Source: Desulfococcus multivorans (lineage in GTDB: Bacteria; Desulfobacterota; Desulfobacteria; Desulfobacterales; Desulfococcaceae). From it: 64,000 nt of DNA. Location: assembly GCF_001854245.1 (NCBI RefSeq), contig NZ_CP015381.1, positions 708,001 through 772,000 on the forward strand, written 5' to 3'. A program made the translations under genes and the position numbers. Each line of letters starts with the position of its first letter. Position 1 is the stretch's first letter. Shown here piece by piece: positions 1 through 64,000 of the stretch. A model generated the notes under the pieces. That model was not told the DNA's origin. It saw only the letters and a program-made list of their open reading frames with translations, and ran no database searches.

Positions 1-1
1 C

Positions 2-1528
<1,527 letters not shown>

Positions 1529-1542
1529 GAGTGACTAAGCGA

Positions 1543-1569
1543 GTGACCAACTTCGCCGAGTTTGGTCAC
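1543..1569. other. Inverted repeat between brxC and pglX
   Basis: GTGACCAA (1543-1550) and TTGGTCAC (1562-1569) form a perfect 8-bp stem with an 11-base loop. The motif AGTGACYAA also appears at 1530 and 1587, so the 85-base gap is mostly copies of this motif in both orientations. There is no T-tract, so an intrinsic terminator is unlikely. A protein-binding site or mRNA processing hairpin inside the operon is possible. Confidence 0.35.
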
Positions 1570-1613
1570 CCGCAAAGTGACCAAGCTGAGACACAAGACG
1601 AAAGCCAAGGATT

Positions 1614-4421
1614 ATGAAGATGAAAGAAACCAGTTTGTTCGACTCGCTGCTTGAAGAGCCGCAGAAGCCCTCCGGCCCGGTGACTTGCCTCGGCATGACC
1701 TTCGAGAACGATGAGGCCCGCCGCGCCCACTTTACCGAGGAGCTGCGCAAAAAACTGCAGGACCCGGAGTTTCGCAAGATCGAAGGCTTTCCCATCGGCA
1801 GCGACGAAGACATCCTGAACCTGAGTGATCCGCCGTATTACACCGCCTGTCCGAACCCGTGGATCGCCGACTTCATCGCCGAATGGGAGGCGCAGAAGCC
1901 GAAACAGCCCGAAGATTATCATTATCACCGTGAGCCATTTGCGGCCGACGTGAGCGAGGGGAAAAACGACCCCATTTACAACGCGCACTCCTATCACACC
2001 AAGGTGCCCCACAAGGCCATCATGCGTTACATCCTCCATTACACGCAGCCGGGAGACATTGTGTTCGACGGTTTTTGCGGCACCGGGATGACAGGTGTGG
2101 CTGGTGCATTATGTGGTGAACTTGGGAGTATACGCACCCCATCTGTAAAAGATGCTTCGATTGGGGAACGAAAGGTCATTCTTTCAGACCTATCACCAAT
2201 AGCGTCCTTTATTTCCAGCAGCCTTCTGAGGCCGGTTTCCAGCCTTTCCTTCACGAAGGAAGTGAGGCGTATTTGCGGTGAATTAGAAAAGGATTATGGC
2301 GATATTTATGCCACAAATCACAATGGATGGAAGGTCCGGGATCGTAAGGCTCTTGAGCATAAAGCCTATAGTCATAGAGGAAATCAAAAGGGTCAAGTCG
2401 AGTTCACGATTTACTCTGATGCTATAAGGTGCCCGGAATGCAGTCACGAAACGACTTATTACGAAGTCGCTGTAGATGAGGCGAATGATTCTCTGTATAG
2501 CGAAATCCGATGTCCATCATGTGACTCTGCGGTGCCAGAAGGGAAATGGGAAACCGTTTTTACAAATACATACGATCCTGTTCTTCGCGAGCCAGTTAAG
2601 ATTTCAAAAATTGTCCCCGTAATAATTAACTATACGGTAGGAACAACAAGGCACGAAAAATTAGTTGATAGTGACGATTTGGCAGCAATTCAAAAGGCTG
2701 AAAAATTATTGGAAACTATCAGCCTCCCTCGCGTTGAGATGATGCATGGAAAAGAAACGCAGCGGAATCTTGGCATAGGAATTACCCATATACATCAGTT
2801 TTTCACCACGCGTGAGCACCTCTTTGTTGCGCTACTCATCGACAAAATCAATTCCGTCACTGATTCGAACATAAGATTACTGCTTATGTTCGCTTTGACA
2901 TCATCTCTGCCATATGCCTCGCGAATGCGCAGGTTCCGTGCCGACAGAAAAGGCGGCGGCCCGCTGTCAGGAACACTCTATGTAAGCTCTTTGATAACAC
3001 CTCCCCACGTTTTAAGAACATTTGAGCGCAATGCCAAGACTATTGGCGATAGCCTATCTATTCCTGTATCCAAATCACGTGGCCAGGTTGTCTCTACTCA
3101 AAGCGCTGATTGCATGCGCAACATGCCGGACAACTCAATCGATTACATATTTACCGACCCACCATTTGGACACAATTTCGATTATTCCGAGCTCAATTTT
3201 TTCTGGGAGGCATTTTTAGGCGTACTCACCAATCAGACACAAGAAGCGATTGTAAGCTCATCGCAAAAGAAAAGTGTCGAAGACTACCGTCATCTCATGG
3301 AGTCTTGCTTTCGAGAGTATTACAGGGTTTTAAAACCTGGTCATTGGATAACCGTAGAGTTCTCCAATACTAAAGCATCAGTTTGGAATGCCATCCAAAC
3401 AGCGCTAGAGCGTTGTGGTTTCGTTGTCGCGAATGTCGCTAGCCTCGATAAGAAACAGCATTCATTCAAAGCAGTGATGACACCAACGGCCGTTAAGCAA
3501 GATCTGATTATTACGGCATATAAACCCAATGGTGGTCTTGAGGAAAGATTCGAACAAGAGGCAGCAACTGAAGAAGGTGTCTGGGATTTTGTTCGCACAC
3601 ACCTCAATTATCTCCCGGTGATTAAGCAGCATGGGGGAATGCTGCAAATGATTCCAGAAAGAGATCCCCGTATTCTATTTGACCAGATGGTGGCTTATTA
3701 CGTCAGAAAAGGATACCCAGTACCCATCTCCAGCCAAGAGTTCCAAGTCGGCTTGTCACAGCGTTTCATTGATAGGGATGGGATGTATTTTCTTTCTGAG
3801 CAAGTCGCAGAATATGACCGCAAGAAAATGACATCGCAGCAACTTGTCCAAGCATCTCTTTTCGTCTCTGATGAAGCTTCAGCCATTCAGTGGCTGAGAC
3901 AAGTAATAAAAGAGAAGCCTCAGACCTATCAAGATATTCACCCTTTATTCATCAAGGAAACACAGCGTGCGTGGAACAAAAACGAGTCATCGCTAGAACT
4001 TTCGACGTTGTTGGAGCAAAATTTTTTACGCTATGACGGCAAAGGCCCGGTGCCCGAGCAGATCCACGCCTACCTCTCTACCAACTGGAAAGAGCTGCGC
4101 AACCTGCCCAAGGACGACCCAACCTTGGTCGCCAAGGCCCGCGACCGCTGGTACGTGCCCGATCCCAATAAGGCAGGCGACCTGGAGAAACTGCGCGAGA
4201 AGGCACTGCTCAAGGAGTTCGAGGAATACAAAGAGGTCAAAAAGAAACTCAAGGTCTTCCGCCTGGAAGCTGTCCGCGCCGGATTCAAGAAAGCCTGGCA
4301 GGAACGCGACTACGCCGTCATCGTCGCCGTGGCCGATAAGATCCCCAACAACGTCCTTGAAGAAGATCCCAAGCTGCTCATGTGGTACGACCAGGCAGTA
4401 ACACGAATGGGAGGCGAATAA
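1614..4421 (+). CDS. pglX: BREX type 3 DNA methyltransferase (PglXI-type)
   Basis: A 935-residue DNA methylase. The SAM-binding motif I is FDGFCGTGMTG (about residue 150) and the catalytic motif IV is TDPPFGHNFDY (about residue 515), an amino-methyltransferase (N6-A or N4-C) signature. A four-Cys cluster (CPECS near 270 and CPSCD near 300) suggests a zinc-ribbon insertion. In BREX this enzyme marks host DNA at non-palindromic sites and is needed for exclusion. It follows brxC by 85 bases, and its TAA overlaps the ATG of the next gene by one base. About bases 2100-4020 are visibly AT-richer than both ends of the gene, which suggests exchange of the specificity region. The methylase call is strong; the PglXI label rests on context. 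Confidence 0.82.
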   Translation: MKMKETSLFDSLLEEPQKPSGPVTCLGMTFENDEARRAHFTEELRKKLQDPEFRKIEGFPIGSDEDILNLSDPPYYTACPNPWIADFIAEWEAQKPKQPEDYHYHREPFAADVSEGKNDPIYNAHSYHTKVPHKAIMRYILHYTQPGDIVFDGFCGTGMTGVAGALCGELGSIRTPSVKDASIGERKVILSDLSPIASFISSSLLRPVSSLSFTKEVRRICGELEKDYGDIYATNHNGWKVRDRKALEHKAYSHRGNQKGQVEFTIYSDAIRCPECSHETTYYEVAVDEANDSLYSEIRCPSCDSAVPEGKWETVFTNTYDPVLREPVKISKIVPVIINYTVGTTRHEKLVDSDDLAAIQKAEKLLETISLPRVEMMHGKETQRNLGIGITHIHQFFTTREHLFVALLIDKINSVTDSNIRLLLMFALTSSLPYASRMRRFRADRKGGGPLSGTLYVSSLITPPHVLRTFERNAKTIGDSLSIPVSKSRGQVVSTQSADCMRNMPDNSIDYIFTDPPFGHNFDYSELNFFWEAFLGVLTNQTQEAIVSSSQKKSVEDYRHLMESCFREYYRVLKPGHWITVEFSNTKASVWNAIQTALERCGFVVANVASLDKKQHSFKAVMTPTAVKQDLIITAYKPNGGLEERFEQEAATEEGVWDFVRTHLNYLPVIKQHGGMLQMIPERDPRILFDQMVAYYVRKGYPVPISSQEFQVGLSQRFIDRDGMYFLSEQVAEYDRKKMTSQQLVQASLFVSDEASAIQWLRQVIKEKPQTYQDIHPLFIKETQRAWNKNESSLELSTLLEQNFLRYDGKGPVPEQIHAYLSTNWKELRNLPKDDPTLVAKARDRWYVPDPNKAGDLEKLREKALLKEFEEYKEVKKKLKVFRLEAVRAGFKKAWQERDYAVIVAVADKIPNNVLEEDPKLLMWYDQAVTRMGGE

Positions 4422-5428
4422 TGGCAAGAGCGGATTTACTAATTCGCCTTGTCCAATCCGGCATACGGGGCGACAAGGCCACATTTAGAAAAGTCGTCGA
4501 GGCGATCATCGCCGAAGAGCGGACCAAGCAGCACAAGGTGCTGGCCGAGAAGCTCGAAGAGATGCTCAATACCGCACCGATTGAGCGTCCCGTTACCAAT
4601 GGCGGTGGCCCTATGTTGGATCAGCGCATGGGCAACCTGTTCCATGAGGTCATGCCTCAACGAAAACTCTCGGATCTCATCCTGCCGGATGAGGTGCAGC
4701 AGATTTGCCAGGGCCTGATCCAGGAACAGCACAGGACCGACCTGCTCAGGTCATACAACCTGGAGCCCCGCAACCGCCTGCTCCTCATCGGACCGCCGGG
4801 CAATGGCAAGACGTCGTTGGCCGAGGCCATTGCAGAAGCACTGGTGGTTCCACTGCTTGTGGTTCGTTATGAGAGCGTCGTGGGTACATACCTGGGTGAG
4901 ACCGCTGTCCGCCTGAAAAAACTGTTTGAGTATGCATCCACTCGGAAATGCGTCCTCTTTTTCGACGAGTTTGAAACCCTCGGCAAGGAACGCGGTGATC
5001 TGCACGAAACCGGTGAGATCAAACGCGTGGTGAGTTCGCTGCTCATGCAGATCGACAACCTGCCGAGCCATGTGATGGTCATAGGGGCAACCAATCATGC
5101 GGAACTGCTGGACCGTGCAGTATGGCGGCGCTTCCAGGTCCGCATGACACTGCCCGGCCCGACCCGTGCTCGCCTGACAGAGTGGTTCGAAAAATTCGAG
5201 CGCCGGATCAATATCCCTTTGGGATACGCGCCTGGCACTTTGGCCAAACGTCTCCAGGAATCGAATTTCGCGGAAGTCGAAGAGTTTGGCACGACCGTGT
5301 TCCGGCAGTATGTGCTCGAACAACCGAACGCCGACATGAAGGAAATCGTGTCCAAAACCCTCCAGCACTGGTCCGCCAGATCAGTCACAGTAGCTCAACA
5401 GGACGGACCGGAGGTGAAGGATGCCTGA
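4421..5428 (+). CDS. ietA: AAA+ ATPase, IetA-like
   Basis: A 335-residue single-AAA protein. Walker A is GPPGNGKTS (about residue 125), Walker B is VLFFDEFETLG (about residue 180), and a sensor/arginine-finger stretch reads GATNHAELLDRAVWRRF. The ATG at 4421 is chosen because it overlaps the pglX stop (TAATG); an in-frame ATG at 4382 would start inside pglX. Its 3' end overlaps the next gene by 8 bases, which implies translational coupling. An AAA ATPase paired with a subtilisin-like protease matches the IetAS antiphage module. The ATPase may deliver or unfold substrates for the protease (inference). A general chaperone role cannot be excluded. Confidence 0.78.
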   Translation: MARADLLIRLVQSGIRGDKATFRKVVEAIIAEERTKQHKVLAEKLEEMLNTAPIERPVTNGGGPMLDQRMGNLFHEVMPQRKLSDLILPDEVQQICQGLIQEQHRTDLLRSYNLEPRNRLLLIGPPGNGKTSLAEAIAEALVVPLLVVRYESVVGTYLGETAVRLKKLFEYASTRKCVLFFDEFETLGKERGDLHETGEIKRVVSSLLMQIDNLPSHVMVIGATNHAELLDRAVWRRFQVRMTLPGPTRARLTEWFEKFERRINIPLGYAPGTLAKRLQESNFAEVEEFGTTVFRQYVLEQPNADMKEIVSKTLQHWSARSVTVAQQDGPEVKDA

Positions 5429-8045
5429 ACGCCCACTACTCCTTTTCCCGACGCCTGAGGTTACTTCCAAGTCGAATCTTGGCGGCGGAGGTGGTCGTCC
5501 GCATCTGCCGACACATTATCGGCAAGGGGAAAGGCTGGCTCCAAAATTTACTCAGCTACAAGAAGCTGTTCGCGCCCGAAACATCGAGATCCAGCAAGCT
5601 GTGACAGGCATAGACCCTGAGCAAGTTCTTGTGATGGAAACCATCGGCAGCGTCGAAGATTTCGCCAACGCTGTGAAGCGCATTGATGGCTTTGAGTGGA
5701 TGGGAGAATTTGAGATCGACGAAATAGGTCCTGATCAGGACTTCTTCGATGAAAAACATCCGGAGAAGGAGCTGAGTGGCCGCTTATACATGGTTATGAC
5801 CAATCAGAGAGCTCTGGATGAGATGCTCTCTATGTGGCGTCGATATACGGACCAGGAGGACCCAAAACAGAAATTTGACGGTGGGCTCACGAAGTTTCGT
5901 GATGTATTTCTGCGCTTGAAAGATATTCGCCGGTGGGACGTCAAAGACAGGCTTCTGGAGACAGGGGTGATTGACGCCTGGAAAGAAGATCTGGAGCATG
6001 ACGGCGGCAGGCTTATACGGTTTGAAGTCGAACTTTGGTTTCGAAACAGCGAAGAGAAGAGAAGCCAAAGCTCAGCAATTGTCGCGAGTCTGATCCAGCA
6101 ACTCGGCGGGCATGTCTTAGCTGAGTCACTGCATGAGGGCATTGCCTATCATGGCATATTGGCCGAGTTGCCAGCCAATGCCATCCAGGCCGTTGTCGAT
6201 AATCCGAATACAGAACTGGTGAAATGTGACAGCGTCATGTTCTTTCGGCCTGTCGGACAGATGCTTGCCGGGGAGGGACTTCTCGAAGACGAAGCAGTCT
6301 ATTCTGATCTTGAAGAACATTCACTGCCGGATGGAGAGCCGGTAATTGCTGTTTTTGATGGGCTTCCATTGGCAAATCATCGACTCTTGAATGGAAGGCT
6401 AATCGTCGATGACCCTGACAATGTAGAAAGCACCTATAACGCCAATGAGCGCGTGCATGGCACATCGATGGCGTCTCTGATCGTCCACGGTGACCTTAAC
6501 GATGGGCTGCGGCCATTAGGACGACCAGTGTATGTTCGTCCGATTATGCAGCCGATTCCAAATGATTTTCGGGCACCTCGCCGTGAACATATTCCGGATG
6601 ACGTCCTGCTTGTGGACCTCATTCACCGATCCGTGAAAAGGCTATTTGAAGGCGATGGTTCAGAAGGCCCGGTGGCCCCTTCTGTAAGGGTGATCAATTT
6701 ATCGATTGGTGATCCATATAGACAGTTCCTGCAGTCCATGAGCCCTGTAGCAAGGCTACTGGATTGGCTCAGTCTCACCTATGGTGTGCTTTTTATTGTA
6801 AGTGCTGGGAATCAGTCAGACGCTATACAACTTGGGATTTCACGGACCGAATTCGAATCTTCAGATCCCCAGGAGCAAGAAACTGCTGTTGTTAAAGCGC
6901 TTTTTTCAGATGCCCGGAATCGCAAGCTTCTCTCACCAGCTGAGAGTATCAACGGGCTGACGGTTGGTTCAGTCCAATACGATTCGTCTCACTTCGGGGC
7001 GGTCAATAACAGATTCAACCCGTTTTTGCAGTTTTTGCCGAGCCCGGTTTCAGCGTTCGGCAGTGGTTATCGCAGAGCGATCAAGCCGGATATTGTCTTC
7101 CCGGGAGGCAGGGTCCTGTACCAGGAAGATCTCAGGTCTTCACGGCGAGATAACTACGTCATAAAGCCGGTCGAACCCTCGATCCGGAATACTCCGCCAG
7201 GCAACAAATCCGCTATCCCTGCTCGGCAATCTGGAAGCCTTGAAGGTATTGCCTATTCTTGTGGAACCAGCAATGCCGCTGCTTTGATGAGTCGTGCCGC
7301 TGGTATTTGTTACGACTCACTTCAACAAATCTTTGAAGAACAAGCTGCGGAAGTTGATGCTCGTATTCACGAGGCCCCTTTACTGAAAGCCATGCTCGTT
7401 CATGGCTGTGCATGGGGAGATGTTGGCGCTCAAGTCGGGGACCTGCTGCGCACGCCAGAGAACAATCGACAGTTAAGCGGACTTGTGAGCAGGTGGATGG
7501 GCTATGGCGTTCCTCAAGTAAACCGCGTACTGGATTGTACTGAGCAGCGAGCCACCTTATTGGGCTTTGGGCAGCTTTCTGATGGCGAGGCCCATGTGTT
7601 CAGATTGCCGTTGCCGCCTTCTTTAGGCGCTCGGCCTGAATGGCGACGGCTGACCGTTACCATGGCATGGCTTTCGCCAATATCCGCAGGGACACAAAAG
7701 TATAGAACAGCAAGTCTATGGTTCGAGGTCGGCGGAGTTGTGCCTGCTAAAGATAGAAAAGAAAGCTGCAGCGGGACCGACGGCTGGCGTGCAGTAAGGC
7801 GGGGAACAGTACAACACGAAGTGTTTGAAGGCCAGAGAGCGGAGCCGTTCATCGACGGGGATGTCATCGAAATCAAGGTGAACTGCCGGGAAGACGCAGG
7901 GAAAATTCATAACCCTGTCGCGTATGGATTGGCCGTGTCGTTGGAGGTAGCCGAGGGCCTCGATATCGCTGTTTACAACGAAATCAGAACTCGCATTGCA
8001 CCTGCGATTCAGATTCAGCAGGCAACAGATCAAGGTAGAGGGTAA
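5421..8045 (+). CDS. ietS: Subtilisin-like S8 serine protease, IetS-like
   Basis: An 874-residue protein with a complete S8 catalytic set. Asp is about residue 313 (VFDGLPLANH), His about 346 (HGTSMASL), the oxyanion Asn about 464 (SAGNQSD) and Ser about 617 (CGTSNAAAL). There is no signal peptide, so it should act in the cytoplasm, unlike secreted subtilases. The roughly 300-residue N-terminal region and the C-terminal domain are unrecognised. It overlaps the AAA ATPase gene by 8 bases and ends 7 bases before the BREX helicase. Base composition is somewhat AT-richer than the flanking BREX genes, consistent with separate acquisition. Function as the effector of an IetAS-type defence pair is inference from family and pairing. 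Confidence 0.8.
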   Translation: MPERPLLLFPTPEVTSKSNLGGGGGRPHLPTHYRQGERLAPKFTQLQEAVRARNIEIQQAVTGIDPEQVLVMETIGSVEDFANAVKRIDGFEWMGEFEIDEIGPDQDFFDEKHPEKELSGRLYMVMTNQRALDEMLSMWRRYTDQEDPKQKFDGGLTKFRDVFLRLKDIRRWDVKDRLLETGVIDAWKEDLEHDGGRLIRFEVELWFRNSEEKRSQSSAIVASLIQQLGGHVLAESLHEGIAYHGILAELPANAIQAVVDNPNTELVKCDSVMFFRPVGQMLAGEGLLEDEAVYSDLEEHSLPDGEPVIAVFDGLPLANHRLLNGRLIVDDPDNVESTYNANERVHGTSMASLIVHGDLNDGLRPLGRPVYVRPIMQPIPNDFRAPRREHIPDDVLLVDLIHRSVKRLFEGDGSEGPVAPSVRVINLSIGDPYRQFLQSMSPVARLLDWLSLTYGVLFIVSAGNQSDAIQLGISRTEFESSDPQEQETAVVKALFSDARNRKLLSPAESINGLTVGSVQYDSSHFGAVNNRFNPFLQFLPSPVSAFGSGYRRAIKPDIVFPGGRVLYQEDLRSSRRDNYVIKPVEPSIRNTPPGNKSAIPARQSGSLEGIAYSCGTSNAAALMSRAAGICYDSLQQIFEEQAAEVDARIHEAPLLKAMLVHGCAWGDVGAQVGDLLRTPENNRQLSGLVSRWMGYGVPQVNRVLDCTEQRATLLGFGQLSDGEAHVFRLPLPPSLGARPEWRRLTVTMAWLSPISAGTQKYRTASLWFEVGGVVPAKDRKESCSGTDGWRAVRRGTVQHEVFEGQRAEPFIDGDVIEIKVNCREDAGKIHNPVAYGLAVSLEVAEGLDIAVYNEIRTRIAPAIQIQQATDQGRG

Positions 8046-8052
8046 TTAGCGG

Positions 8053-10950
8053 ATGGAGTCGCTTTGGCAATACAGCACCGTTCATAACAGCGCCTGCAAG
8101 GTCATCGAAGAACAGACCTTGTGGGGGCAGACGGTTTGCCGCGTCTGGTTGCCGAACCAGGACGCGGTGGTGCGCGTGCCCCGCTCCGCCTTGCGGCCGC
8201 TGAGTGCCGACCTGCAGCCGGAGATCGAGGCTGGACGCATTGCCTATGTGGCCGCCGCAGCCAAGGTGGCCGAGGTGCTCGAAGGCTCCACCAGCGCCAC
8301 CGAGGGCCATGTGCTGCTGGCTCCTATGGAGTCCAACGTCATTCCGCTGCCGCACCAGATCCACGCCTTGTCCCGGGCCATCTCCGGCGACCGCGTGCGC
8401 TACCTGCTGGCCGACGAGGTGGGTCTCGGCAAGACCATCGAGGCCGGTCTGGTCATGCGCGAGCTCAAACTGCGAGGGCTTGTTCGCCGAACCTTGGTTG
8501 TCTCTCCCAAAGGTATTGCCACTCAGTGGGTGGCGGAAATGCAGACCCACTTCAATGAACAGTTCCAGCTTGTTCTGGGTGACGACATCGGCACCTTGCA
8601 ACGCCTGGCTCCAGGGGCGGATCACCGGAGCTCAGCCTGGTCGATGTTTGATCAGGTCATCGTCTCCCTGGATTCGGTCAAACCCATGGACAAGCGGCGC
8701 GGCTGGACCGCCGAGCGCGTCGCCGAATACAACCGCAGCCGGTTCGAGGATCTGATTACCGCCGGTTGGGATCTGGTGATCGTGGACGAAGCGCATCGGC
8801 TGGGCGGCAGTACCGACCAGGTCGCCCGCTACAAGCTCGGCAAGGGGCTGGCGGAAGCCGCGCCCTATGTGTTGCTCCTTTCGGCTACACCCCACCAGGG
8901 GAAGACCGATGCCTTCCATCGGCTGATGAACCTGCTGGATGACGATGCCTTTCCGGATATGGACAGCGTCTCCCGTGACCGGGTGGCTCCGTATGTCATC
9001 CGTACCGAGAAGCGCAAGGCCATTGATGCCGACGGCAAGCCGCTCTTCAAACCCCGGCGGACGCAGATGGCCCCGGTGGCCTGGGAGAGCCGTCACCAAC
9101 TGCAGCAGCTTCTCTACGAGGCGGTGACCGACTATGTGCGCGAGGGCTACAACCAGGCCCTGCGCGAGAAGAAGCGCCACATCGGCTTTCTGATGATCCT
9201 GATGCAGCGCCTGGTGGTTTCCAGCACCCGGGCGATCCGTACCACGCTGGAGCGTCGGCTTGCGGCACTCAAGGATGGTGAGCAACAAGCCAGCCTGCGC
9301 CTGGCGGAACTGGAAAACGGCGCGGACGGATCGGAAAGCCCAGACGATGAAATAGCCGAGCTATATGACATGGACGGCCAGGAGCTGCTCGATGAGCTGC
9401 TGAAATCCCATGTGTCGGCTCTGCAGAGCGAAGGAAGCCATGTTGAGACCCTGCTCGACGCGGCGGTCCGTTGTGAACAGGCTGGACCGGATGCCAAGGC
9501 CGAGGCTCTGATCGAGTGGATCTACAAGCTGCAAGCCGAGGAAAACGAACCGGATCTGAAGGTGCTGATCTTCACCGAGTTCGTGCCGACCCAGCAGATG
9601 CTGAAGGAGTTTCTGGAAGCCCGGGGAATCTCGGTGGTCACCCTGAACGGCTCCATGGCCATGGAGGAACGTGGGGCAGCCCAGGATGCCTTCCGCAAAT
9701 CGCACCGCGTATTGGTCTCCACCGATGCGGGCGGTGAGGGTCTGAACCTGCAGTTCGCCCATGTCATCATCAACTACGACATTCCCTGGAACCCCATGCG
9801 GCTAGAGCAGCGTATCGGCCGCGTGGACCGTATCGGCCAGCCCAAAACCGTACAGGCGATCAATTTCGTATTTGAGGATTCAGTCGAGTTCCGGGTCCGC
9901 GAAGTTCTGGAGCAGAAGCTCTCGGTGATCTTCGACGAGTTCGGCATCGACAAGACCGGCGACGTGCTCGACTCGGCGCAGGCCGGTGAGTTGTTCGAGG
10001 ATGTGTTCGCCTCGGCCATCCTTAATCCTGACGGCATCGAAACCTCCGTCGATCACACGGTGGCCAGGATTCGGGATGAGATTCAGCAGGTGCGCGAGTC
10101 CTCCGCCATCTACGGCATATCCGAAGAGCCGGATGTGCAAACCGCTGAGCGTCTGCGCTCGCATCCGCTGCCCCACTGGGTGGAACGGATGACGGTGGGC
10201 TACCTCAATTCACACGGCGGCGCAGCCAGTCGCAAGCGCTCATGGTGGGATCTGAATTGGCCGGATGGCCAGGAACACCGCAAAGCCGTATTCAGCGCTC
10301 GGGAAGCGGATCGTCTAACCGACGCAACCCTGCTCAATCTCGAAAACAGCCGTGTCCGTGGTCTTGCCCTGAACCTGCCCCAGGTCGCGGCAGGTCAGCC
10401 ATTGCCGTGCGTAACCGTAAGCGGGCTGCCAGCCAGCATCTCCGGACTCTGGGGGCTCTTTGAGATCCGCCTTCAGGCCGGAATGCACCAGAAGACACAA
10501 CTCCTGCGCATCCCCATGGTGCGGCGTGGCTATGTCAGCGTGTTTTTGAGCGAGGAAGGCAAACTGTTTCTGCCCACGGCCCGGCATATCTGGGATGCGC
10601 TGCAGACAGCGGAAGCCGAGGTTCAGGCCACCCTCGGGCAGGATGACTCTATCACCGCCCATGAGCGTTTGCAGATTGCTGCCGAACAGGCCGGACAGGA
10701 GCTATTCGATGCCCTGCAGCAGGCGCACCTCGCCTCGGTGAACAGGGAAGAGGAACGCGGCATGGTCGCCTTCACCTCTCGGCGCAAGGCCATCGAACGA
10801 GTTGGGCTGCCCGAAGTGCGCCAGTACCGTCTGGCCCGCTGCGCTGCTGAGGAAAATGAGTGGCGGCATGAACTGCAATCAGCGCGGCAGATCGTACCGG
10901 AAATCCGGTCGCTGCTGATGCTGCGGATCATCAAGGGAGGCGCTCAATGA
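8053..10950 (+). CDS. brxHII: BREX type 3 SNF2/DEAD-like helicase BrxHII
   Basis: A 965-residue superfamily 2 helicase. Motif I is DEVGLGKTIEAG (about residue 122), motif II is VDEAHRLGG (about 245), motif III is LSATPHQGKT, and motif VI is EQRIGRVDRIGQ (about 595). The layout is that of bacterial SNF2-like (HepA/DrmD-related) translocases. It sits immediately before pglZ, the position of brxHII in type 3 BREX, and overlaps pglZ by 4 bases (ATGA). The helicase call is firm; the BREX assignment comes from context. Its DNA role in BREX is unknown. Confidence 0.82.
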   Translation: MESLWQYSTVHNSACKVIEEQTLWGQTVCRVWLPNQDAVVRVPRSALRPLSADLQPEIEAGRIAYVAAAAKVAEVLEGSTSATEGHVLLAPMESNVIPLPHQIHALSRAISGDRVRYLLADEVGLGKTIEAGLVMRELKLRGLVRRTLVVSPKGIATQWVAEMQTHFNEQFQLVLGDDIGTLQRLAPGADHRSSAWSMFDQVIVSLDSVKPMDKRRGWTAERVAEYNRSRFEDLITAGWDLVIVDEAHRLGGSTDQVARYKLGKGLAEAAPYVLLLSATPHQGKTDAFHRLMNLLDDDAFPDMDSVSRDRVAPYVIRTEKRKAIDADGKPLFKPRRTQMAPVAWESRHQLQQLLYEAVTDYVREGYNQALREKKRHIGFLMILMQRLVVSSTRAIRTTLERRLAALKDGEQQASLRLAELENGADGSESPDDEIAELYDMDGQELLDELLKSHVSALQSEGSHVETLLDAAVRCEQAGPDAKAEALIEWIYKLQAEENEPDLKVLIFTEFVPTQQMLKEFLEARGISVVTLNGSMAMEERGAAQDAFRKSHRVLVSTDAGGEGLNLQFAHVIINYDIPWNPMRLEQRIGRVDRIGQPKTVQAINFVFEDSVEFRVREVLEQKLSVIFDEFGIDKTGDVLDSAQAGELFEDVFASAILNPDGIETSVDHTVARIRDEIQQVRESSAIYGISEEPDVQTAERLRSHPLPHWVERMTVGYLNSHGGAASRKRSWWDLNWPDGQEHRKAVFSAREADRLTDATLLNLENSRVRGLALNLPQVAAGQPLPCVTVSGLPASISGLWGLFEIRLQAGMHQKTQLLRIPMVRRGYVSVFLSEEGKLFLPTARHIWDALQTAEAEVQATLGQDDSITAHERLQIAAEQAGQELFDALQQAHLASVNREEERGMVAFTSRRKAIERVGLPEVRQYRLARCAAEENEWRHELQSARQIVPEIRSLLMLRIIKGGAQ

Positions 10951-12941
10951 GTAGTTGGCGAGACGCCATCCTGAACGACTTTGTGCCCAACGTCAGCAAG
11001 CTGACCCTGGTCGCGGACCCGGATTGTCTGCTGACCGAGGAGAAGCTGGCATTGGAGCTTCGCGGGCGCGGGTTCGACCTGATCGAGTTCAGTGATCCGG
11101 TCGAATTCAGATACGCCTATGAGTCAAAGTACCGTTCGATATGGGACCGGGGTGAGCACACAGATCTGGTGGTAGTCCTCCGCTTGCAGGATGCGGAGCT
11201 GGAATCCTTGCCTTACGACCTACTCCAGGCGGGCCGCAAGCTTTCATTCAACTTGGGGGATCTCTTTCCCAACCTGAGCTATCCGGTCATTGAAAAGCTC
11301 GACAGGAGCTTGCTGGATTCGCTTTTTGAGGCCCAGCGCAAGTCACCGCCGGATCGCATGGGCGACAACGCCACCAAGGATTTCATTCTCCGTCATGTGT
11401 TCGGCATTGCGGCGGAACTAATTGGGGGCGAGGTGGAGCTGCTTCGCGCATTGCTGCGCCTGCACTATGGGAAGCTACAGATCCCGCTGATGCTGGCTGA
11501 GCGGCTTATCCAGGTTCTCAAAGGGCATGATGGATTCAAGGCTTGGCCGCTCTCTGAAATTGTTCCGGACGATGAGGCGTTCTTCGCCTTTTTGCAGGAA
11601 CGCTGGCCGCTATTTCTTTCCAGGCTCGGCAGCGCTCATCAGGTACGGGAGGATTCGCCGGAATACGGTCTCAAGTATCCCGGCCCTGATCGCCTGCCGT
11701 TCGACCATCAGGACATCAAGGTCTACATCGACAACCTGTTCCTGGAGGGGAAACTCACCCCTGTCGAGGCCAAAGGCATTGAAGTGGATGCCGGGTCCTG
11801 GGTTCGAAGCGGCATCGCCACGTCCGGCGTGGACGATGACGAGCTACGGATCTCTCGCTTGTTTGGCCTTGTCGAGAAGGAACTGCCCACTGCTGAAGCG
11901 CGTTACTCGGACTGGACCGCCTTTGCATTGAAATGGGCCGAACTTTCTTCGCTGGTTCATTGTGGCAACAGCACCGAGTATCAGACCCGGCTCAGGGAAA
12001 TCGGCGATGCACTGAACACGACCTTTGCCGCTTGGCTGGCCGACCACTACTCCAGTCTGATCAACTTGCCGCCGACCAATCCAGCCATGCTGCACCATGT
12101 GCCGCGCCGCTTGGCAAGGGAAATCGAGGACTCCGGTAGCAGCCGTGCCGCGCTGATCGTGGTCGATGGACTGGCCTTGGATCAGTGGGTGACCATTCGC
12201 CAGCTTCTGCAAAAGCAAGATGCCAATCTTGTCATGCGCGAATCCGCGACCTTCGCCTGGATTCCGACGCTGACCTCGGTATCGCGGCAATCGATCTTCT
12301 CGGGCAAGCCGCCGCTCTATTTCCCGTCATCCATCAACTCGACCAACAGCGAAGAGAAGCTCTGGAAGCAGTTCTGGGAAGGCCATGGCCTGTCCCGGCT
12401 CGATGTCGCCTACCAGCGCGGCCTTGGCGACGGCGATGCTGCGGGCGTCCTCGACTCCGCAATCCACCCCGGGAAGACCAAGGTGGTGGGGCTGGTCGTG
12501 GACAAGGTCGACAAGATCATGCACGGCATGCAACTCGGCTCGGCCGGGATGCACAACCAGATCAAGCAGTGGTGCCAGGGTGGTTTTCTGGCTGCACTGG
12601 TCGGCCAACTGCTGGAATACGGCTATGAGGTCTGGCTGACGGCCGATCACGGCAACATCCAATGCGAAGGTAAAGGCCGCCCATCTGAAGGTGTTATTGC
12701 CGAAACTCGCGGCGAGCGGGTTCGTGTCTATCCCACGCCGGAACTCCGCGCTCAGGTGGCTGGGGCCTTCCCGTTTGCCCACGAGTGGCAGCCGGTCGGG
12801 TTGCCCGCAGATTATTTCCCCCTGGTGGCCGGTGGCCGCGACGCATTCGTGAACCCGGGAGATGCCATCGTAGGTCACGGCGGTGTAGCCATCGAAGAAG
12901 TTATCGTGCCCCTTGTGAAGTTTGAAAGGAGGACACGGTGA
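10947..12941 (+). CDS. pglZ: BREX type 3 phosphatase-fold protein PglZ
   Basis: A 664-residue protein with a C-terminal alkaline-phosphatase-superfamily (PglZ) domain. Expected metal-site motifs are visible: IVVDGLALDQW (about residue 410), TADHGNIQ (about 565) and GHGGVAIEEVIVP (about 642). PglZ is the marker protein of all BREX types; its substrate is not settled. It is coupled at both ends, overlapping brxHII by 4 bases and the next gene by one (TGATG). The N-terminal 380 residues are the less conserved, helical part typical of the family. No truncation is seen. Confidence 0.86.
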   Translation: MSSWRDAILNDFVPNVSKLTLVADPDCLLTEEKLALELRGRGFDLIEFSDPVEFRYAYESKYRSIWDRGEHTDLVVVLRLQDAELESLPYDLLQAGRKLSFNLGDLFPNLSYPVIEKLDRSLLDSLFEAQRKSPPDRMGDNATKDFILRHVFGIAAELIGGEVELLRALLRLHYGKLQIPLMLAERLIQVLKGHDGFKAWPLSEIVPDDEAFFAFLQERWPLFLSRLGSAHQVREDSPEYGLKYPGPDRLPFDHQDIKVYIDNLFLEGKLTPVEAKGIEVDAGSWVRSGIATSGVDDDELRISRLFGLVEKELPTAEARYSDWTAFALKWAELSSLVHCGNSTEYQTRLREIGDALNTTFAAWLADHYSSLINLPPTNPAMLHHVPRRLAREIEDSGSSRAALIVVDGLALDQWVTIRQLLQKQDANLVMRESATFAWIPTLTSVSRQSIFSGKPPLYFPSSINSTNSEEKLWKQFWEGHGLSRLDVAYQRGLGDGDAAGVLDSAIHPGKTKVVGLVVDKVDKIMHGMQLGSAGMHNQIKQWCQGGFLAALVGQLLEYGYEVWLTADHGNIQCEGKGRPSEGVIAETRGERVRVYPTPELRAQVAGAFPFAHEWQPVGLPADYFPLVAGGRDAFVNPGDAIVGHGGVAIEEVIVPLVKFERRTR

Positions 12942-13696
12942 TGGGCAAAAGACACGAAGCCATTGGCATCAAGCAGGCGAATCGTTTCGAGTGGATGCAG
13001 AAAGCAGCCAATCTGCTGCTGGCGGGATTCGACGCCAAAACCATCCGCCAGGAGCTGCATGAGTTCCTCGCGGATCGAAAAGGCAACGGCTCCGAAGGCG
13101 AACGAAGTGATCAGACCCGGACCTTTGTCGTCAACAATCTGATGAAGATCTGGGTCTCTCCTGACCCCGAGTTGATTCCATTCCGGGATGCCTCGCTGGC
13201 GTTTCTGAGGGAAAACCCGTCCATGGCCCTGGCGGTCCACTGGGGGATGATCTCGGCGGTCTATCCCTTCTGGTTCAATGTGGCCCGGCAGACCGGCCGT
13301 CTGCTGGCCTTGCAGGACCAAGTGACCCAGACGCAGATCATTAATCGCCTTAAGGAACAGTATGGCGACCGGCAGACCGTGAGCCGCTATGCGAGATTTG
13401 TCATCCGCTCCTTTGTCGCCTGGGGAGCCCTGAAAGATTCCGAGGCTAAAGGCTGCTATGAGAAAGCCGCTCCCGTGAGCATTGCCGAGCCAAACCTGGC
13501 CATCCTGATGTTCGAGTCTGCACTCCTGGCCACCCCGGAGGCCAAGGGCGCATTGGGGCTGCTCCTGAACAACCCGGCATTCTTCCCATTCCAGCTCCCT
13601 GTGATGACAGGAGATTTTGTTTCCCAACGCAGCGACCGGATCGACGTGGTTCGCTATGGGCTGGACGATGAGCTGTTGAAATTGAAGGGCAACTAA
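12941..13696 (+). CDS. brxA: BrxA-like protein (DUF1819)
   Basis: A 251-residue, helix-rich protein with the look of the DUF1819/BrxA family: an N-terminal helical bundle followed by a winged-helix-like end (SRYARFVIRSFVAWGAL). The ATG at 12941 follows AAGGAGG by 8 bases and overlaps the pglZ stop; the GTG at 12938 is a possible alternative. BrxA-family proteins bind DNA and are small conserved BREX components. In type 3 BREX brxA is the last gene, as here, so the operon appears complete to its 3' end. Sequence-only recognition is moderate and position adds support. Confidence 0.72.
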   Translation: MGKRHEAIGIKQANRFEWMQKAANLLLAGFDAKTIRQELHEFLADRKGNGSEGERSDQTRTFVVNNLMKIWVSPDPELIPFRDASLAFLRENPSMALAVHWGMISAVYPFWFNVARQTGRLLALQDQVTQTQIINRLKEQYGDRQTVSRYARFVIRSFVAWGALKDSEAKGCYEKAAPVSIAEPNLAILMFESALLATPEAKGALGLLLNNPAFFPFQLPVMTGDFVSQRSDRIDVVRYGLDDELLKLKGN

Positions 13697-13714
13697 ATCA
13701 GGGATGGGACGTGA

Positions 13715-14533
13715 ATGCCTTGGACTTCGGAACACACTAAATGGCTCATCGACACCGGCGAACGACTGAAGACTGCCGACGGCAAGGAAGTCGAAGTCTG
13801 GGAGTTCCGTCATGAGAACGACGAGGCAGTGCTCTCCGCCTGGGCGAAACACTTCCGGAATCACTATTGCTTTGATAGCGAAATCGATTATTGGCGCAGG
13901 GGGTACAAGTGCTCTCGCGGAGAGTATCTCAACACCATAAAGTTCCCGGCCCCAAAAGATGCACCGGGACCAAGTATCCGCGCTGGCGACTTTGGAGAAG
14001 TGCTGGTTGCCGATTTTCTTGAATACCTGCTTGGCTATTGGGTTCCACGTACTCGCTATGGTGACAAAACCATTCGGAACGAGTCGACAAAAGGCAGTGA
14101 CATCATCGGCTTTCATATCGTCAAGGATGGCAAAGCCTCTTCGAAGGATAAGCTGGCGATCTTTGAAGCGAAGGCGCAATTCTCAGGAAAGAAAGCCAAG
14201 GCGAGACTTCAAGATGCTGTAGATGGCTCAGCAAAAGACATAGCACGAAAGGCGGAGTCTTTAAATGCGATCAAGCAAAGGCTGCATGGTCGGAATGAGC
14301 TCGATGATGCCGAAAAAATTGAGCGTTTCCAGAACGAAGTAGATCACCCATACAAGGAAGTTTATGGAGCAGTCGCGCTCTTTGAGAATCCGCTTTTTGA
14401 CGGCCACCTGACATCCTCGACCGATGCATCCTCTCATCCGCATTCAGGTGACCTTGCGTTAGTGGTTATCAAAGGGGATCAGATGATGGCACTCGTCCAC
14501 GAGCTCTACAGGAGGGCTGCGGATGAGGCCTGA
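13715..14533 (+). CDS. hamA: Hachiman nuclease-type component HamA (DUF1837)
   Basis: A 272-residue protein matching the HamA/DUF1837 pattern. A predicted PD-(D/E)XK core is visible as KGSDIIGF (about residue 128) followed by LAIFEAKAQF (about residue 150), with the Asp and Glu-x-Lys of the nuclease site. It starts 18 bases after brxA and overlaps the downstream helicase by 11 bases. HamA with HamB forms the Hachiman antiphage system, in which a DNA-damage-sensing helicase is reported to release the HamA nuclease. The overlap with a HamB-type helicase makes the assignment strong. The interval 14150-14420 looks AT-richer than the rest. Confidence 0.83.
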   Translation: MPWTSEHTKWLIDTGERLKTADGKEVEVWEFRHENDEAVLSAWAKHFRNHYCFDSEIDYWRRGYKCSRGEYLNTIKFPAPKDAPGPSIRAGDFGEVLVADFLEYLLGYWVPRTRYGDKTIRNESTKGSDIIGFHIVKDGKASSKDKLAIFEAKAQFSGKKAKARLQDAVDGSAKDIARKAESLNAIKQRLHGRNELDDAEKIERFQNEVDHPYKEVYGAVALFENPLFDGHLTSSTDASSHPHSGDLALVVIKGDQMMALVHELYRRAADEA

Positions 14534-17500
14534 ACAGAAATCCCAACTCCTGCTTGGCGTCACTCGGTCAAAGGCCAAGATGCTCGAGTACGGTGTTCCG
14601 GAAGAGCACCACATCAAAATCACTCAAGATCCGGCCAAGCTCTTCACCCTCTCGATTGGCCTGCTTGGTGACCTCGCCGCCGCCATCAACCGGGAGGAGC
14701 CAGATCCCGATTCGCTCGCAGAGCTGAAAACCAATCTGCTATTTTCCGCCCGCTTTTTCGACTCCTACCTCCAGTCAAAGCTGAACGAGACACTTGATCC
14801 CTACCTCGTGCTTCTGGGCTCCGCCTCCTATTACCTGTGCGATCTGCCTGGGAGCGCTTCGGTATTGGCGAAGCGCATCGATGGTGACTGCCCGGATCTG
14901 GATGGCGATGCTTTGGAAGACCTGTTGCTCTGGTTGTTGCAGGCTGATCTGCGAACCTATTTTGATGAAACGGAGGGACCATTCGGTGGATTCATCGACG
15001 GGATTTCAAAATGGATTCTCCAGTTTTTCGAGGATGGAAATGGCGAAGAAAATCTTCTCGATCTCGCCACGAAGCTGAGGGACGCCGTCTATGAATTCGG
15101 TACACCCAGGCAGCTTCTGTTTGGCGATGTGATCGCGGCGGTTCTGAGGAAAAAGCTCGAAAATTCTGCCTGGAAGGCTTTGCCGTCATATTCCGGGCTG
15201 CCCCGCGACAAATGGCTCCACGCGCTGCAAAAGGATTCGTTCATCAAGGAACTGTGGCCTGCCCAACACCTTTTGGGCAAGGCGGATGTTCTTAAAGGCG
15301 AGTCTTCCATCGTTCAAATGCCCACCAGCGCTGGCAAAACGAAGGCAACTGAACTGATTCTTCGAAGCGCGTTTCTGGCCGAGCGCGTGTCACTGGCCAT
15401 CATCATCGCCCCGTTCAGGGCGCTGTGCCATGAGATCAAGAACAGCCTTGTCGAGGCATTCCACAACGAACCCAACAAGGTGGATGAATTGTCCGATGCC
15501 CTACAGACCGACTTCGAGATTGCCGAACTCCTGGGGCACCAACAAATTCTGGTCGTAACCCCCGAGAAGCTGCTCTACGTCCTTCGGCACGCTCCGGAAC
15601 TGGCTGCCCACATTGGCCTGCTGGTTTTTGATGAAGGCCACCAGTTCGACAGCGGCACCCGAGGCATAACATACGAGCTGCTCCTGACGTCGCTGCGCTC
15701 CATGATTCCCGAAGGAACTCAGAAGGTGCTGATCTCAGCGGTCATTAGCAACGCCGAGGCTGTTGGAGAATGGCTCAACGGGGAGCCCAATGTCGTCGAA
15801 GGCACAACCCTGATTCCGACTTTCAGGTCGGTCGGATTCGCGAGCTGGCTCGATCAGTTGGGAAGAATCGAGTACGTCGACAGCCGTGATGCTGAACAAG
15901 GTGAGTTTTTCGTTCCGAGGGTGATTGAAAGATTCAATCTCGGGAGGAAAAAGCGGGAAAGGACGGACCGTTTTTTTCCTGAAAAGACCGATGGGCAGGC
16001 TATCGCACTTTACCTTGGTCTGAAATTGGTCCCGAATGGCAGCATCGCTCTTTTCTGCGGAAGGAAGTCAACAGCGGCCAGCGTCTGCGAAAAGGCCGTT
16101 GATATTATCGAGCGAGGCGCACCCGTGGCCTTACCATCAGATTTTTCTGACGCCCAGGAAGTTGAGCGGCTGACCCATCTGCACGTCGAGAATCTCGGTG
16201 CTGACGCTCCGGCGTCCCAGAGCGCGGCACATGGCATTTTCTCCCATCATGGCAATACTCCGCATGGTATCCGGCTGGCGGTGGAGCATGCCATGCGTGA
16301 CGACCTTGTGCGATTCGTTGTTTGCACCTCTACCTTGGCGCAGGGCGTAAACCTTCCGATTCGATACCTCATCGTGACCAGTGTCTACCAGGGCATGGAG
16401 CGCATCAAGGTTCGCGATTTCCACAACCTCATTGGCCGAGCGGGTCGAGCCGGGATGCATACCGAAGGCAGCATCCTGTTTGCCGATCCGGTGATCTATG
16501 ACAAGCGAAAGGCGCGTAACGATAAATGGCGCTGGGATCAGGTGAAAGAACTTCTGGAGCCGCGCAATTCTGAGCCATGCATCAGCAATCTTCTATCGAT
16601 CTTCGACCCCATAAAGAGCGATGACGAGAAATACACCATCACCATGGAGGCTCTGGATTTTGCCAAGGCCTATATCGACGATCCTGCTGAAGTTGCCAAA
16701 TTGGCTGCCGGGATAGTCGCACAACATGGAGACAAAAATTTCTCACGAGACGGTGTGGAGCGGCAAGTCGCCTGGAGAATCAGCCTCATCTGTGCCGTCG
16801 AGAGCTTCCTGTTATCCCATTGGGATGAATCGGAGGATGGTCTTTCGGAAGCTGATGTGACCCGCCTGGCCGAAGGGACGCTGGCTTTCTTCCTGGCTGA
16901 TGATCAGAAAAAGAAGCATATCCGCGAGTTGTTTCAGCTTCTCGCTGGGAACATCTCCGCAAACATCACAGATCCGGCTCGCCGCAAAATCTACGGCAGG
17001 ACGCTTTACGGAATTCAGGATGCCCAAGCCATCGAGGGATGGGTTCAGTCCAACGCTGACAGCCTGCTTTCGATTGTTGATGAAACAGAAGCTCTCGATC
17101 TTGCCTGGCCATTGCTTACCCGGCATATCAACGGTGGCGTATTCACCAAGTTCGATAAGCCAGAGGTGCTAAAAGAAATCGCGCATGGGTGGATCAGTGG
17201 AAAGCCCTTCAGCGATCTCCTGAAAATCATCCTTAAGCGAAAAGCCAAGATGATATGGGGCACCCGCCGGAGGGAGTTCAAGATCGATCATGTCGTCGAC
17301 GTCTGCGAAGGGACGCTCGCTTATGACGGTGCGCTGGTTGTAGGTGCTGTGACTGAATTCATCGAAACCCTCGACCAAGACGGCACCGGAGACCTGATCA
17401 ATCATCTGCAGCTTTTTCAAAAGCGCCTGAAATATGGTCTGCCCACCGAAACCACCATTGCCCTTTATGAACTTGGCTTTTCGGACCGCGTCATCGCTCA

Positions 17501-17645
17501 GGACCTTGCCGCATCCTTGAACCTGGCAGCGACTCAGAAAAAGGATCTCGTGAAGGCGCTGAAAAAAGATCGGGATGGAGCCAGGGCGGTGATGGAGAAA
17601 TACCCAGCCTATTTTCAGGAGAGGATGAATGAACTCCTGCAGTAG
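14523..17645 (+). CDS. hamB: Hachiman superfamily 2 helicase HamB
   Basis: A 1040-residue DExH helicase. Motif I is MPTSAGKTKAT (Lys about residue 272), motif II is LVFDEGHQF (about 370), and motif VI is IGRAGRAGM (about 640). Motif VI and the layout are Ski2-like, as expected for HamB. The ATG at 14523 lies inside hamA, so translation is coupled. The C-terminal 350 residues are helical with no recognised domain. It ends with TAG and is followed by 114 non-coding bases, making it the end of the tightly packed BREX/Ietas/Hachiman run. A different SF2 defence helicase is unlikely given the HamA neighbour. Confidence 0.85.
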   Translation: MRPEQKSQLLLGVTRSKAKMLEYGVPEEHHIKITQDPAKLFTLSIGLLGDLAAAINREEPDPDSLAELKTNLLFSARFFDSYLQSKLNETLDPYLVLLGSASYYLCDLPGSASVLAKRIDGDCPDLDGDALEDLLLWLLQADLRTYFDETEGPFGGFIDGISKWILQFFEDGNGEENLLDLATKLRDAVYEFGTPRQLLFGDVIAAVLRKKLENSAWKALPSYSGLPRDKWLHALQKDSFIKELWPAQHLLGKADVLKGESSIVQMPTSAGKTKATELILRSAFLAERVSLAIIIAPFRALCHEIKNSLVEAFHNEPNKVDELSDALQTDFEIAELLGHQQILVVTPEKLLYVLRHAPELAAHIGLLVFDEGHQFDSGTRGITYELLLTSLRSMIPEGTQKVLISAVISNAEAVGEWLNGEPNVVEGTTLIPTFRSVGFASWLDQLGRIEYVDSRDAEQGEFFVPRVIERFNLGRKKRERTDRFFPEKTDGQAIALYLGLKLVPNGSIALFCGRKSTAASVCEKAVDIIERGAPVALPSDFSDAQEVERLTHLHVENLGADAPASQSAAHGIFSHHGNTPHGIRLAVEHAMRDDLVRFVVCTSTLAQGVNLPIRYLIVTSVYQGMERIKVRDFHNLIGRAGRAGMHTEGSILFADPVIYDKRKARNDKWRWDQVKELLEPRNSEPCISNLLSIFDPIKSDDEKYTITMEALDFAKAYIDDPAEVAKLAAGIVAQHGDKNFSRDGVERQVAWRISLICAVESFLLSHWDESEDGLSEADVTRLAEGTLAFFLADDQKKKHIRELFQLLAGNISANITDPARRKIYGRTLYGIQDAQAIEGWVQSNADSLLSIVDETEALDLAWPLLTRHINGGVFTKFDKPEVLKEIAHGWISGKPFSDLLKIILKRKAKMIWGTRRREFKIDHVVDVCEGTLAYDGALVVGAVTEFIETLDQDGTGDLINHLQLFQKRLKYGLPTETTIALYELGFSDRVIAQDLAASLNLAATQKKDLVKALKKDRDGARAVMEKYPAYFQERMNELLQ

Positions 17646-17728
17646 AAATCCAGATCATCGATCCGAACTATCTCGCGCCCTGCTGTTGGCCCGGTTGCTG
17701 GGGGAGCGCGGAGCCTACGATAGTTCTC

Positions 17729-17749
17729 GGGGAAAACTCGCATTTCCCC
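17729..17749 (+). other. Hairpin immediately upstream of a ribosome binding site
   Basis: GGGGAAA (17729-17735) pairs with TTTCCCC (17743-17749) around a 7-base loop. AGGAGG follows at once and then the ATG at 17760. No T-run follows, so this is not a standard terminator. It may affect translation of the downstream gene or processing between it and hamB. Confidence 0.35.
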
Positions 17750-17759
17750 AGGAGGGAGC

Positions 17760-19145
17760 ATGAATCAGCAGGCGCAGCCATCACCAAGAGAGCATCATTT
17801 CTACGTTGCAATAGCCAAGTTCCTTTTCCACCATCCAGAGCATGGCATCGTATCAGTGCGAGACCCGATCAAGATCAAGGACGCAGAGCGGTACGGGCTC
17901 AGCCCGCTCATACTCTATGGATTGACCGTTGCCGGGTTGCCCATTCGGTGGATGACCTTTACCCCAGTCGATCAGCCCAGGCCCTTCCGGGATGTTCTTT
18001 TGGATGCATGGTGTAACGCCGAGGGCTTGCGCGGTCGACCGGACATCCTGCGGGTCAACCGCCACATCGCGACGGCCAGCCCTGAACTGGTAGGGGAAAT
18101 GGCAAAAATCGGAGTCCAGATCGAGGTCGCCGATGCCAAGGAGAAATCCCTTCCAGCTTCCCTGCGCTCAGCCCAGGACTCCAGCCGGTGGCTGCTGAGG
18201 AAGCACGACGGAAATGACCGGTCTCTTACAGGGGCCATCCAGGCCCTTTGCCGGTACGCTCAAATTGACCACGATTTTCGTGTCAAGGATGGTCACAGAG
18301 GCGTGAACAGCCGCGAGGTTGAAGACAGAATCCAGCAGTGGCTGACCTTACCGGCGCAAGTGCCGGTGCCAACAGTGGCGGGTGGACTCGACTGGGAACC
18401 CGGTCCATGGCTGTCATCCTGGGAGACCTCTCTGCCGCCCGATCAGCCCCGATATTTCAACCACGATGGGTTTGATGGCTGCACCTGGCTACTGACAGGT
18501 GAGAAGGCAGCGGAGGATATCGTCGAGGATGATGATTTCTGGGCCGACAGTGACTATGACAACGCGGCCGAAATCGCCAAGAACCTTGTGGCGTGCTGGC
18601 CCAACCCGCCTGCAGAGATTGCCAGGTGTGCCGGGATCACCCTGCGGGAACTTCAATGGTTCACCTCGGGGAAGGCGTCCCTTGACCGGCATGCGCGTTT
18701 TGACCTGGAAGTCTTGCTCGGCATCGAATACGACGAAAGCATGGGCAGATATGTAGAGGCCGGACCTTATGTCCTGGTGGCCCACAAACCGCTGGCCCTC
18801 AAGGAAGTCTATGAAGGTATTTCCGGCGGCGGAGATACATGCCCCTGTGAGATTGTCCCTCGCCAGGGAGCAGCAGACCCAAGCTGGCGATACGTGTTGA
18901 TCAACACATATGGAGAGCCCCCGAGCATCGTGATGGCACCTCGTGGAGCAAAAATCACGGAGCGCCTTCCGGACTTGCTTATGAATTATGCCGGTACCAC
19001 GTCTGTCGCTCCGGAGTTCTACCGGGATGTCGTTTCTACCTGCGCCCGGGCCTGCCGCGAACCTGTCGCCAACATCCGGGAGATGAAAGACTTTGTGAAA
19101 CGCTACGAAGCGCACTGGGCAGATTGCGCCTGGCAGCCGGAGTGA
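17760..19145 (+). CDS. Unrecognised 461-residue protein downstream of Hachiman
   Basis: No family is recognised. The start is well supported by AGGAGGGAGC just before the ATG. No signal peptide or membrane segment is visible. Residues 1-140 form an alpha/beta region (for example SPLILYGLTVAGLPIRW) and about residues 130-150 are helical. The C-terminal part contains GGGDTCPCEIVPRQGA and a helical end. Coding quality is good, with uniform GC-rich codon use. It is 114 bases after hamB in the same direction and is followed by another unrecognised gene, so it may be an accessory of the defence block or an independent gene pair. No catalytic motif can be named. Confidence 0.6.
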   Translation: MNQQAQPSPREHHFYVAIAKFLFHHPEHGIVSVRDPIKIKDAERYGLSPLILYGLTVAGLPIRWMTFTPVDQPRPFRDVLLDAWCNAEGLRGRPDILRVNRHIATASPELVGEMAKIGVQIEVADAKEKSLPASLRSAQDSSRWLLRKHDGNDRSLTGAIQALCRYAQIDHDFRVKDGHRGVNSREVEDRIQQWLTLPAQVPVPTVAGGLDWEPGPWLSSWETSLPPDQPRYFNHDGFDGCTWLLTGEKAAEDIVEDDDFWADSDYDNAAEIAKNLVACWPNPPAEIARCAGITLRELQWFTSGKASLDRHARFDLEVLLGIEYDESMGRYVEAGPYVLVAHKPLALKEVYEGISGGGDTCPCEIVPRQGAADPSWRYVLINTYGEPPSIVMAPRGAKITERLPDLLMNYAGTTSVAPEFYRDVVSTCARACREPVANIREMKDFVKRYEAHWADCAWQPE

Positions 19146-19183
19146 ACCTGTCTGGCTGAGTCAAAGCGCAGGGAGTGAGATCA

Positions 19184-19618
19184 GTGGAAACGGCAGAAAC
19201 ACCATTCGGACAGAAAAAATTGGGGCGCAAACATATCAAGAGCTTCGCCAGCGGCATCGCTCATATGTTTGCCTGCTCGGCTCAGCATTATGCCTGGCTG
19301 GCGTATCGGCACCGGTTGCCGACGGTGGCAATTGACCTCCTGGAACTGCGAATCGAACCATCGGAATTCGACATTGAGAGAAACCGGACTCTTGCCGGGA
19401 TGTGTCAGAGAACACTCCTCCGAAACGCCGAGCAACTGGCACCACCTGGCACTGTGGTTACGGCGGTTCTCTCTGCCCATTTCGGGATTGATGACTATTC
19501 GGAGGACGCCCGTTCTGCCTCGATTGGCAGGTCCATTTTCACCGTGATCCTGACCGATGACCGAGGCAAGGAGTGGCGTGTTGACCATGCTGAGGAGAGG
19601 ATGCTGATTCAATCTTAG
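19184..19618 (+). CDS. Unrecognised 144-residue protein
   Basis: A small soluble protein with no recognised domain. The GTG at 19184 is preferred because GGGAG lies about 8 bases upstream; an in-frame GTG at 19175 overlaps that site. The C-terminal half (SIFTVILTDDRGKEWRVDH) looks like a beta-strand pair. It lies 38 bases after the 461-residue gene in the same direction and probably belongs to the same transcript. No function can be offered. Confidence 0.5.
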   Translation: METAETPFGQKKLGRKHIKSFASGIAHMFACSAQHYAWLAYRHRLPTVAIDLLELRIEPSEFDIERNRTLAGMCQRTLLRNAEQLAPPGTVVTAVLSAHFGIDDYSEDARSASIGRSIFTVILTDDRGKEWRVDHAEERMLIQS

Positions 19619-19658
19619 CCAGACATCTCAATGGAAACCATGTAAACAGGAGGCGACT

Positions 19659-19892
19659 ATGCCAAAGAAACCAGGATCACATCATGTAGTCCCGAACGCC
19701 GATGGCGGCTGGGACGTCAAGAAAGACGGTGCGACCCGTAGCAGCGGCCACTTCGATAAGAAGCAGGAGGCCGTTGATGCCGGGCGCAAGATCAGCCAGA
19801 ACCAAGGCACGGAGTTCTACATCCACGGAAAGGACGGGAAAATCCAGAACAAGGACAGCCACGGGAATGATCCATATCCGCCGAAGGGGTGA
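19659..19892 (+). CDS. DUF2188 family protein
   Basis: A 77-residue protein of the DUF2188 type: the short beta-rich pattern HHVVPNADGGWDVKKDGA, then SGHFDKKQEAVDAGRKI and EFYIHGKDGKI, is characteristic. The start follows ACAGGAGGCGACT. DUF2188 proteins are common small stand-alone proteins of unknown function. It ends the rightward run that began with BREX. Confidence 0.78.
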   Translation: MPKKPGSHHVVPNADGGWDVKKDGATRSSGHFDKKQEAVDAGRKISQNQGTEFYIHGKDGKIQNKDSHGNDPYPPKG

Positions 19893-19904
19893 TGCCTGGG
19901 TCAA

Positions 19905-20158
19905 TTCGATTCCCGTTTTGGGAACCGAACCGGCGTCCGAAAACCGGATTCAAAGTTGTTGCGGCTCTACGTCAGGTATTCGGTTTTACTGCAAACCCGT
20001 CACCCTCGTCCGGTGCAGGGAAATCGGGGGAGAAAATTGTTTCTCTGGTCGGGTTGCCGGGAAGTGGCTGTGGGATATGACTTCGGCGTTTATTATCAAG
20101 GAGTTACGAGGAGCGAGGGCTTTGAGGCTGTTTTGCGGTAGGTCGGCGTTCCCTCCAC
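19905..20158. repeat. Dispersed intergenic repeat, copy A (three blocks)
   Basis: Three short blocks seen elsewhere in the window occur here in order. Block 1 (19905-19931) is an imperfect palindrome of the form TTCGATTCCCG, T-rich loop, GGAACCGAA, also near 36834, 40601 and 57947. Block 2 (about 19986-20035) has GCAAACCCGT and GCAGGGAAATCGGGGGAGAA, also near 38236 and 58030. Block 3 (about 20113-20158) has GGCTGTTTTGCG then CCCTCCA, also near 38363 and 42241. The stretch has no convincing gene. The family looks like a short non-autonomous or REP-like element. Confidence 0.5.
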
Positions 20159-20172
20159 CATTTAGAAAAGAC

Positions 20173-20217
20173 AAACCCGTCCACTAACCGCGTCCGGTTG
20201 GTGGACGGGTTTTGTTT
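20173..20217. terminator. Strong bidirectional intrinsic terminator
   Basis: AAACCCGTCCAC (20173-20184) pairs with GTGGACGGGTTT (20201-20212), extended inward by TAACC/GGTTG. The rightward strand continues TTTGTTTTT, giving a T-tract, and the leftward strand ends in A/T-rich sequence. It separates the rightward defence run from the small leftward gene at 20275-20463 and can serve both. Confidence 0.8.
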
Positions 20218-20274
20218 TTCTGCGTATAGTCAGCGACTTACGTCGCTTTCAGGGTGTCGGTGCTGCCGCCCCGA

Positions 20275-20463
20275 TCACTCCCTTTTCGGGAAATCCGTCA
20301 TACCCCGCTTCTCTTTCGCCTCAAAATTCTCCGCATTCTTACCCCCATTCTCCGGACCTCGTCCGGTGTCCTGCATTTTTTCCTGCAACCGCTGCTCGGC
20401 GATCTCGTCGGCAAACTGGTTGATACTCTTCATGATTCCTTCAAACAGGTCGTTGATGTCCAT
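20275..20463 (-). CDS. Small unrecognised acidic protein (62 residues)
   Basis: On the minus strand, GAGGAGC lies 9 bases before the ATG, a good ribosome binding site, and a terminator stands just beyond the stop. The predicted protein (MDINDLFEGIMKSINQFADE...) is charged and helical at the start and has a low-complexity GPENGGKNAENF end. No family is recognised. It is divergent from the XRE/hsd operon. Coding status is inferred from the ribosome binding site, helix-like composition and terminator. Confidence 0.5.
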   Translation of the reverse strand: MDINDLFEGIMKSINQFADEIAEQRLQEKMQDTGRGPENGGKNAENFEAKEKRGMTDFPKRE

Positions 20464-20634
20464 GGTCGGGTGCTCCTCGTTTTGGTTTCTGATTGCTTCC
20501 CCGCTTACTTACCGGAGAGACGGAGAAAGTGTCGGGCGTCGGCTGAATTTTTTTCGTGCTGATCTTCTGGGGCTTACTTACCGGGTGGCGGCGGGATGTG
20601 TCGGAAAATTCTGGAATAACCGCCAAATTTCAGC

Positions 20635-20663
20635 TTTCCACATGCGTTGTCACCTGCTATATT
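20635..20663 (+). promoter_or_regulatory. Candidate promoter of the XRE-hsd operon
   Basis: TTTCCA (20635-20640) and TATATT (20658-20663) are separated by 17 bases, upstream of the XRE regulator gene. Two direct copies of GCTTACTTACCGG lie further upstream (about 20506 and 20572) and may be operators. The -35 match is weak. Confidence 0.4.
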
Positions 20664-20747
20664 GATCGTCGTATTTGTAAGTTGGGCACATTGCGTTCGC
20701 TTGCCGCCGGTGAATTGGCGGCGCACCAGGAATTGAGGCAAACCGAT

Positions 20748-20957
20748 ATGGCAAGGGCACCGGAAAATTTTGCGGAGACGGTCAAAGAAGTCCGCCAACA
20801 ACTGGGGCTCAGCCAGGAAGAGCTGGCCCACGAGCTGGGCGTGAGCTTTTCCACGATCAACCGCTGGGAAAACAGAAAGACGGTTCCCTTCAAACTGGCG
20901 AGAAGGCAATTTGAAGCTTTTTGTGAGCGGATGAAAGAACAGGGGAAGTTGGCCTGA
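20748..20957 (+). CDS. XRE-family helix-turn-helix regulator
   Basis: A 69-residue protein that is almost entirely one HTH_3 domain ([20 protein letters not shown], then RWENRKTVP). It overlaps hsdR by one base (TGATGA), so it is the first gene of the restriction operon and a likely controller of its expression (inference). A truncated relative is found at 39565. The ATG at 20748 is chosen because the family starts just before the HTH. Confidence 0.82.
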
Positions 20958-23338
20958 TGAATAAAAAACAACTTTCCGAGCGTGATATCTGCACCAAGTA
21001 CATCACGCCAGCCCTGGAGAAGGCGGGCTGGGATGTCACGACCCAAATCCGTGAAGAGTTTCCTCTCACCAAGGGACGCATCATCGTGCGTGGCAAGCTG
21101 CATACCCGCGCCAAACACAAACGCGCCGATTATGTCCTGTTTTACAAGCCGAACATCCCCATTGCTATTATCGAGGCCAAGGACAATAACCACACGGTTG
21201 GTGATGGTATGCAACAGGCGTTGGGCTACGCCGACATGCTGCAAGTGCCTTTTGTGTTCAGCTCCAACGGCGACGGATTTCTTTTCCACAACAAAATTGC
21301 CACAGACGGAATTATTGAACGTGAGCTTGCCATCCACGAATTTCCCACAGCCCAAACGCTGTGGCAATGGTGGGCGCAGCACCGTGGCCTGAACGATCAG
21401 CAGAATGCGCTGGTCACGCAGGATTATTTCAGCGACGGCAGCGACAAAAGTCCGCGCTATTACCAGCTGCTGGCCATCAACAAGACCATCGAGGCGATAG
21501 CGCGGGGCCAGAATCGCATTCTGCTGGTGATGGCCACCGGCACCGGCAAGACTTTCACCGCCTTTCAGATCATCTGGCGGCTGTGGAAGTCCAAGGCGAA
21601 GAAACGCATCCTGTTTCTTGCCGACCGCAACATTCTGATCGACCAGACCATGACCAACGACTTCAAGCCGTTCGGTTCGGCCATGACCAAGATCCAGAAG
21701 CGGCAGGCCAACAAATCCTACGAGATTTATCTTTCCCTCTATCAGGCCGTGACCGGTAACGAGGAAGAGAGAAACATCTACAAACAGTTCAGCCCCGACT
21801 TTTTCGACTTGATCGTCATTGATGAATGCCATCGAGGCAGCGCGGCTGCCGATTCGGCCTGGCGTGAAATTCTTGAATACTTCACCTCTGCTACTCAGAT
21901 CGGCCTGACCGCCACGCCCAAAGAGACCAAAGAAGTCTCCAACATCGACTACTTTGGCGACCCCATCTATACCTACAGCCTCCGGCAGGGAATCGACGAC
22001 GGCTTCCTTGCCCCCTACAAGGTCGTGCGCATCGATCTCGACCGGGATTTGACCGGTTGGCGGCCCGACAAGGGCATGATCGACAAGTACGGCAACGAGA
22101 TCGAGGATCGCATCTACAACCAGAAGGATTTCGACAAGACCCTGGTCCTTGAACAGCGCACCCGGCTGGTGGCCAAAAAGATCACCGAGTTCCTCAGGCA
22201 GACCAACCGCTTCGACAAAGCCATCGTCTTCTGTGAAAACATCGACCATGCCGAACGCATGCGTCAGGCCCTAGTCAATGAAAACGCCGACCTGGTGGCG
22301 CAGAACAGCAAATACGTCATGCGCATCACCGGCGACAACGAGGAAGGCAAGGCGGAGCTGGACAACTTCATCTTTCCGGAGAGCAAATACCCGGTTATTG
22401 CCACCACCTCCAAGCTGATGACTACCGGTGTCGATGCGCAGACCTGCAAACTCATCGTGCTCGACCAGCGCATCCAGTCCATGACCGAGTTCAAGCAGAT
22501 CATCGGGCGCGGCACCCGCATCAACGAAGATTACGGCAAGTACTACTTCACCATCATCGACTTCAAGAAGGCGACCGAGCTGTTTGCCGACCCTGATTTC
22601 GACGGTGATCCGGTGCAGATCTACGAACCCAACGGGGATCAGTCACCGGTGCCGCCGGATGTTCCCCTTGATCCCGAAGTTGGCGGTGGCGTCACCTACC
22701 CTGAACCCGGAGAGGACCAGGGTTGGACCGGCGTTGCCGAACCCGGCCCAGGCGAGAAAGGCGGCATTCGCCGTTACGTCGTTGAGGGTGTCGAGGTCAA
22801 GGTCGCCGCCGAGCGCGTCCAGTATTTCGACGCCAACGGCAAATTGATCACCGAATCCCTCAAAGATTACACCCGCAAAGCCCTGGCCAGGGAGTACGCC
22901 ACTCTCGACGATTTCCTCCGCCGGTGGAGCAGCACCGAGAAGAAGCAGGCCATCATCGACGAATTGTCGGAACAGGGCGTGTTCTTCGATGCCCTTGCCG
23001 AAGAGATCGGGCGGCAATCCGGCAAAGCCTCCGACCCCTTCGATCTGGTCTGCCATGTCGCCTGGGATATGCCGCCGCTCACCCGCAAGGAGAGGGCGGA
23101 ACAGGTGAAGAAACGCAACTACTTCACCCGCTACGGAGAGCAGGCCCGCCGTGTGCTGGAGGCCCTGCTCGACAAGTACGCCGATGAAGGCGTGGCCCAC
23201 ATCGAAGAGACGCAGATTCTCACCATTGCCCCCTTTACCGAATTCGGCACCCCGCTGGAAATCATCCGCGCCTTTGGCGGGCTGGATCAGTATCAGCAGG
23301 CTGTCAACGAACTGGAACAGGCCCTCTATAGCGCCTGA
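20957..23338 (+). CDS. hsdR: Type I restriction endonuclease subunit R
   Basis: A 793-residue HsdR. The N-terminal PD-(D/E)XK nuclease is visible ([11 protein letters not shown], then [11 protein letters not shown], about residues 54-76). The SF2 translocase follows, with [12 protein letters not shown] (about residue 193), IDECHRGSA (about 290) and QIIGRGTRI (about 515). The C-terminal part has the helical end used to bind HsdM. It cuts unmodified DNA after translocation when complexed with HsdM and HsdS. Length is typical for EcoR124/EcoEI-like R subunits on the short side. Followed by hsdM after 25 bases. Confidence 0.92.
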
Positions 23339-23363
23339 TAAAAAGAACTGGAGATAAACCGCT

Positions 23364-24830
23364 ATGTCACTCACCACCCTGATCAAAGCCATTCAGGACA
23401 TCATGCGCAAGGATGTCGGCGTCGATGGCGACGCGCAGCGCATCAGCCAGATGGTCTGGCTGATTTTCCTGAAGATCTTCGATGACAAGGAGCAGGAGTG
23501 GCAGCTCACCGTGCCCGGTTACAAGTCGCCGCTGCCCAGCCGTTTCCGCTGGTCCAGCTGGGCCAAGAACCCCGAAGGGATGACCGGTGAGGAGCTGATC
23601 GACTTCGTCAACAACGACCTTTTTCCCGCGCTCAAGAAACTGGCCACCGCCGCCGGTGTTTCGCCCCATGGCAAAGTAGTCGGTTCGGTCTTCGAGGACG
23701 CCTACAACTACATGAAATCCGGCACCCTGCTGCGCCAGGTGATCAACACCATCGAAGAAGATGTGGACTTCAACAAATCCGGCGACCGTCACCTGTTCAA
23801 CGACATCTACGAGAAGATCCTCTCCGACCTGCAATCCGCCGGAAACGCGGGTGAATACTACACCCCCCGCGCCGTCACCCAGTTCATGGTCGACATGCTC
23901 GACCCGCAGCTCGGGCAAACCATTCTCGATCCGGCCTGCGGCACCGGCGGGTTTCTCACCTGCGCCATCGAGCACCTGAACAAGCAGGTCAAAACCGCCG
24001 AGGATCGCAAGCGCTTGCAAGAGTGTATTCACGGCGTGGAGAAGAAACCGCTGCCGCACATGCTGGCCATGACCAACATGATGCTGCACGGCATCGACGT
24101 ACCTACCAACGTCCGCCACGATAACACCCTGAGCCGACCGCTCAAGGATTACGGCCCCCGCGACCGGGTGGACCTGATCATCACCAATCCACCCTTCGGC
24201 GGCATGGAAGAAGACGGCATCGAGAACAACTTCCCGCGCAAGTACCAGACCCGCGAAACCGCCGACCTCTTCATGGCGCTGATCATGCACCTCTTGAAAC
24301 ACGACACCGGCAAGGCGGCCGTGGTGCTGCCCGACGGTTTTCTGTTCGGCGAGGGCACCAAGACCAACCTCAAGCGCGAACTGCTTGAGGAGTTCAACCT
24401 GCACACCATCGTGCGTCTGCCCAAAGGCGTGTTCAGCCCCTACACCAGCATCGCCACCAACATCCTCTTTTTCGAGAAAGGCGGGCCGACCAAAGAGGTC
24501 TGGTTCTTCGAACACCCGTATCCGGAAGGCTACAAGTCCTACTCCCGCTCCAAGCCCCTGACCATCGCCGAGTTCGATCTCGAAAAGGCCTGGTGGGGCG
24601 GTGCCGAGCGCAAGGGGCGCAAGACCACCGAGCAGGCCTGGAAGGTCTCGGCCAAGGAGCTCGCCGAGCGCAACTACAACCTGGACTGCAAAAACCCCCA
24701 CGAGGTGGAGGTCAACCACCGCGATCCGGAAGAGCTGATGGCTGAATACCAGCAGATCGTCCACCAGCTCGAGGCGGCGCAGACAGCCTTGAAAGCCGAG
24801 TTGATGGCCTGCCTGGGGGGGAAGGCATGA
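23364..24830 (+). CDS. hsdM: Type I DNA methyltransferase subunit M
   Basis: A 488-residue N6-adenine methyltransferase. The N-terminal HsdM helical domain (residues 1-140) precedes motif I DPACGTGGFL (about residue 191) and motif IV NPPFGG (about residue 275). It methylates the site chosen by HsdS and is part of the restriction complex. It overlaps the next gene by 4 bases (ATGA). Two fragments of this gene recur elsewhere: the N-terminal end near 47485 and an internal piece near 42052; a diverged C-terminal copy lies at 53422. Confidence 0.93.
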   Translation: MSLTTLIKAIQDIMRKDVGVDGDAQRISQMVWLIFLKIFDDKEQEWQLTVPGYKSPLPSRFRWSSWAKNPEGMTGEELIDFVNNDLFPALKKLATAAGVSPHGKVVGSVFEDAYNYMKSGTLLRQVINTIEEDVDFNKSGDRHLFNDIYEKILSDLQSAGNAGEYYTPRAVTQFMVDMLDPQLGQTILDPACGTGGFLTCAIEHLNKQVKTAEDRKRLQECIHGVEKKPLPHMLAMTNMMLHGIDVPTNVRHDNTLSRPLKDYGPRDRVDLIITNPPFGGMEEDGIENNFPRKYQTRETADLFMALIMHLLKHDTGKAAVVLPDGFLFGEGTKTNLKRELLEEFNLHTIVRLPKGVFSPYTSIATNILFFEKGGPTKEVWFFEHPYPEGYKSYSRSKPLTIAEFDLEKAWWGGAERKGRKTTEQAWKVSAKELAERNYNLDCKNPHEVEVNHRDPEELMAEYQQIVHQLEAAQTALKAELMACLGGKA

Positions 24831-25924
24831 GCAGAAAGAAAAATGTGACCTTGCCCGCCGACTACACCGGGCTGTTGGCCGATATCAAACAGCGCGTACG
24901 CCATGCCCAGACCCGCGCCGTGCTGGCAGTCAACGCCGAGTTGATCCGGCTCTACTGGGAAATTGGTGCCATGATTGATCGCCGCCAGCAACAGGAAGGC
25001 TGGGGGTCTGGCGTGATTCCCCGCCTTGCCCGCGATCTGCACAACGAGCTACCCGAGGAAAAGGGGTTCTCCGAGCGCAACATTAAGCGAATGCTGGCCT
25101 TTTATCGTGAATATCCGCACCTGGAATTTGTGCCACAGGCTGTGGCACAAATTGATTCTGATCCAAAAGGGCCACAGCTTGCGGCACTTTTCCCCGTCGA
25201 GCTAATCCAGTCCGTTCCCTGGGGGCATCATTCCGAGCTGATGGCCAAGGTCAAAGATCCAGCTACCCGCAAGTGGTATATGCAGGCAGCCATCGAAAAC
25301 GGCTGGAGTCGAAATATTCTGGTAATGCAGATCGAAACCGCCGCCCATCATCGCCAGGGGCGCGCAACCACCAACTTTGCCAAACGACTACCGCCGCCCG
25401 ATTCCGATCTGGTGCAGCAGACGCTGAAAGATCCCTATCTGTTCGACTTCCTCACCCTGGAATCGGGCTTTCATGAACGCGAACTGGAAACCGGCCTCAT
25501 CGCCCATCTGGAAAAATTCCTGTTGGAATTGGGACGGGGCTTTGCCTTCGTCGGGCGGCAGTACCACCTCGACATAGGTGATAGAGACTTCTACATCGAC
25601 CTGCTCTTCTACCATCTCAAACTGCGCTGCTATGTGGTGATCGATCTCAAGCGCGGCGATTTCAAACCCGAATACGCCGGTAAGATGAATTTCTATTGCA
25701 GCGTGGTCGATGACCAGTTGCGCCATGAAACCGACAAACCCACCATCGGCCTGATTCTCTGTCAGCAACCCGACCGGGTGCTGGCGGAATACGCCCTGCG
25801 CGGCATCGACAAGCCTATCGGTGTTTCAAGCTTTGAACTGACCCGCGCTTTGCCTGAGAGCCTTGAGAGCAGCCTGCCCAGTATCGAGCAGATCGAGAAG
25901 GAACTGGAGGGCGGAGATGAATAA
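24827..25924 (+). CDS. DUF1016/YhcG-type PD-(D/E)XK nuclease
   Basis: A 365-residue protein with an N-terminal DUF1016 domain (residues 10-170, including SERNIKRMLAFYREYP) and a C-terminal nuclease fold. GDRDFYIDLLFYH and YVVIDLKRGDF (about residues 250-275) give the catalytic Asp and Asp-x-Lys. Such genes often sit inside type I loci between hsdM and hsdS; their contribution to restriction is not established. It starts within the hsdM stop. A diverged, truncated copy with the same hsdM neighbour occurs at 53500. Confidence 0.85.
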   Translation: MSRKKNVTLPADYTGLLADIKQRVRHAQTRAVLAVNAELIRLYWEIGAMIDRRQQQEGWGSGVIPRLARDLHNELPEEKGFSERNIKRMLAFYREYPHLEFVPQAVAQIDSDPKGPQLAALFPVELIQSVPWGHHSELMAKVKDPATRKWYMQAAIENGWSRNILVMQIETAAHHRQGRATTNFAKRLPPPDSDLVQQTLKDPYLFDFLTLESGFHERELETGLIAHLEKFLLELGRGFAFVGRQYHLDIGDRDFYIDLLFYHLKLRCYVVIDLKRGDFKPEYAGKMNFYCSVVDDQLRHETDKPTIGLILCQQPDRVLAEYALRGIDKPIGVSSFELTRALPESLESSLPSIEQIEKELEGGDE

Positions 25925-26137
25925 GGGGATGGCCTCACACGAAGGCGCGAAGACGCGAAGGGTTGAAGGTTTTCGTCATACCCGCATGCCTGTCCCCGTG
26001 CAGACGGGGAGCGGGTATCCAGGTTCTCCGATAGTAAATATCCAACAAGCTGTTGGACAATTGGCCGGGCGGTTCTCTTCGCCATTTGTGCAAGAGGTGC
26101 CTGCACAATTCCCAAGGGTTCAGCACGGGGGCAAACG

Positions 26138-27865
26138 ATGACCGAGGCCACCCGCAATCTGCTGGAACAGCATTTCGACACCGCCTTTGCCGCGCCCGAC
26201 GGCATCGCCAAATTACGCGAGTTGATCCTGACCCTCGCCATGCAGGGTAAGCTGGTGGAGCAGGACCCGAATGACCCGCCCGCTTCGGAGCTGCTGAAAG
26301 AGATCAAAGCCGAAAAACAGCGGATAGTGAAGGCAGGAAAAATCAAGAAGCCCAAGCCCCTGCCGTCGATCAAGCCGGAGGAAGTGCCCTATGAACTGCC
26401 GCAGGGGTGGGAGTGGGTGAGGCTTGGGGACATTTGCTCATATATTCAGCGCGGAAAGGGGCCGAAATATGTTGATTTTTCCACGCATCGAGTGGTTTCG
26501 CAAAAATGCGTGCGCTGGTACGGACTCGATCTTGAACCTGCGCGGTATATTGACCCGGCCTCTTTGGAAAAGTATGAGCCGATCCGGTTCTTGAGAGTTG
26601 GCGACTTGCTATGGAACTCGACTGGTACTGGAACCATTGGCCGAGCATGTCTTGTTCCGCAAGAGCTTGAAGGTGTTGAAGTAGTAGCCGACTCACATGT
26701 GACGGTTGTTCGTCCAATTGAAGTCAGGCCGTTGTTCCTTTGGCGCTGGATTCAAAGCCCTATAGTTCAGAATGCGATCGAAGGATCAGCTTCGGGGACG
26801 ACAAATCAGATTGAGCTGAACACCTCAACGGTCATCAACCATTTGATGCCTCTCCCCCCCCCTTCCGAACAACACCGCATCGTCGCCCGTATCGACCAGT
26901 TGATGGCCCGTTGCGATGAGCTGGAAAAGCTGCGCAAGGAGCGGGAGGAGAAGCGGCTGGCCGTCCACGCCGCCGCCATCAAACAACTGCTCGACGCGCC
27001 GAATGGCTCGGCCTGGGACTTTATCCAGCAGAACTTCGGCGAACTCTACACCGTCAAGGAAAACGTCGCCGAACTGCGCAAGGCCATCCTCCAGCTCGCC
27101 GTCATGGGTCGCCTCGTCCCCCAAAACCCCAACGACCCGTCCGCCAGCGAACTGCTGAAAGAGATTGAAGCCGAAAAACAGCGGCTGGTGAAGAGCAAAC
27201 AGCTAAAAATCGGTCAGAAAACTGAGGACACAAAGTTCATTTGCCATGACACTGCGATTCCAGAAACATGGGAATGGGTTAAGGGTTTAGACATCCTCTT
27301 TATTACGAAGCTCGCTGGGTTCGAGTATACGAAATACGTTAATCTTCAAGACGAGGGAGAGATCCCTGTAATTCGTGCTCAAAACGTTCGTCAATTTAGC
27401 ATCGACACAACAAATCTGAAATATATCGATTTGAAAACCTCCGAGTTATTAGAACGATGTGCTCTTACTAAACCAGCTCTTTTAGTAACATTTATTGGTG
27501 CTGGCATTGGTGATGTCGCGCTTTTTGAAAAGAATGAGAGATGGCACCTGGCCCCGAACGTCGCAAAGATGGAGCCTTTCGTTGGATGTGAGAGCAAGTT
27601 AAATCTGCGGTACTTAAATTATTTCCTTCTTTCACCACTGGGAAGGCGGGAAATTTTTAAACACCTCAAATCAACTGCGCAACCGAGTATTTCGATGGGT
27701 ACTATTCGGGATATTGATTATCCACTCCCCCCACTCCCCGAACAACACCGCATCGTCGACCGCATCGACCATTTGATGGCCCTGTGCGACACGCTCGACC
27801 AGCAGATCGACTCTGCCACCGAAAAGCAAACTGCACTCCTCAACGCCGTGATGGCTCAGGTATAG
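26138..27865 (+). CDS. hsdS: Type I specificity subunit S
   Basis: A 575-residue HsdS with two target-recognition domains. TRD1 spans about residues 90-230 and TRD2 about 370-520. Each is followed by a conserved block (PPPSEQHRIVARIDQLM and PPLPEQHRIVDRIDHLM). Both TRDs are clearly AT-richer than the conserved blocks, as expected when recognition domains are exchanged. A run of nine C (26854-26862) lies at the end of TRD1. The 213-base gap before the gene has no clear gene and carries a GGGAGCGGGTATCC-type intergenic sequence, so hsdS may have been replaced separately. An annealed second half (NVAELRKAILQLAV) mirrors the N-terminal start, showing the internal duplication. Confidence 0.9.
   Translation: MTEATRNLLEQHFDTAFAAPDGIAKLRELILTLAMQGKLVEQDPNDPPASELLKEIKAEKQRIVKAGKIKKPKPLPSIKPEEVPYELPQGWEWVRLGDICSYIQRGKGPKYVDFSTHRVVSQKCVRWYGLDLEPARYIDPASLEKYEPIRFLRVGDLLWNSTGTGTIGRACLVPQELEGVEVVADSHVTVVRPIEVRPLFLWRWIQSPIVQNAIEGSASGTTNQIELNTSTVINHLMPLPPPSEQHRIVARIDQLMARCDELEKLRKEREEKRLAVHAAAIKQLLDAPNGSAWDFIQQNFGELYTVKENVAELRKAILQLAVMGRLVPQNPNDPSASELLKEIEAEKQRLVKSKQLKIGQKTEDTKFICHDTAIPETWEWVKGLDILFITKLAGFEYTKYVNLQDEGEIPVIRAQNVRQFSIDTTNLKYIDLKTSELLERCALTKPALLVTFIGAGIGDVALFEKNERWHLAPNVAKMEPFVGCESKLNLRYLNYFLLSPLGRREIFKHLKSTAQPSISMGTIRDIDYPLPPLPEQHRIVDRIDHLMALCDTLDQQIDSATEKQTALLNAVMAQV
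26854..26862 (+). repeat. Poly-C tract inside hsdS
   Basis: Nine consecutive C residues encode the Pro-Pro-Pro stretch just after TRD1. Tracts of this length can slip in replication; a one-base change would truncate HsdS after its first recognition domain. Confidence 0.6.
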
Positions 27866-27874
27866 GGAGATGCC

Positions 27875-29758
27875 ATGCGCCTGACATCGCTCTATATCGG
27901 CCAGTACAAGAACCTGCGGGATTTTTCCCTGAGCTTCGACGGCGGCAGTTTTATCGATGTCTTTGTCGGCAAGAACGGCACCGGCAAATCCAACCTGTTC
28001 GAGGCGCTCATCGAGATCTTCCGCCATATCGTCGAGTTCGATCGTGAAAAGGCCGCCCGCGATTTCAATTACCGCATCGGCTTCGAGATTGACGGCAAAG
28101 CCACCGAGATCGGCTGGAACTCCGGAAAGCTGACTATCGGCGGTAAGGAGCGAAAAACCATCGGCAAGACGCCGCTGCCGGACAATGTGCTGATCTACTA
28201 CTCCGGCCACAATGACACCGTGGCAAAGCTGGTCGAGCAGTATGAAGAGGCCTTCCGCAAACGCATCAAGCGCGCCGATTTTGACGAGGCGCGGTATTTC
28301 ATCGGCATCGGCCCGGAATACAAGGATCTGCTGCTGGCCGTGCTGCTGATGCAGCCCGACACCTGCAGGGCGCGGCAATTCATCTGCCAGAAGCTCGGCA
28401 TTGAAACCGTGGCTTCAGAAGCGAAGGTGGTGCTGGAACGCCCCGCCTACGCCGCCGATTCCCGTTTTGATATCGAATTGAACGATGAAACCGACCGCTA
28501 CTGGAAACCGGAGGGGATCACCAAAACCTTTCTCGACCGGCTCCATGGCTGCATCAACACCGCCACCGGCAGCCCGGTGCGCTCTGAGGGGTATTTCGCA
28601 GATCCCGATCGTTATATCCTCTATTTCGATATCGCCAATATCCGCCAGGAATTCGCCGACCTCAGCCCCCAGGAGCTGTTCCGCCAGTTTGACAACCTGA
28701 AAACCCTGGGGATGCTGGCCGAGATCACCATTCCCCTGCAACTGACCGGCGGCGTGGACGCCACCATCGCCCACTTCAGCGACGGCCAGTTTCAGTCGGT
28801 GTACATCTACTCCATCGTCGAGCTGTTCAAGGATCGCAACTGCATCACCCTGCTCGACGAGCCCGACTCCTTCCTCCACCCGGAATGGCAATTCGACTTC
28901 CTCAAACAGGTCTTCGAGATCACCGACACCACCGCAAAAAACAACCATGTGCTGATGAGCAGCCATAGCGCGGTGACGTTGATTCCGCATGACAAAAAGA
29001 AGATCAAGTTTTTCGACATTAAAGGCAATCAGGCCAATTGCTATGACCTGCCCAAGTCGGTTGCCATCAAAAAATTGAGTGCCGATCTCATCAAATATTC
29101 CGAGCAGGAACAGCTGCTCAGCATCATCAACGCCATCCAGATTGAAAACAAACCAGTTCTGTTCACCGAGGGCAGCACCGACCCGGTGATTCTCAAGGAG
29201 GCGTGGTACAAGCTGTATGACGTTGAGATGCCGTTCATCCCGTTTTATGCCTTCAGTTGCACCTACATCAAACAGCTACTGACCGACAACCGCATACATA
29301 CCGAAATGGGCGGATTGCCGGTTTTCGCCCTGTTCGATTTCGACAAGGCCTATGACCAGTGGAACGGATTGAACGGAACCGTCAGCGAAACAGACCCGTT
29401 GAAGGGAATGATCAAGAAATGGGCTGAGGGAGAATCTTACGCCTTGATGCTGCCCGTGCCAGCCAACGCCGACATACAAAAGCAAGTTATCCGCAATGCT
29501 GCCACGGGTGAAACCTTCGGCGGAGACTCGTGCTGTGAGATAGAGCACCTGTTTTACGGACTCGAAGCCACCAAGAATTATTACCAGCAGGAACCCTGCG
29601 TCGGCGGTACCAAGATCGTCTTTAAATCAGATGGGGAGAAGACCGCTTTCGCCAAGGAAGTCGTGCCAACCCTGGCCTCGGCTTGCTTTGAAGTTTTCCG
29701 TCCCATGTTCGAATTCATCAAGACGAAATGCCCGGCGGGTGCGGAAGGTGGGGATTAA
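27875..29758 (+). CDS. OLD-like AAA ATPase with TOPRIM-type domain
   Basis: A 627-residue ABC-type ATPase. Walker A is VGKNGTGKSNLFE (about residue 30), Walker B is LLDEPDSFLHPE (about 328), and the H-loop is SSHSAVTLI (about 365). The C-terminal part has LFTEGSTDPVILK (about 430) and FALFDFDKAYD (about 488), consistent with the Glu and Asp-x-Asp of a TOPRIM nuclease. It begins 10 bases after hsdS and ends 2 bases before the next gene. OLD-family nucleases act in several defence systems such as Gabija. Here the partner is a giant unrecognised protein, not a GajB-type helicase. A short copy of its centre recurs near 42091. Confidence 0.8.
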   Translation: MRLTSLYIGQYKNLRDFSLSFDGGSFIDVFVGKNGTGKSNLFEALIEIFRHIVEFDREKAARDFNYRIGFEIDGKATEIGWNSGKLTIGGKERKTIGKTPLPDNVLIYYSGHNDTVAKLVEQYEEAFRKRIKRADFDEARYFIGIGPEYKDLLLAVLLMQPDTCRARQFICQKLGIETVASEAKVVLERPAYAADSRFDIELNDETDRYWKPEGITKTFLDRLHGCINTATGSPVRSEGYFADPDRYILYFDIANIRQEFADLSPQELFRQFDNLKTLGMLAEITIPLQLTGGVDATIAHFSDGQFQSVYIYSIVELFKDRNCITLLDEPDSFLHPEWQFDFLKQVFEITDTTAKNNHVLMSSHSAVTLIPHDKKKIKFFDIKGNQANCYDLPKSVAIKKLSADLIKYSEQEQLLSIINAIQIENKPVLFTEGSTDPVILKEAWYKLYDVEMPFIPFYAFSCTYIKQLLTDNRIHTEMGGLPVFALFDFDKAYDQWNGLNGTVSETDPLKGMIKKWAEGESYALMLPVPANADIQKQVIRNAATGETFGGDSCCEIEHLFYGLEATKNYYQQEPCVGGTKIVFKSDGEKTAFAKEVVPTLASACFEVFRPMFEFIKTKCPAGAEGGD

Positions 29759-29760
29759 TC

Positions 29761-32700
29761 GTGGCTGAACGCATAAAAGAGAATCGATTAGATTTTCCCG
29801 AGTCAGCCCCAGGCCCGATGGAGCTTAACTCGATACAAAAACAGGTCTTCGAAATTCTCAGCGCCACAAAATCTCAGAAATATTCTCTGGCCGCCTGGTA
29901 CCTTGGGGCCATTTATGCGGCCAAGAACATTTACAACCCCGACCGGTTCTCTCAGGCCGCGCAGTCTTTGAGAGAACTTCTGGAGAAACTTCCCCGTGTT
30001 TTTGTCGAGAGCGAGATTCAGGAGTCGAGGCCTGACTTTAGAGGCATGAGGGTCAACCTGTATTCTCGACTGTGTTCGGATAAGAATCGCTATGAGGGAG
30101 AATGGAACGGCAAGACCATTGATGCCGGTCTGGATAAAACCATACGAGGCGTTGATAAGTATTTTGAACTGAACCAGATACCTACAAGAAAAGAACAAAT
30201 TCATTCCGTGATGAGCAAGATTGATCCAATGCACGACGCTCTGGATCAAGGGATCAGATTGGAGAAATCCGAGCGATTTCACTCTGTGTGGAAATTTTTT
30301 GAGGCACTGGCCCATCACAACACTCATCCCGATGAGGAGACATTTTGGCAGCAGCTTTCTCTGACCGAGCGTATTGTCATCGATCTGTTGGCCCCGATAA
30401 CTGCTCAGGATCAAGGCGCTATTCGAACGATTTTAGAGAAGCCGCAACCTGAACAAGGCGCGGTTGAAAACATGCTTGAGTTAATCAAGCGCCGTGGCGC
30501 CAATTACGCATACTTTTTTAAAACCGTCGATAATCCGGTATGGATCAATCCGTTATCCCAAAATGGTTTTTTCAAGAACCCACCTGGTGTAGAGGCCGCA
30601 GGAGACGGCCGTATTATCACTCCACTCTGGTGGCCTATCTTTTACTTGCAACGAGTTTCCGAACAAAATCCGGAACAAGTTGTTGAAATCATTCTCGGTC
30701 TGGAACAGACGGACAACCCTCGCATTTTGAGGGAAATCTTTTCGATCGCTTGTGATTTGAAAGACACTGCGCTTTCACTTCGCCTCAAGCCCCTGATCAA
30801 GCAGTTTCTCAAATCACCCTACCGATGGGGCGAGGAAGAACTCATCGTCAAAATTCTCAAAAAGTGGGGAAGCGACCAAGGGCCACCTCGCAACGCCGCA
30901 CATGAAATCATTCAGTATGCGGTCGCCTTTCAACCGGACCCGAAAGAGGACGAAAAACAGTCCCGACGCAAAGATAACCCGGAAGCCTGGAACACTTCGC
31001 TAGAGCCGAATCCGCGTTTCGATCAATGGGAATATCAGCAAATCCTGGAAAAAGGTGTTCGCCCCTTGGCTGAGCATGAGCCCTATCAGGTTTCCCGCAT
31101 CCTGATTGATGCGGTGGCAAGCATGATCAGGCTGGGAATGCACCCGGAAGATTTCGAAAAAGGCAGCGACCAGGACTATTCGGAAATTTGGTGCCGCAGG
31201 CTGGATAAGCCAGACCGCGACTATCAGGATGCGAAGGAAACCCTGGTGCAGACGCTGACCTATGCCTGTGAGCAGGTCTATGAGAATGCCCCGGAATCTA
31301 TTGATGTCCTGGATCAGGCATTGCGAAATCATCGCTGGAAGGTGTTCAAGCGACTGCGGCAACACCTTTACGCGTCACACCCCAATGACCAGACCCTCCC
31401 ATGGATACGCGAGCAGATCCTTGGGCACGCTGACTATCCCAAATGGGAGCACCACTTCGAATTTCAATTGATGATCCGCAAGGCCAGTGAACACTTCGGC
31501 CCCCGCCTGCTCAGTGCGGAGGAACGAAGAGGGATTTTCGACGCCATTCTCGGCGGGCCTTCGAAAGAGGATTTTCGTGAATGGATGGGTGAACGGTACA
31601 GTGAGGAGGCTTTTCAGCAGCGTCAGCGCTACTTTCACCGTATGCAGCTACGCCCATTCGCCGCACTGCTTAGCGGGGACGTCCGACGGTATTTCAATGA
31701 GCTGGAAGGTGAATCTTCGGCTGAAGCTGTTACCGATGACAGCTATTCACCCTACGGCGGAGTAACCGGAGGCACGGTCAGCTACCGGAGCCCGAAGTCC
31801 GCCGAGGATCTTGAAAACTTCACCGATGATGAGCTTCTGGCCTATCTAAACGATTGGAACGAGGAGCATCGGGACAAGGACAACTGGCTGGTTGAGATCA
31901 ATATCTCCGCGCTGGCTGGCGTCTTTCAATCCCTGTTCAAAGAGAAGATCGTGCCAGATGGCGAGCGGCTGGATTTCTGGCTTGCGAACCGTGACCGGAT
32001 TGCTCGGCCGGTCTATGTCGCCGCCATGCTCAAGGCCATGCTTGAACTCGTCAAAGAGAAGAATTTCGACAAACTGGACCAGTGGCTTGAGTTCTGTGCA
32101 TGGGTCCTGTCACATCCGGACACGGCGCGAGTGGAAGGACAACCCGAGCCACGAGACGAATCACGCGACCATCCTGACTGGGGCAGCTCGCGCCGAGCCG
32201 TGGTTGATTTTATTGACGCCTGTGTGAACAAGGATACGGATGCGCCAATAGCTGCAAGGGACGGCCTTGCCGCTCTGCTTCGACAGGCGTGCGGGCAGTC
32301 CGACTGGCGGCTCGACCACGCCCGCCCGGTGTTGCTTAACCGCGACGATCCTATTACCGAAGCCATCAACAATACCCGCAGCCGGTCACTCGAATCCCTT
32401 GTCAATTTCGGCTTCTGGGTTCGCCGCCAGTTACCGGAAGACCAGTTGCCGGAAGTGACCGAAATCCTCGCGGAACGTCTAGCCGATGATGCTGAAATCC
32501 CGTTAACCCGGCCTGAGCAGGCGCTGCTGGGGATGCACTTCGGGAACCTTTGCACCCTTAATCGGGATTGGGCCGCCCAGCAACGGAAAATCTTTTTCCC
32601 ACAGGCAAATGAAGCTGTTTGGCGGGATACCTTCGGCAGCTATATCCGCTTTAACCGTCCGGTCAAGCTGACGTTTGAAATTCTTCGGGGTGAGTTTGAA

Positions 32701-33351
32701 TACGCAATAGAGAATCTCAATATCCTGGCGAACGAGAAAGGCGACGGTAGGGAGCTTATCGACAGACTGGGCCAGCACCTTTTCACCTACTACCTTTGGG
32801 AAGTCTACCCCCTGACGGGTGACGAAGGCCTGCTTGAGCGTTTCTATGACAAGACCAAAGACGACCGGAAACGCTGGGGGCAACTCTTCGACCATGTTGG
32901 CCGATCATTGAGAAATAGCGGCAGGCAACTGGATCAAACACTGACCGACCGCATTATCGCTTTTTTCGATTGGCGCTTTGAAGCCGCTGAGCCGCTGGAG
33001 CTTCAGGAATTTACCTTTTGGTTGGAAGCCGAATGCCTCGGCTCTGACTGGCGTTTGCAATCGTACTCGAAAATTCTCGATCTTGGCCGGGGAAAAGATG
33101 TTGGACTTTCGCTTGAGGTGAGAGCCCTGAATAAACTGCTCTCGAATCACCTGGAATTGGTTGTCGAATGCTTTGCCAAAATCACGGATGCCATGGACCA
33201 AGGCACGCAGATGTACATTTCAGCCGATGAGGCCAAGCCAATTTTGAAGGCTGGCCTGACTGCTGAAGACCCTCAGGTCCGCGAAAATGCTGAACGTGCC
33301 CGGGAAAATCTGTTGCGGCTCGGCCGCTTTGATTATCTGGACGTTGAATGA
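29761..33351 (+). CDS. Unrecognised 1196-residue helical protein
   Basis: No domain is recognised. The GTG at 29761 is preferred because GGTGGGG lies just upstream and the gene then starts 2 bases after the OLD-like gene; an ATG at 29728 would start inside that gene. The protein is long, soluble and predominantly helical, with repeated Trp/Leu-rich helices that could be HEAT- or TPR-like, and one Gly/Ser/Tyr-rich break near residue 665 (SPYGGVTGGTVSYRS). No nuclease, ATPase or membrane motif is seen. Tight linkage to the OLD-like ATPase suggests that the two act together, with this protein as a scaffold or sensor (inference). Confidence 0.7.
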   Translation: MAERIKENRLDFPESAPGPMELNSIQKQVFEILSATKSQKYSLAAWYLGAIYAAKNIYNPDRFSQAAQSLRELLEKLPRVFVESEIQESRPDFRGMRVNLYSRLCSDKNRYEGEWNGKTIDAGLDKTIRGVDKYFELNQIPTRKEQIHSVMSKIDPMHDALDQGIRLEKSERFHSVWKFFEALAHHNTHPDEETFWQQLSLTERIVIDLLAPITAQDQGAIRTILEKPQPEQGAVENMLELIKRRGANYAYFFKTVDNPVWINPLSQNGFFKNPPGVEAAGDGRIITPLWWPIFYLQRVSEQNPEQVVEIILGLEQTDNPRILREIFSIACDLKDTALSLRLKPLIKQFLKSPYRWGEEELIVKILKKWGSDQGPPRNAAHEIIQYAVAFQPDPKEDEKQSRRKDNPEAWNTSLEPNPRFDQWEYQQILEKGVRPLAEHEPYQVSRILIDAVASMIRLGMHPEDFEKGSDQDYSEIWCRRLDKPDRDYQDAKETLVQTLTYACEQVYENAPESIDVLDQALRNHRWKVFKRLRQHLYASHPNDQTLPWIREQILGHADYPKWEHHFEFQLMIRKASEHFGPRLLSAEERRGIFDAILGGPSKEDFREWMGERYSEEAFQQRQRYFHRMQLRPFAALLSGDVRRYFNELEGESSAEAVTDDSYSPYGGVTGGTVSYRSPKSAEDLENFTDDELLAYLNDWNEEHRDKDNWLVEINISALAGVFQSLFKEKIVPDGERLDFWLANRDRIARPVYVAAMLKAMLELVKEKNFDKLDQWLEFCAWVLSHPDTARVEGQPEPRDESRDHPDWGSSRRAVVDFIDACVNKDTDAPIAARDGLAALLRQACGQSDWRLDHARPVLLNRDDPITEAINNTRSRSLESLVNFGFWVRRQLPEDQLPEVTEILAERLADDAEIPLTRPEQALLGMHFGNLCTLNRDWAAQQRKIFFPQANEAVWRDTFGSYIRFNRPVKLTFEILRGEFEYAIENLNILANEKGDGRELIDRLGQHLFTYYLWEVYPLTGDEGLLERFYDKTKDDRKRWGQLFDHVGRSLRNSGRQLDQTLTDRIIAFFDWRFEAAEPLELQEFTFWLEAECLGSDWRLQSYSKILDLGRGKDVGLSLEVRALNKLLSNHLELVVECFAKITDAMDQGTQMYISADEAKPILKAGLTAEDPQVRENAERARENLLRLGRFDYLDVE

Positions 33352-33363
33352 GGGGGACATGCT

Positions 33364-34410
33364 ATGACTGACCGAGACAAAAAACTGATCCGCAACTCCA
33401 CCGCTGAATTCCTGATCTTCACCGGTCAGGCGGGTGAACAAAGCATTGAGGCCCGTTATGAGGACGAGACCATCTGGCTGACCCAGCAATTGATGGCAGA
33501 GCTTTTTCAATCCTCTAAGCAAAACATCAGCCATCATATTCGAAGCATTTTTGAAGAGGGAGAGCTGAATCCAGAGGCAACTGTCAAAAAATATTTGACA
33601 GTTCGCCAAGAGGGGAAGCGGCAGGTTCAGAGGGAGCTGGAATATTACAATCTGGACATGATCATTTCCGTTGGCTACCGGGTCAATTCGGTGCGGGCTA
33701 CCCAGTTCCGCCAGTGGGCCACACAGGTTTTGCGCGAGTTTGCCATCAAGGGCTATGTGCTGGACAAAAAGCGGATGGAAAACGGGGCGTTTCTGGGTGA
33801 GGACTATTTCGAACGCCTGTTGGAAGAGATCCGCGAGATCCGTCTCTCGGAACGGCGCTTCTACCAGAAGATCACCGACATCTATGCCACCAGTGTCGAT
33901 TACAATCGGGACGCGCCGACCACCAAGGCGTTTTTCGCCAAGGTGCAGAACAAGCTGCATTTTGCCATCCATGGCCATACCGCTGCTGAGTTGATTCTGC
34001 AGCGGGCCGACAGTACCAAGGCCAATATGGGGCTGACCACCTGGGAAAAGGCCCCTGACGGCAAGATTCTGAAAACCGATGTTGCTGTGGCAAAAAACTA
34101 TCTGGCCAAGGAGGAGCTGGGAGCTCTTGGGCGGATTGTGAATGCCTATCTTGATCTTGCCGAGGAACGCGCACTGCGCAAAATCCCCATGACCATGGAG
34201 GACTGGGCCAAGCGACTGGACGCCTTCCTGGAGTTCACCGGACGTGACATTCTGCAGCACAGTGGCAAGGTAAGCGCGGAGATTGCCAAAGCTCATGCCG
34301 AAAGCGAATTCGAGAAGTACCGTATCGTGCAGGATCGGCTGTTTGAAAGTGACTTTGACCGGATAGTGAAGCAGATCGAGTCCGCCGGAGAAGACCCGGA
34401 GAAAGAATAA
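33364..34410 (+). CDS. rhuM: RhuM family protein
   Basis: A 348-residue RhuM-type protein. The conserved start pattern (TIWLTQQLMAELFQSSKQNISHHIRSI) is a winged-helix-like DNA-binding region, followed by YYNLDMIISVGYRVNS and a Fic/DOC-like helical end. RhuM proteins were named from a Salmonella pathogenicity island and are frequent in restriction and defence loci; biochemical function is unknown. It follows the giant gene by 12 bases, so it ends the hsd-OLD run. Confidence 0.85.
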   Translation: MTDRDKKLIRNSTAEFLIFTGQAGEQSIEARYEDETIWLTQQLMAELFQSSKQNISHHIRSIFEEGELNPEATVKKYLTVRQEGKRQVQRELEYYNLDMIISVGYRVNSVRATQFRQWATQVLREFAIKGYVLDKKRMENGAFLGEDYFERLLEEIREIRLSERRFYQKITDIYATSVDYNRDAPTTKAFFAKVQNKLHFAIHGHTAAELILQRADSTKANMGLTTWEKAPDGKILKTDVAVAKNYLAKEELGALGRIVNAYLDLAEERALRKIPMTMEDWAKRLDAFLEFTGRDILQHSGKVSAEIAKAHAESEFEKYRIVQDRLFESDFDRIVKQIESAGEDPEKE

Positions 34411-34428
34411 AACGGCCTTGTTGGGAGC

Positions 34429-34464
34429 TGACTTGAGGGGTGACTTGGGGGGTGACTTGGGGGG
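34429..34464. repeat. Three tandem 12-bp G-rich repeats
   Basis: TGACTTGRGGGG occurs three times in a row, followed by a partial fourth unit. Read on the minus strand in one frame it gives repeated Thr-Pro-Gln-Val, a linker type seen in some Fic and AlbA-domain proteins, so it may be a coding relic. Downstream, CGAYCAAGTA occurs three times (34516-34549). Confidence 0.5.
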
Positions 34465-34566
34465 TGAAACTTGCGGCAAACTCGCGACACGGCTTGCGAC
34501 ATGCCCTGGCTCAGCGATCAAGTACCGACCAAGTAACCGATCAAGTAAATTTCTGAAAGTGAGTTT

Positions 34567-35352
34567 ATGACGCATCCTGCCTTCCAACGATATATCGGTA
34601 TCGACTACTCCGGCGCGGAAACCCCGGATTCCAGTCTGAAGGGACTTCGGGTTTACGAGGCGAGCCGTGAGTCTATGCCGGTAGAAGTGGAGCCGCCACC
34701 CAGCCCGCGCAAATACTGGACCCGGCGCGGCCTTGCGGAATGGCTGACGGAGCGCTTGTCCGAGGATGTGCCGACCATCGTTGGTATCGACCACGGTTTT
34801 TCCTTTCCCCTGCGGTATTTCGAGGTTCACCACCTGGAGCCGGATTGGCCGACCTTCCTTGATGATTTCCAGAAACACTGGCCGACCGACGCCGAGCACA
34901 CCTACGTCGATTTCATTCGCCACGGTTCACGGGGCGAATGCGAGGCCCGTTCCGGCAGCGCCCGCTGGCGGCGGATCGCCGAGGAGCGAGCCGGGGCCAA
35001 GTCGGTCTTTCACTTCGACGTACCAGGTTCGGTGGCCAAATCGACCCACGCCGGATTGCCCTGGCTACGCTACCTGCGCAATCAGCTCTGTGAGCGGGTC
35101 CACTTCTGGCCCTTCGATGGCTGGGAAATTCCTGCGGGCAAGCCTGCACTGGTGGAGGTCTACCCGTCGTTGTGGAGCAAGAGCTATCCACGGGAAGGTC
35201 GCACTCCCGACCAGCACGATGCCTATGTTGCTTCCGCCTGGCTGCGGCAGGTGGACACGGATGGCAGCCTCGAGAAATTTCTCAAGCCAGATATGCTGCC
35301 CGGCGAATACCCTGTTGCCCAAGTCGAAGGATGGATTCTGGGCGTGATGTGA
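34567..35352 (+). CDS. RNase H-fold hypothetical protein (DUF429-like)
   Basis: A 261-residue soluble protein. The N-terminal YIGIDYSGAETP and the later IVGIDHGFSFPL resemble the acidic strands of RNase H-fold proteins of the DUF429 type; EVYPSLWSKSYP and DQHDAYVASAWL near the end support this. No enzymatic role is assigned to such proteins. It is preceded by the 156-base repeat-containing gap and ends 55 bases before a convergent gene. Confidence 0.55.
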   Translation: MTHPAFQRYIGIDYSGAETPDSSLKGLRVYEASRESMPVEVEPPPSPRKYWTRRGLAEWLTERLSEDVPTIVGIDHGFSFPLRYFEVHHLEPDWPTFLDDFQKHWPTDAEHTYVDFIRHGSRGECEARSGSARWRRIAEERAGAKSVFHFDVPGSVAKSTHAGLPWLRYLRNQLCERVHFWPFDGWEIPAGKPALVEVYPSLWSKSYPREGRTPDQHDAYVASAWLRQVDTDGSLEKFLKPDMLPGEYPVAQVEGWILGVM

Positions 35353-35376
35353 CGCGACTGATATTTTAGGAAACGG

Positions 35377-35417
35377 CACGAACCTAAAATAAGATGAGCC
35401 GCTATTTTAGGTTCGTG
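35377..35417. terminator. Inverted repeat between convergent genes
   Basis: CACGAACCTAAAATA (35377-35391) and TATTTTAGGTTCGTG (35403-35417) are perfect 15-bp arms with an 11-base loop. The right arm includes the last codons and stop of the leftward ATPase gene. A third half-site, ATATTTTAGG, lies at 35361. It can terminate transcription in either direction, though T-tracts are short; a recombination or insertion footprint is the alternative. Confidence 0.5.
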
Positions 35418-36732
35418 GTTCCACCTCCAACAGAAACCGCCAGACCGGCACCACCTGGATGGTGCCGAAGCCCACGGGGATAGTCTCATCGGTGCGCCAG
35501 GTGACGATGGTCCCCTCCGCCACCGCCAGCTCGACCATTGCTTCGGAGAGGGAACGCACTTCACAGTGCTTGACACGGGGATCGGCCAGCGAGGCGCAGA
35601 CCTGGACCAGCATTACGGTTCGTTCTTGTCCCGGCACTGACGGGAGCAGCGCGACAAGATCCACCTCCCGGCCCGTTTTGGTCTTGTGGTAGAAGATCTC
35701 CGGCGTCACCCGGTGCAGCGCGGTGAACACCAGATTCTCCAGCAGGCTGTCGCGGTTGGTGAGGATGCCGGAGCTGACCGAGGCCGCCAGCGCGTGGTCG
35801 ATGCAGTAGACCTTGCGGGGATTGACGCTGATCCGGGTTGGCGAGCTGGCAAAGATGTTCACGCTGAAGAGCAGCCCGGCATCCTCGAACGCGACGAGCC
35901 AATCGACCACCGAGCTTTTGCGCACCCGGTGGCCGAGGGATTTCAGGTAATCGGTCAGGTGGCTGACGGAATAGAAAGAGCCGCTGTTGTCCGCCAGCCA
36001 GTGGGCCAGATCGATCACCGCCCGAGGGTGGGAAATGTTGTGGTGGCCGATGATGCTGGCGATAATCGCGTTCCAGTTTGCCTGATGGGTTTCGATGCGC
36101 TGGCGCTGGTCGAGTCGGATCACGCCGGGGAAGCTGCCGACCTGCCAATAGTCCTCGAACGCCTTCTGGATGGTCAGCCGCTGCTTGGTGGATAGCGTGC
36201 CGTCGCTCTCGATGCCTTTGCCGTCGAGGAACTCCCGAAACGAAAGCGGGAAGATCTCCCAGGAGACGATCCGGCCGGTCAGAGGGCTGGCGGTTTCCTC
36301 ATCCGGTGAGGGCAGCAGGGAACCGGCCACGGTGACCTCGCACTTTTCGGTGCGCATCAGGCGGTCGATGAAGAGCTGCCAGTGTGGGAGCGCCTGCACC
36401 TCATCGAAAAAGCAATGAACCGTCTCGCTGCCGCGCTTCTGTGGATGGAGCTCGAAGTACGCCTCCAGGATGAGGTTTGGGTTTTCGTGCCGCAGCCAGT
36501 AAAGCCGGTCGTCTGCCAGATCGAGAGAGAGGATGTTCTCGCGGGTAACACCGCTCTCGATCAGTTGCAGGATGCGCTGGTGCAGCAAGGTAGTCTTGCC
36601 GCTCCCCCTGACGCCGGTGACCACCGTGACCTTGCCCGGCAGACTGCCAATGGCGACACGCCGGGGCAGCAGTCCGTCCGGCGGTTCAAGGCTCTGGTAT
36701 TCACGGATGATTCGTTTCAGGCATTCGATCAT
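35407..36732 (-). CDS. AAA ATPase with DUF4143 domain
   Basis: A 441-residue protein. Walker A is TGVRGSGKTTLLHQ (about residue 40), Walker B is CFFDEVQALPHW (about 103), and the C-terminal DUF4143 domain ends with EIFYHKTKTGREVDLVAL, a pattern of nuclease-like folds. The start MIECLKRIIREY is chosen because the family begins there; upstream frame continues but is non-coding. Such ATPases are widespread, chromosomal or mobile, with unproven roles. A 62-base piece of its 3' end is duplicated at 39777-39838. Confidence 0.85.
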   Translation of the reverse strand: MIECLKRIIREYQSLEPPDGLLPRRVAIGSLPGKVTVVTGVRGSGKTTLLHQRILQLIESGVTRENILSLDLADDRLYWLRHENPNLILEAYFELHPQKRGSETVHCFFDEVQALPHWQLFIDRLMRTEKCEVTVAGSLLPSPDEETASPLTGRIVSWEIFPLSFREFLDGKGIESDGTLSTKQRLTIQKAFEDYWQVGSFPGVIRLDQRQRIETHQANWNAIIASIIGHHNISHPRAVIDLAHWLADNSGSFYSVSHLTDYLKSLGHRVRKSSVVDWLVAFEDAGLLFSVNIFASSPTRISVNPRKVYCIDHALAASVSSGILTNRDSLLENLVFTALHRVTPEIFYHKTKTGREVDLVALLPSVPGQERTVMLVQVCASLADPRVKHCEVRSLSEAMVELAVAEGTIVTWRTDETIPVGFGTIQVVPVWRFLLEVEPRT

Positions 36733-36833
36733 GACATGGCCCGGCGCTCCCTGTTTGTTTTGGCAACCGGTGTCATTCATGCTTGGCATGCCGGAAAAAG
36801 CAAATGGTTTGTCGAAACGGCAAGCGGATTCCG

Positions 36834-36859
36834 TTCGATTCCGTTTTCGGGAACCGAAC
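36834..36859. repeat. Dispersed palindrome block 1, second copy
   Basis: TTCGATTCCG, then TTTTCGGGAACCGAACC: the same imperfect palindrome as at 19905, 40601 and 57947. It lies between the DUF4143 ATPase and the transposase remnant. Confidence 0.5.
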
Positions 36860-36937
36860 CGCCGTCCGAAATCTTCGACAAGAGCAATCCCGCTTTGCGG
36901 AAAATGGGCGCGGATGTTACATAGGAGGAAGCGCTGT

Positions 36938-38032
36938 TTACGCCGCTTCCCGCTCGTACCAGGCGACAATACCGCCGAGCCGCTCCTGCCGTTTGACCGG
37001 TCCTGGGGATGTGTGCCGGAAATCGGCGGATATGATGTTGTTGCCCGTGCCCTGGTGGGGCCGCTGGGTGTGGTAGTAATCGAGCCAGACGCGGTTGATG
37101 TGGGCCAGCTGGCCGAGGCCGAAGCAGACGAAGTGGTTCAGGCACTGGTGCTTGCAGGTGCCGATGAAGGATTCGCAAAAGGCGTTGGCCTGCGGCGCTT
37201 TCGGCGGGATGCGGATGCAGCGCACCCCGGCCCCCTTCCAGAAGGCGTCAAACTGGCGGGTGAACTTGGTGTCGCGGTCGTGAATCAGGTATCTGGCCTC
37301 GATGCCGTGGTCGTCGAGCTACATGGTCACATTCCGCGCCTGCTGCATCACCCAGGCCTCGTCGGGATGAAAGGTCGGCTGGCTCAGGTAGACCCGGCGG
37401 CTGCCGAGGTGGATGAAGACCAGCACATAGGCGTCGAACTTGCCGCGCAGGGTATAGACCGGCTTGGTGAAGAAGTCGCAGGCCACCAGCGATTCCATGT
37501 GAGCGCTGACGAACTTCGACCAGGGAACTGACGGCCTACTCTTGGTCTTCTCGGGCGGTGGCGGGCATTCGGAGCGCTTCAGGATGTCACGGATGGTGGT
37601 CAGCCCGACGGCAATGCCGAGTTTCTTGAGCTCGCCGAAGATACGCTTGTAGCCCCAAGCGAGATTCTCGGTGGCCATGCGCAGAATCAGCGCCACGATA
37701 TCCTCGGCGGTGCTGGGGCGGCCAGCCGGTTTAGGATAGCGGTTCTTGGCTTGCGGACTCAGCCAGCGCCGGTAGGTCTGCGGCTTGACCACCAGCATGA
37801 CGTCGGCGACGTCGTGGTTGATCTCATTTCCCAGCCGGATAAGCTCTGCTCGCTCCTCCGGCGTGGGAACGATGCGCTGGTCGTCGATTCGGTCGCGCAG
37901 CATTTTGATCTGGAACATCAGCAGCTGCATGCGGACGTCGTATTTTGGCAGAAACCGATGCGCCAGGAAGGTGAAAAGAACGAACAAAAGATTGAATTTC
38001 ATGCCCAACCCACGATACTGAACAGGATTCAT
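36938..38032 (-). pseudogene. Integrase-core (DDE) transposase interrupted by an amber codon
   Basis: One minus-strand frame of about 364 codons encodes an IS481/IS3-like transposase, but a TAG stop (at about 37319-37321) follows the residues RNVTM. Reading through it the protein continues LDDHGIEARYLIHDRDTKF. The catalytic triad is present: Asp in VACDFFT, Asp in HDRDTKF and Glu in AFCESF. The N-terminal half has a helix-turn-helix (KPQTYRRWLSPQ). Clear terminal inverted repeats could not be found, so the element ends are undefined (roughly 36925 to 38080). TAG also ends real genes here (hamB, hsdS), so loss of function is the simple reading. Confidence 0.8.
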
Positions 38033-38231
38033 ACCCTGCTGATTTCAATAGATTTTAAGCGGTGCATATGTTTCCGTACCCCTAGGAAAGACCCGGTTTC
38101 GGCATCCCGGCGAGCTCGGCCGAAAAGAGGCCGTCAATCCATGCCACGGATCGGGTGAAAATACAACGAAACGATGTCGGTGGGAGGCAATAAGACGGGG
38201 AAGTTGGAGCGCGATTTCCGGTGTCCGGCCG

Positions 38232-38403
38232 GACTGCAAACCCGTTACCCTCGTCCTGTGCAGGGAAATCGGGGGAGAAAAACCCTTCCTTAGACATGAC
38301 CCGCCGGTGGATGTCGGCGAGCATTATTTCTGATTTTATATCAATAACTTATGAGGCAAGTCAAGGGTGGGGGCTGTTTTGTGCCAGGTCGCCGCACCCT
38401 CCA
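38232..38403. repeat. Dispersed intergenic repeat, copy B; rest of gap without genes
   Basis: Block 2 (38232-38281, with GCAAACCCGT and GCAGGGAAATCGGGGGAGAA) and block 3 (38361-38403, with GGGGGCTGTTTTG then GCACCCTCCA) match copy A at 19986 and 20113. The whole 38033-38608 interval holds no other convincing gene; its right end carries the promoter of the toxin-antitoxin operon. Confidence 0.5.
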
Positions 38404-38491
38404 GTAGACGCGCTTGTTTTAGGCCCAACTATGTCCGTAATGCATTTACAGGCGCAGTTTCAAGTCTGTCGAGAGTTCCTCGAATTTTGAG

Positions 38492-38519
38492 TTGCACGCC
38501 GCATAGCAGGTGTTATATT
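38492..38519 (+). promoter_or_regulatory. Candidate promoter of the mntA-hepT operon
   Basis: TTGCAC (38492-38497) and TATATT (38514-38519) are 16 bases apart, with the mntA ATG 90 bases downstream behind GGAGGTTGAGCG. Both hexamers are near consensus. Confidence 0.5.
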
Positions 38520-38608
38520 GTCGAGTAGTTTTAAATGGTTCTTGTGTGCGCCCATGGCGTCCCGGTGCACAAAGGCCCTAGAGAGGAAACACCCTTGGAG
38601 GTTGAGCG

Positions 38609-38899
38609 ATGAATAGACAACGTGTTCTTGACCTGCTGAGCCGCAGCAAGCCGGAGCTGCAGGCCCGTTTCGGCGTGACCCGGCTGGCCTTGTTCGGTTC
38701 CGCCGCCCGTGATACGACGACCAGCGGCAGTGATGTCGATGTGCTGGTGGCCTTCGATGGCCCGGCCACCTCCAAGCGCTATTTTGGCGTGCAGTTTTAT
38801 CTGGAGGACCTGCTCGGCTGTCCGGTCGACTTGGTCACCGAAAAGGCCCTGCGGCCGGAGCTGCGCCCCTACATCGAACAGGAGCGGATCAATGTCTGA
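38609..38899 (+). CDS. mntA: MntA-type nucleotidyltransferase antitoxin
   Basis: A 96-residue minimal nucleotidyltransferase. GSAARDTTTSGSDVDVLVAF (about residues 31-50) contains the GS and Asp-x-Asp active-site motif. In MntA-HepT systems the antitoxin neutralises the HEPN toxin, in several cases by adding AMP to it. It overlaps the HEPN gene by 8 bases. A fragment of its 3' end recurs at 47287. Confidence 0.88.
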   Translation: MNRQRVLDLLSRSKPELQARFGVTRLALFGSAARDTTTSGSDVDVLVAFDGPATSKRYFGVQFYLEDLLGCPVDLVTEKALRPELRPYIEQERINV

Positions 38900-39248
38900 T
38901 GCCGGCCGCCGCGAATGGCGCTTCTACCTCGATGATATGATCGACTTTGCCGGAAAGGTACTCGCCTATACCCACGGGCTCGACCAGGCCGGTTTCGTAG
39001 CCGGCGGACTGGCCTACGACGCCACCCTGCGCAACTTGGAGCTGATCGGCGAAGCCGCCACCCATGTCCCGGATGAAATCCGCGCCGCCCATCCTGAAAT
39101 CCCCTGGCGGATGATCATCGCCACCCGCAACCGCATCATACACGGCTATCTCGGCATCGACGACGACACCTTATGGAGCATCATCCGTGACGACGTGCCC
39201 GAACTGCTGCCGCTGCTCAAGGCGCTAAAAAACGAGGCGTTGTCATGA
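38892..39248 (+). CDS. hepT: HepT-type HEPN toxin (DUF86)
   Basis: A 118-residue HEPN protein. The RNase motif RX4HXY is present as RNRIIHGY (about residues 78-85). Helical HEPN features such as RNLELIGEAATHVP surround it. HEPN toxins cleave RNA. The gene overlaps mntA by 8 bases and the next gene by 4 (ATGA), so three genes form one tightly coupled unit. Confidence 0.88.
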   Translation: MSDAGRREWRFYLDDMIDFAGKVLAYTHGLDQAGFVAGGLAYDATLRNLELIGEAATHVPDEIRAAHPEIPWRMIIATRNRIIHGYLGIDDDTLWSIIRDDVPELLPLLKALKNEALS

Positions 39249-39574
39249 AACCCGGCAGCGTCAAGATCGTCGACCGTGTCTCCGCCGTCGAGGCGATCAA
39301 GCGATTGAATGAAGAGGATCTGCTTTTTCTCAACCGGCTGATCGTCGAGCGGCTCAAGCTCATATCCCAGGCCCGCGCCACCACGCTGATGACTGGCTTT
39401 ACCAAGGGCGACCGGGTCGGCTTCCAGGCCCCGGACGGCCGGATGATGGAAGGTATGGTGCTGCGTCTCAACAAGAAGACTGTCAGCGTCGCCACCGACG
39501 ACGGCCATCAGTGGAACGTCGCGCCTGGCCTGTTGCGCCTTGTCCAATCAGCGGGAGATGTCCAATGGCCATGA
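39245..39574 (+). CDS. Small protein coupled to mntA-hepT
   Basis: A 109-residue protein of no named family. Residues 1-50 are helical (AIKRLNEEDLLFLNRLIVER); residues 50-100 look like a small beta barrel (GDRVGFQAPDGRMMEG then VLRLNKKTVSVATDDGHQW), a KOW/SH3-like shape that may bind nucleic acid. It starts inside the hepT stop. Whether it belongs to the toxin system is inference from coupling. Confidence 0.6.
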   Translation: MKPGSVKIVDRVSAVEAIKRLNEEDLLFLNRLIVERLKLISQARATTLMTGFTKGDRVGFQAPDGRMMEGMVLRLNKKTVSVATDDGHQWNVAPGLLRLVQSAGDVQWP

Positions 39575-39762
39575 TCCGCCGACCCGAAAACTTCCCGGAA
39601 ACGGTCAAAGAGGTGCCGCGGCAGCTGGTGATCTCCCAGGAGGAACTGGCCCACGCCCTCATGGTCAGCCCCTTCGCTTCTTTGTGCGGGGGACCGAAGT
39701 CTATGCTGTTGACGAGGATTTTCCCCGGCTTCCCGATGACTTATTTCCTCCATCGGGCATAG
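39565..39762 (+). pseudogene. Truncated XRE regulator
   Basis: The frame starting at 39565 gives RRPENFPETVKEVPRQL and then ISQEELAHALMVS, which matches the intact XRE protein at 20748 ([28 protein letters not shown]). Similarity stops near 39681, before the HTH recognition helix is complete. The following 90 bases, read in another frame (FVRGTEVYAVDEDFPRLP), are the tail of an unidentified gene. Confidence 0.65.
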
Positions 39763-39776
39763 TCTCGGTGAAGTAG

Positions 39777-39838
39777 GATGGTTCCAAAACCCACGGGTAT
39801 GATCTCATCGGTGCGCCAGGTGACGATGGCTCCCTCCA
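39777..39838 (-). pseudogene. Fragment of a DUF4143 ATPase gene
   Basis: About 62 bases closely match 35457-35518 inside the intact DUF4143 ATPase gene, including a shared GTGCGCCAGGTGACGATGG stretch. The match ends abruptly at both sides. The 200 bases after it hold no intact gene. Confidence 0.65.
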
Positions 39839-40050
39839 GATTGATATGGTAGCTGATCCGGTGAACCTTGTCGAAAATCCTCTGATGGGCTTCGATGCTC
39901 ACCAGATTCCGATATCACAGCTCGAACTTGATTTCCGGAAAATCCAGCATCTCGATCACGATCCGGCCGCCGCGTCGTTCCCGACATACCAGTCAGGTCC
40001 AGAAATCATGCAGGCAGCGTTTTTCAATGGATTGAGCATCAAAAACGGTT

Positions 40051-40595
40051 CAAGACGAGTTCGAGACGATCCATCCGTTTCTGGACGGTAACGGCCGTCC
40101 CGGTCGCCTGCTGATCGCGTTGCTCCTGTACGAGCAGAAGGTGCTGCGGGATCCGATGCTCTACCTCAGCCTCTATTTCAAGACGCACCGCCGGTATTAC
40201 TACGAGCTGCTCAACAATGTCCGTCTGACCGGCGACTGGGAAGCCTGGCTTGATTTCTTTGCCGAGACTGTGATCGTCACCGCTACTCAGGCAGTGGAAA
40301 CGGCCCGCAGCTTCTCGACCTGTCGAACCGGGACCGAGACAAGATCAGCAGTCTTGGCCGGGCGGCGGCATCCGCCCTGCAGATCCACCGAGCGCTGATG
40401 GAACATCCCATCGCCACCTCGGGCTCGCTGGTGGAGAAGACCGGTATCACCCCGGCCACGGTCAACAAGGCGCTCGGCCACCTGGAGCAGTTTGGCATCG
40501 TCAAGGAGCTGACTGCCTGGAAACGAAACCGCCTGTTCAGCTATGCGGGCTATATCGAGATCATGAACCGGGGCACGGAACTGCCGGGAAGGTAG
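40051..40595 (+). pseudogene. Fic family gene, 5'-truncated and frameshifted
   Basis: The Fic motif HPFLDGNGRPGR is intact (from about 40070), but the N-terminal part is missing. The frame is lost near 40300 and resumes one frame over as a winged-helix end (MEHPIATSGSLVEKTG, then ITPATVNKALGHLEQFG). The two frames together resemble a normal Fic C-terminal half. Fic enzymes AMPylate proteins, but this copy should be inactive. Confidence 0.8.
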
Positions 40596-40600
40596 GTCAG

Positions 40601-40630
40601 TTCGATTCCCGTTTTCGAAATCGAACCGGA
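40601..40630. repeat. Dispersed palindrome block 1, third copy
   Basis: TTCGATTCCCGTTTTCGAAA then TCGAACCGG follows the end of the Fic remnant by 6 bases. It matches 19905, 36834 and 57947. Confidence 0.5.
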
Positions 40631-40684
40631 TGTGCGGAGAAACAGGACTATGCTACTTCATAATTACCACTCAGGTAGGCAAAA

Positions 40685-41947
40685 ATGTTAAGAAAAGCCA
40701 AAAAAAGAGATGCGCTCAGCGAGTTGCTTGCGGCAGCCTCACACAAAGTCCTGTCCGAGCTGATTTCAGAGCTTGCGAATGAAATTCCCGATGTGCGGCG
40801 GGCGTGCTTCGATTTTCTGAAATCCCATGTTTCTGTTTCCAAGGCACTTGAAAAGCGGTCCGAAGGCGAGGCCATCCTGGTCCTCTGGTCTGAGTTGGCG
40901 CCCGATCTTGAAGAACTGGATATGTACGGAGGCGGCGACTATGCCACGCAGGTTCTCGTGGCGGAGTTGCTCGATCAGATTCGAAAGCGTTTGGAATCCA
41001 AAGGGGTTGATGCTGATCATCGGCGCGAATTTCTGGACCTTGTCCTGCCGTTTATTGAGAGCGGCAATGCAGGTATGGACGACATGCTTGACGATGTCGC
41101 CCATGCCGCCTGCTATGATGACGGCGACCTGCGCAGACTGGCGCAGGCTTATGAAGCGATGAACAACGAGTGGAAGACGGGTCTTGCCCGCGCTATCTAT
41201 CGCCGCCTCGGGGATCGGGATAAATATCTTGAGCTGCGCACAGTGAGAATGGCGAATGGTGCCGATTACCATGACATGGCCACATTTTATTGGGAAGCCG
41301 GTGAAAAGGAAAAAGGCTTGCAGGTGGCTGAGGAAGGCCTGCGCAAAGCAAAGGGGCGCATGGATAAGCTTCGCGGCTTTGTTGCGGCGAGGGCTCGGGA
41401 GGCAGATGATCGTGAAAAATACATGGCACTTCAGTTCGATCAGACCACTGATGACTTGACCTTAGAGAAATACAAGGCTTTCAAACAACTGTGCAGTGCT
41501 GCCGAATGGAGTTTTTTCGAGCCGAAAATTGTCTTGCAGTTGAAACAAGCCCGGAGATCGGAGCGGCTGAAAATTCGCATGCACCGCAGAGAGTATGATC
41601 AAGCCGTGGCGCTTTTATCCAAAGGCCACTATCCAATGTCGGCTTGGGACGGTAATTATGAAATCCAGGTGGCCAAAAAGCTTGAAAAACGTTACCCCGA
41701 AGAAATTCTCAAATACTATCTTTCCGGGCTGGGCCATTTGAACCGCAACGATCAACGCAAGGAGTACGCCCGCAAGGCCAAGGTGATGGCCAAGGTACGA
41801 CATGTTCTGGTCGAGGTGCTCGACGACAAACCGCGTTGGGAAAAGTTTGCACGCAAGATCAAGCAGGACAATCTCCGGCGTTCGGCGTTTCAGCAGGAAT
41901 TTGCCGATGCGGTGCCGGACTGGGGAGAGTTGAGCGGACCGGGTTGA
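40685..41947 (+). CDS. TPR-like helical protein, 420 residues
   Basis: A soluble protein composed of helical pairs (for example ATFYWEAGEKEKGLQVAEEG, RDKYLELRTVRMANGADY) that look like degenerate TPR units. It resembles the C-terminal part of SWIM zinc-finger-associated proteins, but no Cys cluster is present, so this is only a loose similarity. The ATG follows GGTAGGCAAAA. It is a free-standing gene between two remnant zones. Function unknown. Confidence 0.65.
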   Translation: MLRKAKKRDALSELLAAASHKVLSELISELANEIPDVRRACFDFLKSHVSVSKALEKRSEGEAILVLWSELAPDLEELDMYGGGDYATQVLVAELLDQIRKRLESKGVDADHRREFLDLVLPFIESGNAGMDDMLDDVAHAACYDDGDLRRLAQAYEAMNNEWKTGLARAIYRRLGDRDKYLELRTVRMANGADYHDMATFYWEAGEKEKGLQVAEEGLRKAKGRMDKLRGFVAARAREADDREKYMALQFDQTTDDLTLEKYKAFKQLCSAAEWSFFEPKIVLQLKQARRSERLKIRMHRREYDQAVALLSKGHYPMSAWDGNYEIQVAKKLEKRYPEEILKYYLSGLGHLNRNDQRKEYARKAKVMAKVRHVLVEVLDDKPRWEKFARKIKQDNLRRSAFQQEFADAVPDWGELSGPG

Positions 41948-42032
41948 TAGCAAAGGAATTAAGAGATGTCCATGCCTTCTTTGCATTCCCCCGATGTTTC
42001 GGAAATCGTACCGTCGACATTGATGACGGATT

Positions 42033-42207
42033 CTTTCCTGCCACAGGGGGCAAACACGATACCGGCAAGGCGGCTGTGGTGCCTTCCGATTCGACAATTT
42101 GAAAACGCTGGGGATGCCGGCCGAGATCACCATCCCTCTGCAACTGACCGGCGGCGTGGACGCTACCATCGCCCACTTCAGCGACGGACAGTTCCAGTCG
42201 GTGTAAT
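42033..42207 (+). pseudogene. Chimeric joint of hsdM and OLD-like gene fragments
   Basis: A 19-base sequence CTTTCCTGCCACAGGGGGC (42033-42051) is followed by about 33 bases matching the hsdM interior (compare 24300). Next come about 117 bases matching the OLD-like gene (compare 28687-28803), ending where that gene reads TCGGTGTA. Neither piece can encode a product. The same 19-base sequence precedes another hsdM piece at 47467. Confidence 0.75.
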
Positions 42208-42283
42208 TTCTCATTTCACATCAATAGGTTCTGAAGAAAGTCGAGGGTGGAGACTGTTTTGCGTCAGGTCGACGCACCCTCCA
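42206..42283. repeat. Dispersed repeat block 3, third copy
   Basis: CATCAATAGGTTCTGAAG and GGAGACTGTTTTGCG, ending GACGCACCCTCCA, match copies near 38330 and 20113. GAGGGTG and CACCCTC at its ends are inverted, so the block may fold. Confidence 0.5.
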
Positions 42284-42313
42284 ATTCCCCGATTATCGGC
42301 GAGCAGAAAAGAT

Positions 42314-42640
42314 TCAGGCTTGCAGTAACCGTCGTTGCAGCAATGCCTGCATATCGCGGCGGCCGTCGGCAATCACCATGACATAGACATTTTCGGCCAT
42401 GACCCGGTAAATGATGCGGTAGGCTTTGAAAAATATCTCACGGTATTCGCGAAGCCCGACGGCCAGAAGTTCCTCTGGATAGGTTCCTCGTTCCGGGTTT
42501 TCAGAGAGGCTCGAAAAGGCCTTCTCTATTTGATCGAGGACGTAATCCGCTTTTTCCGGCGCGTCGTGAGACTCGATATAGTCGTACAACTCCTCCAGAT
42601 CACGGGACGCATCGTCGGTCAGATATACCTGAAAAGCCAT
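42314..42640 (-). CDS. ParE/RelE-family toxin
   Basis: A 108-residue protein with the ParE/RelE fold pattern: VYLTDDASRDLEELYDYIES at the start, then FSSLSENPERGTYP, YREIFFKAYRIIYRV and a final MQALLQRRL. ParE members poison gyrase and RelE members cleave mRNA; the sequence looks closer to ParE. It overlaps the antitoxin gene by one base (TGATG). Confidence 0.85.
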   Translation of the reverse strand: MAFQVYLTDDASRDLEELYDYIESHDAPEKADYVLDQIEKAFSSLSENPERGTYPEELLAVGLREYREIFFKAYRIIYRVMAENVYVMVIADGRRDMQALLQRRLLQA

Positions 42641-42915
42641 CAGCGACGCTTGCGCCGATCTCGAAGTCGCTGAACGACATCACCGGCGGGCTGGACCTTG
42701 CCTTCCTCGACCTGACGCGTGCCGAGCGCAAGAATCTTCAGAAGCGCCATGGTCTCCTGGGTTTGCTCATAACTTTCGATGTCCTGCATCACGACCTTGG
42801 CTTCGCCATTCTGGGTGATGATCAGGGGTTCGCATTGCTCCGACAGGTTGCGCACGATTTCTGCGGCATGGGCCTTCAGGTAACTGATCGGTTTGATCTG
42901 ACGCGATAGTTTCAT
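42640..42915 (-). CDS. Phd/YefM-family antitoxin
   Basis: A 91-residue antitoxin. The N-terminal DNA-binding half has the usual Phd look (ISYLKAHAAEIVRNL, then EPLIITQNGEAKVVMQDIES). The ATG at 42915 is chosen because AAGGGG lies 6 bases upstream; an ATG two codons earlier would leave no spacing. The C-terminal tail should bind and neutralise the toxin. Antitoxin-first order and a promoter immediately upstream suggest autoregulation. Confidence 0.85.
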   Translation of the reverse strand: MKLSRQIKPISYLKAHAAEIVRNLSEQCEPLIITQNGEAKVVMQDIESYEQTQETMALLKILALGTRQVEEGKVQPAGDVVQRLRDRRKRR

Positions 42916-42936
42916 AATCATCCCCTTATGCGACCA

Positions 42937-42966
42937 AATATAGTCCTTAAACAGGTCATATGTCAA
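42937..42966 (-). promoter_or_regulatory. Promoter of the antitoxin-toxin operon
   Basis: On the minus strand, TTGACA (42966-42961) and TATATT (42942-42937) are 18 bases apart, 22 bases before the antitoxin ATG. GACC and GGTC flank the -10 region as a possible operator for the antitoxin. Confidence 0.65.
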
Positions 42967-43039
42967 TCTGAAACGCCACGGGCAACCTCAGTGGGGAACC
43001 GGGAAATCATTCAGGGCGCTCTCGGGCGTCCTTTACTTT

Positions 43040-43402
43040 GTGTGCCAGGCATGACATGAATCTTGGGGGTGAAAGTCCCCTACAGGCCGTAGGGGTCGGA
43101 ACTGTTGGCTGAAGGCAAGGGCGCTGTCGCGAGGCAGGGTCTGAAGGAAGCCGGAGGCAAACCCCGGACTCGACGAACAGGAACCGGATAGAAGGCCGGC
43201 GCGGCAGGATAACCCGGCATTGGACGGGAAGGCCCGATAACCATTCGGATGTGCGCGTTGGTAAATCCGGCGAGGGCCGGGGGAAAGCGTCATGTCTTAC
43301 TCTGGGAGATCTCCAGTCTTGCCGGGACGACCCCGGCTACCGGTGCAGCGATGCATCGGGATGATTCTGGAGAAGTCAGCAGAGGTCGTATTAGGCCTGA
43401 AA
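43040..43402 (+). mobile_element. 5' fragment of a group II intron
   Basis: GTGTGCCAGGCATGACATG at 43040 matches the 5' boundary of bacterial group II introns. Typical domain I text follows: GGGGTGAAAGTCCCC, GAAGGAAGCCGGAGGCAAAC, and CGAACAGGAACCGGATAGAA. GAAGTCAGCAGAGGTCG near 43370 is the usual lead-in to the intron reverse transcriptase gene. The reverse transcriptase and domains V/VI are absent, so this copy cannot splice or move alone. The 110 bases after it hold nothing recognised. Confidence 0.75.
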
Positions 43403-43512
43403 CAAGCGCAATTTTATATTGCGTAAAGCAAAAAAATACTCGAAATATCCGTCTTATCAGCGTATTATGTGTTTGCCAAAACCTATAATGCCGTCAAGAA
43501 GGCGTATTTCGA

Positions 43513-43710
43513 ATGACACCAATTATCTCTAAAAAGCTCAAGAATCGCAAGCGAAAAATCACGCGACGAACCCGAAGAAGAAACTGGGAAGACCGGCCGC
43601 GACCGATCCACTATAAATCAAAGGAATGGGCCCTTCAAGTTTTTTATCTTCTATTTCGAAACGTTAAACAACTGCACTCCAAAGTTTGGTTAACCTCGAA
43701 AGTTGAGTAA
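43513..43710 (+). pseudogene. Possible transposase N-terminal fragment
   Basis: A 65-residue, very basic reading frame (KKLKNRKRKITRRTRRRN, then WEDRPRPI) loosely resembles the N-terminal basic segment of IS1380-type transposases, then loses similarity. No element ends are visible. A small basic protein is the alternative. Confidence 0.25.
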
Positions 43711-43747
43711 AACAACACTATCTGTACGGAAGAGGAACGATGAATAT

Positions 43748-43951
43748 ATGACATTGGCTTTTATCGCGATTGTTTTTGGATTGGCGCTCCTCGTATGGAG
43801 CCCTGACCGTTTTGTGGAGGGGGCAGCCCCGCAAGGCAATCCGGGCATCGTGCTGGGTAACGTCTATGGATCGAACATCACCCTGATCCTGAGGGTGACG
43901 GCCTTGAACCTGGGTTACACAGCCTACCTGATCACAACGATACTGGCATGA
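43748..43951 (+). pseudogene. Calcium/sodium antiporter remnant
   Basis: The start (MTLAFIAIVFGLALLVW, then SPDRFVEGAA) and the piece QGNPGIVLGNVYGSNIT match the first helices of CaCA/YrbG-type exchangers. However, about 40 residues that normally lie between them are missing, and the frame ends after about 67 codons. It overlaps the next gene by 4 bases. Confidence 0.7.
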
Positions 43952-45030
43952 AGGGTAGGTCGGTGAGAGTAAAAGGTCTGGAAACCTCGCAGCAGTCTAC
44001 AAAAAAGGCAGTTGTGGTCCGCTGGACTGCTTACGCTTTCTTGTTTCTTGGGTTGAGTTGTGGCGTGCCTTTTTTTATCTATCGCCAGGTCGGCGCACAG
44101 TCGTTTTCTTTCAATCAGCACCTGTGGTCCTGGCCGGTGCTTTCCGTACTCGTCATTCTTCTGGCGATTTATTTTGTCAGTGATGCACTGCGCCTGCACT
44201 TCATTCTCAAAGCGTCGGGGCACAGCCTCGCCGCCGGGAATCTCGCCAAACTGACGTTCATCAATATTCTTTTTTCCAATATCACCCCCATGGCGACTGG
44301 AGGAGGTTTCGCCCAGGTTTGGTTTCTTTATCGACGCGGCGTTTTGATTGGCACGGCCACGGCGGCGACAACCATCCGGACGTTTATCGCGATGTTTCTG
44401 ATTTTCCTCCCTATACCGTTCCTTGTCGCGAGGCTGCCGTATTTCCGGGATGATGGAATGATGGCCAGTGTCGGCTGGATTTTGGCCAGTGTCGCCATCG
44501 GCTACCTCGCCTGTTTTCTCGTATTGTTGTTTCGTCTGCGATGGCTGCTGCGGGTGTTCGACTTGGCCGCCAAAGGGCTGGTCTGGTTGCGCCTCACCAA
44601 CCATGAAAAAACGCGTCGTATCAAAGCAAAATTTCTCAGGGAAGCGGTAAGATTCTCGCGTTGTTTGAAAATTTTCGTTAGGGGGGACAGGAAGGATGTA
44701 TTACTCTCCATTTTCTTTACCTTTATTTTCCTTCTTTCTCTGTTTTCGTTCCCCTCTATACTGTTCTGGGGCGCGGGCTATCAGACGAATTACTATACGA
44801 CCACCGGCCTGCTGGTGGTATCGACCTGTATCATGTATTTCGCGCCGTCTCCTGGAGGGGCGGGATTTGCCGAGGGCGTTTTCGGATTGTTTTTCGCCTC
44901 GCTGGTCCATGCGTCCGAACTTGTCGGCATCATAATAGTTTGGCGGTTTTTGACGATCTACCTCGGCATGCTCATCGGAGTCCCCGTGACCTTGCATGAG
45001 CTGGCCCGTCGGAGGATGGGCAATGGATAG
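43948..45030 (+). CDS. Membrane protein of the LPG-synthase TM / flippase-like family
   Basis: A 360-residue integral membrane protein with about eight hydrophobic segments. ILFSNITPMATGGGFAQVWF (about residue 110) and FAPSPGGAGFAEGVFGLFF (about residue 300) are the hallmark loops of the UPF0104/lysylphosphatidylglycerol synthase TM family. Members move or modify membrane lipids. The ATG overlaps the antiporter remnant; GTG at 43963 is a possible alternative start. It overlaps the following glycosyltransferase gene by 8 bases, suggesting a shared glycolipid role. Confidence 0.82.
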   Translation: MKGRSVRVKGLETSQQSTKKAVVVRWTAYAFLFLGLSCGVPFFIYRQVGAQSFSFNQHLWSWPVLSVLVILLAIYFVSDALRLHFILKASGHSLAAGNLAKLTFINILFSNITPMATGGGFAQVWFLYRRGVLIGTATAATTIRTFIAMFLIFLPIPFLVARLPYFRDDGMMASVGWILASVAIGYLACFLVLLFRLRWLLRVFDLAAKGLVWLRLTNHEKTRRIKAKFLREAVRFSRCLKIFVRGDRKDVLLSIFFTFIFLLSLFSFPSILFWGAGYQTNYYTTTGLLVVSTCIMYFAPSPGGAGFAEGVFGLFFASLVHASELVGIIIVWRFLTIYLGMLIGVPVTLHELARRRMGNG

Positions 45031-47260
45031 ATTGTCATGGTGGCGGGCGCTCTTCTATCTGAACCTGCTTATTTTGTTCCTGGTCATTTTCTATAAGATA
45101 TATCTCAATTTTTTTGAACAGGATTACGGTGCCGTCCATGCTGAACAGGTTGAGAGCATCGAATCGATTCTGCATGGAGAAGAGGCGTTCAGTTTCGCCG
45201 TTGTCGGCAACATCAATAACTCTGTGGGTATTTTTGAGCGAAAGATCATCCCCGAGCTTAACCGGAGCGATGTGGCGTTCGTCGTCTCCGCCGGAAATGC
45301 GGTCAGCGGTGCGGGCGAAGATAAATATCGCGCACTGCACCGGACCATGGGTCATATTGAAAAACCCTATCTACTGACTTTTGGCGATAACGAGCACGGC
45401 GCTTTCGGTGGTTTCCGGTACTATGACCACTACGGGCCATATGTATTCGCATTTTCAGCGGGGAACAGCAGATTTATCTTTCTCGACAGTTCCGGAAAAA
45501 CCTCCTTCCAGTGGCAGGCCCGCTGGCTGGAGGAAGAGCTTGACGTCGCGCCGAATCAGAATGTTTTTCTTTTCGTCGGGCATCCTCTTCTGCCGGTCGA
45601 TAAAAAGGGCGCCTTCGCCTTCGACTTCGATGACGATTATTTGGCAGATGAGGCGTTCCGTAGTCTTCTTATGCCCATATTCCAGGACTCCAGGATAAAG
45701 GCGGTGTTCTCGTCGAATTTGCCGCTCTTTTCAGTCCAGAAATACAACGATACTCTTTTTGTTGTCACAGGCGGCGCAGGAGGATTTGTCCTCAACAATG
45801 ATCGCAGTTTTTACCATTACGTCAAGGTCCAGGTCAGCCGGAGCCAGGTGGATATCGAACCTGTCAGGCTGAACATCGGACAGCACAAGCTCTTTCGCAC
45901 AGTTGAAAGCATCTGGTTTTTTATTCATTCGCTCTTCTATGTCGGTTATCTCAATTACCTGCTTATTGTTTGCTTTTTCATTGTCAGCGCTTACTGGCTG
46001 TATTCACTCCTGTTGAAAGAACGGGATTACTATCCTGATTTCAATCAGCCATCCGAACCGAATCTTGATCGAGAGATCAAGGTCGCCATGTTCACCAATA
46101 ACTATCTGCCCTTTATCGGCGGCGTACCGATTTCGATCTATCGACTCTCTTCAGTTCTCAAAAAGCTGGGGCATAAAGTCCTGATTCTCGCACCCCAATA
46201 CGAACAGAGCGCAGAGCCGCAGGAGGAACGTGATATCTACAGGATTCCTTGTCTTTTTAAGCAAGCGGCCGACAAAGGAATCGTGGTGCCAAACATTTTT
46301 TCTTTCGCTGCAATCAGAAAAGTGCGCGAATTCGCTCCTGACGTGATTCATATCCACCATCCCTTCTGGATGGGAACAGTAGGACTTTGGATGGCAAGGC
46401 GATTAAATATACCGGCAGTTTACACTTACCATACACGTTTAGAGCATTATTCTTATGCGGTCCCTTTGCCAAAAGCCCTGTTTCGCAATTTTATTTCCCA
46501 TGCGCTGGTGCGGCGGCTCGGCAACCGATGCAACGCCATCGTCGTTCCCACGGAAGCCTCTGAACATTATCTTCGCACGATTGGCGTGAAGATTCCTGTG
46601 TTCGTGGTGCCTACAGGCATCGAAACGGACAAGTTCGCCAAACTTTATGAAATTGAAGGATCTGGATTGCGTGCTGAGATGGGCATAGCAGACGATGAAT
46701 TGGTGCTGTTGAGCGTTTCCAGATTGAGCGCCGAGAAAAATATAAGCTTCATGCTCGAAGCGGTTTCCTATCTGGCAAAGAACTGTTCGCAACGGTTCAA
46801 GTTTGTTCTTATTGGTGAAGGGCCTGAGCGGGAACGCCTTTATCAGACAGCTGAGACTTTAGGTTTACGGGACACCGTACTCTTCCCCGGCGCGGTTCCT
46901 CCCGAAAGAATGCCGGCCTACTACAGCTTGGGCGATATCTTTGTTTTCGCTTCCACATCTGAAACACAAGGGATGGTTATCCTTGAAGCGATGGCAAGCG
47001 CAATGCCCGTTGTGGCAATCAGGGCCAGTGGAATTGATGATTTTGTCGTCGACGGAATGACCGGATTTAAAACGATGCAGAATACCTCAGCCTGGGCTGA
47101 AAAAGTCCAGCTCCTGCTTGAAAATGACACGTTGCGCCATGAGCTGTCTGGCCATGCGGCGTCGTTGGCAAGCAGGTTTGGAATAGACGAATTTGGCAGA
47201 AGAATGGAACGAGTTTATGCTCATGTACTGATCGACAGACAGAAAGGAGACGCTTTATGA
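45023..47260 (+). CDS. Degenerate phosphoesterase fused to a GT4 glycosyltransferase
   Basis: A 745-residue protein. A membrane segment (residues 9-28) is followed by a calcineurin-like phosphoesterase domain (about 50-290), a second membrane segment (about 305-330) and a GT4 glycosyltransferase (about 350-745; GGVPISIYRLSSVL, HIHHPFWMG, SRLSAEKN, EGPERERLY, SETQGMVILEAMAS). The phosphoesterase metal ligands are altered: GNIN replaces GDxH and AGNA replaces the usual GD. That domain is therefore probably not catalytic. The ATG at 45023 has GGAGG upstream and overlaps the flippase-like gene. The GT resembles diacylglycerol glucosyltransferases; the substrate is not known. Confidence 0.82.
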   Translation: MDRLSWWRALFYLNLLILFLVIFYKIYLNFFEQDYGAVHAEQVESIESILHGEEAFSFAVVGNINNSVGIFERKIIPELNRSDVAFVVSAGNAVSGAGEDKYRALHRTMGHIEKPYLLTFGDNEHGAFGGFRYYDHYGPYVFAFSAGNSRFIFLDSSGKTSFQWQARWLEEELDVAPNQNVFLFVGHPLLPVDKKGAFAFDFDDDYLADEAFRSLLMPIFQDSRIKAVFSSNLPLFSVQKYNDTLFVVTGGAGGFVLNNDRSFYHYVKVQVSRSQVDIEPVRLNIGQHKLFRTVESIWFFIHSLFYVGYLNYLLIVCFFIVSAYWLYSLLLKERDYYPDFNQPSEPNLDREIKVAMFTNNYLPFIGGVPISIYRLSSVLKKLGHKVLILAPQYEQSAEPQEERDIYRIPCLFKQAADKGIVVPNIFSFAAIRKVREFAPDVIHIHHPFWMGTVGLWMARRLNIPAVYTYHTRLEHYSYAVPLPKALFRNFISHALVRRLGNRCNAIVVPTEASEHYLRTIGVKIPVFVVPTGIETDKFAKLYEIEGSGLRAEMGIADDELVLLSVSRLSAEKNISFMLEAVSYLAKNCSQRFKFVLIGEGPERERLYQTAETLGLRDTVLFPGAVPPERMPAYYSLGDIFVFASTSETQGMVILEAMASAMPVVAIRASGIDDFVVDGMTGFKTMQNTSAWAEKVQLLLENDTLRHELSGHAASLASRFGIDEFGRRMERVYAHVLIDRQKGDAL

Positions 47261-47570
47261 AATGCCCGGTATGCAAGGACACCAAGTCACCGAAAAGGTC
47301 CTGCGGCCGGAGGGGCGACCCTACATCGAACAGGAGCGGGTCAATGTCTGCTACCGGCCGGCGCGAATGGCGCTTCTACCTCGATGACATGATTGACTTC
47401 GCCGGGAAGGTACTCGCCTATACCCACGGGGTGGGCGCGAGCCGCTGCTGCGATCGGAGGTGACAACTTTCCTGCCACAGGGGGCCACCCTGATCAAAGC
47501 CATTCAGGACATCATGCGCAAGGATGTCGGCGTCGATGGCGACGCTCAGCGCATCAGCCAGCCCCCGGGC
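47257..47570 (+). pseudogene. Chimera of zinc-ribbon, mntA/hepT and hsdM fragments
   Basis: It starts as a gene whose first codons (MKCPVCKDTK) match the TFIIB-type zinc-ribbon proteins. After about 30 bases it switches to the mntA 3' end and hepT 5' end (47287-47436; compare 38840-38974). The 19-base CTTTCCTGCCACAGGGGGC (47467-47485) is next, then about 75 bases of the hsdM 5' end (compare 23378-23452). None of the pieces is complete. Confidence 0.75.
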
Positions 47571-47646
47571 GTCGGCTCAGCTTCCCAACCCGGAGCCGAA
47601 TTGGCTGTTGTCTTCTAAAGCCAAGAGGATTTTTTCGAAAAAGCTA

Positions 47647-47712
47647 TTGACAACGAACCTCCCATGAATAAAGATAGTAATTAAATACTCACTTTACTCA
47701 TGGGAGGTTCGT
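47647..47712 (+). promoter_or_regulatory. TetR promoter with inverted-repeat operator
   Basis: TTGACA (47647-47652) is followed at once by ACGAACCTCCCATGA (47653-47667), whose perfect inverted copy TCATGGGAGGTTCGT (47698-47712) ends at the tetR ATG. The left arm fills the promoter spacer; the right arm contains the ribosome binding site GGGAGG. TetR binding would block transcription, and pairing of the arms could hide the ribosome binding site. The -10 is weak (AAAGAT or AAGATA). Confidence 0.7.
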
Positions 47713-48321
47713 ATGAGCGTGTCGAGTAAGCATCTTCCCGCCGAAGAACGGCGGATGGTAACTGTTGAGACGGTGGTCAAGCTGGCTGGAGAACAAAATC
47801 CAAGTGAAATTACCACGGCAGCCATCGCCAAACGCATGGGATTAACCCAGGGGGCTCTTTTCCGCCATTTCACCAATAAAGACGCTATCTTACAGGCTGT
47901 TATGGAATGGGTCGCCGAGCGTTTGCTGTCTCGCCTTGAAAAGGCAGTACACGCAAAGTCATCCCCTCTTGCCGCACTTGAAAGCATGTTTTTGGCGCAT
48001 GTGGACTTTATAACAGAGCATCCCGGTATTCCCCGCATGTTGTTTGGCGAATTGCAACGCTCTGAAGAAACCGCGGCCAAGCGGATGGCGCAAACGCTCC
48101 TCCGCCGTTATGGGGAGCGCCTCAATCGTTTGTTTGAACAAGGAAAAACCTGCGGTGAACTTGACAGGAAACTTGATAACGAGGCTGCGGCCACGCTCTT
48201 CATCGGCACCATTCAAGGATTGGTCATGCAGTCGTTGATAGCTGGAGATGTGAGCCATATGCGCCGAAACGCACCGAAAGTCTTTGCCATCTATCAACAG
48301 GGCATCAGGAGTGCATTATGA
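47713..48321 (+). CDS. TetR-family regulator
   Basis: A 202-residue TetR protein. The HTH is ITTAAIAKRMGLTQGALFRH, then FTNKDAILQ (residues 35-65), followed by an all-helical ligand-binding domain. It opens an efflux operon (it overlaps the adaptor gene by 4 bases) and is preceded by a matching inverted repeat, so it very likely represses its own operon until an efflux substrate binds. Confidence 0.9.
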   Translation: MSVSSKHLPAEERRMVTVETVVKLAGEQNPSEITTAAIAKRMGLTQGALFRHFTNKDAILQAVMEWVAERLLSRLEKAVHAKSSPLAALESMFLAHVDFITEHPGIPRMLFGELQRSEETAAKRMAQTLLRRYGERLNRLFEQGKTCGELDRKLDNEAAATLFIGTIQGLVMQSLIAGDVSHMRRNAPKVFAIYQQGIRSAL

Positions 48322-49469
48322 AAAGATTGCCTTTCCAAAAACGTACACTGGCGCTGATAGCTGTAGTTGTTCCTCTGCTTGCGCTTTTTGTCTATGTGGC
48401 CTTGCGTTCGGGGCCTCTTGCTCCGGTATCAGTTGTATTGGTCACAGTCGAGGACAGGAGCATCTCACCGGCGCTATTCGGCATTGGAACCATTGAGGCT
48501 CGTTACACCTACAAGCTTGGCCCAACATTTGCCGGGCGGGTCAAACGTTTGGATGTACACGTAGGTGAGCGTGTCAAGGCGGGGCAAGTGCTTGGCGAAA
48601 TGGACCCGGTGGATCTTGATGAACGTATTAGAGCTCAGGATGCCTCCCTGAAACGAGCAAACGCTCAATTAAGCGAAGCGCAGGCGCGTAAGGATTATGC
48701 GCAGACACAGGCTTTACGTTACGAGCAGTTACTTAAAGCGCGCTCCACCAGTGAGGAAGTGGTAGCCACTAAACAACAAGAACTGTTAGTGGCGAAAGCA
48801 GGACTGACTGCGGCACGAGAGGAGTTGTCTCGTGTACGTGCCGAGAGAGCGGTGATAGAGGCGCAGCGCAATAATTTGTCTCTGATTGCGCCATTTGACG
48901 GCTTGGTCGTTTCACGTGATGCCGACCCGGGAACCACCGTGGTTGCTGGTCAGGCTGTCGTGGAACTGATCGATCCGAGCACACTGTGGGTCAATGTCCG
49001 CTTTGATCAAATTCATGCGCGAGGTCTCGCCGCCGGTTTATCAGCCCAGATCACATTACGTTCTCAGGCAGGTGAACTGCAGGCTGGACATGTACTGAGA
49101 GTCGAACCATTGGCAGACGCAGTAACTGAGGAAACACTGGCCAAGGTTGTCTTCGATCAAATTCCTGATCCGATGCCACCCATCGGCGAACTGGCCGAAA
49201 TCACGATTAACTTACCGACACTTGCGGCGGCACCGGTTATCCCTAATGCTGCTATCCATCACATTGATGGCAGATTGGGCGTGTGGCAGGTCATCAATGG
49301 CGATCTTCGCTTTACACCAGTTTCACTGGGGATTGCCGATTTGGAGGGCCGTGTGCAGGTACGAGAAGGGCTCAAGATTGGCGACCAAGTAGTGGTCTAC
49401 AGCGAAAACGCCTTGAATAATCACAGCCGGATTCACGGCGTTGACCATATTCAGGGGGTAACGCAATGA
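48318..49469 (+). CDS. Periplasmic adaptor subunit (HlyD/DevB-like)
   Basis: A 383-residue membrane-fusion protein with one N-terminal membrane anchor (LALIAVVVPLLALFVYVAL). It has the split lipoyl halves (FAGRVKRLDVHVGERVKAGQ and IAPFDGLVVSRDADPGTTV) around a coiled-coil hairpin (about residues 95-180) and beta-barrel domains. It links the inner-membrane ABC transporter to an outer-membrane channel. Order adaptor-permease-ATPase matches DevBCA-type exporters. Confidence 0.9.
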   Translation: MKRLPFQKRTLALIAVVVPLLALFVYVALRSGPLAPVSVVLVTVEDRSISPALFGIGTIEARYTYKLGPTFAGRVKRLDVHVGERVKAGQVLGEMDPVDLDERIRAQDASLKRANAQLSEAQARKDYAQTQALRYEQLLKARSTSEEVVATKQQELLVAKAGLTAAREELSRVRAERAVIEAQRNNLSLIAPFDGLVVSRDADPGTTVVAGQAVVELIDPSTLWVNVRFDQIHARGLAAGLSAQITLRSQAGELQAGHVLRVEPLADAVTEETLAKVVFDQIPDPMPPIGELAEITINLPTLAAAPVIPNAAIHHIDGRLGVWQVINGDLRFTPVSLGIADLEGRVQVREGLKIGDQVVVYSENALNNHSRIHGVDHIQGVTQ

Positions 49470-50671
49470 TCAGTTTAGCAGGGCGCGACATCATGCACTC
49501 TTGGGGAAAATTCGTCTTTACCGGCATGGGTCTTGGGCTGCTGATCGGCATCACCCTGTCTATGGCGGGGATTTATCGTGGCATGGTGGATGACGCCAAA
49601 GTCTTGCTCGATAATAGCGGTGCTGATCTCTGGGTGGTACAGAAGGACACCCTTGGTCCCTACGCTGAGTCATCAAGCCTCTACGATGATATCTGGCGTG
49701 GGATTCGCGGCATGCCGGGCGTGAATCAGGTGGCCAACATCACCTATCTCACCATGCAGGTGCGCCAGGAAGAAGGTGACGTGCGTGCCTTGGTTACCGG
49801 CGTCACTCCTGGAGAATCCGGGACACCCGGCTGGCCGCCCTATCTCGTCGCGGGACGTCAGATCACCCGGAGCCATTACGAGGCCGTCGCCGATATCGCT
49901 TCCGGATTTAAACTTGGTGAACGTATCAAGGTCCGCCGTAACCACTACACCGTAGTCGGGCTGACCAGGAGGATGGTCTCTTCCAATGGAGATCCTATGG
50001 TGTTCATTCCTCTTAAAGATGCCCAGGAAGCCCAGTTTCTCAAGGATAATGACGCCATCCGAGAGCAGCGTCGACGCACGGCCGAGAACCCTGCCTTCAA
50101 CCGGCCCGGAGTGCCCGGTCTGCTTGATGCGGTTATTGCCTCGCAAAGCACCAACCCTTACGTCAATGCAGTTTTAGTGCGGGTTGAAGCAGGTCATGAC
50201 CCGGAAGAGGTCGCTGAGTCGATCCGCCGCTGGAAGCGTTTAACCGTCTACACCCGCAGCCAGATGGAGGAGATTCTGGTTGGTAAGCTGATCGCCACCT
50301 CAGCCAGACAGATCTTCATGTTCCTGGTTATCCTTTCGATTGTCAGCTCCGCCATTGTCGCCTTCATCATCTATACCCTGACGCTCGGGAAAATTCGTGA
50401 AATTGCCGTCTTGAAACTACTCGGCACCAGGAATCGCACTATTGTCGGCCTGATCATGCAACAGTCCATCGCCCTAGGTTTGATCGGCTTTGTGGTGGGC
50501 AAGATCTCGGCAACTTTATTGATGGCGCCAATCTTTCCCAAGTATGTGCTGCTGCAACCACTCGACTCCGTTATGGGTTTTATCGCCGTGGTTATGATCT
50601 GCGTACTGTCGAGCATTATCGCCATTCGTGCCGCGCTCAGGGTCGATCCGGCCGAGGCCATAGGGGGCTGA
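49466..50671 (+). CDS. ABC transporter permease (DevC/MacB-like)
   Basis: A 401-residue permease with one N-terminal helix, a large periplasmic MacB-type domain (about residues 40-265) and three C-terminal helices in the FtsX-like domain (AFIIYTLTLGKIREIAVLKL, then LGTRNRTIVGLI). It overlaps the adaptor gene by 4 bases and lies 1 base before the ATPase gene. The substrate is unknown. Confidence 0.9.
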   Translation: MISLAGRDIMHSWGKFVFTGMGLGLLIGITLSMAGIYRGMVDDAKVLLDNSGADLWVVQKDTLGPYAESSSLYDDIWRGIRGMPGVNQVANITYLTMQVRQEEGDVRALVTGVTPGESGTPGWPPYLVAGRQITRSHYEAVADIASGFKLGERIKVRRNHYTVVGLTRRMVSSNGDPMVFIPLKDAQEAQFLKDNDAIREQRRRTAENPAFNRPGVPGLLDAVIASQSTNPYVNAVLVRVEAGHDPEEVAESIRRWKRLTVYTRSQMEEILVGKLIATSARQIFMFLVILSIVSSAIVAFIIYTLTLGKIREIAVLKLLGTRNRTIVGLIMQQSIALGLIGFVVGKISATLLMAPIFPKYVLLQPLDSVMGFIAVVMICVLSSIIAIRAALRVDPAEAIGG

Positions 50672-50672
50672 C

Positions 50673-51383
50673 ATGACTGCTAAAGGTATTCGTATCCAGG
50701 GGTTAAAAAAACGTTATGGAAGCGGCGATACCGCCGTTGATGCCCTGAAGACGGTCGACATGCACGTTGCGCCGGGTGAAGTTGTCGGACTGATAGGTCC
50801 TTCTGGATCTGGCAAAAGCACGCTCCTTAAATGTTTGGGAGCGGTGATCGAGCCGACCGCCGGGAAAATGATACTCGGAGATGACATCATTTATGACGAC
50901 GGCTGGAAGGTCAAAGATCTTCGTGCCTTGCGACGGGACCGGATCGGCTTTGTATTCCAAGCACCTTATCTGATTCCTTTCCTCGACGTTACCGACAACG
51001 TCGCTCTTCTGCCCATGCTGGCGGGAATGCCAAACGCCGAGGCGCGTAAGCGGGCAATTGAATTGTTTAAAGCGCTTGATGTGGAACATCGCGCCAAGGC
51101 CATGCCATCTCAACTCTCTGGTGGAGAACAGCAACGAGTGGCTATTGCACGTGGCCTGGTCAATCGTCCTCCGGTAATACTGGCCGATGAACCGACCGCT
51201 CCGCTTGATAGCGAGCGCGCCCTGGCTGTAATCCGGATATTGAACGATATGGCTCAAAAATTCGAGACCGCCATTATTGTCGTCACCCACGACGAAAAAA
51301 TCATTCCCACCTTTAAACGCATTTATCACATCCGTGACGGGGTGACCTATGAAGAAGAAGGTGAAGGACGTGGCTTCGAATGA
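50673..51383 (+). CDS. ABC transporter ATP-binding protein (DevA/MacB-like)
   Basis: A 236-residue ATPase: Walker [13 protein letters not shown] (about residue 40), signature [14 protein letters not shown] (about 145), Walker [14 protein letters not shown] (about 168), and the H-loop VTHDE. It powers the exporter encoded by the two preceding genes. Confidence 0.93.
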
Positions 51384-51408
51384 AGTCTACCCAAGTGAGG
51401 CCGATGAG

Positions 51409-51720
51409 ATGAAAAATAAAAACGTTCATAACATGAAAATTCCTCTGTTTGTGATTGCTCCAATTTCCCTTTTTGCCAGTTCAGTCGCCTTGGCCAATGC
51501 CATCCAAGCCTCTCGCTCTGCACGCGATCATGGAGGAATTGAATAAAAATATGCTGATAGTGACTGATGCCATTTTCAGGGAGGAGTGGGAACAGGTGGC
51601 GAAAACTGCGTCGCAGATTGCCAACCATCCACAGCCGCCGATAGCTGAGAAGATGCGCATTCTGAGTTTTGTAGGTTCCAGTGGGAACAAATTCAAAAGT
51701 TTTGACAAGCAGACACATCA
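51409..51720 (+). pseudogene. Cytochrome c-like gene, frameshifted and truncated
   Basis: A signal-peptide frame (MKIPLFVIAPISLFASSV, then ALANAIQ) shifts by one near 51508 and continues as IMEELNKNMLIVTDAIF, then ANHPQPPIAEKMRILSFVG, a pattern found in periplasmic cytochrome c-like proteins. It stops after FDKQTH, before any heme-binding CxxCH. It sits inside the efflux operon between the ATPase and the outer-membrane channel. Confidence 0.65.
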
Positions 51721-51736
51721 AACAAGGAGCATTTTT

Positions 51737-53251
51737 ATGAACAAAAATAAAATGGCCAGTTATACGTTGATCGGTTTTTATGCCATTTTACTAACAGGAT
51801 GTGCAGTAGGACCAGATTTCCAACGTCCTGTTCCTCCGGATGTGGCTGGCTACACTTCCACGCCATTGACCACAAATTTTGATGTCTCCCCCACCATGCT
51901 GGGTGATCCACAAAACATTATTAAAGGAGAACGTTTAACGAAATATTGGTGGCGAGCGATGAGTGCCGAAAAACTAGACATACTCATCGGCGAAGCCCTG
52001 GAACGTAATCCAACCCTGATGGCTGCAGAGGCTACTTTGCGTCAGGCGCAGGAACTTTTTGCGGCGAGGGCTGGTTCGACACTTTATCCACAAATAGATG
52101 GTAACTTGGGTGGCCAGCGTCAACGCTTCAATCCTGGAACATTAGGACAAACCGGAGAAGCACGGGAATTCAGTCTCTACAACGCTGGTATAGGTGTTCG
52201 ATATACATTTGACTTGGCCGGAGGTAATCGTAGGGCGTTGGAAGCTCTGGCTGCCCGGAGCGATTATCAGCAGTTCCAATTAGAAGGTGCTCGTTTGACA
52301 TTGGTGGCAAATATTGTAACAACAGCCATTACTCAGGCCAGTCTGAAAAGGCAGACTGGAATAATAGAAAACATCTTGAAGTCTCAGGAAAACCAACTGG
52401 AATTAACCCGGGAACGCATTCGTCTTGGTCATGAAGAACCGGACGATGCGTTAGCCTTGCAAACACAGTTGGAGCAAACGCGCGCTAAACTACCGCCGTT
52501 ACGTTATCAACTTCAACAAAACGACCATTTTTTGGCCGTTCTTGTGGGTAAAGCTCCAGGAGAGAGTCTGCTGCCGTCGTTTACCTTGGAGGATTTTACC
52601 CTACCGCCGGAGTTGCCGTTATTAATTCCCTCTGAACTGGTGCATGCAAGGCCGGATATTCTCGGCGCTGAAGCGTTGCTGCATGCCTCTAATGCAGAAT
52701 ACGGGGTTGCAATATCGAAACTATATCCCCAACTCAACCTTAGCGCCGATCTTGGATCGCAGGCACTGACGACCGGGGCGTTGTTCGGCGGTGGTTCCGC
52801 TGTTTGGAGTTTGGTAGGGCAACTGACACAACCCCTGTTCAATTCAGGCTTGCCCGCTGAAAAGAGAGCGGCTCTTGCCGCCTTCGATGCGGCTGCGGCA
52901 AACTACCAGTCGGTCGTTCTGGAAGCTCTTCGCAACGTAGCTGATGTATTGCGGGCATTGGAGAATGATTCAAAAAGGCTGGAGGCTCTTTCTGCCGCTG
53001 ATTTCGCTTCTGAGAAGTCTTTAGAGTCAACACAGCGTCGGTATAGACTTGGAGCAACCAGCTATTACGATCTGCTTATCGCACAACAACAACGTCTTCA
53101 GACTGAACTCGATCTAACAGAAGGCCAGGCCAAACGTCTGGTCAACACTGCTGCTTTTTACCAGGCGATGGGTGGTGGTTTATGTGACATTGCCGGAAAC
53201 GCTGGAGTTGTATCGAAGGCTCAAAGCGCAGAGCGGAAGGCCTCGCGATAG
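51737..53251 (+). CDS. Outer-membrane efflux lipoprotein (NodT/OprM-type)
   Basis: A 504-residue TolC-family channel. The N-terminal lipobox is LLTGCAVGPDF, and the protein has the duplicated TolC helical pattern (RPDILGAEALLHASNAEYGV, RYRLGATSYYDLLIAQQQ). ATG at 51737 follows AAGGAG by 7 bases. It completes the tripartite pump. About 20 residues after the usual family end (YQAMGGG) look appended and may reflect a rearranged 3' end. The next 170 bases (53252-53421) show nothing recognisable. Confidence 0.88.
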   Translation: MNKNKMASYTLIGFYAILLTGCAVGPDFQRPVPPDVAGYTSTPLTTNFDVSPTMLGDPQNIIKGERLTKYWWRAMSAEKLDILIGEALERNPTLMAAEATLRQAQELFAARAGSTLYPQIDGNLGGQRQRFNPGTLGQTGEAREFSLYNAGIGVRYTFDLAGGNRRALEALAARSDYQQFQLEGARLTLVANIVTTAITQASLKRQTGIIENILKSQENQLELTRERIRLGHEEPDDALALQTQLEQTRAKLPPLRYQLQQNDHFLAVLVGKAPGESLLPSFTLEDFTLPPELPLLIPSELVHARPDILGAEALLHASNAEYGVAISKLYPQLNLSADLGSQALTTGALFGGGSAVWSLVGQLTQPLFNSGLPAEKRAALAAFDAAAANYQSVVLEALRNVADVLRALENDSKRLEALSAADFASEKSLESTQRRYRLGATSYYDLLIAQQQRLQTELDLTEGQAKRLVNTAAFYQAMGGGLCDIAGNAGVVSKAQSAERKASR

Positions 53252-53421
53252 TTCTGGAGTATCTGCTCGCGGTACTTCTCCATCTGTTAGCGACGGCGTG
53301 AAAATGATGCAAATATGGCGGTTTAAAAATGCAGGGCGTCTCATGGGCGAGGCGAAGCCGCCAGCACCATTTTTGGCGTCGGCGGGCGGGCTAAAGGCGC
53401 AAGGCTTTCAAGCAGGCCTGG

Positions 53422-53503
53422 ACCAGCAGATCGTCCACAGCTCGAAGCGGCGCAGCGGGCGTTGAAAGCCGAGCTGATGGCCTGTCTGGGGGGCAAGACA
53501 TGA
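53422..53503 (+). pseudogene. hsdM 3'-end fragment from a second, diverged copy
   Basis: The stretch matches 24750-24831 at the end of hsdM, with many substitutions and a one-base deletion in GTCCAC-AGCTCG that shifts the frame. The last codons and the ATGA overlap with the next gene are kept. Confidence 0.7.
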
Positions 53504-53748
53504 GCGAATCGCATTTGACAACTCCGGAATATCGCGACTGGCTGAAGAACATTAAGCAGCGGTTGCGGCAGGCGCAACTGAAGACGGCTGTGCAGGTGAA
53601 TACCGCCCTGCTGACCTTTTACTGGGAGCTGGGCACGGACATTGTGGAGCGCCAGAAGTCGGCCAAATGGGGCAGCGGGTTCCTGAAGCAGTTGAGCGCC
53701 GACCTGATGGCGGAATTTCCGGACTTGGCGCAGAACACCGGACGATGA
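53500..53748 (+). pseudogene. Truncated DUF1016 gene from the second hsd copy
   Basis: About 77 residues match the DUF1016 N-terminal domain (PEYRDWLKNIKQRLRQAQL, then FYWELGTDIVERQ) but differ clearly from the gene at 24827. So it is a paralogue, not a recent duplicate. It breaks at DLAQN, 24 bases before the RAYT start. Confidence 0.8.
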
Positions 53749-53762
53749 ATGGAGGTTACCGT

Positions 53763-54563
53763 ATGACGTACAACAACCACGATGTACGGGCACGGCGCGC
53801 CGTGTCCCAACCCGAACGAAATCGCCGTTCTATTCGGTTGCACGGGTACGATTATTCCCGGGCCGGCGCGTATTTTGTGACCATTTGCACCCAGAACCGG
53901 GAATGCCTGTTCGGGGATATCGTGGCAGGACAAATGCGGTTGAATGGGGCAGGGCGAATTGTTGCCGATGAATGGATCAAAACCGCCGAAATCCGTGATG
54001 AAATTGAATTGGATGAATGGGTGGTGATGCCCAATCATTTTCACGGCATTATCGTGATTGCCGATGGTAGGGGCGACCGGCGGGTCGCCCCCATGGGTTG
54101 CACCAGGATATCGGGTGAAAAGGGCGACCGGCGGGTCGCCCCTGTGGGTTGCACCAGGATATCGGGTGAACAGGGCGACCGGCCGGTCGCCCCTACGGGC
54201 CCACAACCGCGATCCGTTGGGGCGGTCATGGCCGGATTCAAATCCGCCGCAACCAAACGCATCAACGAATTGCGCCAATCCCCCGGCACGAAATTATGGC
54301 AACGCAATTATTGGGAACACATCGTCCGCAACGAAACGGAACTGAACCGGATTCGGGAATATATCCACAACAATCCGGCGCAATGGGGAATGGACAAATT
54401 GTATCCACGTAGGGGCGACCGGCGGGTCGCCCCCATGGATGGCACCAGGATATCGTTCGAACAGGGCGACCGGCCGGTCGCCCCAACAACGGAAATTCGG
54501 GAACCATCCGCGATGTACGGGCACGGCGCACCGTGCCCGAACGAGGCGGCATGGATGATATGA
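53763..54563 (+). CDS. REP-associated tyrosine transposase (RAYT) carrying REP repeats in frame
   Basis: A 266-residue Y1/IS200-like transposase. The HUH motif is MPNHFHGIIVI (about residue 86), and the catalytic Tyr helix is NRIREYIHNNPAQW (about residue 200). GGAGG precedes the ATG at 53763. Two segments do not belong to the family: about residues 98-148, three REP palindromes in frame (17-residue units such as GDRRVAPMGCTRISGE), and the last 60 residues, two more palindromes. Both lie in phase, so the gene stays open. RAYTs nick and move REP/BIME palindromes. Activity of this enlarged version is unknown. Confidence 0.85.
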   Translation: MTYNNHDVRARRAVSQPERNRRSIRLHGYDYSRAGAYFVTICTQNRECLFGDIVAGQMRLNGAGRIVADEWIKTAEIRDEIELDEWVVMPNHFHGIIVIADGRGDRRVAPMGCTRISGEKGDRRVAPVGCTRISGEQGDRPVAPTGPQPRSVGAVMAGFKSAATKRINELRQSPGTKLWQRNYWEHIVRNETELNRIREYIHNNPAQWGMDKLYPRRGDRRVAPMDGTRISFEQGDRPVAPTTEIREPSAMYGHGAPCPNEAAWMI

Positions 54564-56413
54564 CCCGCCAACATGATGAAATTGAATTGGATGAATGGGT
54601 GGTGATGCCCAATCATTTTCACGGCATTATCGTGATTGCCGATGGTAGGGGCGACCGGCGGGTCGCCCCCATGGGTTGCACCACGGTATTGGGTGAACAG
54701 GTCGACCGGCGGGTCGCCCCCATGGGTTGCACCAGGATATCGGGTGAACAGGTCGACCGGCGGGTCGCCCCCGTGGGTTGCACCAGGATATCGTTCGAAC
54801 AGGGCGACCGGCCGGTCGCCCCAACAACGGAAATTCGGGAACCATCCGCGATGTACGGGCACGGCGCACCGTGCCCGAACGAGGCGGCATGGATGATATG
54901 ACCCGCCAACATGATGAAATTGAATTGGATGAATGGGTGGTGATGCCCAATCATTTTCACGGCATTATCGTGATTGCCGATGGTAGGGGCGACCGGCGGG
55001 TCGCCCCCATGGGTTGCACCAGGATATCGGGTGAAAAGGGCGACCGGCGGGTCGCCCCTGTGGGTTGCACCAGGATATCGGGTGAACAGGTCGACCGGCG
55101 GGTCGCCCCCATGGGTTGCACCAGGATATCGGGTGAACAGGTCGACCGGCGGGTCGCCCCCGTGGGTTGCACCAGGATATCGTTCGAACAGGGCGACCGG
55201 CGGGTCGCCCCAACAACGGAAATTCGGGAACCATCCGCGATGTACGGGCACGGCGCACCGTGCCCCAACGAGGCGGCATGGATGATATGACCCGCCAACA
55301 TGATGAAATTGAATTGGATGAATGGGTGGTGATGCCCAATCATTTTCACGGCATTATCGTGATTGCCGATGGTAGGGGCGACCGGCGGGTCGCCCCCATG
55401 GGTTGCACCAGGATATCGGGTGAACAGGTCGACCGGCGGGTCGCCCCCGTGGGTTGCACCAGGATATCGTTCGAACAGGGCGACCGGCGGGTCGCCCCAA
55501 CAACGGAAATTCGGGAACCATCCGCGATGTACGGGCACGGCGCACCGTGCCCGAACGAGGCGGCATGGATGATATGACCCGCCAACATGATGAAATTGAA
55601 TTGGATGAATGGGTGGTGATGCCCAATCATTTTCACGGCATTATCGTGATTGCCGATGGTAGGGGCGACCGGCGGGTCGCCCCCATGGGTTGCACCAGGA
55701 TATCGGGTGAACAGGTCGACCGGCGGGTCGCCCCCGTGGGTTGCACCAGGATATCGTTCGAACAGGGCGACCGGCGGGTCGCCCCAACAACGGAAATTCG
55801 GGAACCATCCGCGATGTACGGGCACGGCGCACCGTGCCCGAACGAGGCGGCATGGATGATATGACCCGCCAACATGATGAAATTGAATTGGATGAATGGG
55901 TGGTGATGCCCAATCATTTTCACGGCATTATCGTGATTGCCGATGGTAGGGGCGACCGGCGGGTCGCCCCCATGGGTTGCACCAGGATATCGGGTGAACA
56001 GGTCGACCGGCGGGTCGCCCCCGTGGGTTGCACCAGGATATCGTTCGAACAGGGCGACCGGCGGGTCGCCCCAACAACGGAAATTCGGGAACCATCCGCG
56101 ATGTACGGGCACGGCGCACCGTGCCCGAACGAGGCGGCATGGATGATATGACCCGCCAACATGATGAAATTGAATTGGATGAATGGGTGGTGATGCCCAA
56201 TCATTTTCACGGCATTATCGTGATTGCCGATGGTAGGGGCGACCGGCGGGTCGCCCCCATGGGTTGCACCAGGATATCGGGTGAACAGGTCGACCGGCGG
56301 GTCGCCCCCGTGGGTTGCACCACGGTATTGGGTGAACAGGTCGACCGGCGGGTCGCCCCCGTGGGTTGCACCACGGTATTGGGTGAACAGGGCGACCCGC
56401 CGGTCGCCCCTAC
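54541..56413 (+). repeat. Two-level tandem array of RAYT-derived units with REP palindromes
   Basis: Six direct copies follow the RAYT gene, anchored on GATGAAATTGAATTGGATG (AAATTG at 54579, 54917, 55306, 55593, 55880, 56167; 54001 in the gene). Period is 287 bp plus a whole number of 51-bp subunits (338, 389, 287, 287, 287). Each unit has 3-5 palindromes with arms GGGCGACC/GGTCGCCC and one second palindrome (GGGCACGG...CCGTGCCC). A unit joins a 5' piece of the RAYT gene to its HUH segment with the middle deleted, and ends in a stop. The last palindrome (56389-56413) is inverted relative to the others. Confidence 0.92.
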
Positions 56414-56565
56414 ATTGATTGTGCCTGCGGTTTTATGTGTGAAATCAGCGAAAATGACGTTGTTGCCGGTTGCGCGGGCCGTATCGGGATCATGCGCCGG
56501 GGCACGGAACCGGCGAACTGGGATATTCCAGAAAAATTTGATTATCGGGCTGAAGGAGATTTCGC

Positions 56566-57903
56566 TTGGACATTGCCATACTTATCGCATTGATTTTGCT
56601 CAATGGCGTTTTTGCCATGTCGGAGATCGCCCTGGTTACTGCGCGCAAGAACCGCTTGCAGCGACTGGCTGAAGACGGTGATCGCTCGGCCGCCATTGCC
56701 GTGCGCCTTGGCGAGGAGCCTACCCAGTTTCTGTCCACGGTTCAAATAGGCATTACCGCCATCGGAATCCTCAATGGTATTGTCGGTGAGGCGGCTCTTG
56801 CCGGTCCCCTCTCCGAGTTGCTTCAAAGTCTGGGGGTTGATCAAAGAATCAGCGCCATTGGAGCGACCACTATTGTGGTGGCCGGTATCACCTATTTTTC
56901 CATTGTGGTTGGTGAACTTGTTCCCAAGCGGCTTGCCCAGTTCCATGCCGAAGGGATCGCGCGGCTGATGGCCCGGCCGATAGCATTGCTGGCGCAACTG
57001 TCACGGCCATTCGTTTATCTGCTTTCGATATCGACGGATGGTATTTTGAGATTGATGGGAAAAAAGGAACTGAGCAGCGCCAACCTCACTGAAGAAGACA
57101 TTCATGCAATGCTGATGGAAGGTTCTCAGTCGGGTGTGATCGAAAAGCAAGAGCATGAAATGGTGCGGAATGTCTTTCGTCTCGATGATCGTCAAATTGC
57201 CTCTCTGATGACGCCGCGAAGCGAAATTATATACCTCGACATCGGACAGTCTCTTGAGGAAAGGCTGGAAACACTCATTGCATCAGACCACTCGCGATTT
57301 CCGGTTTGCCAAGGTGGAATGCATGAAGTGCTGGGGATCATTACGGCAAAGCGGCTACTCAAACAGAGGCTGAAAGGGGAGCCACCCGAAAAAATTGCGG
57401 AGTATCTGCTCCCTCCGGTTTATGTACCGGAATCTTTGACGGGAATGAAACTCCTGGAGCAGTTCCGGAAATCAGGCGTACAAATGGTCTTTGTCGTCGA
57501 TGAATATGGTGAAATCCTCGGCCTCATCACCCTGCAGGACCTCCTGGAAGCTCTGGCCGGTGAATTCAAACCGCGTGATCCGGAAGATGTCTGGGCCGTG
57601 CAACGTGAGGACGGCTCCTGGCTGCTGGACGGACTGATCCCCATCCCGGAACTCAAGGATCGACTTGATCTGAAATCGGTTCCCGAGGAAGAGAAGGGGC
57701 GATACCACACCCTCAGCGGCATGATGATGTGGCTGATCGGCAAGATCCCCCGCACCGGAGATGTCACCGAATGGCAGGGTTGGCGACTGGAAGTGGTCGA
57801 CCTTGATGGAAACCGGATCGACAAAGTGATGGCCAGTCGTCTGCCTGATCCCGACAGCGAGGGAGAAGCAGCGCTGCAAAGCCCTTCGAAAACATCCCGA
57901 TGA
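56566..57903 (+). CDS. CNNM/TlyC-type membrane protein (DUF21-CBS-CorC)
   Basis: A 445-residue protein: DUF21 membrane domain (residues 1-180, about four helices, VVGELVPKRLAQF), a CBS pair (about 205-325) and a CorC_HlyC domain (about 345-430). Translation begins at TTG 56566, with AAGGAG 9 bases upstream. The family is linked to Mg2+/Co2+ transport or efflux; older names call it hemolysin-like. The 152 bases between the REP array and this gene hold nothing recognised. It is a stand-alone gene. Confidence 0.88.
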   Translation: MDIAILIALILLNGVFAMSEIALVTARKNRLQRLAEDGDRSAAIAVRLGEEPTQFLSTVQIGITAIGILNGIVGEAALAGPLSELLQSLGVDQRISAIGATTIVVAGITYFSIVVGELVPKRLAQFHAEGIARLMARPIALLAQLSRPFVYLLSISTDGILRLMGKKELSSANLTEEDIHAMLMEGSQSGVIEKQEHEMVRNVFRLDDRQIASLMTPRSEIIYLDIGQSLEERLETLIASDHSRFPVCQGGMHEVLGIITAKRLLKQRLKGEPPEKIAEYLLPPVYVPESLTGMKLLEQFRKSGVQMVFVVDEYGEILGLITLQDLLEALAGEFKPRDPEDVWAVQREDGSWLLDGLIPIPELKDRLDLKSVPEEEKGRYHTLSGMMMWLIGKIPRTGDVTEWQGWRLEVVDLDGNRIDKVMASRLPDPDSEGEAALQSPSKTSR

Positions 57904-57946
57904 TGTTCTGAAACAGCCTTTGGGATAACCCGTTAACCGCCGGCAA

Positions 57947-58075
57947 TTCAATTCCGATTTTCGGAATCGAACCGGATCTACAGAGAAATTGGATCAGGGG
58001 TTGTGGCGAAGCCTTTGGTATCCGGTTTCGCTGCAAATCCAGCATCCTTGTCCGGGAACCTGGAAATCGGGAGAG
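57947..58075. repeat. Dispersed intergenic repeat, copy D; gap without clear genes
   Basis: Block 1 (57947-57974, TTCAATTCCG and TTTTCGGAATCGAACC) and block 2 (about 58028-58075, TGCAAATCCAGC, GGAAATCGGGAGAGAAAG) match the copies at 19905-20035. The rest of 57904-58476 shows no convincing gene. Confidence 0.45.
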
Positions 58076-58476
58076 AAAGGTGGATCCTCCCCCCGACGAA
58101 AACTTGGCGTTCGACTTGACTTCCTGCGGATGAACCGAAAAAATATGGTGCTCCGTTGCAGGATGAATCGAACAGCAGGAATTTTATAGAATCCTGCGTG
58201 AATTTGTGGTTTATTGAAGTTCACTTGGGGCGGCATCACCGGATAGTGACCTGATTCTCTTTGCAGACAATTTATATTCACTCTTTGAAGGTCTTCGCAG
58301 GCTTCATCTTCCTGCTTTCCTCACAATGTTATACAACCACAGGGTGAGCGAAAGTTAACGTCGAAAGTTGCGTACGGGAACCGAACTATGTCAGTGGCCA
58401 AGAACACGATACGGCTCATCAATTCCTTGCTGCTGCTACCCTGTCTGTTTCTATTTCTTACTTCACATGTGCCGGC

Positions 58477-58716
58477 TTATGTGCAGGAAATCGGGCGAAG
58501 CCACAAGGCTGTTCTGTTTACCCCTGCGATTACAGGCTGCCCGGTCTCGGTTTTCACGGTTGATAGACGAACCAATTCCAATTCTTTCGATGGCCTGGTT
58601 AAATATGTACTGATTTCCGGGAAAATCTGCTCGGATTTTAACAGGGCATATTCATATCTTCTCAGCGAATACTTCGCCGGCTTTACCCACTGTGCAGACC
58701 GAGCGGCGATTTCCAT
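58477..58716 (-). CDS. Small unrecognised protein (79 residues)
   Basis: On the minus strand, AAGGAGGT lies 7 bases before the ATG, an unusually good ribosome binding site. The 79-residue product (MEIAARSAQWVKPAKYSLRR...) is charged and has no known domain. A plus-strand frame over the same bases has no ribosome binding site. Could be a remnant of a longer gene. Confidence 0.38.
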   Translation of the reverse strand: MEIAARSAQWVKPAKYSLRRYEYALLKSEQIFPEISTYLTRPSKELELVRLSTVKTETGQPVIAGVNRTALWLRPISCT

Positions 58717-58828
58717 TCGAGCACCTCCTTTCTTTTAACCATTGCAATTCAGTGCTTTTAATCTCTGCCTACTCAAAGGCGGTCTGATGCCCGCGGTAGG
58801 CCTGCTTGAATTGTGCCAAGGAGGACAT

Positions 58829-59005
58829 ATGCGAAACAATCGCGACAAATCGCCTGATACTGCTGAAAAGACACCTTCCATGCGGCCGGAAATTGACTAC
58901 TCACCTAAGACTTTAACGCTGCGTGAACAAATCGTTTTTGGGATAAAGCTATTTGCAGTTGTTGGTGGTATTTTCCTGGTGCTTTGGCTGTTTGAAAAAA
59001 TGTAG
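58829..59005 (+). CDS. Small single-span membrane protein (58 residues)
   Basis: AAGGAGGACAT precedes the ATG. The first 30 residues are polar (ending REQ), then one membrane helix follows (IVFGIKLFAVVGGIFLVLWL) and a short tail. No family is recognised. It lies 160 bases before mgtE in the same direction and may be co-transcribed. Confidence 0.6.
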   Translation: MRNNRDKSPDTAEKTPSMRPEIDYSPKTLTLREQIVFGIKLFAVVGGIFLVLWLFEKM

Positions 59006-59041
59006 TCCGAAGATCTACCGGGACCAATTGCGACCTGTTGA

Positions 59042-59075
59042 CCTGGGGGTTCTGCCCCCAGGTTCGAATCCGGGG
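59042..59075 (+). other. Strong hairpin followed by a tRNA T-loop-like sequence
   Basis: CCTGGGGG (59042-59049) pairs with CCCCCAGG (59055-59062). The next bases, TTCGAATCCGGGG, resemble the T-arm of a tRNA with the preceding GG. Pairing of the would-be T-stem is imperfect and no complete tRNA can be folded. A tRNA 3'-end relic (integration scar) or a non-coding hairpin in the mgtE leader are both possible. Confidence 0.3.
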
Positions 59076-59165
59076 TTTGCGGCAGCTTGAATTATTGTAA
59101 CTATTGATCGCAATTCACCGGTTTGGCCGGAAGATCGATCAGCGAAGAAAGGGGTACCATATAAG

Positions 59166-60152
59166 ATGACAGAACACACAAGCCATCTGCACCGGCCGAT
59201 TATAACCTTCGCACGTAAGGACGTTGCGAAGCTACACAAAGATCTAACCGTTCAAACAGCATTAGACAAAATCAGAGAAAAAAAGGGTATGGGCGACAGA
59301 ATCGTATATTTTTACGTAGTAGACAGCAATGATCGGTTGGTGGGTGTTGTGCCGACCCGGCGTTTACTCGGTTCTCAACTGGAGCAACGACTTTCCGAAG
59401 TCATGATAGGTCCGGTGATCACAATTCCGAAAGATGCTAGCGTGTTAGATGCCTACGAGTTTTTCATGGTGCATAAGTTGCTGGCTTTTCCAGTGGTGGA
59501 TGAACATAAGCATATATTGGGTGTGGTGGACGTCGGTATGTTTACGGACGAGGCGTTCGATGTGGCCGATCAGACCAGCATGGACCGGGTTTTTGAGACA
59601 ATCGGCTTTCGCCTTATGCAGGTGCGAGATGTATCACCGCTGCGTGCGTTTCGGTTTCGATTTCCATGGCTACTCGCAACCATTACCAGCGGTACGATAT
59701 GCGCTCTGCTTGCCGGTGTTTACGAGATGACACTGGCCAAGAGCTTGATCCTGGCGTTTTTTCTCACCTTGGTTCTGGGGCTGGGCGAAAGTGTCAGCAT
59801 GCAGTCCATGACAGTCACCATCCAAGGGTTGAGATCGGAAATACCGACTCTCGGTTGGTATCTACGGACGCTCCGACGCGAGGTGGGTGCGGCTCTTTTG
59901 CTGGGTACGGCATGTGGCCTTATAGTGAGCGTGATCGCATGGATTTGGCGCGGAGATCCGTTGGCGTCCGTTACCATCGGATCCAGCATTCTGTTGACGC
60001 TTTGCGCTGCCAGCTTTTTTGGGCTGAGCGTTCCGTCACTTTTACACAAGGTGAAGCTCGATCTTAAAATTGCTGCCGGTCCGGTGACCTTGGCCATGAC
60101 CGATATTTCCACGCTTCTTATTTACTTCAGCATCGCCGAAGCGTTGCTGTGA
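59166..60152 (+). CDS. mgtE: Short MgtE-type magnesium transporter
   Basis: A 328-residue MgtE. A CBS pair (about residues 20-140) leads into the five-helix channel domain (about 165-328), with the family end pattern AGPVTLAMTDISTLLIYF. The N-terminal Mg2+-sensing domain of full-length MgtE (about 450 residues) is missing, so gating may differ. The 160-base leader contains a strong hairpin (59042) that could be regulatory. Confidence 0.85.
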   Translation: MTEHTSHLHRPIITFARKDVAKLHKDLTVQTALDKIREKKGMGDRIVYFYVVDSNDRLVGVVPTRRLLGSQLEQRLSEVMIGPVITIPKDASVLDAYEFFMVHKLLAFPVVDEHKHILGVVDVGMFTDEAFDVADQTSMDRVFETIGFRLMQVRDVSPLRAFRFRFPWLLATITSGTICALLAGVYEMTLAKSLILAFFLTLVLGLGESVSMQSMTVTIQGLRSEIPTLGWYLRTLRREVGAALLLGTACGLIVSVIAWIWRGDPLASVTIGSSILLTLCAASFFGLSVPSLLHKVKLDLKIAAGPVTLAMTDISTLLIYFSIAEALL

Positions 60153-60215
60153 GGTGACCGGGCATATACCTGGAATAGGTGACCGTAACGGGTGATCCCA
60201 AACGGGCGGCCGTGT

Positions 60216-60290
60216 AACGGAACGGAATTGAATCGTATTTGGCAATATTTCCACAAAAACCCGGCACAGTGGGAATTGGATAAATTGTTC
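60216..60290 (+). pseudogene. RAYT C-terminal fragment
   Basis: NGTELNRIWQYFHKNPAQW, then ELDKL, matches the Tyr-helix segment of the RAYT at 53763 (NETELNRIREYIHNNPAQW). The rest of a RAYT gene is absent. The bases up to 60560 hold no clear gene. Confidence 0.75.
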
Positions 60291-60561
60291 AACAATGGGC
60301 AGACACAGAGGTATGCCCCTGGAGATGTAAATGGGGGGAACCGACAACCGAATGCGGCACGGCGGGTCGATGTTTTGGTATTAGAGGATGCGTTTTGTCA
60401 ATCAATCATGATATGGGTCGGTAAGACCGTTGCCGCAAGGGTACCGCCCATACCGATGGGGTTGCCTTGGTGAACTGCGGCAACACTGTGACGGAAGCCG
60501 TGACAGCCGCAAAAGCATCGCGACAAACCGTAATGGGACAGCTGGACAGGAGAACGGGACC

Positions 60562-61950
60562 ATGCTCAAACAGTTGCGAATACAAAACTTCAAAGGCTGG
60601 AAGGATACCGGCACCATTCGCATGGCTCCTATTACCCTGTTTTTCGGCGCCAACAGCTCAGGCAAATCCAGCATCGGACAATTTCTGATGATGCTGAAGC
60701 AGACCGTCGAATCCTCCGACCGGAAAGCGGTCTTTTACCCCGGCGGGAGGAACTCGGCGGTTCGGCTGGGCTCCTATCAGGATATGGTTTTCCACCGTGA
60801 TCCGGCAAACAGGATCGCTTTTGAATATCGATGGTCGCTCCAGGATGCCCTGAAATTCAAGGATCCCGTATCGGGCCGGAACTATTCCGGAGACGCGTTG
60901 GCCTTTCAGGCGAAAGTCGGCCTGGATGACAGGGATCAACACACGCTGGTGCTATACCGGTTGAATTATGATCTGCTGGAACGGGATGCATCGAAACTTT
61001 CCATAGGCATGGAGAGAAAACCGGAAGCGAAGTCCGAGTACAGGGTGGAGGCCACGAACTATGTCCTGAAACGGAAACAAGGGCGCGTCTGGTATCCCGG
61101 CGCGCCGGTTCGTTTTTACGGGTTTCCGGATGAAGTGGCGGCCTATCATCAGAACGCCGACTTTGTTCAGGCGCTGAATCTGAGGAGCGAGAAACTGTTT
61201 CGCTCGCTTTCCTATCTGGGGCCGCTTCGAACCCGGGCCGAGCGTCTGTATTCCTGGACCGGCATCGAACCGGAAAGCGTCGGGTATGCAGGTGAGAACA
61301 CAGTGGCGGCGGCATTGGCGGCCCGGACCCGGAAGATCAGCCTGGGGCGTCGGCGGCCCGCCAGGCCTTTTGAGGAGATCATTGCGCTGAAGCTCAAGGA
61401 GATGGGGCTGATCGAAGCGTTCAACGTAAACCGGATTTCCGATCAGCGGCAGGAGTATGAGGTCAAGGTCCGGACCAGGGGGTCAAAGGACTGGGTGGAT
61501 CTTCCTGATGTCGGATTCGGGATATCTCAGGTATTGCCGGTTCTCGTGCAGTGTTTCCATGCGCCGCCCGGGGCGATCATTCTTATGGAGCAGCCGGAGA
61601 TTCATCTCCATCCGAGCGCGCAGTCCGCCCTGGCCGATGTGATGATCGACGTCATCAATTCTCGCGAAAATGGAGCCGACAGGGGTATACAGCTGATTAT
61701 CGAAACGCATTCGGAACATTTTCTTCGGAGATTACAGCGGCGAATTGCCGAGGGCGGGGTGCCCCAGGATAAGGTTGCAGCCTATTTTGCCAATATCACC
61801 AGAATGCCGGCCACACTCGAACCTCTGCAGCTTGACCTCTTTGGAAATATTCAGAACTGGCCGAAAAATTTCTTTGGCGATGAGATGGAGGATATTGCCG
61901 AACTGGCCAAAGCCGCCATGGAAAAACGGATGCCGAGACGATCTGAATAG
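60562..61950 (+). CDS. AAA family ATPase, DUF3696 type
   Basis: A 462-residue ABC-type ATPase. Walker A is FGANSSGKSSIGQ (about residue 28), Walker B is LMEQPEIHLHPSAQ (about 348), the H-loop is ETHSEHFL (about 385), and the C-terminal DUF3696 segment is QLDLFGNIQNWPKNFFGDEM. The ATG at 60562 follows AGGAGAACGGG. DUF3696 ATPases are OLD/RecF-like and often come with a defence partner; none is seen next to it, so its role is open. Confidence 0.85.
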   Translation: MLKQLRIQNFKGWKDTGTIRMAPITLFFGANSSGKSSIGQFLMMLKQTVESSDRKAVFYPGGRNSAVRLGSYQDMVFHRDPANRIAFEYRWSLQDALKFKDPVSGRNYSGDALAFQAKVGLDDRDQHTLVLYRLNYDLLERDASKLSIGMERKPEAKSEYRVEATNYVLKRKQGRVWYPGAPVRFYGFPDEVAAYHQNADFVQALNLRSEKLFRSLSYLGPLRTRAERLYSWTGIEPESVGYAGENTVAAALAARTRKISLGRRRPARPFEEIIALKLKEMGLIEAFNVNRISDQRQEYEVKVRTRGSKDWVDLPDVGFGISQVLPVLVQCFHAPPGAIILMEQPEIHLHPSAQSALADVMIDVINSRENGADRGIQLIIETHSEHFLRRLQRRIAEGGVPQDKVAAYFANITRMPATLEPLQLDLFGNIQNWPKNFFGDEMEDIAELAKAAMEKRMPRRSE

Positions 61951-62032
61951 GCGGCGGCATCCGGATGTTACACATAAGGTTCAGAAGTCGAGGGATAAAC
62001 AGGACCTTTGACAGCAACAGCGGAGTGTGGTT

Positions 62033-62656
62033 ATGGAACCCTTCCGGCCCCGCGTCATTTTTTTTCGCCGTCTAATCGTCGTTATATGTCTGATATCAAT
62101 ACCTTGCCTTTTGTCCCTGAACAGCCGCCGAACCCACGCCGGCGACTCCGGCAACCTGTTGGAAAATGAGGTGTCGGTTTCTGAAATCGAGCCGGATCAG
62201 CGGGGCGGCAAAGCCTACAGGCTTACCTATCGGGTGCCCGTGCCAATCGATGTGTACTGGCAATTCAAAACGGATTTCGACAATGATTTTCTGGTCAGCA
62301 ACAAATTCATCCGCGAGCATCATTTCATTTCGCGCACCGGCGACACCGCCGTTACGGAAAATAAGTACATCCATGGCCCGGATGTGTTTTTCAGATGGCA
62401 AACCACCATATTCCAGGATACCTATAATCTGGAGTTCGTCCTTTTAAATCCTGAAGCGTGCGGGCAGAAATTTCATTATGGGTCCATACAACTGGAACCG
62501 GTGCCGGAAGGGACAAAAGTTACCCAGACGGCCTATTTCGACTTCTGGGGGGCCTCGTTTTGGGCGGCGTATCCCTGGGGGGGCGGGATGACGGACTTTC
62601 TGACATACACGGCACATTGGGAGCAGGATGTTGTCATGCGCCTCAAGAATCGCTGA
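62033..62656 (+). CDS. Exported SRPBCC-like protein
   Basis: A 207-residue protein with an N-terminal hydrophobic signal segment (RLIVVICLISIPCLLSL). The rest has the helix-grip look of the SRPBCC superfamily (YRVPVPIDVYWQFKTDFDND, then SIQLEPVPEGTKVTQTAYFD). ATG at 62033 is preferred, with GGAG 7 bases upstream. It likely binds a lipid or other hydrophobic ligand in the envelope (inference). It is 37 bases before the lipoprotein gene in the same direction. Confidence 0.6.
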   Translation: MEPFRPRVIFFRRLIVVICLISIPCLLSLNSRRTHAGDSGNLLENEVSVSEIEPDQRGGKAYRLTYRVPVPIDVYWQFKTDFDNDFLVSNKFIREHHFISRTGDTAVTENKYIHGPDVFFRWQTTIFQDTYNLEFVLLNPEACGQKFHYGSIQLEPVPEGTKVTQTAYFDFWGASFWAAYPWGGGMTDFLTYTAHWEQDVVMRLKNR

Positions 62657-62693
62657 TTCAATGAATCCGACAAACATCGGAGGAGAGGGGAAG

Positions 62694-64000
62694 ATGCCGG
62701 GGCGCAGGTGCCTGAGCCTTTGGCCTTTCTTTGTTGTCGCGTTTTTTGCGCTTCATCTGGCGGGTTGTGCCGTCGTTTCCCGCCCCACCCGATCGCTTCG
62801 TTATGGTGACGCCGATGCGCCGGGCCGTTGCGCTGAATTTTTTGCATCCATGGATCAACAGGCATCGAAAGCTCGAGTACTTGACGCCGGAGCCTTCAGG
62901 GTCAGAGGCTACCCCTACTTGAGGGTGAACCGCTTTCTGGCATCCTTTCGGAACGAGGTCGCCGGAAATGACGCTTTCGCTGCATGGGTCAATCGGATGC
63001 AGGCTCTGGATCAGGAAGCCCGCAGAGCTGAAATTGCCAATCTGCCTAGGGCGGTTGCCGGCTCCTCAACCGCATCGGCGGATCAGGCCGAACTCAACCT
63101 CAGGGTAGCCTGTTGCGGCAATCTTTTAAAAGCGGCGGATTTCAATGACGGGGAAAAGCAGGCAGCGCTGCAGAAAAACGTCACTGTACCCGATGAATAC
63201 CTGGTGGCCCCCCGGGTCCTGGGACTCTACCCCCTGACCGGTTTGCTGGTGTCCCATGGGGTGTCGAACTGGCATGCCGAGGTGCGCCGGACCTTCTCCA
63301 CAGAGCCGCCGGTCGGCCGGCAATCCATTCGTTATGCACCCGAGAATAGCAGTCAATGGGCAGACCCGGGCCAGATCGTAAAGCGGGTCAAGCGCGATGC
63401 CCTGGGAATACCGAACTATCCGCCTTCCGCACGAAAGGCGCTTTTCAGCGCTTTCGCACCCATCTGGGAGGTTCGGTCGGCGGCCGGATACGATCGAATC
63501 GGCGAGCCGTCCTGGGCCGCCGGAAGCGAACTCACCATCGATACCCGGAAGCATGTCACCTACACACTCCTGTCCTTTACCCGTTTCGGGGAAGAGATCC
63601 TTACCCAGCTCAATTACATCATCTGGTTTCCCGAACGGCCCAGGGCGAATGCGCTTGACCTGTACGGCGGGCTGCTGGATGGGGTGAACTATCGCGTGAC
63701 ACTGGATAACGACGGTGAACCGCTGCTTTACGAAACCATTCACAATTGCGGGTGCTATTACAAGGCTTACCCCACCCGAAGGCTTAAAGTGCGCAAAGAA
63801 ATCGACTATGCTGAAAAGCCCCTGATCCTCCAGGCGCCCGACCTGACGCCGTCAAAGGAAACGATGGCTGTGGCTATGGAAAGCCGGACACATTACGTCC
63901 GGCACCTTTACCCGATACCCCGCCTGATGCAGCTTGAAACGGCACGGTATTCATTTGCGGACTATAACCGGCTTCGCAGCCTTCCGCTTCCCGGAGGCGG
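62694..64000 (+). CDS. Large lipoprotein of unknown function, C-terminus outside window
   Basis: The frame opens at ATG 62694 behind GGAGAGGGGAAG and runs off the end after 435 codons. The signal peptide ends in a lipobox (FALHLAGCAVVS), so it should be membrane-anchored. The body is alpha/beta with few Cys; CCGNLL and HNCGCYYKAYP are its most distinct Cys segments. LLTQLNYIIWF-type and LYGGLLDGVNYRVT stretches suggest a conserved uncharacterised family. It is probably co-transcribed with the SRPBCC-like gene. Confidence 0.7.
   Translation, partial: MPGRRCLSLWPFFVVAFFALHLAGCAVVSRPTRSLRYGDADAPGRCAEFFASMDQQASKARVLDAGAFRVRGYPYLRVNRFLASFRNEVAGNDAFAAWVNRMQALDQEARRAEIANLPRAVAGSSTASADQAELNLRVACCGNLLKAADFNDGEKQAALQKNVTVPDEYLVAPRVLGLYPLTGLLVSHGVSNWHAEVRRTFSTEPPVGRQSIRYAPENSSQWADPGQIVKRVKRDALGIPNYPPSARKALFSAFAPIWEVRSAAGYDRIGEPSWAAGSELTIDTRKHVTYTLLSFTRFGEEILTQLNYIIWFPERPRANALDLYGGLLDGVNYRVTLDNDGEPLLYETIHNCGCYYKAYPTRRLKVRKEIDYAEKPLILQAPDLTPSKETMAVAMESRTHYVRHLYPIPRLMQLETARYSFADYNRLRSLPLPGG

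Follow-up and report, generated by a model that had tools for sequence, protein, structure and literature searches.

RAYTs are regarded as domesticated transposases, and we know of no settled account of how RAYT-linked REP arrays are formed. The described systems that come closest to the Desulfococcus multivorans locus analysed here share some of its features. In TnpAREP subclass 2.4, in-frame REPs between the HuH and Tyr motifs are already published, together with double-foot GTAG...CTAC REPs and REPs flanking the gene (Quentin et al. 2018, PMC6006769); our locus has all of these features and, unlike the subclass as described there, repeats the HUH/REP/tail segment of its own gene in tandem. 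We therefore no longer count in-frame REPs in a RAYT gene as a novelty of this locus. RAYT-adjacent BIMEs likewise form tandem modules beside the gene with rayt 3' sequence between REPs, and four cases of rayt 3' ends captured in BIMEs have been reported (Nunvar et al. 2010, PMC2817692). In the BIMEs of that report REPs alternate in orientation and it is the 3' end that is captured, whereas here 26/27 palindromes are direct or symmetric, every unit contains the HUH coding segment and derives from the gene by deletion.

The REPIN clusters of P. fluorescens SBW25 (Bertels and Rainey 2011, PMC3116915) are similar in that tandem REP units with their flanks adjoin RAYT genes, but the repeated unit as described there holds no transposase coding segment, and the REPs are scattered across the whole genome. 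GTAG-tagged REPs (Di Nocera et al. 2013, PMC3733652) share the GTAG foot, the location of REPs inside coding regions and the proximity to RAYTs; that account names 5'/3' overlaps and does not name RAYT genes as carrying internal REPs. Open-licence papers yielded nothing on HUH-segment arrays. What is new here is the nature of the repeated unit, which derives by deletion from the coding sequence of the RAYT itself.

The RAYT gene and its REP palindromes

The window, i.e. the whole stretch of 64,000 nucleotides that was analysed, corresponds to positions 708001-772000 of contig NZ_CP015381.1 from a single-contig genome (4.455 Mb, 99.99% complete); coordinates are those of the window, and features lie on the forward strand unless stated otherwise. 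The RAYT/TnpAREP gene (53763-54563) encodes 266 aa in an uninterrupted frame, with the HUH residues H92/H94 and the catalytic Y200 present; N91, H92 and H94 are invariant and Y200 nearly invariant among 35 aligned proteins. When the longer ORF starting at 53667 was scanned, Pfam Y1_Tnp scored 28.6 bits against a cut-off of 23, and NCBIfam NF047646 (REP-associated tyrosine transposase) matched in two stretches with 73.2 bits, below its cut-off of 80, which is also missed by two other RAYT loci of the genome, L058 (71.2) and L059 (39.7). Membership in the RAYT/TnpAREP family is thus based on motif, fold and REPs, not on the NF047646 model. The sole phmmer match against PDB at E 0.01 was 4er8_A, and the best solved match found by Foldseek with the AlphaFold model was again 4er8, a TnpAREP with a REP hairpin. 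The AlphaFold (AF2) model has a mean pLDDT of 68.2, with 103/266 residues reaching 90 and four stretches (1-16, 18-29, 104-147 and 233-266) falling below 50.

The locus is a REPtron, a RAYT gene accompanied by its own REP palindromes both within the gene and at its 3' end. The intragenic REP cluster (54067-54196, GTAG...CTAC) consists of three palindromes 51 bp apart and lies in frame between the HUH and Tyr motifs, as in TnpAREP subclass 2.4; it encodes approximately residues 102-145, the stretch without confident structure (pLDDT <50 over 104-147). The 3' REP pair (54409-54483), two palindromes 51 bp apart that follow the NPAQW motif, encodes approximately residues 216-240 and partly overlaps the low-confidence C-terminal stretch. 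It is followed by the gene 3' tail (54484-54573), which carries a second-type palindrome and a stop/start overlap. A palindrome with the second REP core (GGGCACGG...; repeat family D3) is located inside the 5' end of the gene (53774-53811). As for feet of the GT[AG]G form in the REP flanks, GTAG is found at 54409 in the 3' pair and an inverted CTAC extends to 56413, while the 5' palindrome reads GTACGGGC, a variant foot, and the 5' flank conforms only loosely.

A two-level array of RAYT deletion derivatives

The array that adjoins the intact RAYT extends from 54574 to 56413; an earlier preliminary description had it begin at 54541, which is not where the repetition starts. It had also spoken of six units with 3-5 palindromes each and lengths differing by multiples of 51 bp. 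Five units are full: unit 1 (54574-54911, 338 bp), unit 2 (54912-55300, 389 bp) and the identical units 3 (55301-55587), 4 (55588-55874) and 5 (55875-56161) of 287 bp each; the sixth (56162-56413) is truncated to 252 bp and lacks the tail. Palindrome counts of 4, 5, 3, 3, 3 and 4 in units 1 to 6 agree with the proposed range, and the 51-bp rule holds for the unit spacings (338, 389, 287, 287 and 287 bp, all equal to 287 + n x 51) but not for the cut sixth unit. The last palindrome lies inverted, on the reverse strand (56390-56413; core 56390-56409, foot CTAC 56410-56413), as seen by mapping of inverted repeats, and the last base of its foot, 56413, is also the last base of recognisable RAYT/REP sequence.

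Together the gene and the array hold 27 palindromes between 54071 and 56409 (~2.35 kb), in line with the approximate count made from the letters; five of them are inside the gene. No such palindrome arose in 100 dinucleotide shuffles of the window, and the 4.46-Mb genome contains no copy outside the locus at <=1 mismatch. The high dispersed copy number usual for a REP family is therefore absent, and a dispersed REP population in this genome was rejected, all 27 copies being local. Within a cluster the palindromes recur every 51 bp, that is, a 20-bp palindrome plus a 31-bp spacer. Their cores are asymmetric in one direction in 23 cases, symmetric in three and opposite in one (the last, at 56390), which is not the alternating orientation of BIME modules. 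A CRISPR-like reading was rejected because the intervals between the palindromes are themselves repeated. Rfam at gathering thresholds gave no match over 50000-62000, phage collections contained no match, and plasmid collections yielded one weak match (101 bp at 73%).

Each full unit starts with the HUH segment (from 53996 in the gene), continues through a palindrome run and ends with the gene 3' tail (54484-54573), leaving out the part of the gene that encodes the catalytic Tyr. Between the gene and all six units the HUH segment agrees at 95/95 bases, and the five full-unit copies of the tail differ by 0-1 mismatches in 90 nt. Of the fusion originally proposed, between a RAYT 5' piece and the HUH segment, the second component stands; the '5' piece' is the gene 3' tail, with which the gene 5' end has just a 38-nt palindrome-bearing stretch in common (87-89%; family D3). 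All five full units share a hybrid spacer, of in-gene type on the left and of 3'-end type, ...ATATCGTTCGAACA, on the right (at 54774, 55163, 55450, 55737 and 56024), and the identity of the gene tail to unit 1 starts at 54442, within the 3' spacer. Since the hybrid spacer is common to these units, the Tyr segment was most likely lost once, before amplification, within roughly 14 shared bases. The shared junction suggests a single founder that was then amplified, and the lack of any difference among units 3-5 speaks for amplification or homogenisation in the recent past. The founding joint, 53996/54574 (CCAACA joined to TGATG), is located away from a REP foot, has no CT nearby on either strand and follows CA.

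The unit length, which is not a multiple of three, had been taken to mean that the array is not coding. This does not follow, because every unit is open and the stop of each frame overlaps the ATG of the next unit in a module ATGGATGATATGA (54551-54563 at the gene end, with further copies beginning at 54889, 55278, 55565, 55852 and 56139); the units are 2 mod 3 long for this very reason. Each unit frame starts in the module in which the preceding frame stops, giving ORFs of 116, 133, 99, 99 and 99 aa in units 1-5 and one of 177 aa in the last unit that runs past the array. The corresponding peptides comprise the HUH segment without the Tyr helix. In the Desulfobulbus elongatus locus L067 and in several other loci the RAYT end carries GGAGGCATGGATGGTATGA, and the stop codon of the gene overlaps an ATG that comes after it; the overlap is thus inherited from the RAYT end, and the open frames are no evidence of use.

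Other RAYT loci, relatives and gene neighbourhood

Within the same genome, locus L058 has the module order N-Y-Y-N-Y, cut at REPs, in which the first N is a shortened 201-bp copy and the Y modules (259, 259 and 261 bp) are 93-96% alike. L058 looks like the opposite product, with an extra Tyr segment bounded by REPs, and the array like the deletion product. Loss at the array and gain at L058 are the pair expected from unequal REP-to-REP exchange, and we infer that one process lies behind both. The REP cores of these further RAYT loci differ from that of the array. The L058 core, GGGCGGTTCGCGAACCGCCC, is found 5' of the gene, in the loop between the HUH and Tyr segments and at the 3' end; L059 and the degenerate L060 share the core GGGCACGGCGCGCCGTGCCC, which lies in the loop and on one side of the gene. 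A genome scan for GTAGGGGC-N12-GCCCCTAC at <=1 mismatch returned eight sites. Seven belong to RAYT loci (near 482-483 kb, 2.141 Mb and 2.263 Mb), and the eighth, at 513 kb, adjoins a degenerate match to a RAYT. Separately, the window contains a RAYT 3' remnant (TELNRIW...NPAQWELDKL, 60192-60473) ~4 kb downstream of the array, and locus L063 (287-673; genome about 461.6-462.0 kb) has three 129-bp tandem repeats with palindrome AGGGCGGACACRCAGGTCCGCCCCTAC, no RAYT being seen within the 1.3 kb examined there.

The RAYT of Desulfobulbus elongatus L067 is 81% identical in the 35-protein alignment. It has one loop palindrome, GTAGGGGCGACCGGCCGGTCGCCCCTAC, compared with three in the window; the two loops differ by exactly 102 bp, i.e. 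two 51-bp repeats, in frame. At its 3' end L067 has one imperfect palindrome and no array. We further compared 80 RAYT loci from other species, the best 80 of 523 relatives ranked by likeness to the query. The hairpin of the loop beats all 20 shuffles in 67/80 of these loci and does not exceed them in 13/80, a rate that is not unbiased because the query loop itself encodes a REP; in 69 of the 80 it is stronger than any gene-body window of the same length. Tandem arrays (period >=20, span >=60) account for 3.7% of the sequence up to 700 bp from the gene and for 0.34% of the sequence beyond, with 14/80 loci having one near (<=700 bp) and 3/80 far.

A gene stretch of >=60 bp recurs within the locus in 9/80 cases. 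In L073, L081, L115, L127 and L128 the repeated stretch takes in part or all of the loop REP; in L134 the match is inverted and lies within the loop, in L076 the gene's own loop is matched in inverted orientation, and in L084 and L103 the recurrence reflects a second RAYT copy alongside. L115 is the closest parallel, a single deletion derivative in which an illegitimate joint likewise precedes the HUH segment by a short distance: downstream of the full RAYT, at 3655-3801, a second gene start is fused to an HUH segment (106 bp, 94%) plus a REP, and the contig ends there. As observations in their own right, L127 2866-2989 matches in-gene 3265-3389 from GTAG to CTAC (125 nt, 90%), which gives the impression of an in-frame insertion of a REP pair into the gene; in L073 (1958-2412) and L128 (3058-4008) an in-gene insertion matches a REP pair outside the gene; and a RAYT of the family relative G005 is flanked by two arrays that share a 166-bp period (L198, 767-1130 and 1804-2241).

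The search for similar arrays elsewhere that the preliminary description had proposed thus returned the rearranged L058, the single L115 derivative and some tandem array in 14/80 loci, but no second multi-unit HUH-segment array among the 80 loci, the 95 relatives and 29 further loci of the class (the L115 contig ending after one copy). A complete lack of similar arrays, which would have refuted the preliminary description in favour of a one-off duplication, is thus not what we see, although the parallels are loose. No whole-unit match was found among the 95 relatives, the best hit covering 97/288 bases. The class search gave a match in at least 83/291 genomes, our own included; among the 29 further class loci, one has a tandem array and none has repeated RAYT segments. 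When the palindrome pattern was run on 20 of 96 genomes, an order-level relative, G049, showed 91 exact copies across many contigs, a dispersed family that can be set against the local palindromes here when asking why some REPs spread and others do not. No syntenic ancestor was found in the genus or family, where the corC neighbour matches at just 24-32% in five genomes; G001, of the same genus, lacks an exact palindrome as well as, at E 1e-8, any match to the RAYT, and its one palindrome-like match covers 25 bases at 96%.

As for the gene neighbourhood, a DUF1016_N fragment of 82 aa (53500-53748; positions 1-61 of the 137-position model) lies just upstream of the RAYT. RAYTs of this type can be extra cistrons in type I restriction-modification operons (L067 1-6194; L165 600-2500; L058 229-1367; window 53500-54563). 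In Desulfobulbus elongatus the order is hsdM, rhuM, an apparent hsdS remnant (by eye), RAYT, AlbA/Schlafen and hsdR, with a stop/start overlap after the RAYT. Using the L067 proteins and the DUF1016 fragment of the window as tblastn queries, we found a restriction-type neighbour in 19/80 RAYT loci (L067 included; the best 80 of 523 relatives) and in 8/35 further loci. The RAYT stop forms an ATGA overlap in 28/79 loci, and open-licence papers yielded nothing on RAYTs inside restriction operons.

How the array may have arisen

We consider it probable, at roughly 70% and for this one genome, that recombination between REPs followed by unequal exchange built the array from the in-gene and 3' REPs. 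One gene with two nearby clusters of near-identical 51-bp palindrome-spacer repeats would provide the substrate for exchange. Recombination or slippage between the in-gene and the 3' cluster, together with one illegitimate tandem joint (tail to 53996), would give a founder without the Tyr segment; unequal exchange would then amplify the founder unit, slippage of single 51-bp repeats would vary the number of palindromes, and the array would keep open, coupled frames since the gene's coding tail is copied in it. The early proposal that RAYT deletion derivatives were amplified at two scales is borne out by the 102-bp (2 x 51) difference from L067 and by the one deletion junction in the five full units. 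In this light the array looks less like a new system than like a known kind of element that was rearranged through its repeats. Two features speak against this origin: the founding joint, 53996/54574, is not explained by REP homology, and the last recognisable base of the element coincides with the end of a REP foot (56413), an outcome that RAYT cleavage could produce too. Against generality of the process, a single multi-unit HUH-segment array was seen, with repeated RAYT segments in 0/29 further class loci.

That same terminal foot is one of the points in favour of amplification catalysed by the RAYT itself, in which nicking at REPs, circle joining and rolling-circle copying would lay down the tandem units, and which we regard as unlikely, yet the strongest competitor. 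Rolling-circle growth of BIMEs has been proposed (Nunvar et al. 2010, PMC2817692). The gene is intact in both HUH and Tyr, its REPs carry GTAG/CTAC feet, and tandem arrays are concentrated near RAYTs in the 80 loci. In vitro, E. coli TnpAREP cleaves at CT beside REPs, and CA, the dinucleotide that the founding joint follows, is also cut by Marinomonas TnpAREP (PMC8266576). However, the novel joint lies off the REP feet, with no CT nearby on either strand, the palindrome has not spread beyond the locus, and REP homology alone accounts for L058, a comparable product of this genome. The earlier view that the process was driven by the neighbouring transposase is not borne out, given a founding joint off the REP foot and 27 local palindromes as against 91 dispersed ones in G049.

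It is very improbable that the array is a selected element, acting through transcript folding or as a string of coupled HUH-only mini-proteins that would hinder the transposase. The preliminary description had raised a possible role in transcript folding or chromosomal structure. The unit RNA does fold better than 200/200 shuffles (z -4.54), the six frames are open with starts overlapping the preceding stops, and 51 bp equal 17 codons, so that changes in palindrome number keep the frame. Yet inverted repeats alone give such folding, the openness is inherited, the units are too alike for a selection test, the frames are without the gene segment bearing the Tyr helix, and none of the 95 relatives has a whole-unit match. 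Fainter still is the prospect that the in-frame REPs make this a self-rearranging transposase gene, in which exchange between the in-gene and 3' REPs would delete or duplicate the catalytic-Tyr segment and the amplified deletion product, as translationally coupled HUH-only mini-ORFs, would restrain the parent transposase or protect the operon around it. Least probable of all is an assembly artefact with a wrong unit copy number: identical 287-bp repeats are difficult for short reads, but the genome is a single contig of 99.99% completeness, and units 1, 2 and 6 can be told apart from units 3-5, and from one another, by palindrome number or spacers, giving at least four distinct units and limiting the doubt to the number of identical copies 3-5.

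Returning to recombination between REPs as the preferred origin, the array is most likely a passive by-product without a selected function. Our findings suggest that palindromes inside the gene make a RAYT prone to rearrangement, and the array and L058 together provide a means of telling whether such arrays stem from host recombination or from transposase catalysis.
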